Part shown: one piece after another, positions 1-64,000 of the stretch
Layout: the number at the start of each line of letters is the position of its first letter
Position numbering within the stretch: position 1 is the first letter of the stretch
NCBI RefSeq assembly: GCF_027595985.1
Contig: NC_073304.1
Location: forward strand, 219,860,000 to 219,923,999
DNA length: 64,000 nt
Origin: Sorex araneus
Taxonomy: Eukaryota > Chordata > Mammalia > Eulipotyphla > Soricidae
Reading direction: 5' to 3'
Made by a program: the position numbers and the translations under genes
The notes under the pieces: generated by a model
What the model saw: the letters and a program-made list of their open reading frames with translations, nothing else
Database searches by the model: none
What the model was told of the DNA's origin: nothing

Positions 1-60
1 TATCGTCCCCCCAAGCTCCACCGGGAGTAACCCCTGAGTACAGAACTAGATTTAAGCACC

Positions 61-321
61 ATAGCCTCCTCCCCTCTCAGAGAGTCCAGCAAGCTACCGA
101 GAGTATCACACCCGTACGGCAGAGCCTGGCAAGCCACCTGTGGCGTACTCGATATGCCAAAAACAGTAACACTGAGTCTCACAATGGAGTGTCCCATTGC
201 TCACTGATTTGCTCGAACGGGCACCAGTAACGTCTCCATTGTGAGAGGGACGGAGGAATTGAACCCGGGTAAGCCGTGTGCAAGGCAAACAACCTACCCG
301 CTGTGCTATCGCTCCAGTCCA
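61..321. repeat. Foldback pair of SOR-2-type SINE bodies
   Basis: At 75-198 a body segment is in sense (AGCAAGCTACCGAGAGTATC, ATATGCCAAAAACAGTAACA, TCTCACAATGGAG). From about 199 to 321 the same family runs antisense and ends in the tRNA-like head (CTATCGCTCCAGTCC). Positions 1-60 are an old SINE tail in sense. Confidence 0.8.
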
Positions 322-559
322 TAAAAGGAAATATTATCCTTTAATTCCTTTAATCAGGCCATGGCAGTCTTTTAGGTTTAAGTACCTGACTTTATAGTTT
401 CTACTCTTACTAGCCCAACTGGGTCTTCTAAAACATAATCTGTGATGACAACAGATTCCATTTACACTTGCTTCTCTTCTAAAGATTTGGCTTTAACAAA
501 TATCTACTAAGATGCAATTTGTAAAGGTTGTAAGTGAAAATCTGATATATTTTTAACAA

Positions 560-656
560 TCTCATAGCACTGCACTGTAGCACTATTGTCTCGTTAATTT
601 GCTTGAGCAGGCACCAGTACCGTCTCCATTGTGAGACTTGTTGTTACTGTTTTTGA
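560..656 (-). repeat. SOR-2 SINE body fragment
   Basis: An antisense fragment containing GGCACCAGTACCGTCTCCAT and TGTGAGACTTGTTGTTACTG; the head is missing. Confidence 0.75.
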
Positions 657-743
657 CAATCTCATATGTGAATAAATTCCAAATCATATGTGGACAGGAA
701 AACAGACCAAATCAAATTTCTACAAATTAAGAATAAAAATGTG

Positions 744-744
<1 letters not shown>

Positions 745-775
<31 letters not shown>

Positions 776-784
776 TCACACACA
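745..784. repeat. (CA)n microsatellite
   Basis: An interrupted CA run of about 40 bp. Confidence 0.95.
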
Positions 785-983
785 AGTGAGTCACCATCAA
801 TAGCACAGAAATATTGAAACTTGGGAAAAGAGTGAAAGAGTGATCCTCAGACCAAGGCTGAAGATGACATTGTTAAGATAAAACATCTGTGCCCATTAAC
901 ACAGATATACATTTGTGCATGTCAGCAAAAAACTCTTAAAAATGGGACTCAAATCAGGGGTTAGCAGGATTTTTTGGTTTTTC

Positions 984-1159
984 TTTTTCTTCTTTTTCTT
1001 TTTGGGTCACACCCAGTGATGCACAGGTGTTACTCCTGGCTCTGCACTCAGGAATCACTCCTGGCGGTGCTCAGGGGACCATATGGGATGCTGGGAATCG
1101 AACCCGGGTCCGTCGAGTGCAAGGCAACGCCCTACCCGCTGTGCTATCGCTCCAGCCCC
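984..1159 (-). mobile_element. SOR-type SINE
   Basis: Full-length antisense copy, from poly(T) and GGGTCACACCCAGTGATG to GCTATCGCTCCAGCCCC. TTTTTGGTTTTTC repeats on both sides (971-983 and 1163-1175). Confidence 0.93.
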
Positions 1160-1449
1160 AAATTTTTGGTTTTTCAATTCCCCCCTAAAAGGGATCTTCT
1201 CCCAGTTGTTGGTCATATTACTAATCTGAAAAGTAAAAAAAAAAGATGAGCAGGAAACCCACAGAGGTGGAGTCGCAGACATTTGTCCCCCTGTGTCTGG
1301 CTAACATCACTTAACTACAATACAGTGCTGGAAATCGAACCCGAGGCTACTACATGCAGAGCACACCCTCCATCCCGTCCTTGAGCCCCACCCTAGCAAT
1401 CTCATTTTTCCCCTCTACAAGGTTTTGTCACATTTAAGGGAGAATTTTT

Positions 1450-1627
1450 TAGGTTTGCTTCTGGTCCACATCGGGTGATGCTCAGGATCACCTTATTTTT
1501 CCTGGCTCTGCATTCAGGAATCACTCCTGGTGGTGCCTGGGGAAACAGATGTGATGCCGAGGACTGAACCTGGGGCCAGCTGCGTGCATGGCAAAAGCCT
1601 TACCCGCCATACTATTGCTCCAGTCCC
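1450..1627 (-). mobile_element. SOR-type SINE, older
   Basis: Diverged antisense copy flanked by TAAGGGAGAATTTTT at 1435-1449 and 1628-1642. A headless relic of the same family lies just upstream at 1322-1390. Confidence 0.9.
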
Positions 1628-2384
1628 TAAGGGAGAATTTTTTTTTAACCCCATAATGAGCGTCCTACATTTTAGGCTTAAAATCTGGGGTCATCGGGAA
1701 AGCTGTGCACCTCTGTCCCAGTGGCAGTTCATGACTGAGTGACTGAGTTCACCATCCTACAGTGGCCAGCATACTGCCAATCAGTAGACTACAGCCTAGC
1801 AATCAGGACCGTCCACCCGAGATTTATTCATGGGCACACTGCTGCTGGAAGAGGCCTGTTACCGTTTTCCTGGAGAGGGCACAACCTTGGTGCTTGGGGT
1901 CCCTTCGTGTGCTGGGGGACATGGGGGCTCCCACATACAAAGCTTGCACTCCTAGCCTTTGAGCACCTTGCCTGGCCCCAGAATCTCTACTGCTATCAGG
2001 CAGTCAGAGCATTATCCTTCAGCTGGTCCACAGTGAGGGGAGTGACCCTTATAGCCCTTTCCCCCAACTTTCTGCTCATCTGACACCCGCTCAATAATAA
2101 ACTCAAACTGCACAGTACAGGCAAACAACAGCTTCACCTTACCACGTAAGCACTCACTTCCTACGGTGGTGGTTTTCACCATAGGATTATGGCCTAAAAA
2201 ACAAAAACTAAAACAAATCAATAGGAGCCTAATATCAACTGCCACTTATACTATATTTCTGGCAATAAGCAATGCTGGTGGATTGTTCTGGGGGTGGGGA
2301 TAAAGGAGAATTTGGGCATTCTTAAATTCCCAAGTATCAAGTAAAATTACTTGGAAATTTAAGAAAAGCTATCCTGGAGAGGTA

Positions 2385-2667
2385 GGGGGAGGGCAGAGCA
2401 TTAAGACAACAGGTAGGGTGCTTGCCTTGCACGTGGCTGACCAAGTTCAACCCCTGGCACCTCATTTAGTCCCTTGAGCCCATCAGGAAAATATATCCTG
2501 GGGCCGGAGAGATAGTGAAGCGGGTAAGGTGCTCGCCTTACAGGAGCTGCACTGGATCAACACTACGCACCCCAGATGGTCCCTTGAGCCCTGCCAGGGG
2601 TGATCCCTGAGCACAGACCCAGGAGTAAATCCTGAGCACTGCTGGGTATAATGCTCCCCTCAGAAAA
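2385..2667 (+). repeat. Two older SOR-type SINEs
   Basis: Sense copies at about 2385-2490 (no tail) and 2502-2667. The second begins GGGGCCGGAGAGATAGTGAA and ends in an A-rich tail; both are diverged in the B box. Confidence 0.8.
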
Positions 2668-2740
2668 AAAGAGGAAAAAAAAAAGGTATCCTTATCTATA
2701 AAGGATATAATCTATATTTCAATCTTCAGAAATGCTGTCT

Positions 2741-2916
2741 TAGGGGCGGAGTAATAGTATAGCGGGTAGGGTGTTTGTCCTGCATGCAGCTGACCCAGGT
2801 TCGATCCCTGGCATCCCATATGGTCCCCTGAGCACTGCCAGGAGTAATTCCTGAGTGCAGAGCCAGGAGTAACCCCTGAGTATCACCGGATGTGACCCAA
2901 AAAAGCAAAAAAGAAA
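2741..2916 (+). mobile_element. SOR-type SINE
   Basis: Full-length sense copy flanked by GAAATGCTGTCT at 2729-2740 and 2917-2928. Confidence 0.93.
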
Positions 2917-2936
2917 GAAATGCTGTCTCTCTCCAC

Positions 2937-3158
2937 AACAGGTAGGGCGTTTGCCTTGCATGCAGCCGACCTGGTTCGATTCCTCCGTCCCCTAGCAAGC
3001 TACCGAGAGTATCCCACCTGTACGGCAAAGTCTGGCAAGCTACTCGTGACATATGTGATATGCCAAAAACAGTAACAAGTCTCACAATGGAGACATTACT
3101 GGTGCCCGCTCGAGCAAATCGATGAGCAACAGGATGACAGTGACAGTGATAGTGATCA
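2937..3158 (+). mobile_element. SOR-2-type SINE
   Basis: Sense copy with a truncated tRNA-like head (GCCTTGCATGCAGCCGAC, B box GGTTCGATTCC) joined to the SOR-2 body (CTAGCAAGCTACCGAGAGTA to TCACAATGGAGACATTACTG). It ends in a GACAGTGATAGTGAT-like tail, not poly(A). Confidence 0.88.
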
Positions 3159-3159
3159 A

Positions 3160-3866
3160 AACTACAAATAAACGTAGTAGGGTGGCAGGAAGATCCAGAT
3201 GAAAAGTACTTTATCACCTCTCTTATCAGCTTTGTTTTCTTACTGGCCTTGTAAAATCAAGTTTTTAAAAAGAAAAAAATTAAGAAAACTTAAAACTGCT
3301 TTAGGCTGGGGATAGGTCAGTGGCAAAAGTACCTTGTGGGTCCCGTGTAAGGCAACTGCCTTAATGCTTCCATAGATTTTTCATCATAGTTTGGTATTAT
3401 GATTATAGGAAGTTGACTTTAGTTTGTATGACAGAGCGTCTAGTTTTAGGATTGCCAAAGCTGTAGGCTGTCTAGTTTCTATTCTAAATATTCTATTTAT
3501 AGTGTAGATTATATATATATATTTTTGGGAGGGGGAAGCCTTGCTACCCTGAGGCCCGTGAGGTTTTGAGTTCAATCCCAGAACCACCTACATCTGAGTA
3601 GCTCTGCGGCTTGTGCTCCTGGAAGCCACAGGCAACTGCAAACTCCAGAGCACTGCAACCACTACATGTGAACACCACAACTGGGAAGTGTGGGGGAGGT
3701 CAGAAGAGGGAAAGAGAGAGGAAGGGAGGGATGGAGGGAGGGAGAGAGAGGACGGAAGGAAGGGAGAGGAAGGGGAGAGCAGGCAGACAGGAAGTAGGAG
3801 GGAGCAAGGAAGGTTCTGTCAACAGGGAGTTGTCAAACTACCTGTCTCAAGTGCTCCCCAAACCCA
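3160..3866. other. EZH1 intron, no gene; weak SINE relics and GA-rich tract
   Basis: Contains faint tRNA-like relics near 3305-3360 and 3530-3680 and a purine-rich GGAAGG/GAGAGA tract at about 3705-3803. Nothing coding is supported. Confidence 0.6.
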
Positions 3867-4004
3867 CTTTTTTTTTTTTTTTGCCACACCAACGCTCAGG
3901 GGTTACTCCTGGCAGGCTTGGGGAACCATATGGGTTGCTAGAGATCAAACTCGGGTTGGCCACATATAAGGCAAGCGCCCTCTCCGCTGTACTAACAGCC
4001 CCAG
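3867..4004 (-). repeat. SOR-type SINE, diverged
   Basis: Antisense copy with poly(T) and an internal deletion; head CTAACAGCCCCA. Confidence 0.85.
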
Positions 4005-4228
4005 AAGTGTCTCACTTTGACTGCATTAAACTGCAGACATGTTACAAAACTGAGCCAAGACAGGCAAAATCGGAGTTCCTCCCAGTGCCATTCATGCAAA
4101 AAAGATGCTGTCTCAGCTCAGTAAGACACTTAGGGGCAGGGACAAAATCTGACAAGCGAGAACAATCTGCAACATGTTACGCTTTAGAGCATACTGCATT
4201 AACACTCTGCCTTGTGTGTCCCTGCTTT

Positions 4229-4357
4229 TTTTTTTTTTTTGCTTTTTGGGTCACACCCAGCGATGCACAGGGGTTACTCCTGGCTTTGCACTCAGGAATT
4301 ACTCCTGGCGGTGCTCAGGGGACCATATGGGATGCTGGGATACAAACTCCAGCCCCA
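4229..4357 (-). mobile_element. SOR-type SINE with internal deletion
   Basis: Antisense copy lacking the B-box/A-box interval (GGGATACAAACTCCAGCCCC), flanked by TGTGTCCCTGCTTT at 4215-4228 and 4358-4371. Confidence 0.9.
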
Positions 4358-4386
4358 TGTGTCCCTGCTTTCTTAAGTGACCTTGA

Positions 4387-4560
4387 GGCCGGAGCAAGAG
4401 GACAGCGAGGAGGGCATTTGCGGCTGACCCAGGTATGATCCCTGGCATCCCATATGATGCCTCGAGCACTATCAGGAGAAATTCCTGAGTGCAGAGCCAC
4501 GGAGAGCAGAGCCAGGAGTAACTTCTGAGCATCGCCAGGGAGCTTTGCCACACACAAAAA
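4387..4560 (+). repeat. SOR-type SINE, diverged
   Basis: Sense copy with an internal duplication (GCAGAGCCACGGAGAGCAGAGCCAGGAG). Confidence 0.82.
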
Positions 4561-4764
4561 AGTAACTGACCACATGTGACCAGAAGAGGACTGCAAGTGT
4601 AAAACCAGCGTATTTAAATTTTATTACTGTTTAGGGGTAGAGGGAGCTGGAATCTCCAAGTGGAGCTCAGGCGGCCCAGGGAAGTTCTTGGTCAACCGTG
4701 GACGGGCCCAGGCTGCAGTGCTGTCCTGTGTCTCTACCCCAGGGGAAAACAGGGCCCCTCCTGG

Positions 4765-5195
4765 GCCACACCCTACAGAACTCAGGGTGCACCCAGCAAT
4801 TCTCTGGTGACTGTGTGGAGCTAGAGATCAAACAGACATGTGCCTTAATCCCTGCACTATCTTTTTTGGCTTTATGTTTGGGGGCTACATCCAGCCATGT
4901 TCAAGGGTTACTCCTGTCCCTGTGCTCAAGAATCACTCCTGGCGGTGGTCAGAAGATCATATGGGATGCCGGGAATGGAACCCAGGTCAGCTGCGGGCAG
5001 GGACAGCACCCTACCTGCCGTACAATGGCTCCGGCCCCTCTTCCCAGTCTTTTATTTTGTTTTATTTGTTGGTGGTGGGGGGTACAACTGATGGTGCTCT
5101 GGGCTTCCTCCCAACAGCGCCCAGGGGACCATGCATGCCAGAGACTGGACCTGTGCCTCCCTCATGGAAAGCACACGCTCTAGCCTTAGCCCCAA
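4765..5195 (-). repeat. Three diverged SOR-type SINEs, antisense
   Basis: Copies at about 4765-4862, 4863-5037 and 5070-5195 lie immediately 3' of EZH1 coding exon C; the middle one is the best preserved. Confidence 0.75.
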
Positions 5196-5238
5196 ATCAT
5201 CCCACTGAAACAATCCCCGAAGTATTTTCAATACATAC

Positions 5239-8162
5239 CATAAAGTTCTGCTGGAGAGGGGACCAGGAATACATGATGGGAACCAAGGCGACCGTATTCA
5301 GAGACCTCATTAACATGTGTTGACTTGCAAAGCCCGGGAAAATGCTCTCTATGGTACACTGAAATATAAACAGCGACATGGAAAATGGGGGACAAGCAGA
5401 CAACCAAACCATGAGAAAATTTCACTTTCCTTTCTTTTTTTTCTTTTTTTTTTTGCTTTTTGGGTCACACCTGGCGATGCACAGGGGTTTATTCCTGGCT
5501 TTGCACTCAGGAATTACCCCTGGCAGTGCTCAGGGAACCATATGGGGTGCTGGGAATCGAACCCGGGTTGGCCGCGTGCAAGGCAAATGCCCTACCCGCT
5601 GTGCTATCACTCCAGCCCCCAAATTCACTTTCCTTCTAAACTGACCCAAAGAGGGACTCGAGCGCTAGTACAACGGCTAGTACAAAAGGCCAAAAACACA
5701 AAATCAAGAAACCAAACAGCAACACTGATCCAAATAGCTCTCTAGTTCTTCCAAAGAAAGAAGCTGAGGCTTTTGTAGCGATCACTCCTACAAGGTACTA
5801 TCTGACTACAACCCCCCGGGAAGCAGACCCGGCCCCAAATTCACCTCCGCACCCTCTAGCCTCCCATACTCAACTTTGGCCTATCTGTTTGTTTGTTCTG
5901 GTTCTTCGGCCACACCAGGCTATGCTCAGGGGCTACTGTTCCTGGCTGTGTCATCAAGGGCTGCTCCCAGCGGTGCTCAGGGGACCTTGCAAGGCTGAGG
6001 ATGAAGCCCAGAGGCACCACGGGCAAAGCCCACACTTCACTCTGTTGAGCCATCTCTCTGGGCCCTGGGGATGCTTATTTCTCTTACTTTTTATAGTGCC
6101 AGGGATCAAACCAAAGGCCTCTCACACATTTGAGGCAAACACTCTACCACCTTTTTAAGACATGACGAAATGCAAACTGTGACTGAAATGGTAGAGTGCC
6201 TTGCCTTGCGCATTCAAGGCCCTGGGTTCTATTCCCAGTGTGGTATGGACCCAGAAAACCAACCACCAGCAACCCTGTCCTCACCAGGGCTGAGTGGGCC
6301 TTTTATTATTTTGGGCCACAACATGCAGTGCTCAGGGTTTAATCCAAGTTCTGTGCTCAGGGATTACTTCTGGCAGCACTCAGGGGAGCACATACAGTGC
6401 TGGGGATCGAATCCAGGTTGGCCACATGCGAAGTAAGCACTCTACCCACTGTACTATCTTTTTGGCACCTTAGTTTTTAAAAACATGCTTTTTAACTAAA
6501 GAAAAAATAAGGTGTTTTTTCTTTTCCCCCAGTTTTTGGGTTCATACCCTGTTCCTCAAATCATGCTCAGAGATCATTACTAGCAGTGCTCAGGGGGACC
6601 CGCGGGGCCAGGGCTAACCCCGGGGCCTTCTGTACGCAGAGCGAGCACTCCAGCCTGTGCAGCTGGTCATCTCTCTGGCCTGCTTTTTAACTTTTTGCCT
6701 GATAAAAAGTTAAAAAGCAGGCCAGAGAGATTTTTTTGGTTTTTGGTTTGTCCTTAGGGCCACACCTAGTGGTGTTCAGGGCTTACTCCTGGTTCTGTGC
6801 TCAGGGGGTCACTCTTGGTGGTGCTCAGGGGATCATATGGGGGGGGTGCCAGGGACTGAACCCAGGTCAGCCGTGTGCAAGGCAAGCGCCCTCCCTGCTG
6901 TGCTATCGCTCCATCCCCACTATATTCCTCTTTTTTTCCTTTGGCGAGGGGGAAAGCACAGCCAGCAGTTCGGGGGAGCAGGCCTTGGGGGTGTGGGCGT
7001 GGGGGGGACACCCTTGCTCCCCTGGCTCTGCTGCATGCTCTCCTGCCTGAGTCATCTTCCTGGCCCCAAGCGCTATTCCTTTGATCCAGACCCTCCTGTC
7101 CGTTATCCAGGGCATTCCTTTCCCAGTATCAAAGTACCTGAGGAGTCAAACAAGAAAAGGCTGTTGTGGAAATTGATCCCAGCGCCCAGGAGAGACAGGA
7201 AATGTCTTGTTTTTCTATGAAAACCTCAGGGATACTCGTGAACTGAGAAGAACATTAGGTGGAACAGGTTATCTTGAAAGCTACAGATTTCAAGTTTTCC
7301 AAGTCAGGACTCTACCAGCTATCGCCACTCTCCTTACTTACTCTCTACTCGGTGACAGACGGAGACAGAGAACACAACAGACAACCCGAGCGCCAGGAGG
7401 AGAGGAGAGCTGCGCGTCAGCACCTGGACGTACCTTTTTGAGGAAAGGATGTCCACTCACAGGCTTCATCAACTGAACCGGCTGGACGCGAAGCTTCTTC
7501 CATTCCTCGTTGAGGATCTGGGTCTTTTCCTGAACCTTAGCAAAATTGGCTACGTATAGCGCCTAGCGAAGTCAAGGGGGAAAACAGTTAGGATTTCTAG
7601 AAGGAAAGAAAAAAAATATCCAGGGGAAAATACCTAGAGAGATCAGGATGGGCTGGGGCTGCGCTCTGTACACAGGAGGCCGAGGTCCAATTCCTGGCAC
7701 TGCACGGTCCCCAGAGTGCCACTGGAAATGACTGCTGAGCTCAGAGCCATGAGTATACCCCGAGCACTGCCAGGCAGGCTCCCCAAAAAATGAAACAAAA
7801 AAATCCAGCGACTCCAACGTGACCTAAGTGACGGAGCACTTGGTCTGCATTTGTGACGTCCTGGTTTCCACCGTGGCCTGACACAGAATCACCCCCAAAA
7901 CCAAATAAATGCCCTGACAGCAAGGAAAAAACAATCCAGGGGTGGAGATACAGTGTAGGGGCAAAAAAACCAAACAAGTCCATACTCGCTTGGTAGCTTG
8001 GTAGAAATTTTTTTTTGGGGGGCGGGGAATTTTTTTTTTTTTTACCTTTGCACCCATATTTGCCTGAAGCCGTTTGAGTTGTCGAAGTCTCATATATTCA
8101 GATTTGACTTTTCTTTTCCAATAAGTGATACATTTGGAAGTTGGGGGATTTTGTATATCCAT
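5239..8162 (-). CDS. EZH1: EZH1, Polycomb H3K27 methyltransferase, N-terminal exons (partial)
   Basis: EZH1 is a catalytic subunit of nuclear PRC2 and methylates H3K27. Three coding exons are visible on the minus strand. Exon A is 8175-8046, with 13 nt of 5' UTR, ATG at 8162-8160 and residues 1-39. Exon B is 7562-7434 (residues 40-82). Exon C is 5358-5239 (residues 83-122). All join in phase 0 and have good signals: acceptors TTGCTTAG, TCGCTAG and ATTTCAG, donors GTAAAA, GTACGT and GTATGT. The joined protein starts [15 protein letters not shown] and includes the stretches [16 protein letters not shown] and [10 protein letters not shown]. It matches the mammalian EZH1 N-terminus as I know it, which carries the basic helix and the EED-contact region; the family length is about 747 aa. 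One difference from the human protein I remember is a Leu at residue 70 (VQPVQLMKP), where I recall Ser. The remaining exons (SANT, CXC, SET) lie beyond position 1. EZH2 is the alternative, but the sequence fits EZH1 better and the neighbours RAMP2, VPS25 and WNK4 agree. Confidence 0.96.
5436..5618 (-). mobile_element. SOR-type SINE
   Basis: Full-length antisense copy with near-identical flanks, AAATTTCACTTTCCTTTCT (5417-5435) and AAATTCACTTTCCTTCT (5621-5637). Confidence 0.93.
5898..6682. repeat. Tract of diverged SOR-type SINEs
   Basis: Antisense relics at 5898-6063, 6095-6150, 6300-6467 and 6532-6682. A sense tRNA-like piece is at about 6172-6245 (GGTAGAGTGCCTTGCC, GGGTTCTATTCCCA). Confidence 0.75.
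6669..6731. repeat. Perfect 28-bp inverted repeat, 7-nt loop
   Basis: The left arm 6669-6696 starts ATCTCTCTGGCCTGC and ends TTAACTTTTT. The right arm 6704-6731 is its exact reverse complement. The loop is GCCTGAT. It sits at the junction of two antisense SINEs. Confidence 0.97.
6736..6920 (-). repeat. SOR-type SINE
   Basis: Antisense copy with poly(T)/GGTTTTTGG tail side and head CTATCGCTCCATCCCC, moderately diverged. Confidence 0.88.
7068..7433. other. EZH1 intron, unique sequence
   Basis: No SINE, gene or RNA recognised; it lies between a degenerate repeat and EZH1 coding exon B on the minus strand. Confidence 0.5.
7638..7920 (+). repeat. Two old SOR-type SINE relics
   Basis: Sense relics at about 7638-7800 and 7818-7920, recognisable by CCCGAGCACTGCCAGGCAGG and CCCCCAAAACC tails. 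Confidence 0.65.
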
Positions 8163-8237
8163 TTTGCTATATAATCTAAGCAAGAGAGACAGAGATGAGA
8201 AATAAACATTTCATTGCTTAGAAATAAAACATTCCTG

Positions 8238-8412
8238 CGGCTGGAGTGATAGCACAGCGCGTAGGGCGTTTGCCTTGCACTCGGCCAACCCGGGTTCAAA
8301 TCCCAGCATCCCATATGGTCCCCTGAGCACCGCCAGGGGTGATTCCTGAGTGCATGAGCCAGGAGTGACCCCTGTGCATTGCTGGGTGTGACCCAAAAAG
8401 AAAAAAAAAAAA
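8238..8412 (+). mobile_element. SOR-type SINE
   Basis: Near-consensus sense copy flanked by an exact 17-bp duplication GAAATAAAACATTCCTG (8221-8237 and 8413-8429), about 60 bp 5' of the EZH1 start exon on the EZH1 strand. Confidence 0.95.
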
Positions 8413-8511
8413 GAAATAAAACATTCCTGAAACTTAAATGGACATGATCAATTATGATTTAAGTCCTGTGACATTTATAAAAAAAACACTATTTAAAAAA
8501 CCCTAATCTAT

Positions 8512-8675
8512 AGGGCCAGAGTGACAGCACAGCAGGTGGGGGGGGGCACTTGTCTTGCACATGGCAGATCCAAGTTCGGTCCCTGGCACCCAATAAGGTC
8601 CCTGACCACCTCACCCTCACCCCACAGTCCCTGAACACAGAGAGAGGAGTAAGTCCTGTGTGCTCCAAAGTAAAA
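8512..8675 (+). repeat. Older SOR-type SINE
   Basis: Diverged sense copy with AACCCTAATCT on both sides. Confidence 0.85.
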
Positions 8676-8797
8676 AAAGAACCCTAATCTCACAATACTT
8701 CCATGAAAAGACTTCACATCAGCAGTTCAAATCTGATTACTTAAAGATAGCCTATGTCCTCTGCTATTCTCATTTGTTTGAGAAAGACAAACAAATT

Positions 8798-9106
8798 ATG
8801 ACGCCTAGGATCAAACCCAGGTCAGTCGAGTGCAAGGCAAGAGCCTTGCCTGTTTTACTATCTCTCTCTGGCTCTGTTTTTTGTTTGTTTGCTGGGGCGG
8901 GGGAGGGGAGTACATAGCAATACTCAGTGGATACTCCCAGCTCAGTATGTTGTTGTTGTTGTCTTTTGGGAGGCCCACACCCAGTCGTGCCCAGGGCTTA
9001 TTCCTGGCTCTGTACTAAGCAATCACTCCTGGCAGGCTCAGGGGACAGTGTGGGATGCTAGGGCTTGGCCACATGCAAGGCAAGTGACCACTACACTCTC
9101 CAGCCC
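8798..9106 (-). repeat. Two older SOR-type SINEs
   Basis: An antisense head half at 8798-8876 and a nearly complete copy at 8962-9106. Confidence 0.8.
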
Positions 9107-9318
9107 CCGACTCATTCCTGAGGACGGATTCAGATGGAGCCAAGGGCTGAACCTGCATCTCCTTCACACCAAGCCTGTGCTCAGGCAGAAGAGCTCTCTG
9201 GGGCCCATCCGATGAGAACGCTCCAGAAATCTCTCAGAGACATTAGGAACCTGGATCCCTTGGGGGTCTGGATGCCTATGCAGCCCCTCAAAGCAACGTT
9301 CAGCAAGAATCAACTGCT

Positions 9319-9494
9319 GGGGTTGGAGAGATAGCACAGCGGGTAGGGCGTTTGCCTTGCACGCGGCCGACCCGGGTTCAAATCCCAGCATCCCATATGG
9401 TCCCCTGAGCATGGCCAGGGGTGATTCCTGAGTGCAGAGCCAGGAGTAACCCCTGTGCATTGCCAGGTGTGACCCAAAAAGAAAAAAAAAAAAA
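9319..9494 (+). mobile_element. SOR-type SINE
   Basis: Near-consensus sense copy with exact flanks AAGAATCAACTGCT (9305-9318 and 9495-9508). Confidence 0.95.
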
Positions 9495-9651
9495 AAGAAT
9501 CAACTGCTAAGGGCATCATGGAAAGATCCACCCACACTACAAAACCCTACCTGCCACATTATCTACATCAACCTCATGACGGTAAATAAAGATCACATAT
9601 GACAAGTGCCATTTCCAAGAATACAGCAAGTGGAAATGAAGGGAAAGCCAC

Positions 9652-9828
9652 TTTTTTTTTTTATTATTTTGGGTCACACCCGGCGATGCTTAGGGGTTAC
9701 TCCTGGCTCATGCACTCAGGAATGACTCCTGGTGGTGCTCAGGGGACCATATGGGATGCTGGGAATCGAATCCGGGTCGGCTGCATGCAAGGCAAACACC
9801 CTACCTGCTGTGCTATTGCTCCAGCCCC
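9652..9828 (-). mobile_element. SOR-type SINE
   Basis: Near-consensus antisense copy flanked by GGAAAGCCAC (9642-9651 and 9829-9838). Confidence 0.94.
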
Positions 9829-10277
9829 GGAAAGCCACCTTTTTTTTTTTCTTTTGGTATTTGAATTGCAGCTCAAAGTTTTCAAGAAGTAATTATAATT
9901 CACCCCACCTACCTCCTGGAGTACAGCAGCGTCAGGTTTTATGATATGCCTTCTGTTCTTCAGGGGAATAGCAAGACACAAAAGGGAAGAAAAAATAAAG
10001 TTCAGGTACTCAAAAAGAGAACAGATAGCAATTTCATGATGTCTCTGAAGCATATTCAGGTCTTGGTACCCCCGTGGGCATGTGCTCCCTGCCAAACTGA
10101 GAGCTGAGGTCCTCGTCTGCCCCATTATGTCTACAAGTGAGGCTCTGGACACACTCTGTGTCACTTGAGAAGGGGTCGGTGATTTTACTGAATTGTACCC
10201 TTAGAGCTGGTGTGCATGCCTGGTAAGCTGGAGCCATAGGCTTTTTTTCCTCAAAGGTTTTTCCTTTGGGGAAAGGG

Positions 10278-10912
10278 AATTTGGGGGCCACACCTATTGG
10301 TTTTCAGGACTTATTCCTGGCTCTGTGCTCAGGGATCATCTTGGCAGGGCTGGGGGGGTGGGGGAGGGATTACATGTGGGCGTGGGAGACTGAACCCAGG
10401 GCAGCCGCTGTCCCATCGGTTCTGGGCCCTGGCATAGGTTTGGTCCCTAGCACCACCTGGTCTAAGGGAGCAACACCCTAGTGCAGCTCTGGGAACGGCC
10501 CTGAATACCCCTAGGTGTGGCCCCCAAACAAAATTAAGTTAAAAAAAAAAAGGAGGGCCAGGGCAATGGTTTAAAAGCCTGGACCACACAGTATGTATGG
10601 AGGGGCCCCAGTTTCAATCCCCGGCACCAACCACATGGTTCTCTGAGCACCCTGGGGCCTTACCTCAAGCACCACAGGCCTGCCCAAAGCATGAAGAAAT
10701 GAAAGGTGTAGGCCTCATTTCAAAATTTCCTTGAAAAATTACTTTTTTCTCATGTTGAACAGAAAGTACAAAGGTCAAGACACTTGTTGTGCACGTGGCC
10801 AGCCCCTGTTTGATCCCCAGAACCCCACTGGGTCCCCTGAAAACTGCCAGGAGTGACTCCTGAGGGCAGTCAGGAGAAAGCCCCGAGCACTGCCAGGTGG
10901 AGCCCCCAAACA
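10278..10912. repeat. Four older SINE copies
   Basis: Antisense 10278-10419, then sense 10425-10552, 10553-10680 and 10764-10912. All have the GTGTGGCCCCCAAAC-type tail of older subfamilies. Confidence 0.75.
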
Positions 10913-11185
10913 ACCCAATCGCGTTTTTTTCTTTAAAGTTTAGTATTTTACTTCTTCTGAAGAAGCAGCTTGAGGGATTGGAATGAGAGTGCAACAAACT
11001 GTGTGCAAAAGGTCTGAAGAGGTAAGGGTGCTTCTCCCCAGCACCACATGGAGCCACTGTGGGCAAGTGGCTCAGGAGCACTGAGCGCTGATCCGAAGTA
11101 GCTCCCAAGCACGAGCCGCTATGGTCCCCAATGAGAGGCAGCAGTATCAAATGGCCTGTTTCCCCCCCTTTAAAATGACATTGCA

Positions 11186-11940
11186 CCAGAGCGGCTTCTT
11201 ACAGACATGCATCTAGACTGTGAGGTATACTACGACTATGTGCCACCCGGGGAGGGATTTTCCCTTTCCAACCTGTTTTTCTGCTCGGAAAATGGTAGCG
11301 GCAGCATTATTCACGTGGCGAGAGCCACCCCCTAAGACTTCCACCCAGAGGTAGGAACTTTGCAATGCTGTAGTTCATAGGCGATCATGGGATGGGGGCG
11401 GTACCGGCACACCCTCTGCCCAGATAAGATCCGGAGCCTCTGCTCGTAAAGACTGATCCAAGAGGTCTTCTAACCCATTTTGGCACCCAGAGCAGCTTCT
11501 TACAGACATGCATCTACAGTGTGAACTGAACTAAAATATCAGAAATCCAAAACAGCGGTTTTGGATTTCTGATATTTTGGCCGCTGTTGCAGCCGTGCGA
11601 GCTCATAGAATCTTCATTCTCAGCAATGAAGAGAAATTATTAAATGATGCCTTTTCAGCAGGCCTGATTGTTGGGGAGAAAATTCCAAACAATAACAGTG
11701 AGTTCTCTATTGAAATATTGAATGTATTCAAAGTATAGAGAATAAAATAAAGACCATTAGCTACTTAGGTGAGGGCTGGAAGGGAGGGGGGTATACTGGG
11801 GTTCTTGGTGGTGGAACATGTGCACTGGTGAAGGGATGAGAGTTCAATCATTGTATGACTGTATGACTGAGACTTAAACCTGAAAGCTCTGTATTTTTTT
11901 TCCTCACGGTGATTCAATATAATAAAATAAAATATAAAAA
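11186..11940 (+). mobile_element. Composite non-autonomous retroelement with L1-like 3' end
   Basis: This 755-bp unit is flanked by AAAATGACATTGCA (11172-11185) and AAAATGACGGTGCA (11941-11954), a target-site duplication with two mismatches. The 5' part has two modules that both begin CAGAGCRGCTTCTTACAGAC (about 11187 and 11487) followed by ATGCATCTA. The middle holds a perfect 21-bp hairpin (11533-11578). The last about 180 bp resembles the 3' end of the local L1 family seen antisense at 63605-64000 (GGTGGTGGAA, ATCATTGTATGACTG, CTCACGGTGATTCA), then an A-rich tail. No coding capacity is seen. It looks like a parasite of L1 machinery with an unrelated 5' region that I do not recognise. Confidence 0.7.
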
Positions 11941-12100
11941 AAAATGACGGTGCAGACAAGAAAGCAGAACTTAACCCACGATCAGACATCGGCCACAATT
12001 AGATCCCGATTAAAATGTCTCACACAAGGACTTTACAAGGACAAAACCTGAACATTTCAGTGGAACAGCTGCACAGACTGGTGTAATGCATGTCTGATTT

Positions 12101-12264
12101 TGGAGGGGCCACATCCAGCAGTGCTCAGGGCTTCCTCCTGGCTCTGTGCTCAAGGATCCCCCCGCCCCCACCCCGTGGGCTCAGGGGACCATACATGGTT
12201 CTGGGGACCAAGCCTGGGGGTTCTGCAGTCTCGCACTCTCCCTGCTGAACCACTGCCCCTGCCC
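12101..12264 (-). repeat. Older SOR-type SINE
   Basis: Antisense copy (GGGGCCACATCCAGCAGTGC to CACTGCCCCTGCCC). Confidence 0.85.
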
Positions 12265-12445
12265 AGACATGTTCAGTTTAGAGGATAAATAAAGGAAGGA
12301 AGGAATAGCGAAGGAGCAGGCTGGTTTACTGTGTTTACTGTTAACTCAAGTGATTCAAGTCTAAAAATTCCCTATGAGTTAAATATTATCACTCTGAGGA
12401 CAGGGAATGAAAGAAAAACAAAATCTAAACAAGAGTTTGAATTCC

Positions 12446-12809
12446 GGGGCTGGAGTGATAGCACAGCGCGCGTAGGGCGTTTGCCTTGCACTCGGCCAAC
12501 CCGGGTTCGAATTCCAGCATCCCATATGGTCCCCTGAGCACCACCAGGAGTAATTCCTGAGGGTAGAACCAGGAGTAACCCCTGTGCATCGCCGGGTGTA
12601 ACCCAAAAAGCAAAAAAAAAAAAAAAAAGAGGGGGCTGGAGTGATAGTACAGCAGGTAGGGTGTTTGCCTTGCACATGGCCGACCCGGGTTGATTCCCAG
12701 CATCCCATATGGTCCCCTGTGCACTGCCAGGGATAATTCCTGAGTGCAGAGCCAGGAATAACCCCTGTGCATCGCCAGGTGTGACCCAAAAAGAAAAAAA
12801 AAAAAGAGG
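12446..12809 (+). mobile_element. Head-to-tail pair of SOR-type SINEs
   Basis: Two sense copies (12446-about 12632 and 12633-12809) share one outer duplication, GAGTTTGAATTCC (12433-12445) and GAGTTTTAATTCC (12810-12822). The second apparently landed in the poly(A) of the first. Confidence 0.9.
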
Positions 12810-12859
12810 GAGTTTTAATTCCAAAGAGTTAAAGTACTAATTAAAAAAAAAAAATTAAA

Positions 12860-13176
12860 GGGCCAGGGAGATCGCTCAAAAAAAGGGCTTGGAATTAATG
12901 CTTTCCTACATGCAGGCTCTGGCACCACACGTTCCCCCCAAGCACCAAGCCAGGAGTAGCCCCTGAACACGACCAGGGGTGACCCAAAATGAAAGTTAAA
13001 AAAATTAATCAGACCTTGGGGCTGGAGCAATAGCACAGCAGGTAGGGCCTTGCACGCGGCCGGCCCCGATTCGATTCCCAGCATCCCCTATGGTCCCCTG
13101 AGCACCACCAGGGGTGATTCCGGAGTACAGAGCCAGGAGTAACCTCTGTGCATTGCCGGGTGTGACCCAAAAAGTA
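12860..13176 (+). repeat. SOR-type SINEs, one old and one young
   Basis: Sense copies at about 12860-12990 (relic) and 13018-13176 (well preserved; AATCAGACCT on both sides). Confidence 0.85.
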
Positions 13177-13242
13177 AAAAAAAAAATAATAATAATCAGA
13201 CCTAATCTTCCCTCTACACACTGCATTCTCATTCTCCTATAA

Positions 13243-13420
13243 GTTGTTTTTTTTTGGGGGGGTGGGGTCACACCAGGTGATGCTCAGGGGTCACTCCTGG
13301 CTCTGCACTCAGGAATTACTCCTGGCAGTGCTCAGGGGACCATATGGGATGCTGAGGATTCAATCCGGGTCAGTCGCATGCAAAGTAAACCCCCTCCCCA
13401 CTGTACTATCATTCCAGCCC
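13243..13420 (-). repeat. SOR-type SINE
   Basis: Antisense, well-preserved copy from GGTGGGGTCACACCAGGTGA to ATCATTCCAGCCCC. Confidence 0.9.
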
Positions 13421-13505
13421 CTCTCCTATAACTTTTAAATAATTCTTATTCCTCTATGAACTGAGCTGAAAGAGGAAACATTTGAATGATGAAACTAAGA
13501 ACACA

Positions 13506-13862
13506 GAGACCAGAGCTACAGTAGAACGGGTCAGGTGCTTGCCTTACATGCAGCTGATCTGAGTTTGATCCCTGGCATCCTATATGATCCCCCAAGCACT
13601 GCCAGGAGTAATTCCTGAGCCAGACTCACTGTCAGGTGTCCCCAAAACAAGACCAAAACAAGAGCCTGCTCTGGAGTAAGAGACAGTTCAGGGGCTGGAG
13701 CAATAGCACAGCGGTAGGGCGTTAGCCTAGTACTCGGCCGACCCAGGTTCGATTCCCAGCATCTCATATGGTCCCCTGAGCACCGTCAGGGGTGATTCCT
13801 GAGTGCAAAGCCAGGAGTAACCCCTGTGCATCGCCGGGTGTGATCCAAAAAGAAAAAAAAAA
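13506..13862 (+). repeat. Two SOR-type SINEs
   Basis: Sense copies at 13506-13656 (older) and 13691-13862 (near consensus; GACAGTTCA on both sides). Confidence 0.88.
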
Positions 13863-14114
13863 GAGGGACAGTTCAAAGAGCTTAAGTGAATGTTTCGCAG
13901 GTGGGAATCCCAGGTTCAATCCCCTACACTGACACTCCCCCACCCCCTTCCCCCGCCTCCAGGTATTAACTTAGCACTAGTCCCTGAGCACCACCAGGTA
14001 TGCTGCCACACCCCAAAAAAAGTCATTACCAGGAACTGGAAAAAAGTGACTTAAATCTAGGACCAACGGCCTCCCTCTAAAACGTGATCTTAGCCTTATT
14101 AAGACCCAAATGTT

Positions 14115-14253
14115 GGGCCAGAGAAGCAGAACAGTTGGTAGAGCACACAGCTGACCAGGGTTCGAACAGCCCTGCCAGCAGTGATTCCTGAGCACACAGC
14201 CAGGAGTAAGCCCTGAGCACAGCTAAGTCTGGTGCAAACTCCCTCCCCTCTGA
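14115..14253 (+). mobile_element. Older SOR-type SINE
   Basis: Sense, internally deleted; exact 14-bp flanks AAGACCCAAATGTT (14101-14114 and 14254-14267). A further sense relic is at about 13880-14020. Confidence 0.88.
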
Positions 14254-14314
14254 AAGACCCAAATGTTACAAATTCAATGAGACATAGTAACCGACCTAAA
14301 GTACGTGTATTTTT

Positions 14315-14496
14315 TTTGTTTTTTTTTTTGGGGGGGGGGTCACACCTGGCAATGCACAGGGGTTACTCCTGGCTCTGCACTCAGGAATTACTCCTGGTGG
14401 TGCTCAGGGGACCATATGGGATGCTGGGATTTGAACCCGGGTCGGCCGCGTGCAAGGCAAACGCCCTACCCGCTATGCTATCACTCCAGCCCCAAA
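14315..14496 (-). mobile_element. SOR-type SINE
   Basis: Near-consensus antisense copy; exact flanks TACGTGTATTTTT (14302-14314 and 14497-14509). Confidence 0.95.
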
Positions 14497-14530
14497 TACG
14501 TGTATTTTTGTTTTAATTGTAGTTCTGACT

Positions 14531-14689
14531 TTTTGGTTACACTCAACTGTGTTTAGGACTTACTCCTGGCTTTGCATTTAGGGATCACTCCTGAGAGTGG
14601 CTGGAGGATCATATGGGGTGCTGGGGATCGAACCCGGGTCAGCTGTGCTGAAGGCAAGTGCCCTGCCCACTGTACTATTCCTCCTGTCC
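14531..14689 (-). repeat. Older SOR-type SINE
   Basis: Antisense copy (GGTTACACTCAACTGTGTTT to TACTATTCCTCCTGTCC). Confidence 0.85.
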
Positions 14690-15080
14690 TCTATGTTCGT
14701 GAGGGACCAGAAGACAGAACACATGCTTTGCAAGTTGGAGCCTAAAATTCATTCCCTATGGCCACAGAGGGTTCAATCCCTAAACTTCAGGGGTAACCCT
14801 CACCCCCAGGCCCCTGAAACAAACAAAATGTTCTGAACAGTAACCCCTCTACCATCCCAGTTATTTTTGGGGGGGTGGGACACGCACCTGCCGGTGCCAG
14901 GTGGGGAACATGCAGTGCCAGGGCTCGTGGGCGAAGAAGCATGAGCGCCAGTCTTCTAAGCTCTCTCCCAGACCTCCCAACTCATTTTGGAACTCAGTTC
15001 CCTTTCTGAAATATTAAGCTAAGGTCAGGTTTCTCCATCCACTTAAAACGGAGATCAGGTAATGGAAAGTAACAAAACCT

Positions 15081-15228
15081 GGGGCTGGAGCAACAGTGTA
15101 GCGAGGAGGGCATTTGATCCCCGGCACCCCATACCTCCTAAGCCCACCAGGAGTGATCTCCTAGCCCAGAGCCCAGAAGTAAGCCCTCAGCACCATGAGG
15201 TGTGGCCCCCAAACAAAAACAACAAAAA
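15081..15228 (+). repeat. SOR-type SINE, internally deleted
   Basis: Sense copy with the head GGGGCTGGAGCAACAGTGTA and AAAGTAACAA on both sides. Confidence 0.87.
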
Positions 15229-16060
15229 GAAAGTAACAATCCACAGCTGCAACCCCTGTGTGTAGATTTCTTGAAAGAGACCTTCACAACAACATCAGTA
15301 TTTTTATTTAGGAAGTTATAACTGAAATATAATCTCTTATAGTCTTGTCAAAAGAAGGCAGTATGTACACCACAAGAGGCTGACAATTTATAGCATCATT
15401 TAAAATTTTATCCAAGAGCCCTATTTGGGCAGGGGATTATCCATGTATACACAAAAATCCTACTTTTAGCCAACCGTGATATGCTGCACCACTTTTGTAT
15501 ATAATTAAAGTGATATGCGAATCTTGTGTGACCAAAGACATTTTACTAAGCTCCTTAATGGGTCTGTGATGTCTTTAAAAGTGTATTTGGCAGCAGGTCA
15601 GTCCCCACAGAGCATATGAGGGAGACAAGACAGACTGTTTCAAACAGATAAGTATGATTACAACAAATACCTGAAACTCAGCCACAGATTGGCTTAGAGT
15701 GCCTGGATGCTAACCAACAACTATCACTGCAAAGATTTAAAAAATGCAAATAAACAAAAAACTCATCATTTACCAGAACTGACTTAGAGGAACATGGTTC
15801 ATGCAGCTTGGGCAGTACACAAAAATACTTGATCTCTACTACATATATTCTCCAGTTACTGACATGTACAAAACATCATTTATATTCCAGTGACTACCAA
15901 GTCACTACTTAAGGACTTTTCACTAAGTCCACTTAAATGCTGGAAATACGTTGTAAAATATATACTATTTTGGTCAGGAAACTTTAAATTAGGTCCTTTA
16001 GTAACTCTTACAACCCAAGTAGACAAGCAACCAAATACAAAATGGACAACATTTTAAAAT
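15229..16060 (-). other. SINE-free AT-rich block with minus-strand poly(A) signal
   Basis: About 830 bp with no SINE or L1 match, unlike everything around it. On the minus strand AATAAA at 15308-15303 is followed by a GT-rich stretch (TGATGTTGTTGTG at about 15297-15285), the layout of a real cleavage/polyadenylation site. There is no genomic poly(A), so a processed pseudogene is unlikely. No open frame is seen. It could be an alternative terminal exon in EZH1's 5' intron, a nested noncoding transcript, or only old unique sequence. Confidence 0.4.
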
Positions 16061-16072
16061 ATGAAAAACATG

Positions 16073-16260
16073 GGGGCTGGAGCGATAGCACAGCGGGTAG
16101 GGCATTTGCCTTGCATGCGGCTGCCCTGGGTTTGATCCCCAACTTCCCATATGGTCCCCTGAGCACCACCAAGAGTAATTCCTGAATACAAAGCCAGGAG
16201 TAACCCCTGTGCATCACCAGGTGTGACTCAAAAAGCTAAAAAATAATAATAATACAAAAA
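16073..16260 (+). mobile_element. SOR-type SINE
   Basis: Near-consensus sense copy with ATGAAAAACATG on both sides (16061-16072 and 16261-16272). Confidence 0.94.
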
Positions 16261-16446
16261 ATGAAAAACATGAAAAAAAGATATAAAGATATCTGGGTCC
16301 CTTGAATCAGTATTGGCCCAGCAACTGTAAAAAGTACTACATATATACTAATATAAGACAGTAATATTAGAAAAGTCAGTGTGGCGCTTATGATAACTCC
16401 CTGTGGTAACTTATTATATTTTTTGTAAACCTAAAATTAGCCTCTA

Positions 16447-16970
16447 GGGGCTGGAGTGTAGGGCATTTGCCTTGCACGTGGCCAACCCGGGTTTGATTCC
16501 CAGCATCCCATATGGTCCCCTGAGCACCGCCAGGAGTGATTTCTGAGTGCAAAGCCAGGAGTTAGCCCTGAGTATCAAAGGGTGTGGCCCAAAAAAGAAA
16601 AAAAAAAAACACTAAAACTACCCTTTAACAGTTAATTAAAAAAAAAAAAAGTTTGATAGGGCTGGAGAGCTAGTACAGTGGGGAAGGCACTTGCCTTGCA
16701 GGCAGGAATGATCCCAGAGCTCAGCGTCAGGAGTAAGCCCTGAGCACTGCGGGGTGTGGCCCCCAAACAAATAATAATAAAAATAAATGTTGAGGGGGCT
16801 GGAGCGATAGCACAACGGGTAAGGCGTTTGCCTTGCATGCGGCTGACCCGGGTTCTAATCCCAGCATCCCATATGGTCCCCTGAGCACTGCCAGGGGTAA
16901 TTCCTGAGTGAAGAGCCAGGAGTAACCCCTGTGCATTGCCAGGTGTGACCCAAAAACAAAAAACTAAAAC
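16447..16970 (+). repeat. Three sense SOR-type SINEs
   Basis: Copies at 16447-16600 (A box deleted), 16660-16776 (internally deleted) and 16796-16970 (near consensus). Confidence 0.88.
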
Positions 16971-17188
16971 AAAAAAATATATATTGATAATAGGAAATAA
17001 GAACTGCCTTATTAATATGTCAAATTTCCACAAAGAAAAGCTATAAAAACTTGAAAGCCCTTCCCGAGACAATTGGATCTCAATTAGCTTCAAAGAAACT
17101 AAAATATAGTCTGTCACTAGTTGGAAATGAAAAAAAATCGGCGAAACTGTTTAGGGATTACATGTCTCAGAAATAATATTCATTTGTG

Positions 17189-17862
17189 GAGGTGGGGGGT
17201 TGGACCACACCATGCGGTGGTCAGGGCTGACTCCCAGTTCTGTGCTCAAGGATCACTCCTGCTAGGGTTTGGAGACCTTTTGGAGTGCTGGGGATTGAAC
17301 CTGGATTGGTCACCTACTAGGCAAACACCCGCCCCACGCTACTATTTCTCTGGCTCCTAATTTTTATTTTTAAAGTAAAACAGGTATTTTGCTTGTTTCG
17401 TTTTTTGGATTTTTTTAGGTTGTTTGTTTGTTTGGGGGCCACACCTGGCAATGCTCAGTGGCTCTGCACTCAGGAATCACTCCTGGTAGTGCTTGGGAGG
17501 CCATATGGGATGCCAGGGATCGAAACCAGGTCAGCTACATGTAAGGCAAGCGACCTACCTACTGTACAATCGCTTCAACCCCTACAGTAAAATAGTTTTT
17601 ATGTAGACAAATGTGAAAGGGCGGGGGCAAGCAAAGCACACACTACAGGCTGTGAGGTGGGCAACAGGAGAATGTGCTGTGCTCATTTTTGGTTTGTTTT
17701 GTTTTGGGGGCCACATCCAGCTTTGCTCAGGGCTTACTCCCAGCTCTGCATTCAGGGATCACTCCTGGTGGGCTCAGGGGGCCATATGGGGTGCTGGGAA
17801 TCAAATCTGGAGTGGCCACGCACCAGGAAAGGGCCCTGCATGCTGTCCTGCTGCTCTGGCCT
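17189..17862 (-). repeat. Three antisense SOR-type SINEs
   Basis: Copies at 17189-17355, 17430-17582 and 17700-17862, diverged to different degrees. Confidence 0.85.
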
Positions 17863-18219
17863 TGTGCTCATTTTTTAAGCTGAAAGCCTGCTGGCATAGA
17901 GACAGAGGCCCAAAGAGTAAATCTTCCCCCAACCTAACCCATCTGGCAAATCACCTTCCTCTCTGTTTTTTTTTTCCTTCTTTACTGCTATTATTTTCTT
18001 TTAGAAGAGTCACATTCAGCAGCGCATTAGCAATGCTGTACTCACACTCGGGCCTGAAGGAAGGGGCCACCAGGACCAGAACTCGTGCTCCACAGAGGGG
18101 ATGGGAGAAGGGCGGAGGGCAATGTGGTCATTAGGGTTAACTCCGCTAGGCATGTAGTAGGCCTGTGCTCTGGAATGACTCTCCTGGTCCCCAATTTTTG
18201 TTCTTTTCTGGGTTGTGTT

Positions 18220-18668
18220 TGTTTTTTTTTGGTCACACCCTGCTATGCTCAGGGGTTATTCCTTGCTCTGCACTCAGGAATTACTTCTGGTGGTGCACGG
18301 AGGACCCTAAGGGATGCCAGGGATCAAACCGAGGTCAGCTGCTCACAAGGTAAGCACCTTACCTGGCTCTATTTCCAGATCAGTTCTTCTTCTTCTTTTT
18401 TTAATCTTTAACTAGCCTATGTAGAAATACAATGTTTCTAGTGTTACTGTTTCAAACCAAAGTTCTTACTCAACAAAGTAGAAACTTTAAAAATATACAC
18501 CAAGACAAGAAAAGATAAGGCTTGGAGGTCACACCCTGTGGTGTTCTGCACTTACTCCTGGCTCTGTGCTCAGGATCACTCTTGGCAGTGCTGAGACAAT
18601 ATATATGGTACTGAGGAAACTGGGTCATTTGCACGCAAGGAAAGTGCCTTAGCCCCTGTATTTTAACC
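18220..18668 (-). repeat. Two antisense SOR-type SINEs
   Basis: Copies at 18220-18375 and 18520-18668. Confidence 0.82.
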
Positions 18669-18792
18669 CTTGGGAAAATTATATTTGAATAAAATTGTTA
18701 CATATTTCAAATTGGGCACAAATTAAGGGCAGGGACTATTTACCCACAGGTCTCAGAAGTTAGATTTCAGATTTTAAGAGTACAGTGGTTGG

Positions 18793-19176
18793 GTTTGGAG
18801 TGACAGCACAAAGGGTAAGGTGCTTGCCTTGCATGGGGGCCAACCGGGATTCCATCCCTGATATCTGAAATGGTCCCCTGAGCCTGCCAGTGGTGATCCC
18901 TCAGTGCAGAACTAGGAGTAACCCCTGAGCATTGTCAGGTGTGGCCCCCAACTAGCAAACAACAAAAGAAGCGGCAACTCATTTAAAATGCTTTCCAGGG
19001 GCTGGAGCAATAGCACAGCAGGTAGGGCATCTGCCTTGCACGTGTCTGACTGGTTAGATTCCCAGCATCCCATATGGTCCTCCGAGCACCGAGCACCGCC
19101 AGGGGTAATTCCTGAGTGCAAAGCCAGGAGTAACCCCTGTGCATCCCCGGGTGAGACCCAAAAAAGCCAAAAATAA
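18793..19176 (+). repeat. Two sense SOR-type SINEs
   Basis: Copies at 18793-18950 and 19000-19176. The second is young and has GCTTTCCA on both sides. Confidence 0.88.
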
Positions 19177-20128
19177 AAAAAAGCTTTCCAAAAGACATGC
19201 TAATTCAAGGTAAGTGACAGGAGAGATGCAGTTCATGATCCATGGGTACATCAGTGAAAAAAAAGAACATCCCTACCCTTGGAGGTTAATTCAAACATTT
19301 AGCATAAGCTTAGACAATAGTAGTATTATCACATGTTTATATATACACGATCCTTTACTATAAATGTGTAAAAAGAGAGAAAGTGCTTCTCGCCTAACAC
19401 ATACCGTCTTTCATATACATAGGCAATTCTTTTTCTCACGGCCACACCATCCCAGCCCGGGAGATTCCACGACTTAAAAATAGACAAGCTCTAACAGAAA
19501 GCGCTGAAAGACCTAGCACCTTCTCACGCTGTTAACGCCATTCTTGGGCGCCAGAGCGACAGTACCGCGGGGATGGCGTTTGCCCTGGGTGGAACCTTCC
19601 CGGGTTCCACCCACTGCATCCCATCTGGTCCCCGGAGCACGCCAGGAGTATCCCTATGCATCACTGGGTGTGGCTCGATAACCAAAGAGCAAACCTCCTC
19701 CCCCCAAAAAAAATTTCCTAAAAAACAAAAGAAAGAAACACCATTCTAAAATTAAAACCAAAGGGGGGAGGGGGGCTGGAGGTGGGGGAGGGACTTTCCC
19801 CTTCAAAGACTTCTGGGCAGCAAATGCAAGGGAAGCAATCCACATACTGAACACACCCAGTTACCCAGCTGTTCCTCCCCCTTGGCTACCTCCCTGCATC
19901 TTCTAGCCCTAGAATCCTCACCCAGGCCATTCTATTTACAGTTCTATACTTCCCCGGTACATCAACATTCCCTGATCGCAGGAGAGATGACTCAAGGGAC
20001 TGATCGCGCTGAGAATGTTTCACATGCAGGAGGCCCGGGGCTCGACTCCGGTGCTGCAGGAGCCAGGGGCCACGCCCCAAGCCCCTGAGCTTGTCGATTG
20101 CCGAATGTGGCCCCAAGCAAGACAAAAA
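19177..20128. other. EZH1 intron with two old SINE relics
   Basis: Sense relics lie at about 19543-19700 and 19981-20128. The rest (19181-19540 and 19701-19980) is unique and noncoding as far as I can see. Confidence 0.6.
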
Positions 20129-20199
20129 AAACAAAAACAAAACCCAACCCTAACCCCAAACCTAGCTAGACCTCACTCTCAAGCTGCACTTGCCGCACT

Positions 20200-21230
20200 G
20201 ACATCTTCCCACGTGCCTTCCCGCCCCCGCCGCCAATCTAATCTCTCTGCAGCCGCCGGGAGAAGTTTTGCAGCACAGTTCCACCGCGCCTTGGCTGCAG
20301 GGCGCTTTCCGTTAGAGCATTCGATCCTAGGGAGAATTCTGAGGATCTGGCACGAGCCCAAATTGTGGAGAAAAGCCTCTTAGGGTTCGGACTGGCGAGC
20401 GACCAGCAAGTAGGCGGCCGGGAGGGCGGCGCGGCGCCCGCAGCAGCACCCCGGCCTGCGCCCGCTCGCCGGAGTCCTCGTCCCCGCTTTCCCCGCCCTC
20501 CAACCCTCCCCAGCGCTCGCCAGCTGAGCCTCCATGTCTGGCCTTCTGCGTGCACGGCCCCGGGCACCCGAGTCCACCCGGCTCCAGCCCCCCGCAGGCG
20601 CCACCGCCCACCCGCGCGCTCCGGGCGCCCGGGCTCCCGCCCACCCCAGCCCTCCAACGGGAGGCCCCGGGCCCGGCCCGCCCCCGCCGCGCCTCCTCCC
20701 GGGCACGCCGCCCGCCCCGCCCCAGCGGCGGTCCAGGCCGGGGGCTCGCTCGCCGCGTCACCCCCGTGCACGCAGACCTCCGGATGGGGAGGAGCACCCC
20801 CGCCCCCCGCCCGCGGCAGGGTAGGCGGTGAGCTCCGCGGCTTCCTCCCAGTTCCAAGCCCCCTTCTCTCCCTCCCGCAGGCCCCGGGTATGAGGTGCGA
20901 GGCCCGGCCCCGCAGCCGGCCCCGGCTTGTTTACTCACTCACCCTCCATCCCGAGCCGCAGAACTCGCCGCCAGCGCGCCTGCGCGCCGAGTCCCGCCCC
21001 CGCGCCGAGATCCGCCCCGCTCCGCCCCGCGCCTGCGCGTCTAGACCACGCCCCCGAGCCTAGTCCCGCCCTGCGCCTGTATGCCGAGACCACGCCCCCA
21101 AAGACCCCCCCCCCCCCGCCCTCGAGCCCACGCCCTTCCCCGAGTCCCGCCTCTGCCCCGCCCCGCCCCGCGCCTGCGCGCTGCGTTGTTGGCAACGGGC
21201 CACACCCTCCCGTAGGGCTTCTTTCTCTCT
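20200..21230. promoter_or_regulatory. CpG island, EZH1 promoter
   Basis: About 1 kb of very GC-rich, CpG-dense DNA stands out from the AT-richer SINE-filled flanks. Three copies of GCGCCTGCGC, an NRF1-like motif, lie at 20976-20985, 21029-21038 and 21170-21179, among GC boxes. Long open frames on both strands here come from the GC richness and show no protein similarity I recognise. Confidence 0.8.
20943..21190 (-). other. EZH1: EZH1 noncoding first exon and promoter core (inferred)
   Basis: On the minus strand a strong splice donor, GGAGG followed by GTGAGTGAG, places an exon end at 20943 inside the CpG island. Upstream on that strand the sequence is GC-rich with no TATA box, as expected for a housekeeping Polycomb gene. 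The exon's 5' end is not visible; 21190 is only an outer limit. The next EZH1 exon I can place is the ATG exon at 8175, so further noncoding exons between the two may exist. Confidence 0.6.
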
Positions 21231-22430
21231 GTCTACACAGTCTGGAAGACCTGATTTCACACTTACACCATCAGCAAGTTCCATTTCATTTCACCATTTG
21301 AAACTAACTTGAAAAAACCTTGCTACTGACCTCTCACACCTACCACCCCCCACTCAGACACCTACTGTGTGCTCTCGTATCTTTCTTCTTTTTGATTTGG
21401 GGCCACACCTGGCGATGCTCAAAGCTTACTCCTGGCTCTGGCTCAAGGATCACTCTTGGAGGTGCTCAGGAACCTTTTTTTTTTTCCTTTAATTTTACTG
21501 AATCACTATGAGATAGTTACAAGCTTTCATGTTTGGGTTACAATCACACAATGATCACACACCCATCCCTCTACCAGTGCACATCCCCCACCACCAATAT
21601 CCCCGGTATACCCCCCACCCTTTCCCACCCTCCCACTGCCTCCATGGCAGACAATATTCCCCATACTCTCTCTCTGCTTTTGGGCATTATGGTTTGCAAC
21701 ACAGACACTGAGAGGTCATCATGTTTGGTCCATTATCTACTTTGGGCACACATCTCCCATCCCACTGATTCCTCCAGTCATCATTTTCTTAGTGATCCCT
21801 TCTCTATTCCATCTGCCTTCTCCCCTCCGCTCATGAAGCAGTTTTCCAGCTATGGGGCAATCCTCCTGGCCCTTGTATCTGCTGTCCTTGGGTGTCAGCC
21901 TCATGTGATGTTCTTCTATACTCCACAAATGAGTGTAGTCCTTCTATGTCTGTCCCTCTCTTTCTGACTCATTTCACTTCGCATGATACTCTCCATGTCT
22001 ATCCACTTATAAGCAAATTTCATGACTTCATCTCTCCTTACAGCTGCATAGTATTCCATTGTGTAGATGTACCAAAGTTTCTTTAACCAGTCTTCTGTTC
22101 TAGGGCACTTGGGTTGTTTCCAGATTTTGGCTATTATGAACAGTGCTGCAGTGAACATATAGGTACAGATGTCATTTCTACTGTGCTTTTTTGCATCTTC
22201 AGGATATATTCCCAGAAGTGGTATTGCGGGGCCATATGGAAGCTCAATTTCTAGTTTTTGAAGGACTGTTCATATTGTTTTCCAGAAAGGCTGGACCAGT
22301 CAGCATTCCCACCAACAGTGAAAGAGCATCCCTTTTCCCCTGCATCCATGCCAGCACTGGTTGCTTTTGTTCTTTTAAATGTGTGCCAATCTCTGTGGTG
22401 TGAAATGATATCTCATTTTTTTGTGTTTTT

Positions 22431-22597
22431 TTTTTCTTTTTGGGTCACACCGGTGATGCACAGTGGTCACTCCTGGCTCTGCACTCAGGAATTACCCCTG
22501 GCGGTGCTCAGGGGACCATATGGGATGCTGGGAATTGAACCCGGGTCAGTCGTGTGCAAGGCAAACGCCCTACCCGCTGTGCTATCACTCCAGCCCC
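22431..22597 (-). mobile_element. SOR-type SINE inserted in the L1
   Basis: A near-consensus antisense copy interrupts the L1 ORF2 remnant between TATCTCATT and TCATTGTTG. It is younger than the L1. Confidence 0.92.
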
Positions 22598-23078
22598 TCA
22601 TTGTTGTTTTGATTTGCATCTCCCTGATGACTAGCAATGTGGAGCATTTTTTTTCTTGTGCCTTTTGGCCATTTGTATTTCTTTTTTGAAGAAGCTTCTG
22701 TTCATTTCTTCTCCCAGTTTTTGATGGGGTTGGAGGGTTTTTTCTTACACAATTCTACTAGTGTCTTGTATATCCTGGATATTAATCCCTTATCAGATGG
22801 GTATTGGGTAAATATTCTTTCCCATTCTCTGGGCTCTTTTTGTATTTTGGTCACTATCTTTTTTATTATTAATTTATTCTTTTATTGAAGGTCACTTTCT
22901 TTTGAAGTGCAGAAGCTTCTTAGTTTGATGTAGTCCCATTTGTTTACATTTACTTTCACTTGCGTGGTCAGTGCTGTTTCATCCTTACAGACGCTTTTAG
23001 CTTCAGTGTCATGGAGGGTTCTACCTACATTTTCCTCTATGTATACTTTATAGATTCATGTCTGATATTAAGGTCTTT

Positions 23079-23254
23079 TTTTTTTTTTTGGCTTTTTGGG
23101 TCACACCTGGCGATGCACAGGGGTTACTCCTGGCTCTTCACTCAGGAATTACCCCTGGCTGTGCTCAGGGGACCATATGGGATGCTAGGATTTGAACCCG
23201 GGTCGGCCGCGTGCAAGGCAAACGCCCTGCCCGCTGTGCTATCTCTCCAGCCCC
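23079..23254 (-). mobile_element. SOR-type SINE inserted in the L1
   Basis: This full-length near-consensus antisense copy is flanked by an exact 15-bp duplication GATATTAAGGTCTTT (23064-23078 and 23255-23269). Confidence 0.95.
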
Positions 23255-23845
23255 GATATTAAGGTCTTTAATTCACTTTTATCTGACCTTTGTGCCTGGC
23301 ATTAGACAGAGGTCAGAGTTAATTTTTTTGCAGGTAGCTATCCAGTTTTCCCAGCACCACTTGTTGAAGAGGCTTTCCTTGTTCCACTTCACATTTCTTG
23401 CTCCTTTGTCAAAGATTAAATGTCCATATATTTGGGGGTCTGTGACAGGATATTCACAGACTGTTCCATTGGTCTACAGGTCTGTTTTTATCCCAGTACC
23501 ATGCTGTTTTAATTACTACTGCTTTGTAGTAGAGTTTGAAGTTGGGGAAGGTGACACAACCCATCTTCTTTTTCCCAAGGATTGCTTTAGCTATTCGTGG
23601 GAGTGTATTGTTCCATATGAATTTCAGGAGTGTTTTGTCTATTTATTTGAAAAATGTCATGGGTATCCTGATAGGGACCGCGTTTAATTTGTCCAATACT
23701 TTGGCTGTATTGCTATTCTGATAATGTTAATTCTCCCTATCCATGAGTGCTCAGGAACCTTCTGGAGTCTGGGGACCGAACCCGAGTCAGACACATGCAA
23801 GGCAAGCCTTTTCCCTGAACTACAGCTCTGGCCTCTCTCTGGTAT

Positions 23846-24146
23846 CTTCCTTGGTGTATTTATACCCGATTTCCCTATTTGTCAGTGGTTATCCCAGTGA
23901 CTTAGACTTGAATTAATGACCATGGATCAGAGTATCTGCTCACAAGATACCTATAAGTTGCAAAGGAAAAACAGTAACTTGACAGGAGAGGCAGCTCCAT
24001 AATCAAGTGATAAAAACCATCTGAGTAATGAAAGTGCTTCTTGTTTTGAGGTGCTGATGCCACCTAAGATTCCTCATTTTTTTTTTGGTAGTTTTGTTTT
24101 TATTTTATGTTATTGTTTTGTTTTGCGTTTTGTTGTTGTCGTATTT
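23846..24146. other. Intergenic unique sequence
   Basis: No gene or repeat recognised apart from T/G-rich sequence at its right end that belongs to the next SINE tail. Confidence 0.5.
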
Positions 24147-24415
24147 GGGGGAACCACACCCAGCTGTGCTCAATGAGGGCTTACTCCTGGCTCTATGCTC
24201 AGGGATCACTTCTGGGTCCTCAGGAGACCGTATGTGTGCTGGGGATGGAACCTGGGTCAGCCACATATAAGGGTATAGTAATCTTTGCTCACTAGAAGAT
24301 TATAAAAACAACTTTTCACATTCTGGGAAAAAAAGTGTGAGCATCTTGGGGTGAAACTTGTTTGTGAGTTGGCAAGCACCCTACCCACAGTGTGATCTCA
24401 CCAGACCAGAATATT
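24147..24415 (-). repeat. SOR-type SINE interrupted by a duplicated segment
   Basis: An antisense SINE at 24147-24272 continues at 24373-24415 (CAAGCACCCTACCCAC). Between the halves, about 24273-24372, is a copy of unique sequence from 27114-27207. Confidence 0.85.
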
Positions 24416-24427
24416 TTTGGGGGGGAT

Positions 24428-24545
24428 GTGGAATGGAACTACACCCAGCAGTGCTCAGGGATCAGTCCCTTTACTCTTGGCTCTGAGCTCAGGGGTCACT
24501 CCTGGTGAGGCTCCAGGGATCAGATAGAATGCTAGAGATCAATTG
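24428..24545 (-). repeat. SOR-type SINE relic
   Basis: Antisense tail half with ACCCAGCAGTGCTCAGGGAT. Confidence 0.75.
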
Positions 24546-24785
24546 GGTGGGTCCATTAATTGGTTTGAGATACAGGCCCAGGGATTGCATTGTGCAACCA
24601 AGTTTGAAAAGAATCATATAGATAAATAACCATTGAAAATTAGAGTGTGGTTTAACTGATCTCCACCAGGAACAACCCTTGAGTCCCTCTCCAGGAATAG
24701 CCTTTGAGAACCACATGGGTATAGCCCCAAAACAAAAGTCAACAACAAAATGCAAAAAAGCATGTGGGTTAAGAAAAAGAGAAAG

Positions 24786-25745
24786 ACCCTCTAGAGAGAT
24801 AGTACAACAGGTAGTGTGCTTGCCTTGCACATTGCCAGGTATCACATATAGTTCCCCAAACCCCACCAGGAAGGATCGTTGAGCACAGAGCAAGGAATAA
24901 TCCCTGAGAACCTTCAAGTAAGCCTTGAGCCCCCAAACAAAACAAAAATAAAAGAGTTAGGGTGGGGCTGGAGTAATAACACAGAGGGTAGTGCGTTTGC
25001 CTTTCATGCGGCCAACCTGGCTTCGATTCCCAGCATCCCATATGGTTCCCTGAGCATCACTAGGAGTAATTCCTGAGTGCAGAGCCAGAAGTAACCCCTG
25101 TGCATTGCCAGATGTGACCCAAAAAGAAAAAAGAGAGTTGGGGTGAATGGTAGATAAAAAAGAAAAAGCGAGGGGAGCAGTGCAATAGTACAGCAGGTAG
25201 GGTATTTGCCTTGCATGATTTGCATTGCTGACTGAGGTTTGAATCCAGCATCCCATGTGGTCCCCCAAGCACAATTAGGAGAAATTTCTGAGTACAGAGC
25301 CAGAAATATCCCCTGAGCATCACTGGGTGTGATCCAAAAACCAAAAAGAAAAAAGGGGGTAGAGGTGTAGTACAGTAGGTAAGGTGCTTGCTTTACAAGC
25401 AGCTAACCCCATTTTGATCATCGGAACCCCATTTGGTTCCCTGGGCACAGCCAGGTATGACCCCCCACACAAAAAAAAAAAAGAGAAAAGAAAAAGAAGT
25501 CTAGCAAGATAGTATAGCAGGTAAGGCACCTTACAAGTGGCTCACCCAGGTTCAATCCTGAGTATTCTATATGGTCCCTGAGCACTGTCAGGAGTAAGCC
25601 CTGAGCACCACCCTCCCCCCCCCCCAAAAAAAAAAAAAGAAGAAAGGAAGAAAAAGATCCTGAGAGCCTGGAGGAATAGCTCAGTGTCTTAGCATGTTTG
25701 CCTTACAAGTATATGGCCGTGAGTCCATTCCTCAGTACCACCACA
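24786..25745 (+). repeat. Same-strand ladder of six SINEs
   Basis: Sense copies at 24786-24942, 24965-25130, 25172-25345, 25355-25472, 25499-25638 and a tRNA-like relic at 25662-25745. They are separated mainly by A-rich spacers. Confidence 0.87.
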
Positions 25746-25985
25746 CAAAGCAAGCACAATCTTATCAGTTCTGTTGTTGGACCCTGACGGCTCAGCTCTC
25801 TATAATCACCAGCATTGTGAGCAATTTCTCGCCAGACCACAACCAGGCATGTAAACACTGAGAAGGGCACACGGCCCCTGCCAAACGTGTGCGCTGTAAC
25901 TGAAGGAGTACAAACCTGGAGTGTGTGCAGTCACCACAATTTGATGTTTAACCCCAAAGAGCACCATAGCTAAAATGTGTGAGCA

Positions 25986-26150
25986 GGGCTGGAGTGATAG
26001 CATAGCGGGTAGGGCATTTGCCTTGCATGCAGCAGACCCAGGTTCAATTCCCAGCATCCCATATGGTTCTCCCAAGCACCACCAGGAGTAATTCCTGAGT
26101 GCATGAACCAGGAGTAACCTCTGTGCACCTCTGGGTGTGACCCAAAAAGC
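25986..26150 (+). mobile_element. SOR-type SINE
   Basis: Near-consensus sense copy with GTGTGAGCA on both sides. Confidence 0.93.
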
Positions 26151-26204
26151 AAAAAAAAAAAAAAAAAGTGTGAGCACTGGAGCCAGGTGTGTGCCACCTC
26201 TGGT

Positions 26205-26911
26205 CATCACATCAACACACCAGGCAGTGCTCAGAGCTTACTCCTGCCTCTGCACTCAGATTATTCCTGGCAGAACACAGGGAGAGGACTCTGTGGGGTG
26301 CCAGGGATTGAACGAGGTCAGCTGCGTACAATGCAAGTGACTTACCTGCTGTTCTGTCCCTTCAGTCCCTGTATTATGGATTATCTAAAGAGAGATTCAG
26401 GGGACAAAGTGATTGTACAGAGCACTGAACTTTTGCTTTGTATGCGGCTGACTTGGGTTGTTCTCTGGTATCTCATCTGCTCCCCAAGCTCAACCAGGAG
26501 TGATTCCTGAGTGCAGAGCCGGAAGTAACCCCTGAGCATTGTTGGGTGTGGCCCCAAACCCAAAATAAACAGAGATTCAGAAGATGTGAGTGTCCGGACT
26601 GAGCCAGGAGAGAGACTTGGGAACCATGAACATACTGGAGGGAGCCAATATTGGTTTAGACAAGAATGCCAAGTGACAAGAGTAGGAGAGTCACATAGAA
26701 ATGTTGTAACAACCAAGAAAATACAGTTGCCAGAAAGTAAGGAAGGGGGGCTGGAGTGATAGCATAGCGGGTAGGGCATTTGTCTTGCATGCAGCCAACC
26801 CGGGTTCGATTCCTAGCATCCTGTATGGTCCCCCAAGCACCTCCAGGAGTAATTCCTGAGTGCATGAGCCAGGAGTAACCTCTGTGCAGTGCCGGGTGTG
26901 ACCCAAAAAAG
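26205..26911. repeat. Three SOR-type SINEs
   Basis: Antisense 26205-26369, sense 26396-26566 and sense 26747-26911 (the last well preserved). Confidence 0.87.
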
Positions 26912-28089
26912 CAAAAAAGAAAGAAAGGAAAGAAGGGAAAAGATCTATGTCAAAGTTGTAGATCTGAATAGTGCAGCCAGTTCAACCTCCACCTCCTTTT
27001 CAAACCTTTCAGCGCTCCTGGACCTGGCACTTCCGTGCACTTTACTCTGAGACCCCACTGTTTCCCTCCTCAGATCTGCCGCCATACTTGGCAGAGAACT
27101 TGACCCGTGCTTTAGTAATCCTTGCCCACTGGAGGATTATAAAAACAACTTTCCACATTCCCCCCAAAGTGTGAGCATCTTGGGGGAAAATTTGTTTGCC
27201 AATTGGTTCCTCCTCATTGACATGGGAGAGTTTTTCCTGGGACCAGCCTGTTTCTTAACTGACCTCAGTCCAAGACACTTATCAGCTCATCTTTGGCCAG
27301 ATCTTTCTAGCCTTTTTTTTTTCTTTTTTTCTTTTCCATCCCTTCAGGTCTTTGTTCTATAAATTTGTAGAAAAACTATTATCAAAGGCTCAACAACTGG
27401 ACCTTTGAAAAATAATACTAAGGCCCCTAGGCCCCCTCCTCCTATCCCCACCCCCAGGCCGTTAATGGAGAAAGAAATAACTGTGTCACTTCTGGCTTCC
27501 AGTTGCTCATCTTGCCCTTAAATTGGAGGTCTGTGGGGCAGAAAAAAACTGGACAAAGTGTGCTGAATAGCCTAAGAGAGGAGGTTCTTTTTTTTTTTTT
27601 CTTTCTTTCTGAAAGTTCCCTGTTGCGGAAAAATAAAATTATGTGTTTAATTTCTGAAACCTGATCCCTGATTTGCCTTGGCAGTCCTTCTCCCAGCCTT
27701 GGCCAAGAGTCCAGCAACACTAGTGTCCTGATGAATGCCAGTTCCGCTCGCTCCCTGGAGGAGAAGAGCTTTATGTCCATGCTCATGTTCTTAAATGCCC
27801 TGAAATGTGCATATATCATAACAGGATCTTACTGATTTTGACAGGCCATGCCTCTGACCCCTGGGCCCAGGGAAGCCTGTGCATGCACATCTCCATCACA
27901 AGGAAAGCTTTGGCTCAACCCAGTGATTAGATTGATGCGTCACACGTTCTAGTCCTTCTGTGGCAGGCAAGTTCGGAGTGTTCCTTTGTCCCCTGCTGGT
28001 CTGCAGGCGGCTGGTAGAAAGTACTGGAATGCAAACAGTACTTTCTGCACTCTTCCCCGTGCACTTTCCACTCTGCTTCCAGCCCCTTC
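26912..28089. other. Repeat-poor intergenic sequence
   Basis: About 1.2 kb with no SINE or L1 match and no convincing exon. It includes the probable source of the duplicated segment (27114-27207). Together with 28281-29160 it is the longest repeat-poor stretch between EZH1 and RAMP2, which makes it a candidate for conserved regulatory DNA. Confidence 0.5.
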
Positions 28090-28101
28090 GAATGGCAACC
28101 C

Positions 28102-28268
28102 CCTGAGGCCAGAGCACAGCTGGCAAGGGGGTAGGGCGATGGCCTTTCACTTGAGTTTGATCCCTGGCACCCCCCCTCCCAGAGTCTGCCAGGAGTGATC
28201 CCCGAACATAGAACCAGAAGTAAGACCTGAGCACAGCGGGGTGTGGCCTCGAAAATAAAAAACCAAAA
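28102..28268 (+). mobile_element. Older SOR-type SINE
   Basis: Sense copy with exact flanks GAATGGCAACCC (28090-28101 and 28269-28280). Confidence 0.88.
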
Positions 28269-29166
28269 GAATGGCAACCCTCCTGGCTCGTTCTACCCAC
28301 TTCTTGTAAAGCCCAAAGCGTTTCTAGCCTTTCTCTAAGGGGACACAGAGAACTGAGAAAGTTTGGGCCCCAGACAATTCCTGACAAGGAAGTATAAACA
28401 CAGCTGTGAGATGGGAGAAAACTGTCCCTCCCCCCTTACACACACCCCCTTCAGCTTCCCACCCAGAAGCAGGAGAGGCCACCCTGCTTTGGAGGAACAA
28501 AGAAGAAAATAAAACAAAGCCACCTGACAGCTTATGTGAAGGTCACCAGCAGCTGGGGCTGCCGTCCAGGCCTTGGCAGGCCCCCCTCGGCCCCTCCCTG
28601 CACTCTTCAAGGCAAAGGCGGCTCCCAAGCGAAGTGGAGGTCTGGACATTACAGACCCTGGGAGCCTGGCTGCGTTTTTGGAAGCTTTTCCACTCCTGGA
28701 CACTTTGTCCTCTGGAGCTCAAAAGCCCAGTGTTCCCGCCCCCAGGTTCTTGACCTCAGTGACCCAATCCCTAGTTGCTTAGGGACCATAATAATGCTTT
28801 CAATTCAGCAAGTAAGAACTGGCTTACAATAAACCCTTGTTTGTAGATGTTTTAAGTTTAAATTCGGAGCCTCAAGGCCAAAATATTAGCAAGGACCTCC
28901 TTAGCCTCTGTTAATTACAAAATTAAGTTATGCCCGCAGAAAAAAAAAACTTTCTGTTTTGGGAGGATTACCTAAGTGGGAGTCAGGCCTTGCTTTGCAC
29001 ATAGTCTGAAAACGCCACAACTTGGGGGTTGCTGCTCCTTCTAGCTCTCTTGGTGTGAGAATGCAAAGCCTTGGCCCTGACGGACATAGCTTTGGCACGA
29101 CCCTGCCTCGGAGGTAGCCCTAGTGGGGTTAACACAGTGGGCAGTTCATAAGCCTGTGATTCCTCT

Positions 29167-29357
29167 TTTATTATTATTATTATTATTATTATTTGGTTTT
29201 GTGGCCACACTTGGCGGTGCTCAGGGTTTACTCCTGGCTCTGTGCTCAGGAATCACTCCTGACAGGCTCAGGGGACCATATGAGATGCAGGGGATGGAAC
29301 CTGAGTCGGTTGCGTGCAAGGCAAATGCCCTACCCGCTGTACTATCACTCCAACCCC
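29167..29357 (-). repeat. (ATT)n plus SOR-type SINE
   Basis: The ATT run at 29167-29194 directly abuts the tail of an antisense SINE (29199-29357), consistent with a microsatellite grown from the SINE tail. Confidence 0.88.
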
Positions 29358-29465
29358 CACATGCTTCCTTTCTGACCACCTCAAAACTAGAACACTGCTA
29401 GACAAGAAAAATCATAGGAGCTGTCAATACTGGCTTCTGAGTATTGTTCTAAGAATTTGACAATA

Positions 29466-29960
29466 GATGACTTCATTTCATATCATTATCATCATCCTGT
29501 TGATGGTCAAATTTCTCGAGCCAGTCTCAGTAATGTCTCCATTCATCCTAGCCCTGAGGTTTTAAAAGCCTCTCTTTACTCGTCCTTTCCAATGGTGCCA
29601 CATTGGAGGCTCTTTCAGGGTCAGGGGAATGAGACCCATTACTAGTTTTGGCATATGAATACGCCATGGGGAGTTTGCGAGGCTCTCCCATGTGGGCAGG
29701 TAGCTTGCCAGGTTCTCCCAGAGGGAGAACTAGGCACTTCCAGGAGCTTGGTTTTATAGTCTCTGGATGTTGACTGTTGGTGGGATTACACGGCACTGGG
29801 GGCAGTCCCTGGGTGTGACTGCCTAGCTACTGGAAAATGGGGAATCTGGGCAGAAGAGGCCCAGTCCCAATCTGAGCAGGCTTGGAGGTTTCATCCCCGG
29901 TCCCACACACCTGGGTTCCTCTGCTGGTTCCTTCATGTGTGAGGCTCATCCAAATGTGTG
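29466..29960 (-). repeat. Long repeat related to the SOR-2 body
   Basis: Begins with CAT/ATC runs (TATCATTATCATCATCCTGT), then TCTCGAGCCAGTCTCAGTAA, a middle part with AGGCTCTTTCAGGGTCAGGG, then TTTTGGCATATGAATACGCC and GGTAGCTTGCCAGGTTCTCC. The outer blocks match the SOR-2 body in antisense; the middle block is absent from SOR-2. No tRNA head was seen. Confidence 0.65.
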
Positions 29961-30130
29961 GAGAGGGGCCTTGAACATGGCTGTGGCTAGACTCCGGAGG
30001 TCTTCAGCGCGGGAGCTCTGCTCGGGGCGGGGAGGAAAACTGAAGCCCACCCCCTCCAAGGGGCCCTGAGGAAGACAGCCAGGCACGGTGGCAAGGCACT
30101 CCCTGCATTTCATATGCAGCCAGTAATTTT

Positions 30131-30301
30131 TTTTTTCTTGTTGGGTCACACCCGGCGATGCACAGGGGTCACTCCTGGCTCATGCACTCAGGAATCACCC
30201 CTGGCGGTGCTCAGGGGACCATATGGGATGCTGGGATTCGAACCCAGGTCGGCCGCGTGCAAGGCAAACGCCCTACCCGCTGTGCTATCACTCCAGCCCC
30301 C
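30131..30301 (-). mobile_element. SOR-type SINE
   Basis: Near-consensus antisense copy; exact 16-bp flanks TGCAGCCAGTAATTTT (30115-30130 and 30302-30317). Confidence 0.96.
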
Positions 30302-30322
30302 TGCAGCCAGTAATTTTGTTTG

Positions 30323-30866
30323 TTTTGGAGTCACAGTCACCTGGTGGCACTGGAGGCTACTCCCAGCTCAGTGCTCAGGGCCCTGAGACAATCAAATAGT
30401 ACTAGGGATCAAATCTGGAGCTCCCGCATTCAAAGTTTGCACTTCAGTCCTGTGACCTATATCCCTGGCCCAATAATCTTTTCTGGTTTTATTTTTTTGG
30501 GTTTGAAACCATACCTCATGGTGCTCAGGATGCTCAGAAACTACTCCCCAGCTCCCCTGGTGATGCTCAGGAAACCATGTGATCCCAGGGATCAAACCCT
30601 GGCCTCCTCCATGCAAATCATGCATTCCAGGCTTCATCTCCTTGAAATATATCTCCAGTCCCAACTTCACCAACTTCATTTTTTTTTTTAGGGTGAGGGA
30701 AAGAGATCGGGCCACAGTTGTCTGTGCTCAGGCCTTACTCCTGGCTCTGTGCTCAAGGATCACTCCTGGCAATGGTTAGGAAACCATATGTGGTTACAGG
30801 GATCAAATGCAGCATCAGCTGCATGCAAGGCAAGTGCTTAAAACCCATTTTATCTTCCTGGCCCTC
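30323..30866 (-). repeat. Three older antisense SINEs
   Basis: Copies at 30323-30471, 30496-30662 and 30690-30866. Confidence 0.8.
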
Positions 30867-31769
30867 TCCACCCCCAATTTTGACCTTATTTTTTTTATAA
30901 TTAGAAAAGTAGGCTTTAAAGAGATTCTGAAATTGGCCCAAGGTCACCACTTGGCTGGCATACGGTGTGCCCCCAAACCCATGCTCTGAACCATCTGCTG
31001 TGTGTCTCCTTTCTCTGAAGTCCTTCCGCTCTGACATCATGCTTCTGGAGTCTCTCCATGATGTTTGACTCTAACCAGTGGTGCCAGAGAGAGATGCAAT
31101 ATATTTGGGGCTTTGCTGTTCGGAGAAAAATGTTTTTGGAACTCTAGGGGCATTTTACTTCCTCTGTATTGAAGATGCCAATCAAAGCTAGATACTCCAC
31201 AGACCCTCATATCAGCAGGGAACAGTCTGTGTGGAAGACAAACAAATCCTAGTCAGACAGGAAAGGGGAGTTCCTCTTGGTTCTGTGACTTCCCCTTCTC
31301 TCTTCCCTGGCTTATCAGCAGGGTCCCACACTGCTGATATGATGACCCTTTGAACCCTTCTTGTGGCTGGGGTGTTGTACCAGGCTACTGAGACCCTTCT
31401 AGGGAGAGGGACAAGGAAAGAGTACAATGCATACACTCAAAGGTTATAACCACAACATTGTACAGAAAGGAGCAAAATTCATCTTATTAATTTCAATATT
31501 GAATTGCCTTTAGCATTCTCATATTCTCTAAACATTGGACTGGGTGTGACCCTATACTGTCTCATACAATGCTTGCAAGTTGTGTAAGAAGTAGGGATTA
31601 TTAGCCCCATTTTACAGAAACGATATTGAGGTTCAGAGATTGACCACATTGGCCCTGGTCACCCATATGACTGGTAAGTAGGAAAATCAATTCAAATCTG
31701 GGTTGTCTGCTGACTCCAAAGCCTGTTTTTTTGTTTTGTTTTGTTTTTAGTTTGGTTTGATTTGTTTTG
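30867..31769. other. Intergenic unique sequence
   Basis: About 0.9 kb without recognisable gene or repeat except T/G-rich sequence from about 31725 that leads into the next SINE. Confidence 0.5.
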
Positions 31770-32110
31770 ATTTTAGAGTTACACCCAAGAGGTTCTGGGT
31801 GGGAGATGGGGCTTATGCCTGGATCTCTGCTTGGGGATCACTCTTGGTGGTACTTGGGGGACTACATGGCTCTTTGGATCAAAGCCTGGATCTCTAGCAG
31901 TATTCATGCTCATTGAATTATTTCTCCAGCCCTGTAATTCTTTCTTTTTGTTTTGGGCCACACCCCACAGTTGCTCAAGGGTTACTTCTGGCTTTGCACT
32001 CAGGAATTACTCTTAGTGGTTCGAGAGGGATCAAATGGGATATCAGGGACCAAACCTAGATCTACTGCATGCAAGGCAAATGCCCTGCCCGCTATATTAT
32101 TGCTCTGGCC
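31770..32110 (-). repeat. Two antisense SOR-type SINEs
   Basis: Copies at 31770-31933 and 31950-32110. Confidence 0.83.
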
Positions 32111-32564
32111 CAAAAAAAGAAGTGCTGTGCAATAAATAGAACACGTTTATGAAACTGGAAGAAGCCCAGAATATATTGGAAATGTAACTGTCATAATAAT
32201 ATGTGTGACACATTGTGAAAGCAACTGCTCTTTATTACAGCTTTCGGGTGCCAGGCATGGCGCCAAGAGCTTTACATATCTCTGTGCTGTTCAGTAAAGA
32301 CATATGCTGGTAACCCCATTTTGCAAATCAGAAAACAAACTCAGAGGAGCTAACTAATTGCACACATTCACAGACAGCTAAATAAGCAAGAGAGCTGGGA
32401 TTCAAACTCAAGTCTGTAAATTTGAATCTATAGAAATATTTACTCAATCGAAATATATACCAATATGTTTAGATTGCACCAAGGGCAGAATTCTAATTGA
32501 ACTAAGAGTTGCCTGAGGGCTCAATTAAATGCACTGTTTCTAATAACTTCAAGATATTATTACC

Positions 32565-32571
<7 letters not shown>

Positions 32572-32598
<27 letters not shown>

Positions 32599-32762
32599 GG
32601 GTTTTGGGTCACACCCGGCGATGCACAGGGGTTACTCCTGGCTCTTCACTCAGGAATTACCCCTGGCGGTGCTCAGGGGACCATATGGGATGCTGGGATT
32701 AGAACCCAGGTCGGCCGCGTGCAAGGCAAACGCCCTACCCGCTGTGCTATCACTCCAGTCCC
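32572..32762 (-). mobile_element. SOR-type SINE with (ATT)n tail
   Basis: Near-consensus antisense copy; exact flanks TTACCTTTATTT (32560-32571 and 32763-32774). The ATT repeat at about 32572-32598 sits in the tail position. Confidence 0.95.
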
Positions 32763-32888
32763 TTACCTTTATTTTACAGGCAAGGAAAGATTGTCTTTTC
32801 TAGCATGAAGCTCACAGTATAAACTATGTGCAAGTTAAACACACCTGTGATCTCAGTGCCAGTATTTGCTTAACAAAGGTTAAATCTG

Positions 32889-33312
32889 GGGGCCAGAGCA
32901 ATAGTACAGCAGGTAGAAAATTTGTCTCACATGCGACCAACCCAGGTTCAATCCCCGGCATCCCGTTAGGTCCTCCAGGTCTACCTGGAGTGAACCCTGA
33001 ACATAGCTAGATGTGGCCCCAACACCAACATCAAACAAACAAAAACAAAGGCTAAGTTCCTGGGCTGTTGCAGAAAATTATTTCACATTAACAGGCGGTT
33101 TTCACTGTTTCGATAATATATGAATACTTGCAGAAAGGGCGAAAAAATGTGCTGTCCATTAGGAAAGCACGATAGTCAGGGGAAGGACCGGGGTAGGGCT
33201 CAAAGGGTTGGGGGCACATGCAGAACACCCAAGTTTGAGCCCCAGCACTGGTGCCCACCCCCTGCGGGGATCCTGGTGGCCTCTGAGCACTGCTGGAGAA
33301 GCTCCCCCCAAA
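32889..33312 (+). repeat. Two sense SINE copies
   Basis: Copies at 32889-33040 and a weaker relic at 33183-33312. Confidence 0.72.
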
Positions 33313-33525
33313 TAAAAACATATTTAAAAAACAATAGTCAAGAGAGGGGCCGCGCTGAGAGGGAAGTCCCCTCTGTGCCGTGAGGAGCCTCCGAGTCTCC
33401 TTCCTGGCTTCGTCACACAGGCAGCTGGCAGGTCGCTTCCATCAGGCATTGGAGGGCAGAAGCGAAGAGCTTTGGCTTCAGCATCAGGAAGATCTGGATG
33501 TCTCACCAATAGGAGTTGAATGAAG

Positions 33526-33680
33526 GGCTAGAGGGCTGATAGTACAGCAGGTAAGGCACTGGCCTTGCATGCAGCCAACCCGGGTTTGATCCCCAGCATC
33601 CCACATGCATCCCCTGAGCACCACCAGGAGTGATGCCTGAATGCAGAAGCAGGAGTGACCCCTGAACTAAAATTAAACAA
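33526..33680 (+). repeat. SOR-type SINE
   Basis: Sense copy with AGTTGAATGA on both sides. Confidence 0.86.
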
Positions 33681-33807
33681 CAAAAACAAAAAGAAGTTGA
33701 ATGATACCCAACTATCTGCTTCACTTTTCTGAGCTTCCATTTCCCCATCTATAAAATGAGCTGCTAAGGTACCCATTGTGATGGAGATGCAAGATGTTGC
33801 ATTATTT

Positions 33808-34178
33808 TGGGTGTGATGGGTTTTTAGATCATACGCTGCAGTGCTCAGAGGCAACTCCCAGCATAGTGCTTGGAGGTTGTTTCCAATACTGCTCAGGGGA
33901 CCTTGTGGTGCCAGGGTGTTTTTGTTTTCTGGTTTTTGGGTCACCCCTGGCAATGCTCAGGGGTTACTCCTGACTCTGCACTCAGGAATTACTCCTGGCA
34001 ATGCTCAGAGAAACATATAGGACACTGGGGATTGAACCTGGATCAGCCACATGCAAGGCAAATGCCCTACCCACTGTACTATTGCTCCAGCCCAGGCCAG
34101 AGTTTCAGGGCAATGATTGAACCCAGGTCTCCTGCATGCCAAGCCTGCACTCCAACCCTCTGAGCCACCTCCTTGGCC
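33808..34178 (-). repeat. Nested SINEs
   Basis: An old antisense SINE (33808-33915 and 34095-34178) is split by a younger antisense copy (33918-34094). Confidence 0.82.
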
Positions 34179-34227
34179 CTGTGAGTTTTCTACAAAACTT
34201 TTTCTTTATTTGTTAATTTATTTTAGT

Positions 34228-34580
34228 TTTGGGGCCACACCAGAGATACTCAGGGGCTACTCCTGACTCCACACTCAGAAACTATTCCTGGTGGTGCTCA
34301 GGAGGTCATATGAAATGCTGAGGATCAAACCCAGGTTGACGTGTGAAAGGCAAGCACCCTACTTGCTATACTGTCTTTCCACCCCTAACATAAAACAACT
34401 CGAAGGCCAAAAGATGACCCAGTGAGATGGAGCACACGCTTTGTATGCAGGAGGCCCCGTTTTGATCCTTGGCATGGTGTGATCCCCTGAGCACCTCCAG
34501 GAGCCACCCCCAAGCACTGCACTGGGAATTGTGCAGTGAGCACTACCAGATGTGCACCCGACCCCCCTGCCTCCCCCAAA
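34228..34580. repeat. Two SINE copies in opposite orientation
   Basis: Antisense 34228-34384 and a diverged sense copy 34403-34580. Confidence 0.8.
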
Positions 34581-35127
34581 AGAACCAATTTGTTTGAAGC
34601 ATTGAGCATGTTGCCAGCCATTCCCGTGTTATACAATATCCAGGCTCCTGGGGTGCTGGGAAGGTCAAAGAGCTCATGGGAATGGTTTGCTGGGAATGGT
34701 TCTGAGGCGTGAAAGAAGGCTGAGAGCAATCCTGGCGTCTGGCATTTGGGTCTTAACAGTAACCATGCGTCAGTCCCAGGTGCCGAGGGACCAGCAGTGT
34801 TCTTGGCGATGTTAGGCGTGGGCCTGTGGTCACTTGGCCACAATCCTCTTTGGTCATGCTGTCTGCACATTGTTCCTGTGAATCTGGTCCAGTTTCTTCT
34901 CAGAAAACAACCCCCGCCATGTGATGTCATGTTTAGCCAGTGTGAGAGAAGGAAGAGGAGGAGGTTGTGTACAAATAAATGCAAACAGAATCTTATTTCT
35001 GGAGGGACGAGTCAGGCCTTGGAAGAAACTGTGTGCCCTTCTCTCCTCCTTTCTGGGTTCAGGAAGGAACCGGTATTATGATGTGGGGTTCGAGGAAGGT
35101 TATGTATCATGACGATTATTGAAACTT
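34581..35127. other. Intergenic unique sequence
   Basis: No repeat or exon recognised. The open frame across 34746-35081 has no family resemblance I can name and lacks splice or start context. Confidence 0.5.
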
Positions 35128-35283
35128 AGGGCTGGAGAGAGAGTTCAGTGAGTAAGGTACTTGATTAGGCACGGCTGACTCCAGTTTGATCCCTGGCACC
35201 CCAAAAGTTCTCCTGAGTACTGCCAGGAATGATTCCTAGCACATGGCCAGGAGTAAGCCCTGAACATGTCCAGAACCAAACAA
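35128..35283 (+). repeat. SOR-type SINE
   Basis: Sense copy, moderately diverged, ending at CCAGAACCAAACAATAAAGA. Confidence 0.84.
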
Positions 35284-35323
35284 TAAAGACATGACATTTA
35301 GCATCAAGAAGTCTTAAGATCTG

Positions 35324-35590
35324 AAAATAAAATGGCCACTCAATGCCTCTATTGCAAACCACAACACCCAAAAGGAGAGAGAGAATGAAAGGGAATGCCC
35401 TGCCACAGAGGCAGGATGGGGTGGGGGTGGTGGGAGGGATACTGGGATCACTGGTGGTGGAGAATGGGCACTGGTGGAAGAAAGGTTACTCTATCATTGT
35501 ATGACTGAAATGCAAACACGAAAGTTTGTAAGTATGTAACTGTACCTCAAGGTGATTCACTATTTTAAAAAAAAAAGATTAAAAAAAAAA
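35324..35590 (+). mobile_element. L1 3' end, strongly 5'-truncated
   Basis: The sense L1 3' UTR-like sequence (GGTGGTGGAGAATGGGCACT, ATCATTGTATGACTGAAA, CAAGGTGATTCACT) ends in poly(A). It is flanked by AAGAAGTCTTAAGATCTG (35306-35323) and AAGAAGTCCTAAGATCTG (35591-35608), an 18-bp duplication with one mismatch. Confidence 0.88.
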
Positions 35591-35770
35591 AAGAAGTCCT
35601 AAGATCTGGGATGAGGGCTATAGCACAATGAAAAGCACTTAGCTTGCAAGAGTAAGGCCTGGGTGCAATCCCCAGCACTATCAAAAGAAGGAGTCCTGCT
35701 TCATCAATTATTGGGATCTCAGACAAATCCCTTCTATTTCTCCAGAGAAGAGATAATTCTCTCTCTTTAC

Positions 35771-35960
35771 TCTCTCTCTCTCTCTCTCTCTCTCTGTGGA
35801 GAGGGGGCACACCTGGCCATGCTCAGAGGTTCTATTCCTGGTTCTACACTCAGGAATCACTCCTGGTGGTGCTCAGGGGACCACTGAGGTGTCAGTGATC
35901 AAACCCAGGTCAGCCATGTGCAAGGCAAGCACGCTACCCACTGCACTACCTCTCCAGCTC
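35771..35960 (-). repeat. (TC)n plus SOR-type SINE
   Basis: The TC run at 35771-35795 adjoins an antisense SINE at about 35800-35960. Confidence 0.85.
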
Positions 35961-36015
35961 TGGAGCAAGATAATTCTGATGCAATGGTAGGAAGGTTTTT
36001 AAGAAACACATCAGA

Positions 36016-36180
36016 AAGGGGCTAGAGAGATAGTACAGCATCTAGGGCATTGGCCTTGCATGCAGCTGATCCAGGTTCAATCACTGACATCTCATATGGT
36101 CCCCCATGCTTTGCTAGGAGTGATTCCTCAGTGTAGAGTCAGGAGTAATACCTGAGCATCACCACGTGTGACCCCAAAAG
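36016..36180 (+). repeat. SOR-type SINE
   Basis: Sense copy with a (AAAC)n-like tail after GTGTGACCCCAAAAG. Confidence 0.87.
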
Positions 36181-36835
36181 AAACAAACAAACAAACAAGC
36201 AAACAAAATGGATCAGAGAACTGGCTATGCAAAATTATTCCATCAATGGTATTAAGTTCCAGTGAATGGTAAATGAGTCCCCAGTAGTTGATGAGGCTTG
36301 AGCAATGGTTTAAACATGTTGCCTACCTTTTTTTTATCAACCTGAGAGTAAATAGTTTTCCCAGTGATTATTCTTTCCCTCTGAGAAGGGGCTGTGATCC
36401 TGGAGAGGAGCCTAGGGAGCAAGGGGATGGTCAAATTCCCCCCATGCCTCCCCTCCTTTTGCCTGCTGGCTCCCTGCCCGCAGCCACTCCTCTTCCCCTG
36501 CCTCCTCTCCGCCCTCTGAAGCAATCTCTCCTCTCTGCAGCTTGAAAGGATCAGCCCCTCCCAGGCAGGACTTTTGGCTTCCCTGACCCTGACATCTTCT
36601 GTGCTCTGCTCTTCTGCAGACAGCTGGAGAAGAGGTCAGTACATGCGAATGCCTCTACACTGTATACACTGTAGATGTGGAATGCAGGGATGGTCTGCAC
36701 ATACTCTCTCCACCCTGTGATACTCTGTTTCGTTATCTTTGGGGTGGCAATGGTGGTGCATGGGACCAAGTCCAGGACTTCACATGTGGAAGGCATCATG
36801 ATCTCTGCTGAGCTTTGATCCTGATCCCACTGTTG

Positions 36836-36838
<3 letters not shown>
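36181..36838. other. Intergenic unique sequence
   Basis: No gene or repeat recognised; ends at the (TG)n run. Confidence 0.5.

Positions 36839-36840
<2 letters not shown>

Positions 36841-36875
<35 letters not shown>
36841..36875. repeat. (TG)n microsatellite
   Basis: About 17 TG units. Confidence 0.95.
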
Positions 36876-36876
<1 letters not shown>

Positions 36877-36909
36877 GGGAGGAGGAAGAGGATTAGAAAT
36901 AGTGTTGCT

Positions 36910-37072
36910 TCGGACCAGATAGATAATTACAGAAGGTTAGGCATTTGCCTTGCATGTGGGTGATCCAGGTTCAATCCTCTGCATCCCATCTGGTCCGCCG
37001 AGCACTGCCAGGAGTAATTCCTGAGTACAAAGCTAGAAGTAAGCCCTGAGTATTGCCAGGTGTGGTCCAAAG
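36910..37072 (+). repeat. SOR-type SINE, older
   Basis: Sense copy with GAAATAGTGTT before and GAAATGGTGTT after, a probable diverged target duplication. Confidence 0.84.
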
Positions 37073-37344
37073 CCAGTAACATCAAATCAGAAATGGTGTT
37101 ACTAAATGGTGTTCCATTTAAGGATTGAGCCCCTTTCTCTCTGCTCCAGGCAGTGCAGGAGGGGAAAATTTCTTATAGTAGGATCCCTGGGCGAACAATC
37201 CCTGGGAGGAGAGAATAGGGAGGAAAGAAAATTCCTAGATTCTCCAACAGGAGGGTGTGGATTCCCCAGGACAAGAATGACTCATCTAAACTCTTCCTCA
37301 GAACTTTTCACAACATGATGCAAACATTTTTTTTTTTAATGGGG

Positions 37345-38164
37345 GAGGTTGGGACCACACCCAAAAGTGCTTAAGGACTTACTCTTAACATTCTGCTAAG
37401 GGGTCACTCTGCTGGTGCTCAGGAGGCCATATGAAGTGCTGGGGGACTGAACCTGAGTTGGCCACATGCAAGGCCTTACCACTGCACTATCTCTCCAGTC
37501 AGACATGATGCACAACTTAACCCCAACTCCAGGCTAAGTGACTTTCTACCAAGTCACTGATGATTTCCCTTTGTTTCTAAGGTCATATACATACACTATA
37601 TGCACTATAAGAACATGAGATGGCCTTCAGAATCTTATCCAGTGCTCATTTCATTTTCTTTTGTTTGTTTTTGGTTTTTGGGACACATACTCTGTGGTAT
37701 GCTGGGAGGGGGTGTGCCCTCTTGGTGCCACAAGTAAACCCTGGTGTCCCACCTGCAAACCATGCATCCAGCCCGTTGAGCTCTCTCTCTCTCATCATTT
37801 GGCTTTGTACACATTGTACCATCCTACCCTATTTGAAATTCCACATTTGTGTTCGTCTGCTTCAATTTTGACCTCCCCGCCCCCCCATCCTAGTTCCAAT
37901 CCAGTGTGGACTCACTTGGCTCTGGCCCCAGCCTGTTGGAAATAACTGGTCTTACTGGCTGCCCCTCCTATCTTATTACCAGAAATTGTCCTTTATTATA
38001 ATTTTTGGGGGAGCCACACCCAGTTATGCTCAGAGTTTACTCCTGGCTCAGTGCTCAGGGATCACTCCTGGGGGGTGTCAGGGGACCAAATGCAGTACCA
38101 GGGATCAGACCTGAGTCTGCTACACACAAGGGAAGCTCCTTTCCCACTGGACTCTCTCCAGCCC
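37345..38164 (-). repeat. Antisense SINE copies
   Basis: Copies at 37345-37500 and 38006-38164, with a weaker relic at about 37670-37790. Confidence 0.75.
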
Positions 38165-38940
38165 CATGCAATCTCCCTGTTGCCCGTGTTTTCTTCTCAA
38201 GGAAGACAGTCACTGGTGGGAGGGAAGGAATGGATCCGGTCCCTCGGCTCATGTGGCTTTGAGGCTGCCTGGCTCTTCTCAGCACATTGCAAAAGATGAC
38301 TCTCACCAGGACAGCTCTGCGGTTTGTGCCAAGTAGGCCACCTCCCTTCTCTGGATGTCTGGTGAAAGCAACCTCTGCACCCCAGATGTGACAGAGGAAC
38401 TCGGCGTGAAGTCAGGTTCTCGACACCAGGATTCAGAGAGAAGGACCCTGAGATGAAGCTCGTTCAAGAGACACCACAGTGGACACAAGTCTAAAGAGGT
38501 AGAGCTGCAGCCGCTGGGTCCCAGGGTCAGTGTCTGGGAGTAATTTAGAAAAGTCTGCTGCTGACAACGGCGTCTGGAATTGAACGGCATGGCCAAGCCA
38601 GCTCCCGGGCTCCTCTGCTGCCTCGGTCTAATGAAGCTCTGGCCAGGGACACGGAGACAGCTGTGGTGTGGCTGGAGTCAGCCCTGGGACACCCACCCAC
38701 TTCTCTTGTGCTTCACTGCATGTGGCCTAGGAAAGGAGGAAGGGAAGTTAGCCAGGCAGAGCAAGCGCCATGCCCTTCCCAGACTCCATCCGCCTGGGGC
38801 CAGTCGCGGCCCTATTTACCAGGAGAAACGGAATTGGGGAGGGTAACTGAAATCTTTTCAGGCTAGAGGAGCGGGACCTGGAGCAAAGATGGAACTAACA
38901 CTGATTGTGTGACCCAATTTTGGTCTTCCCCCAAAGTTTT
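38165..38940. other. Intergenic unique sequence upstream of RAMP2
   Basis: About 0.8 kb with no repeat or exon recognised. Confidence 0.5.
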
Positions 38941-38949
38941 GTCTTTGCA

Positions 38950-39094
38950 AAATGGAGATAAACTGCGGGGTAGGAGGGAAACTGGGGGCAATGGTGAAGG
39001 GATTGCTATTGGAACATTGTACACCTGAAACTTGGTCATGAATGACTTGTAACTTATGGGTGATTCAATGAAAAATAAATTTAAAATAAAAGAA
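38950..39094 (+). mobile_element. L1 3' end relic
   Basis: A diverged sense L1 3' terminus (GGGTGATTCAATGAAAAATA followed by A-rich sequence). The 5' limit is uncertain and no target duplication was found. Confidence 0.55.
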
Positions 39095-39106
39095 TGTGTT
39101 GTCCTA

Positions 39107-39265
39107 GGGTCAGAGAGATAGGACAACCGATAAGGCACTTGCCTTGCATAATGTGGTATCTGGACCCAGATACCACATATGGTCCCCAGAACCTCGTCAA
39201 GAGTGATGCCCGGGCACAGAGCCAGGACTAGTTCCTGTGCACCTCCTGATGTGGTCCAATTTGGA
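39107..39265 (+). repeat. SOR-type SINE, older
   Basis: Sense copy directly after the L1 3' relic; last repeat before the RAMP2 CpG island. Confidence 0.82.
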
Positions 39266-39529
39266 AAATAAAAAAGGTGCCCGTAGGAGTGAGGTCACAC
39301 CTGGGAGGTTCCAGGCTCTTGCCCTCTCACAGCCTCAGTGCTGAGACTCGAACCCACTTTTCTCCCGAGAAAGGCGGTCATCTCATTTTGCCCCTCTTCG
39401 TCAATCTGGCTGGCACCCACGATTTGCCTGGAAGGGTTGAGCTGGGCGTTGGTTCTCCTCTCCTCTCCCGAGACTTTCTCCCCACTCCAGTTCTCTCATT
39501 CCAGGGCCAGGCAAGCGCACTAATCAACT

Positions 39530-40290
39530 GCAGTGCGTGTTACCCGCCCCGGGCGCCCGCCCAGCCGCAGACGCCCCTTCCCACAGCGCCCAGGACAGCC
39601 TCAAGCCCCACCTTAGACGCTGGGGGTGTGCCCCCCTCCCGCTCCCCCGGGAGCTCCCAGCCTGGAAAAGTCAGACCCCGGAGGGCAGCCCCAGCTCTCG
39701 GGAAAGAGCAGGGCTGGTCTGCCCACAGCTTTGAAAGCCGGGCGAGTCTTGGGGCGCGGGCGGGCGAGCCCAAGAAACGGATCCCGGTTCTGGGGCCCCG
39801 AAGGGAGCTGTCCAGCCCCACGGGGTGCGCGGGGAGCCTGGGAGCAAGAGTGGGCCCGGCCGGCTGGGCGGGCGGGCGGGCGCCAGGGGCGGGTGCGGCC
39901 GCGACTCCCCCCCTCCAGCCGCCCGGCCGGGGCGTCGCCCCCGCCCCCCACGTGGCCGCGGCCGTCCCAGCCCCTGCGAGGAAGCGGCGCGGCTTCCTGC
40001 GGCGGGGGCCGCGGATATAGGCGCCCCAGCCCGGCCCGCCGCCGCGCCGCCGCCCTCCTCGCCTGCTCGCCGCGCGATGGCCTCGCTGCGGGCCGGGCGC
40101 GCCGCCGGCCGCCCCGCCGCGCTGCGTCTCCTGCTGCTGCTGAGCGGTGAGCGGGCGCCGCGGGCGGGCGGCCCGGGGCCCCCGCGGCGAGGGTGGCCGG
40201 GACGGGGTGCAGCGCGCGCGCTCCCCCCGACGGTCCCCGGCCCTGCCGCCGGGAGGCGCGACGGGGAGCGTTGGTTCAGGAGGGGAGGGG
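39530..40290 (+). promoter_or_regulatory. RAMP2 CpG-island promoter and 5' UTR
   Basis: GC-rich, CpG-dense DNA spans the RAMP2 start. It holds an E-box CACGTG at 39949-39954 and a GATATAG sequence near 40012, about 65 bp before the ATG, which could act as a weak TATA element. The transcription start is not resolvable by eye. Both strands carry long accidental open frames here. Confidence 0.7.
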
Positions 40291-41455
40291 GTTAGGACAC
40301 CACGATCGCAGCCCCGTTGCGGGCGTGGGGGCAGCCCGTGGGAGCCTGGATTGTTTCTCTTTGTCTTCCACGGGGACCCGAGACCACCGAGGTTCTCTTT
40401 CTGCAGCTCCTGCCCCCTTCCCAGACTCCACCGCCTCCAGCCCACTTTTTCTCCCTTTTCTGCCCACAGCCGCCCTGAAGCCCCATGAGTGCTTCTCGCA
40501 GCCAGACCCCACCCAGGACACCTGGGAGTTCAAAGGTGGGTACCCTGCGGCGCTGGGGGGGGGGGTGGCCTGGGGAGCCCGGATCAGCGGGGAGGTGCGG
40601 TGCCCACCAGCAGGCCACATCCCCAGCGGTTGATGCTCCCAACTCCCAACTCCACTCCTTCTGTTCTCTCTTGGGGTCTTTTCCCCTCTCATTGCACCCC
40701 CACCCCACCCCAGCCGACTCCCTTACCCACCCTGGCCTGGGAGTCCCCGTGAAAAGGTGGAGATGAGAGTGTGGCTCCGGGAAGGGTGTTCAACAGTTTC
40801 TGAGCTGGGACTCTGCTCCTCCAGTGTCCAGCCTGGGGAACTCTCCAGACTCTTCTGCTAGCTCCCCTGTTAGAAGACCGGGACATCTTCCCAGACAGAA
40901 GAGCCTGCTGGGAGGGCCCGGGTGTGGTCTATGTGCCGCATCTGTTTCCCTGTAGGGAAAACAGCAGAGGAGGACTATGAGAATATCATTCAGCTTTGCT
41001 GGAAGTATTATAAGAATAACATGGACCTTATTGAAAAGGACTGGTGTGACTGGGCCATGATTAGCAGGTAGGGGGCAGGGCTGGGGGGCCCCTGGGAGCC
41101 AGCTGCATGCTGGTGGGTGAGCTTTGAGTGAATGTGGGGCGCGCCTTTTGGGCCCCATCCTTCTTCCTTCACGCTCGCCTCCCACCCCCTCTCCCTCAGG
41201 CCTTATAGCGAACTGAGATACTGTTTGGAGGGTACCGCAGAGGAGTTTGGCCTGGCCTTCCCCAACCCCTGGGCTGAACGGATCATCTTGGAGACTCACC
41301 AGATCCACTTCGCCAATTGCTCTCTGGTGCGGCCCGCCTTCTCAGATCCTCCCGAGGACATACTCCTGGCCATGATCATCGCCCCCATCTGCCTCATCCC
41401 CTTTCTTGTCACCCTTGTGGTGTGGCGGAGTAAAGACAACGAGGCTCAGACTTAG
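40077..41455 (+). CDS. RAMP2: RAMP2, receptor activity-modifying protein 2 (complete)
   Basis: RAMP2 is a single-pass membrane protein that pairs with the calcitonin receptor-like receptor to form the adrenomedullin receptor. Coding exons are 40077-40146, 40470-40535, 40956-41067 and 41200-41455. Every junction is GT-AG and the phases agree, giving 504 nt and 167 aa (human is 175). Residues 1-24 form a signal peptide with an Arg/Ala-rich start and a Leu run. The ectodomain has the family cysteines in LCWKYY, DWCDWAMISRPYS, RYCLEG and ANCSL, the last also an N-glycosylation sequon. The transmembrane segment is about residues 137-158 (LLAMIIAPICLIPFL), followed by a short RSKDNEAQT tail. The N-terminus is shorter than in human, and an extra Cys appears at residue 31 (PHECFSQ). 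RAMP1 and RAMP3 are excluded by the tail and by the VPS25/WNK4 neighbourhood. Confidence 0.97.
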
Positions 41456-41573
41456 GCTTCTCGGCCTACCTACCTGGCCCCCTCTCTCTCCCCTCCCGGT
41501 CCTTGCACTCCCCAGTGGATCAGTGGACAAAGGAGCCAGTCGGAGCTCACTGTATAAATTCTGTAACCTCCAA

Positions 41574-41579
41574 AATAAA
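41574..41579 (+). promoter_or_regulatory. RAMP2 poly(A) signal AATAAA
   Basis: A canonical AATAAA lies 119 nt after the RAMP2 stop codon and is followed by a T/G-containing stretch (TTTTGTACG). This predicts a short 3' UTR ending near 41595-41600. Confidence 0.85.
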
Positions 41580-41595
41580 GCCTTTTGTACGCCGT

Positions 41596-42446
41596 CGCCC
41601 TCCCCATCTCAGTGGGGCTGTGTCTTCAGTGTCTCTGCCCTTCCACAGGCCTGTAGCTCTGCGCAGTCAGAGCTGGGAGACTCTGGATGGCCTCTACTGC
41701 TTTGTTCACGCACCTGCCCCCGCCTCCTCTGCCCCCACCCCTCACCCCCCACCTGAAGTGTATCCCTGCACTCCTTCCTCCCCAGGCGGGGCCTTTCCTG
41801 CCCTAATCCAAACCCAGCTCCAGGAAGCATGCCGGAAGAGACTCCCTTCCTGTCTGGAGAGCAGCTGGGGAGCGGTGGGGGAAGGGAGGGAGAAATCTGC
41901 TGTGATTCCTGTGGAAAGGCAGGGGGGACCACCTGGGCTCTCGCCTGAGGGATCCAGTTCTCACCTTCATCCTGCCTCAGTGTGCCCCCAGGAGCTGGGA
42001 GTGGGAACCCTGTTTGACCTAGAGGAATTGATCGTAGGTAGCCGAGGATTGGGGGACTATGATGTGAGGGTTTCCTTTAATTGGTTCACTACTGGCCCTC
42101 ACTTCACAAGGCACTGACCCCAGGGGGTGTGGCCACAACCTGGTCACACACTGCCCCCTGGTGTTCACTAATACCAACAACCAGAAGATGGGTGCACAGG
42201 GCTGGATGAATCCTGTCCTCAGACACTGATCCTGGCCACCTACACTGTTAGTTCTCAGCTGGGCCCTTCTAGAAGCCAAACGGATACTCGTTTAACACAC
42301 CTTCCCACTTCCCAGTAGGAGTGAGTAACTCTGCAACTCGCCACTTCCGTGTATGGACACTTTTATATTCCCTGCATGGTGAGGCCCAGTTCTCCCATGG
42401 AAACATTCACTTAGTTATCTCTAGGACAAATCTGTCAGGTCGTAAA
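41596..42446. other. Unique sequence downstream of RAMP2
   Basis: About 850 bp with no repeat or exon recognised. Confidence 0.5.
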
Positions 42447-42700
42447 AGGGCTGGAGAATTATTACTGTGAGTATGCCACTTGTCTTGCGTGTGGCCGGCC
42501 CGGGTTCAATGCCTGGCACTACATTTGGTCTTCTGAACCCTGCCAGGAGTGCAGAGCCAGGGACCAGTCTGAGCACCACCAGGTGTGGCCCAAAACCATA
42601 AAGACAATAAAACAAGGGGCCTGGAGAGATAGTACGATGGATAGAGCATTTACCTTGCACACAGCCAACCCAGGTTTGATCCCCAGCATCCCAGAGAAGA
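42447..42700 (+). repeat. Two sense SINEs
   Basis: 42447-42601 is nearly complete; 42617-42700 keeps only the tRNA-like head half. Confidence 0.83.
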
Positions 42701-42889
42701 ACTTAACTCCTCCTAAAGACACCTGTTTACTTATGGTGACACCTTAGAGCCTCTTTAGCGAGGTTGAAATACCTGCTTGAGAACTGGCATATCCATTTCC
42801 TGGGGTATATGTTTCTGTTCCACAGTTAACTGTATGCTTCTTGGAGCATATCCAATCTCTGAGACACACTTCTTTCAGGACACTTTTTT

Positions 42890-43055
42890 TTTCTTGCTTT
42901 TTTTGGGTCACACTCGGTGATGCTCAGGGGTTACTCCTGGCTCTGCACTCAGGAATTACTTCTGGAGATGCTCGGGGGAACCATATGGGATGCCAAAGAT
43001 TGAATCTGGGTTGGCCACATGCAAGGCAAACGCCCTCCCTGCTGTACTCCGACTT
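42890..43055 (-). mobile_element. SOR-type SINE
   Basis: Antisense copy with TTTCAGGACA on both sides. Confidence 0.88.
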
Positions 43056-43230
43056 TCAGGACAAATTTCTTTGTCTAGATACATCAGTGTTCATTAGGAC
43101 ATTTTGAGTTTTCATCCAAGATAAATGTTTCCATGAATGCATTTGTCTTCCTGAAGGGCATATCTATCTTCTTCTTGGATCACACTTGTCTTCAAAGCAT
43201 TTTATTAATGCACATCAAAGGCATACATGT

Positions 43231-43567
43231 TGGGGTCAGAGAGATCGTACAATGAGTCAGTACTTGCCTTGCGTGCGGCCAACTTCAGGTCGATCCCGGC
43301 ATCACATATGGTACCCCAAGCACTACTACGAATGATTCCTGATTGCAGAGGCAGAAGTAGCCCTTGAGCATTTCTGAGTGTACCCCCACCACCTCCCGCC
43401 AATAAAAAGGGGCCAGAGTGGTGGTACAGAAGATAGGGCATTTGCCTTACACATGACTGACGGGGTTCGTTCCCTGGCATCCTGTTTGGTGACCTGAGCC
43501 CACCAGGAGTGATTCCTAAGTTCAGAACCAGGAGTAACCTCTGAGCATTGCTGGGTGTGACCAAAAA
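43231..43567 (+). repeat. Two sense SOR-type SINEs
   Basis: Copies at 43231-43395 and 43409-43567. Confidence 0.85.
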
Positions 43568-43644
43568 ACAAAGCAAAGGTATACTTGTCTGAGACAATGC
43601 ATATGTTATATTAAAAAGTTAAGATTACACAGGGCCTAGTTTTG

Positions 43645-43827
43645 TTGTTGTTGTTGTTTTGCTTTTTGGGTCACACCTGGCGATGCATAGGGGTTACTCC
43701 TGGCTCTGTACTCAGGAATTACTCCTAGTCGTGCTCAGGGGACCATACGGGATGCTGGGAATCTTGAACCCAGGTCGGCCACATGCAAGGCAAATGTCCT
43801 ACCTGCTGTGCTATTGCTCCAGCCCCG
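43645..43827 (-). mobile_element. SOR-type SINE
   Basis: Antisense copy; exact 16-bp flanks ACAGGGCCTAGTTTTG (43629-43644 and 43828-43843). Confidence 0.96.
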
Positions 43828-44120
43828 ACAGGGCCTAGTTTTGATTCTTAAATTGTTTTCATCTAAAAGGGGACATACACACAACTAAAAACAATGGATG
43901 TGGATAATAGTCATACAAGTGTATGTATAAACCAAACATGATCTGGTGTGCAGAGGACAGAGGAGTTGCATGTAGTGGAGTTGTGATCACAGTAGATTGA
44001 CTGGAATTGGTAGATGAAGTGTATTCTAAGGAAAATAGTAGAAAGGAAGATGAGTTAGTAACTTCAATAATTTAGGCTGAAGGAAACAAAACTGATAAAC
44101 AAGGATATGGAACGTAATTT

Positions 44121-44298
44121 TTTTTTTTTTTTTTGCTTTTTGGGTCACACCTGGCGATGCACAGGGGTTACTCCTGGCTCTGCACTCAGGAATTACTCCT
44201 GGCGGTGCTCAGGGGACCATATGGGATGCTGGGAATTGAACCCGGGTCGGCCGCGTGCAAGGCAAATGCCCTACCCGCTGTGCTATTGCTCCAGCCCC
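44121..44298 (-). mobile_element. SOR-type SINE, near consensus
   Basis: Antisense; exact flanks TGGAACGTAATTT (44108-44120 and 44299-44311). One of the cleanest copies in the window. Confidence 0.96.
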
Positions 44299-44380
44299 TG
44301 GAACGTAATTTAATATCAAGCAACATTATTAAAAATGGATCAGAGAGATAACAAAGGGGGGACACGCTTTGGTGTTTCTT

Positions 44381-44660
44381 CTTTTGTTTTTGGGGTCACA
44401 CCCACCATTGCTCAGGGCTTACTCCTGGCTCTGTGTTCAGGGGTCATTTCTGGCAGGGCTTGGGGAAGCATATGGGGTGCTGGGACTCGAACCAGGGTTG
44501 GCTACATGCAAGCCAAGCTCCTTGCCCACTGTACTATGACTCTGGCCTCAGAACACATGCTTTGTAATCAGGAGGACTGGGTTCTGTCCCTAGCATCGTA
44601 TGGTCCTCCAGGCACTCCTGGAAATGACCACCAAGCACCACTGGATGTAGCTCCCAAATC
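44381..44660. repeat. Two older SINEs
   Basis: Antisense 44381-44546 and diverged sense 44548-44660. Confidence 0.8.
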
Positions 44661-44829
44661 AAGTAACCAAGTAACCAAAACAAAGCAACAGCAAACCCAG
44701 GGCAGGGAGTTGTCAGGACTTTGGATATGAAAGAAGTGAGGTAGAGGAGAGATTAGAGCCGAGCAGTCTTTAAGCCTATTGTTACTAGGACAGTGATGGA
44801 AGTAAAGTCGAACTGGAAAAGAAGCATGA

Positions 44830-45036
44830 GGGGCTAGAGCAATAATAGTACAGTGGGTAGGGTGCTTGCCTTGCATGCTGCCAACCAGGGTTGATTCCTG
44901 GCACCACATATGGTCCCCTAAACCCTTCATGAGTAATCCTTGAGTGCAGAGCCAGGAGTAAGCCCTGAGCACACCTCCAGCTGTGTTCCCTTCCCCCAAG
45001 AAAGAAAGCGAGAGAGAGTGAGGGAGAGAAAAAGAT

Positions 45037-45104
<68 letters not shown>
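44830..45104 (+). repeat. SOR-type SINE followed by (GA)n
   Basis: Sense SINE at 44830-44995 whose A-rich tail runs into a GA microsatellite at about 45010-45104. Ser-Leu-rich open frames on the minus strand here are translated (TC)n. Confidence 0.92.
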
Positions 45105-45108
<4 letters not shown>

Positions 45109-45220
45109 CACAAGAAACAGGCATGAAGAAAAAGATGTACAAGGTGAGGGCCTATGGAACAAACCATTATGTTCCATAGAGAGAAAAGGAAATGTTATTG
45201 GGGAGAGCTGGTAGAAATGT

Positions 45221-45424
45221 CACCTCACTGTCATCCCGTTGCTCATCGATTTGCTTGAGTGGGCACCAGTAACGTCTCCTCTGTGAGACTTGTTGTTACT
45301 GTTTTTGGCATATCGAATACGCCACGGGTAGCTTGCCGGGTTCTCCGAGAGGAGCGGAGGAATTGAACCCGGGTTGGCTGCGTGCAAGGTGAACACCCTA
45401 CCCACTGCGCTATTGCTCCAGCCC
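45221..45424 (-). mobile_element. SOR-2-type SINE, complete
   Basis: Antisense, with the SOR-2 body (CATCCCGTTGCTCATCGATT, GCATATCGAATACGCCACGG) and a full tRNA-like head (GCTATTGCTCCAGCCC). Exact 11-bp flanks GGTAGAAATGT (45210-45220 and 45425-45435). Confidence 0.94.
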
Positions 45425-45513
45425 GGTAGAAATGTAGGTTTAGGAATCTTCTGAACATAAATGTCATGTGAAGCCATGAGAGGGATGAGAGTTCTAAGAG
45501 AAATGGAGGCTGA

Positions 45514-45660
45514 GGGGGCCAGAGAGCTAGTATACTTGCCTTGTGTGAAATTGACCAGGTTCAATCCGCAGAACCACATATGGTCCTGAGTCCTGCCAGG
45601 AGTGATACCTGAGCACAGAGACAGGAGTCAGTGCTGAGCACCACCGAGTATGGCAAAAAA
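45514..45660 (+). repeat. SOR-type SINE, older
   Basis: Sense copy without a clean poly(A). Confidence 0.8.
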
Positions 45661-46480
45661 AGCGGGGGGAAGGGGAATGAGGTTGCATCCTTAGGAAACA
45701 CCCACTTTTAAAGAAATGAAGACAAAGGGAAAGATGAGGAGAGAGCGAGAATGAGAGAAGCAAAACAAAGATAAAACAGTGTCATGGAGGCAAAGATTTG
45801 AGACAACATTATCAGTTAAATTTTCCAGCCATTCAACAAATTTTCTTGGGCACTGGGTGACCAAGAACTCTGCACAATGAAGGCTGAGCTTTCCGTATTT
45901 TAAGTAGGGATGACATAAGCATGTGTGCAGTGTTAAAGAAGGAGCCAGAGAAAAGATGAAGAGGGAAAATGAAAAGGATATTCAGAGAAGTCAGTCCTGG
46001 CAAAGTCAGAGAGGAGAGGCAAGAAGATTAGTCAAAGGACTGGCATTGTAAAGGAAAGGTGACATTTCTTTTGACTCCACAGGGAAAGAGTAAAAGTACA
46101 GAAGGAATTTGGAGTGATCAATCAAGTGTCGTGACAGGGAAGGATGAAGAGGTTCACAGGGTGACTCAATCTTCTCAAACAGAAGGAAAAGGCATTCTGT
46201 GGGGCAGGGGTGGGGTAGGGTGAGGGCAAAGACACGTGGGATCGCCTGATGAGTGTGGCAAATTACTCTGAGGGATGTGACATAGAGTGAATAAATAACA
46301 AAGGTCACAAAGAGCCAGGCGGTGAGGTTAGTAAGTGGACCTGCGGCTTGGCTAGGGTACTCTGTGAACCCCATTACTAGGAACACTCCCCAGAATTGAG
46401 GGGTGGTGGAGAAGGAAGGCGGTATTCAGTGACCAGTGAGGAATTGGGAGGAATCCTGCTATGGAAAGAAACCGCATCGG
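45661..46480. other. Unique sequence upstream of VPS25
   Basis: About 0.8 kb of purine-rich unique DNA; no gene or repeat recognised. Confidence 0.5.
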
Positions 46481-46483
46481 GGC

Positions 46484-46545
46484 TGGGGGTGTAGCTCAGC
46501 CGTAGAGCACATGCCTTGCACATGAGGGGTCCTGGGTTCGAAACG
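46484..46545 (+). repeat. tRNA-Ala-like relic
   Basis: GGGGGTGTAGCTCAGCCGTA, GAGCACATGC and GGGTTCGAA give the tRNA-Ala-like 5' half, D arm and T-arm start. The acceptor 3' strand is missing and the anticodon stem does not pair. It is a tRNA pseudogene or tRNA-Ala-derived SINE fragment, not a working tRNA. Confidence 0.7.
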
Positions 46546-46552
46546 AATGAAA

Positions 46553-46700
46553 ATGGGGTCGGAAAGATAGTTGTTCAAGCTCTTGCCTTGCTCGGAGCTG
46601 AGCCCCGCATCCCCCATAAATTCGAGCTCCCCCAGGAGTGATCCCCGAGCACAGAGCCAGGAGTAAGCCCTGAGCACAGCCGGGAGTGGCCCCCCCAAAC
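46553..46700 (+). repeat. SOR-type SINE, older
   Basis: Sense copy about 350 bp before the VPS25 ATG. Confidence 0.82.
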
Positions 46701-46739
46701 ACTCCACAAAACTAAACAAAAGCCAGTTTTAGCGGGGAA

Positions 46740-47300
46740 ACACGCCGAAGCTGGGCGCTGCAGACCCGAGTCCTTTCCTTTTCCTCGCAAACGGTGCCGC
46801 TTTGGGCAAATTCCGCTCCTGGTCTGAGACTGATTCCGAGAACGTTCCCGCGCCCTTTCTGCCCCAGGCTGCAGCGATTGTTGGAGAATAGTCAGGGACC
46901 CGGGACAGGAAAGCTCCCGCGCCCCTAGCCCAGCCAGCAGCGCCCGACAGGCATCCGGAACCTTCGTGCGGCGCCTCCCGCCCGGACGCGCAGGCGCGGA
47001 GACCGGAAGTCCCTGGCCGGGAGGTTCCGGGTTTCCTGGGCTACTACGATGGCGATGAGTTTCGAGTGGCCGTGGCAGTATCGCTTCCCGCCCTTCTTTA
47101 CGTGAGGCTCAGCCCCCGGGAAGCCCCGCTGTGCCTCTCTTTCCCCCTCCCCGGGACCCCGGGCGCAGCCCCGCTGCTTCTCCTGGGGAGGGGGAGAAGG
47201 TTCCCGCACCCGGTGCCCCGACGTGCCCCCTCGCCCCCTCCGGCCCGCTAACTGCGCCCCGCCCCCTTCGCCCGGCAGGTTGCAGCCCAACGTGGACACG
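46740..47300 (+). promoter_or_regulatory. VPS25 CpG-rich promoter with ETS site
   Basis: This GC-rich segment overlaps exon 1. ACCGGAAGT, a GABPA/ETS-type site, lies at 47002-47010, about 40 bp before the ATG, and GGCGCGGAG/GCGCAGGCGCGG-like GC sequence precedes it. The 5' UTR must be short. ETS-driven TATA-less promoters are usual for housekeeping trafficking genes. Confidence 0.7.
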
Positions 47301-47468
47301 CGGCAGAAGCAGCTGGCCGCCTGGTGCTCGCTGGTCCTGTCGTTCTGCCGCCTGCACAAACAGTCCAGCATGACGGTGATGGAAGCGCAGGAGAGTCCGC
47401 TCTTCAACAATGTGAAGCTGCAGCGTATCCTGCCTCCTCGGGCTCTGCCACTGCCCCCACGCGCGCAT

Positions 47469-47510
<42 letters not shown>

Positions 47511-50500
47511 GACCTGGGCACTGCCTCCTTGGGCTCTGCCACTGCCCCCACACGCGTGTGCACGCACACACACACACACACACACAGGACCTGGGCACTG
47601 CCTCCTTGGGCTCTGCCACTGCCCCCACACGCGTGTGCACGCGCACACACACACACACACACACACATACACCTCGACATGGGCAAGGGCGAGTGTGTGT
47701 CACCGATGTCCGCTTAACCCTGCACCTCCCCCCTCCCCCGTCCCCCCAGTCCAAAGTGGAGCCTCCACGCCGTCCCACTGGTCCTAGGGAGTGACGAGTA
47801 TCCAGGGGCGCGTTACGTCTTAGAATCTCTGCCCTGAAGTGAAATTCTCAAGCGTTTCCAGCCTCAGCTCTTTTGACTATCCAAGTCTCCCGGCCAGGGT
47901 GAGCTCAGACCTTGCTCTTAACTCTGGTAATTTTGCCCGCCTACTCCCCTCCTGCCAGGAAGTAAGGGTCAGGTGTTTGCCCTGCCTGATTCATACCTAA
48001 ACTATCTCGGGGCCAAGGGAAGGAGTGGGGATCCCAGGGTGAGGGTTGCATTTTTTTTTTTTTTTCATTTTCCAAAGCTCTGATCCCGTCTGTTTCTCTC
48101 CCTTCCCATCGGACACGGCACGCATTGTGGGAGAGGGGGGAGGCGAAGGAGGCAAGGATAAGGAAGGGGGATAGATGGCTCTCAGAATGAGATTAGCTCT
48201 GAGAATTTTTGTTTTGTTTTGGGGCCACACCTGGCTGTGTTCAGGTCTCTGCATTCCTCCTTGTGGTGTATGGGGGATCACAGGGGGTGTCGGGGATCCA
48301 ACCCAAGTCAGCAGTACAGGATAGCCGCCCTACTCACGGTACTATCTCTCTAGCCTCATAGCTCTGAGAATTTTTATCCCATCCAATTCACTCCATTAAA
48401 GCCATCCCCTTAACCTTACACCAGGGAAGCTCCCAGTGGAATCAATCCAGGTTGTATTAGAGGAGCTCAGAAAGAAAGGTGGGTTCTTTTCTCTTTTTTA
48501 CCCCTTCTACTTGGGTTTCCCTGAGGATAATTGAGCACATGTCTCCCTGCCTCCCTTATTTTTTTGGGGGGGGGGCACAGGGGGAAAGGGTGTTCCAGAA
48601 GAGTGGTCAGGGGATTTGGGGCCCCTTCTGGCGAACTTTGGCCAACCAGGCTAGGCCCAGGATGTGAAGCTTGGGGCCATTGATATGCTAAGGTTTGAAT
48701 TGGGTTTCTGATGCATGCAAAGCTTTAGCTCCTGGCTGCTGAGCTATCTCCCCAGCCCAGATCTTTTCCCTTTACCCCCCACCTTCACTTTTTTCTTTTT
48801 TTGGCCACACCCAGTGGTGCTCAGGGGCTACTCCCAGCATGTTGCTCAGGTGTGTCATTCCTGGGGTATTCTTGGGGGGCCCTGAGGAGCTGGGAATCAA
48901 ACCCAGGCATCTGGCATGCAAAGCCCGCAGTTAGCCCTTGGAACTGCCTCATGGCCTTTTTAATGACCTTTTGCTTTCCTAACCCTCCTGACGGGGGATG
49001 GAACCAGAGTGTTCGGTACGGTAAACAACCCAATCCTAAGGTCTTTTCCCCCAATTTTGTATACAAAACTGAAACATCTGTTCTCCACAGAGAAAGGCAT
49101 AAGAATAAGGGTGCTTTTCCAGTAGCAGTATCAAAACAAATCTTGACTATCTCATTCTGAGTGCAGAGCCTCTTGCTCTCGCCCACCTTGGGTTTTGCCT
49201 CTTTGTCCCCTTTTAGAACCTGATGCTTTCATAAGTATCTGTTTTACAGGGAACCTCGAGTGGTTGGACAAGAATAAGTCTAGCTTCCTGATCATGTGGA
49301 GGAGGCCAGAAGAATGGGGAAAGCTCATCTATCAATGGGTGAGACCATTTTGCTGTATTAACCCCTGGCAAACGGAATTATATCTATGCTCAGCGTAGAC
49401 CTGGAGTTTGAAGCTTCAGACTCAGCCGAGTGGGAGGAAGGGGCATAAAACTTCCCTTTCTTTGCCTGTAAGCGCCAGAGGCTAGGTGAGGCCATGTTTG
49501 GAGAAGGCTGTATTGGAAACCATGAGTACTGTTGTTGGCTGGAGCCTCTGGCCACAGAAGATAAATGGGGAAAGGAAGGGAAGGAAAGAAGCCCCGCGGC
49601 CCTGCCCCCACTGCGCCTTCCTGGGGCTGTTCTCAACATGAATGAGACATTCTGAACCAGTGTGGGTGTGGGGATTAGCTCTCCCCCAAATTCCCAGCCA
49701 CCGCCAGGGAGGGAGGGAGAAAGGAAGGGAAGAAGGATCAACAACCCAAATATAACCAGCACGCACCATCCATTCCCGAAGAGGAAAACAACTAGAAGAA
49801 GGGGTAACTCAGAGCTCAGACACGGGGAAGCCAGTGGCTCTGAGTATGTGTGTGTGTGTGTCCGCATATAAATTTAGCAGCAGTAGGGTTTGTGGCTTCT
49901 GGGCCACTCCTGCACTGGGGACAGTGAGCCCTGGTTTGGGCATGGGTCCTTTCCTGGATCACGACCGTGGAGCAGCGCAGTGGGCCGCCTCCCACGAGTC
50001 CTGAGCCTAACTCAAGCCCCGTTTTCCTGCTTCCCTAGGTTTCCAAGAGTGGCCAGAACAACTCCGTGTTCACGCTGTATGAATTGACCAACGGGGAAGA
50101 CACAGAGGATGAGGGTAATGGCTCTCCCTCTCCCCTAGTTTTCTCAGCCTGAATCCTCTAATTCTTCTTCAGTTAATTCTGATTCCCTGCTGCCCTGCTT
50201 CTAAATTCCAAGTCGTACAGAGTTCTAAGATCCTTACCCCATCCGAGTCTCTCAGGAAAACTACCCGATATCAAATACAGAAGGTTCCCCCTGCCCAAAT
50301 TTTGTTGGTGTGAGGGTGTTTTTAGGGACAGAGCCCGTATTAGAGATTTGCGTGAGCTGCTGTGACCTATGCCAGGTGAAGAATTCAGTGGTATAGATGC
50401 CGAATGAGGAACCAGGGCAGGGGATTAAGCCTGAAATCTCATTCCTTGCTGACTCAGGCTTTCTTTCACCCTCTATTCTTATAAAGAGCTCAAGATTTGA

Positions 50501-51395
50501 GGGTGTCAGCTGAAGGTATCGGGCCAACATCCCCATCTCCATTCCCAGCCCTCTTAAATGCTTTGGTTTCTGGCCAGGCAAGGATTTGTATCCGCTTTGG
50601 TCTTTCTATCGTGTAAATACCCTCTTAGCTCTTTTGTCTCTGCCTTCAGATTCTTATCCCCAGGATCACCAAAAGTTCTAGTCTTAACTGGGGGAGAAGG
50701 GGTGACTCCCTTTCCTCAGCAGAGCTCCCAGCTCTTGCCTGGCTGTTCCCCCCTGCCCTGCAGGCCTCTGCTTGCTACTCCCACCATCGCTTCATGACTT
50801 CAGCGCGGCGGCCTTGCCCAGCCCACCACCACTCCGGCTGGGCCAAGCTGGAGGCTGCTTCAGAAAGCCAGCTCCCGACTCTGGAGCTAGGCCCCCGCAG
50901 CGGCTGAGGCGTGCGGCCTGTTGGGGCTTGCCTCCTGCCTCTCACATCTCCCGGTAGTATCTTGCTAACCCTTAGTTAGTTTCCAACCTGTTCCCTTTCG
51001 CTAGGAAGGAGCGGATGTGCTGTGTGTGCCGCCTGGCCCCAGTGCTGCACCTCCCGGCCAGAGGAGTCACGCTGTTGGGGCTCGCCCTGCTGGGTTTAGG
51101 TCTGCAACCCGGATGTGGGTGACCAAGGTGTTGCCCTTCCTAGGCCTGGTTCTCAGGCACCCCCCCTGCCCCCACCACCAGCTGGACCTCGTGAGAGCTC
51201 CACTTGCCGCTGGATGGCTCTCCTTAGAGGCCTGGGGTCCCGTGGACCGAGAGTCCCTGATGGCCCATCTTTCCTTGTCCAGAGTTCCATGGGCTGGATG
51301 AGGCCACCCTCCTGCGGGCTCTGCAGGCCCTACAGCAGGATCACAAGGCGGAGATCATCACGGTCAGCGACGGCCGAGGCGTCAAGTTCTTCTAG
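47049..51395 (+). CDS. VPS25: VPS25, ESCRT-II subunit (complete)
   Basis: VPS25 is the ESCRT-II subunit present in two copies per complex. It links VPS22/VPS36 to ESCRT-III during sorting of ubiquitinated cargo into multivesicular endosomes. Exons are 47049-47101, 47279-47424, 48425-48478, 49250-49338, 50039-50114 and 51283-51395; phases agree and sum to 531 nt, 176 aa, the same length as human. The start [17 protein letters not shown] carries the aromatic/proline motif that contacts the other ESCRT-II subunits. Two winged-helix domains follow, about residues 20-100 and 105-176, the second including [20 protein letters not shown] and ending GRGVKFF. The product is nearly identical to the human protein I know, with conservative changes such as IQVVLEEL and QQDHK. 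Intron 2 (47425-48424) has U12-type signals rather than ordinary ones. Confidence 0.98.
47431..47667 (+). repeat. Minisatellite with (CA)n spacers in VPS25 intron 2
   Basis: Three units begin at 47431, 47522 and 47599. Each has the core TGCCTCCTTGGGCTCTGCCA followed by CTGCCCCCAC, a GCGTGTGCACGC-like stretch and a (CA)n run; units 2 and 3 are almost identical. The first unit begins six bases inside the intron, so it overlaps the U12-type donor region. Long open frames rich in His-Thr or Cys-Val across it are artefacts. Confidence 0.9.
48211..48358 (-). mobile_element. SOR-type SINE in VPS25 intron 2
   Basis: Antisense, internally deleted; exact 17-bp flanks TAGCTCTGAGAATTTTT (48194-48210 and 48359-48375). 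It ends only 66 bp before VPS25 exon 3. Confidence 0.93.
48560..48953 (-). repeat. Two antisense SINEs in VPS25 intron 3
   Basis: A degenerate copy at about 48560-48757 and a better one at 48797-48953. Confidence 0.75.
49339..51282. other. VPS25 introns 4 and 5, largely unique
   Basis: Apart from exon 5 (50039-50114) this stretch is intron with no SINE recognised, unlike the rest of the window. Confidence 0.6.
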
Positions 51396-52539
51396 CAGAG
51401 ACCCATCTCTGCCGTTGCTTCTTATCTCCCACCCTTCCAGGGCTTTCCAATGGAGATAGACCCAGCGTTCCTACCGGCTGGACCTGGGACTCCACCAGAC
51501 TCTCAAGGGCTCCCATCCAGGGTTGGGTCTCCTGCTTACCCGCGTCGGTCCCTGGACCGGGTGAGGCTGAGGTGTCGGAAGAGATGGGCTTCTCCTTGCC
51601 CCACCTCTCCTCTTGCCGAGGTCGCCCCTGAACCAAGACCTGTAAACCCAGCACTGAACATGCGTGCACACATAAGCGCATGCACACACATGCACGCCTG
51701 CTCAAACGTCTGTCTCTTCCCTCTCCCACCCCCTTAGCTGCTGTTATCTCCCCTCTCAGGCTGGTGCTGGATCCTTCCTAGGGGATGGGGGAAAGGCCCG
51801 GCTGCAGGCAGCCTTCCAGGCAATAGGAAGATAAAAAGCCCAGAAGGGGCGGGCCGACACTGATTGATGATATTAAAAAGTTAAACCCTACAACCTGCCT
51901 CTGAATTGACTCCTGGGAGGGTGGTGTGGAGGTGGGGACCTCCAGTGAATCCCAGCTAGGGTGGGCGGGGTGAGCCCAGCCGCCTGGTGGTCTCTGCTGG
52001 CCGATGTTCCGTCTGCTTGAGCCCGGTGGGCTGAACTCCGAGCTGCGGAAGCCAGGGAACACAGCGTTGGAGACAGATTGCTTTCTGCCTGGGAACTGAA
52101 GTCCTGGACCGCTCACGTCCAGTGGCCCAGAAAGCCCTAAACTGCACTGAAACCCCTCCCACCCCCCACCCCCCCATCTGGCCCGGGTGGGGTAGTAAGG
52201 CCGAGGGGAGCAGAGGGGGAGTAAACCGGATGCGGACTTTGGTTTATTGGGAACTTTGGCAAATAGGCGGAGGAAGGGCAGCCATGGAGCAAAAACAGCC
52301 ACTCCAGCCAGGCAGGCTGTGGTCAAGGTGGAGGGGTGGAGGCAGTGGGTGACTGGGGCCCTGGTTTGGGGGAGGGCTGTCCTTGGGTGCACACCGCTCC
52401 CGGCGCCGGGAGGGAGAAAACCAGACTTTTCCATTGACCGAGGCAGCCTCGGCCTGGGGCTACTCCACACGATTAGGAAGGGGTGGCGCTACCTTATCTG
52501 GGGCGTGCAGGCGGGTGGTAGCCACCCCCTCCGCTACCC
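51396..52539. other. VPS25 3' UTR and VPS25-WNK4 spacer
   Basis: The VPS25 3' UTR likely ends near 51900. The remaining approximately 650 bp up to the WNK4 island has no SINE and no exon recognised. Confidence 0.6.
51872..51877 (+). promoter_or_regulatory. Probable VPS25 poly(A) signal ATTAAA
   Basis: ATTAAA is the first plausible poly(A) hexamer after the VPS25 stop, 477 nt downstream. It implies a 3' UTR of roughly 0.5 kb ending near 51900. No AATAAA was seen before it. Confidence 0.5.
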
Positions 52540-52914
52540 CCCAAAAGGGGGGGCCTGGCTCCCCACCTCCCCGTCCCCGCCTCGGGCAGCAGCGCCCCCC
52601 TCGGCGCGCACAAACGGGTTTGCTCGCTCGATCGTGCTGGGGAACCTGGCGCCGCTCGCTCCAGCTCCTGCCAGGTCCGGAGTGACAGCTGCGGGCGGGG
52701 GGCCGGAGGGCGGGGTGGACGCGAGGGTCCGCGCACCGGCTCCCAGACCCAGCTCGCACTCCGAGGGGGCGGCCCCGGGGGGTCAGGGCGGGGGTTCGCG
52801 GGGGCGGGGCCGGGGGCGGGGCCGAGCCGGGGACTGGGGCCCCAGTCGCTCAGCCGGCGCGCGGCGCACCCAGCCAGTCCGCCCGTCAGGCCGCCCGGCT
52901 CCCCGCCCTGCCTC
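52540..52914 (+). promoter_or_regulatory. WNK4 CpG-island promoter with GC boxes
   Basis: Dense CpG sequence leads into exon 1. Overlapping Sp1-type GC boxes (GGGGCGGGGC repeated) lie at about 52799-52822, 95-115 bp before the ATG. No TATA box is visible. The island continues through exon 1 to about 53480. Confidence 0.75.
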
Positions 52915-60977
<8,063 letters not shown>

Positions 60978-61013
60978 TGAGGTCCCTGAACTCCTCCCCT
61001 ATCCCAGCAAGGA

Positions 61014-61377
61014 TTTTTTTTTTGGGGGGGGGCAAGGGGGTCACACCTGGCAGTGCTCAAGAGTGGCACCTGGCAGTGCTGAGGGGAGACTGTGGCAGTG
61101 CCAGGGATTCTAACTGGAGTCGACCGCATGCAAGGCAATTGGTTTAACCCCTGTACTAGCTCTCTAGCCCCCACCCTGGTAAGGATTTTTTTGTTTGATT
61201 TTGTTTTGGGGGCCACACCTGGCAGTATGCAGGAGTCACTCCTGGCTCTGCACTCAGGAACCACTCCTGGCAGTGGCTCTGGAATCAGGAATCACTATAT
61301 ACAGTGCTGGGAATTGAGCCCAGGTTGGCAGCCAGCGATGCAAGTGCTTTAACCTCTGTACTGTCTCTCCAGCCCCT
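61014..61377 (-). repeat. Two antisense SINEs, WNK4 intron 11
   Basis: Copies at 61014-61172 and 61200-61377. Confidence 0.85.
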
Positions 61378-61681
61378 AGCAAGTATTTCTAAAGCCCTAC
61401 CAGAGTAGTTGTTTCTCTCCTTGCCTGGGGGAAGATTGCTGTTTGTTCAGTGAGGTCTGGCTTCTCAGCCACACATACACAGAGAGGGCAGGTCATACGC
61501 ACAGGTGTTACAGTGAAGGGCAGGGCAGACTCATGGTACCACGGCTGTAAGCAAGTAGGCTGGGCACAGTGTGGGGAGAGGTAGGACTTGTGCAAGGTCT
61601 GATGCTTGGGGAAGAATGGCAGGGAAGAGGAAAGTGGCCATGGCTAGCAGAGACAGCACATAGGCAAAAGGGTGAAAGTAG

Positions 61682-62355
61682 GGGCCAGAGCAATAGTACA
61701 GAGAGGAGGGCATTTGCTTCGCATGCTGCTGATTAGGTTCAATCTCTGGCATCCCATTTGGTCCGCTGAGCCTGCCAAGAGAGACTCCTGAGCACAGAGC
61801 TAGTAGTAAGCCCTGAACACTGCCTTTTGTTTTTGGGTGTGACCCCAAAACTAAACAAAAAACTTGTAGGGGGACTGGAGCCATAGTACAGCGGGGAGGG
61901 CATTTGCTTTGCGTTGCAGCTGATCAGGTTCGATCCCTGGCACTTCCAGGAGTAATTTTTGAGTGCAGAGCCAAGAGTAAGCCCTGAGTACCACCTGGTG
62001 TGGCAAAAAAAGAAGATGTGGACGTAGAATATGACTCAGTATTTGGGAGAACTTCATGAGATGCCTTCCATTGGCGATCAGGGCTCGTACAGAATTGTAG
62101 AAGTGAGATTGTGCATATGGAATGTGGAGTGGGCCACTGTTAGAGTGTCTCTGAAGAGTTAACCCGAGTAACATGAAGAAAATGTCTTTAGGTCAAGAGA
62201 GGGAGTAAGTACAGGGATTTAGTAATTGCCTTACATGTGGTTGACCTTGGTTCGATTCCCAGTACATGGTCCCTTAAGCACTGCCAGGAAATATCCCTGA
62301 GCACATAGCCAGGGATAAATCCGAAGCACCATTGAGTGTGGCCCAAACCTCCCCA
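61682..62355 (+). repeat. Three sense SINEs, WNK4 intron 11
   Basis: Copies at 61682-61850, 61866-62010 (internally deleted) and 62190-62355. Confidence 0.85.
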
Positions 62356-62689
62356 AAAGGAAAATTTAAAGTTTTAAAGTCATGTAAGGCCATTTGAGGT
62401 GGGGGAGAGAGTGCATTTGGCAAATGGGTACAAAAAGCCAGATGAATTATAAGGGGAGCAAGGAAGGAAAAGGGTGAATCATCCGAGGATTGCTGCAGGA
62501 ACATCAATTACTCAGTAATCTAGTAATTAATTGATGCAGTGCATTGTACATAGCAGATGTTAAACATGCCCAGTATTTGCTGAGCTGATAGGACAGGGAA
62601 TTAGGGAGAAGGGACACTGAGGGTGACTCATATCTTAGAGAATCTAATGGCCAAACGAGAGCAGATACTGGAAATAAAAAAATTGAGGG

Positions 62690-63175
62690 GGCGGTGTTTG
62701 GGGACCCACGCCTGGTGATGCTCAGGAGCTGTTCCCTACTCTGTGCTCAAGAATGACCCTTGGAGGTGCTCAGGAGCCCTGTCTGGTGCCAGGATTTTGA
62801 ACCAGGGTCAGTGGGATGCAAAGCAAGTGCCCTAACCCTTGTACAATCTCTCCAGCTTTTTGTTATGGGGCTACACCCAGCCGTGCTCCAGTTTTATTCC
62901 TGGCTCTGAGCTCAAGGATCACTCCTGGCCATGCTCAGGGAACCACAGGGATGCAGGAGTCCTAACAACTATACTATTGCTCCAACCTCCCCAGCTTTGA
63001 AATACTTTTGTGTTTTTTGCTTTGGGGCCACAGCTGGCAGTACTAAGTGTTTACTCCTGGCTCTGTGCTCAAGGATCACTCCTTGCGTGCTCAGGGGACC
63101 ATATTGGGTGCAGGGAATCAAACCTGGGTTGGCTACATGCAAGGAAAGTGCTGTTCTGTCTCCCTAGTAGTCCCC
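62690..63175 (-). repeat. Three antisense SINEs, WNK4 intron 11
   Basis: Copies at 62690-62860, 62868-62990 (internally deleted) and 63016-63175. Confidence 0.82.
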
Positions 63176-63304
63176 TGAAGCAGCATTTGTGTCATAAATG
63201 TATCTTGATCATGAATCTATACCTTATCCAGATCTCTACTACCTACCACAGCTGGCTTACAGTGCATCATTAGAGGTGTATGTGTCTCTTCCTGTGGATT
63301 TGGG

Positions 63305-63475
63305 GCTTCCTCAGCACAGCGGGTAGGGCATATGCCTTACATGCGGCCAACCCAGGTTCGATTCCCAGCATCCCATATGGTCCCCTGAGCACCACCAGGG
63401 GTAGTTCCTGAGTGTAGAGCCAGGAGTAACCTCTGTGCATCGTTGGGTGTGACCCAGAAAGAAAAAAAAAAAAAA
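63305..63475 (+). mobile_element. SOR-type SINE, head truncated, WNK4 intron 11
   Basis: Sense copy starting at CACAGCGGGTAGGGCATATG, otherwise near consensus with poly(A). Confidence 0.9.
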
Positions 63476-63604
63476 ACCAGGAGCTCTTTCTGTGCTCCCT
63501 GAATTCCTCAGGGTACTGCCCATGATACCTGATACATATTATGTGTTGTTGGAATTGAACATGGGATTCACCACTTAGGGCCTTTTTTTTTAAATTTTCA
63601 GTAT

Positions 63605-64000
63605 TTAAAAAAAAATTATTAGTGAATCACCGTGAGGTACAGTTACAGACTTACAAACTTTCGTGCTTGCGTTTCAGTCATACAATGATCAAGTCATACA
63701 GTGATCCATCCCTCCACCAGTGCCCATTTTCCACCACCAGTGGTCCTAGTATCCCTCCCACCACTCTCACCCCATCCCCTCTACCCCACCCTGCCTCTGT
63801 GTCAGGGCATTCCCTTTTGCTCTCTCTCTCCTTTGGGGTGTTGTGGTTTGCAATAGAGTTATTAAGTGGCCATCATGTTTGGTCTATAGTCTACTTTCAG
63901 CCCGCATCTCCCATCCCGAGCAGGGCCTCCTAGCACCCTTTACTTGGTGGTCCCGTCTCTATATGAGCTGTTAGGGCCTTATTTTTCTCCAGTGCTGTAG
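63605..64000 (-). mobile_element. L1 3' end, antisense, runs off window
   Basis: AGTGAATCACCGTGAGGTAC and the downstream sequence match the same L1 3' region as at 21.5 kb, in antisense, after a T-rich start. It lies in WNK4 intron 11 and continues beyond the window. Confidence 0.85.

Follow-up and report, generated by a model that had tools for sequence, protein, structure and literature searches.

A repeat with tandem 5′ monomers and an L1-derived 3′ end in the shrew genome is very probably a copy of an ORF-less, L1-mobilised composite retroelement family

The 755-nt unit considered here, which lies in a 64,000-nt stretch of the Sorex araneus genome (hereafter the window), is very probably a 5′-truncated copy of a family of composite, ORF-less non-LTR retroelements that L1 would mobilise. 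It belongs to a dispersed family with a joined architecture, phase-locked 5′ ends and target-site duplications, and this family has a younger sister family. The best reading is that it is SVA-like in its dependence on L1 and mouse-L1-like in its front end. The usual plan of a member begins with 0, 1 or 2 monomers of ~322 bp, a partial monomer and a non-repeated middle of ~200 nt, and ends with an L1-derived piece and an A-rich tail; the target-site duplications that flank it measure some 11-22 nt. The window copy has the following parts:

11172 to 11185, + strand: left target-site duplication AAAATGACATTGCA, with TT before it (from the sequence)
11186 to 11434, + strand: first tandem monomer, without about its first 45-55 nt (monomer profile 54-316 = 11183-11444)
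11435 to 11534, + strand: start of the next, partial monomer (monomer profile 4-105 = 11435-11534)
11533 to 11578, + strand: perfect 21-nt hairpin with a 4-nt loop (arms 11533-11553 and 11558-11578)
11535 to 11739, + strand: non-repeated middle, or tether (tether profile 1-220 = 11499-11739)
11735 to 11917, + strand: L1-derived 3′ end (3′-end profile 1-194 = 11735-11938)
11918 to 11940, + strand: A-rich tail (by eye)
11941 to 11954, + strand: right target-site duplication AAAATGACGGTGCA, 12/14 matching (from the sequence)

The initial annotation of this DNA had listed two modules, a hairpin, an L1-like 3′ end of ~180 bp, an A-rich tail and a duplication matching at 12 of 14 positions, and the sequence bears all of these out. 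The CAGAGCRGCTTCTTACAGAC module does occur twice (11186-11232 and 11487-11533; 85% identical, 301 nt apart), but both occurrences are parts of ~322-bp tandem monomers. The first of these monomers is 5′-truncated and has also lost ~21 nt towards its 3′ end, which brings the spacing to 301 nt instead of 322. Position 11186, which had been taken for the 5′ end of the element, is not where members of the family usually begin; their common start, (GA)GACCCTCTGCTC, lies ~45-55 nt further upstream in the monomer. On the reference copy L005, which has three starts of GACCCTCTGCTC spaced 322 nt and monomers beginning at 2, 324 and 646, the 5′ end of the window copy falls at position 368; it begins ~46 nt inside a monomer by this map, and its profile match opens at monomer position 54. 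The window copy is a mildly 5′-truncated member of the family. Its 3′ end is 68.5-72.5% identical to L1 3′ ends elsewhere in the window, and its last ~160 nt (11778-11944) have ~66% identity, by nucleotide match, to the 3′ UTR of the young L1 copy L071, which the 3′-end profile also matches (E 1.1e-13); a likeness of only this order to the young L1 compared counts against the reading and singles out no partner L1 subfamily. Elsewhere in the window there are ordinary L1 remnants at 21517-23747 (-), 35333-35592 (+) and 63582-63960 (-), the first with ORF2 sequence, and open frames at about 53000-57500 whose translations resemble, by eye, a WNK-type protein kinase.

The duplication flanking the window copy, 14 nt long, lies at a site of the L1-endonuclease type, TT/AAAA. 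Among the other 14-mers of the window, only 15 of 63,828 reach 12/14 within 13 offsets of the right copy, but of the 732 that begin with AAAA 12 do so; with this, and with a score for the window copy after discounting A of 6.4, below the threshold of 9, the duplication is only moderately strong when taken alone. An imperfect, A-rich duplication under the threshold leaves some room for the reading that an unknown repeat happens to adjoin an L1 3′ fragment, and it is the other copies in the genome that bear on this.

The genome searched holds 2,405,902,106 bases in 65 contigs. Three similarity searches (whole unit, module alone, middle alone), with 40 candidates scored in each, yielded 68 fetched loci, which reduce to 55 different places when repeats are merged and include the window copy. 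These loci were picked by similarity to the window copy, and the whole-unit and module queries also favour monomer carriers, so the duplication and phase rates given below for the 55 are not family averages. Among the 40 places scored, 22 other than the window copy match 733 nt or more of the 755-nt unit, at 77-87% identity; four of the 22 sit within 0.3 Mb on contig C6 and may be one duplicated insertion. Every one of the 29 loci fetched with the module alone (L010-L038, five of which duplicate places from the whole-unit search) continues downstream into the middle and then the L1 3′ end, although in L018 the middle is interrupted by an insertion. Scored with profiles built from the copies themselves, to which most of the 55 loci contributed, 54 of the 55 have a middle that is directly followed by the L1 3′ end, and 53 have a monomer directly upstream of it. 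A less biased test comes from a genome-wide pattern and its sample. A 29-mer of the middle, allowing up to 3 mismatches, occurs at 5177 + 5273 = 10,450 places (control, 0), and every fifth of the first 100 exact places listed was taken as a systematic sample (n = 20, all on contig C1). All 20 sampled middles pass into the L1 3′ end, much of which is deleted in L092, and 18 have an upstream monomer match, a few of them weak. With an identical join in 54/55 loci and 20/20 samples, a chance meeting of two neighbours is scarcely credible, and we regard it as ruled out; the initial annotation's suggestion of one element, which it had drawn from the shared flanks, is borne out by this junction. Compared with the majority base of each alignment column across the middle and 3′ end, the 55 loci diverge by a median of 5.1%, a figure biased low because the copies were chosen by similarity, and the window copy by 3.3%. 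One locus, L020 at 1890-2760 (-), has its monomer part joined to the middle almost directly, without a partial second monomer.

The 55 loci were also scored for target-site duplications, with A discounted, against a null of 220 draws from other upstream positions. A score of at least 9 was reached in 28/55 loci versus 2/220 null draws, and 27/55, the window copy included, fall below that threshold; many of the duplications listed open with AAAA or TAAA by eye. The initial annotation had looked to many dispersed copies with the same two ends and their own duplications as the mark of a distinct family, and the 22 near full-length places, the 54 joins, the 28 duplications and the 10,450 middles are of that kind. 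Duplications, A-tails and the L1 3′ end together point, if indirectly, to the L1 machinery.

The 5′ ends bear on how such copies might arise. Mapped on L005, 31/55 fall no more than 6 nt from the start of a monomer, where 2.2 would be expected, and 24/55 lie off it; copies with different monomer numbers share the same 5′ phase. Phase-locking of this kind suggests a start site inside each monomer, and a fixed phase with a variable monomer number is what would be expected if transcription began at one point per monomer, although fixed 5′ ends could alternatively reflect stops of reverse transcription at a structure. A YY1-like motif, AANATGGY, occurs in 31/34 monomers versus 21/680 shuffled ones, which shows its presence but not selection for it, as homologous copies share a motif by descent. 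Transcription by RNA polymerase III is disfavoured by TTTT runs inside 34/34 monomers and 49/50 middles, together with the lack of any Rfam family at E up to 1 in the one copy searched (L043, 1000-1900). On the same grounds, no tRNA, 7SL or 5S RNA part being found by Rfam in that copy, we set aside assignment to the Pol III-transcribed SINEs, and likewise an RNA gene as the origin of the 5′ half. A protein-coding 5′ half was also rejected: no Pfam family passed its cut-off in nine open frames, of which eight come from L043 and one from the window, the one match (E 0.0045) falling below the cut-off of that family, and the one open frame compared with the PDB matched nothing there. From these patterns we infer that RNA polymerase II would start at a fixed point within any monomer, giving new copies the same starting phase with differing numbers of monomers. 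The polyadenylated RNA would then be taken up in trans by L1 proteins and reverse transcribed at an L1-endonuclease nick, sometimes with 5′ truncation, as in the window copy.

The hairpin had been presented as a feature of the element, and here the initial annotation stands for the window copy only. The perfect hairpin is there in the sequence, but it is private to this copy, 1 of 55 loci, and as a family feature it is ruled out. Its second arm (11558-11578) is a private inverted duplication lying beside its direct counterpart; at the same site other loci have a variable GC-rich palindrome or nothing, and in L051 the segment is inverted rather than duplicated. The longest inverted repeats at the site measure 21 nt in the window copy, 10 nt in L019, 9 nt in L020 and at most 8 nt in the rest. 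A functional role for the hairpin in the element is very improbable: its perfection across 21 nt and the shorter private inverted repeats nearby in two copies (L019 and L020) would speak for a function, but an arm pair confined to one copy, at a site otherwise so variable, is accounted for by a fold-back template switch, which likely took place in reverse transcription or later replication. The private inverted repeats of L019 and L020 fall where the monomer meets the middle, a point that may be especially prone to fold-back errors.

A second family was recognised through L007 (3100-3740), which matched the middle. Its 40 scored places are 96-100% identical, the query itself included, and a search of the genome for one of its 29-mers, allowing up to 3 mismatches, finds 1728 + 1739 = 3,467 places (control, 0). 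The element is ~1.4 kb long and follows the same plan. In L081, where it spans about 1351-2775, the monomers are ~339 nt apart, the middle is 66% like that of the window family, and a second middle-like piece stands between that middle and the L1 3′ end; the only matches to L1 inside this copy are to the 3′ UTR, and the longest frames overlapping it, of 161 and 158 aa, are both antisense. Of five copies fetched, three (L080, L081 and L084) show differences of 1.3-2.1% where they can be aligned and have duplications by eye, and the other two (L082 and L083) are a broken, duplicated pair. The upstream partial monomers begin at query positions 183-193 in 27/35 cases, and the 5′ ends of this sister family look phase-locked too. 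An older relative with the same plan and diverged monomers lies in L059 (480-1380) and is 69% like L043. In the broken pair (C1, about 449.14 Mb for L082 and 448.96 Mb for L083) the gene is present as two duplicated copies, and in both the sister element stops ~20 nt short of a coding exon for a GIMAP-like GTPase (frame 2368-3126 in L082, the family named by eye), where it may have altered splicing or a promoter. The apparent fusion in L082 and L083 was dismissed as a sign that the GIMAP-like gene is the source of the element; L083 is better read as a 5′-inverted insertion beside a duplicated gene, since the 3′ end of the element lies in inverse orientation at L083 1452-1500.

The origin of the 5′ half was pursued in L1 itself. 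The sequence ahead of ORF1 was examined in three young L1s (L069-L071) and in eight older ones, the latter picked among ORF1 matches that either scored best or contained stops. Nine of these 11 really test the 5′ UTR, as L072 has no 5′ UTR match and L073 matches the last ~85 nt only. The young L1s are 98-99% identical across 5′ UTR and ORF1, and have a GC-rich 5′ UTR and a tether that holds a GC palindrome and TTCTTTGTTACC or TTCTCTGTTACC; the palindrome, of the type CGGCCGC-NNNN-GCGGCCG and altered in L069 and L070, is like one in the middle of the family. In L070, one of the three, a second 5′ UTR unit lies 143 nt from the first. The initial annotation had pointed out that full-length L1s with the same 5′ modules would make the unit simply an L1 with an internal deletion, and no such L1 appears among the 11 upstream regions, nine of them with a recognisable 5′ UTR. 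By blastn, neither monomer nor middle matched the upstream regions of the three young L1s, nor did the family match those of the eight older ones, and profile searches of the sampled L1 5′ UTRs with monomer and middle gave no match. Weak rows of the middle profile occur in L079 (E 0.66) and L074 (E 1.9), upstream of their L1 5′ UTRs. The strong profile matches in L078 do not come from its L1, since an older composite copy (monomer, middle and 3′ end) stands separately just upstream of that old L1 (reverse strand, oriented 45-574).

Some weak likeness to L1 was seen by alignment. The tether of the sister family aligns with a young L1 5′ UTR at z 14.7, largely through the GC palindrome; with the palindrome left out, the sister middle, tried along an entire L1, again scores best against this stretch of the 5′ UTR, with a z of 3.0 that 2/200 shuffles reach. 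In a test chosen post hoc, after an earlier alignment result, an old L1 region in L079 aligned with the middle of L043 (z 5.6) and with that of the older relative in L059 (z 6.2; 0/200 shuffles in each case), but the corresponding part of the young L1 did not (z -1.0 and -1.5). The region concerned (L079, reverse strand, oriented 795-871) aligns weakly and is a possible trace of the source of the middle.

From this perspective, two origins have to be weighed. It is possible, if rather doubtful, that a past L1 subfamily supplied the monomers and middle from its 5′ UTR, or from other parts, and that loss of ORF1 and of most of ORF2 brought these up against the 3′ UTR of the same subfamily, with mobilisation in trans from then on. 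Monomers followed by a tether are the layout described for the mouse L1 5′ UTR (PMC11602158), and UTR replacement is reported for L1s (PMC5753468); the second 5′ UTR unit of L070, the palindrome in the young tether, the weak alignments just given and a 3′ end that matches the L1 3′ UTR by both nucleotide and profile comparison all lean the same way. What weighs against such an origin is the lack of blastn and profile matches in the L1s sampled and the lack of L1 ORF1 beside the middle at 20/20 systematically sampled places. A query joining middle and ORF1 likewise had 40/40 top places matching the middle only, which is weak evidence because the search ranks single matches. An L1 carrying such a 5′ UTR might be extinct or rare. 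The other origin, which we hold with the same reserve, is that the family is the same composite but took its 5′ half from a source other than L1: a cellular promoter or 5′ exon, a satellite or an old LTR, much as SVA acquired its Alu and HERV-K parts. The missing profile match in the sampled L1 5′ UTRs agrees with this, as does the uptake of unrelated parts described for SVA-type composites (PMC5753468), but the weak L1 alignments of the middles speak against it, as do the lack of an Rfam match in one copy, of a credible Pfam match in nine frames and of a PDB match in one frame. No source locus was found, which also counts against this origin, though a single-copy source would hide among more than 10,000 copies.

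Whatever the source, the preferred reading of an L1-mobilised composite family may extend further. We tentatively suggest, at somewhat less than even confidence, a long-lived and self-standing lineage of protein-less L1 parasites that keeps its middle and L1 3′ end and swaps its promoter monomers, with at least three age layers, for which the L059 relative (~69%), the window family and the young 1.4-kb family would be candidates. Promoter replacement between these lineages would mean that the promoter of a hitch-hiker evolves as that of L1 itself does.

A composite, non-autonomous retroelement that uses L1 is of a kind already known from SVA and its relatives. At the level of titles and abstract openings, the open-access papers searched gave no description of such a family, and it may already stand in Repbase or Dfam under some label. 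One account places SVA-like composites, in the passage concerned, only in humans and apes (PMC5753468). The family would be an independent and larger SVA-like case outside the primates, with an active-looking descendant and a mouse-L1-like monomeric front end; if so, it could be used to test directly which features let an RNA be carried by L1, and whether promoter replacement is due to host repression that acts on L1 parasites as well as on L1. It may also put a name to some of the repeats left "unclassified" in shrew genomes, given in one report as 17.41% and 9.63% in two species (PMC11544316).

Several known systems offer points of comparison. RIME of ingi, NARTc of L1Tc and BovA/BDDF of Bov-B are ORF-less elements that are built from LINE ends or share them, and their 5′ end comes from the LINE; they belong to other LINE clades and hosts, and a LINE origin of the 5′ half is here only one possibility, profile searches of the sampled L1 5′ UTRs having given no match. 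HAL1 (half-L1) is a non-autonomous mammalian L1 derivative, as is our family in the broad sense, and is described as encoding only ORF1p (PMC5753468), whereas no ORF1 was found in the present family: 20/20 sampled middles join the L1 3′ end without an ORF1 match, and none of nine frames gave a Pfam family above its cut-off. The mouse L1 5′ UTR is described as having promoter activity and as made up of a variable number of tandem monomers and, after them, a tether that is not monomeric (PMC11602158). By this description of layout, the front end here is alike in its monomers, their variable number, the tether and the YY1-like AANATGGY (a putative site), and differs in that the middle leads to an L1 3′ end and not to ORF1 and ORF2. 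SVA elements have target-site duplications and A-tails, and are made of an Alu-like part, a VNTR with units of 35-50 bp and a HERV-K-derived part. With LAVA, PVA and FVA of hominoids, SVA is characterised as composite, non-autonomous, built of several unrelated modules and L1-dependent (PMC5753468), and SVA-type elements are treated likewise in PMC7353768 and PMC4432496. The shrew family shares with SVA its composite and non-autonomous nature, a tandem-repeat component and, to judge from its sequence, a probable dependence on L1. It is set apart from SVA, by description, in that no Alu, VNTR or HERV-K part was met in it, and in that its repeats are ~322-bp 5′ monomers with phase-locked starts in place of units of 35-50 bp, and its 3′ end comes from L1 itself.
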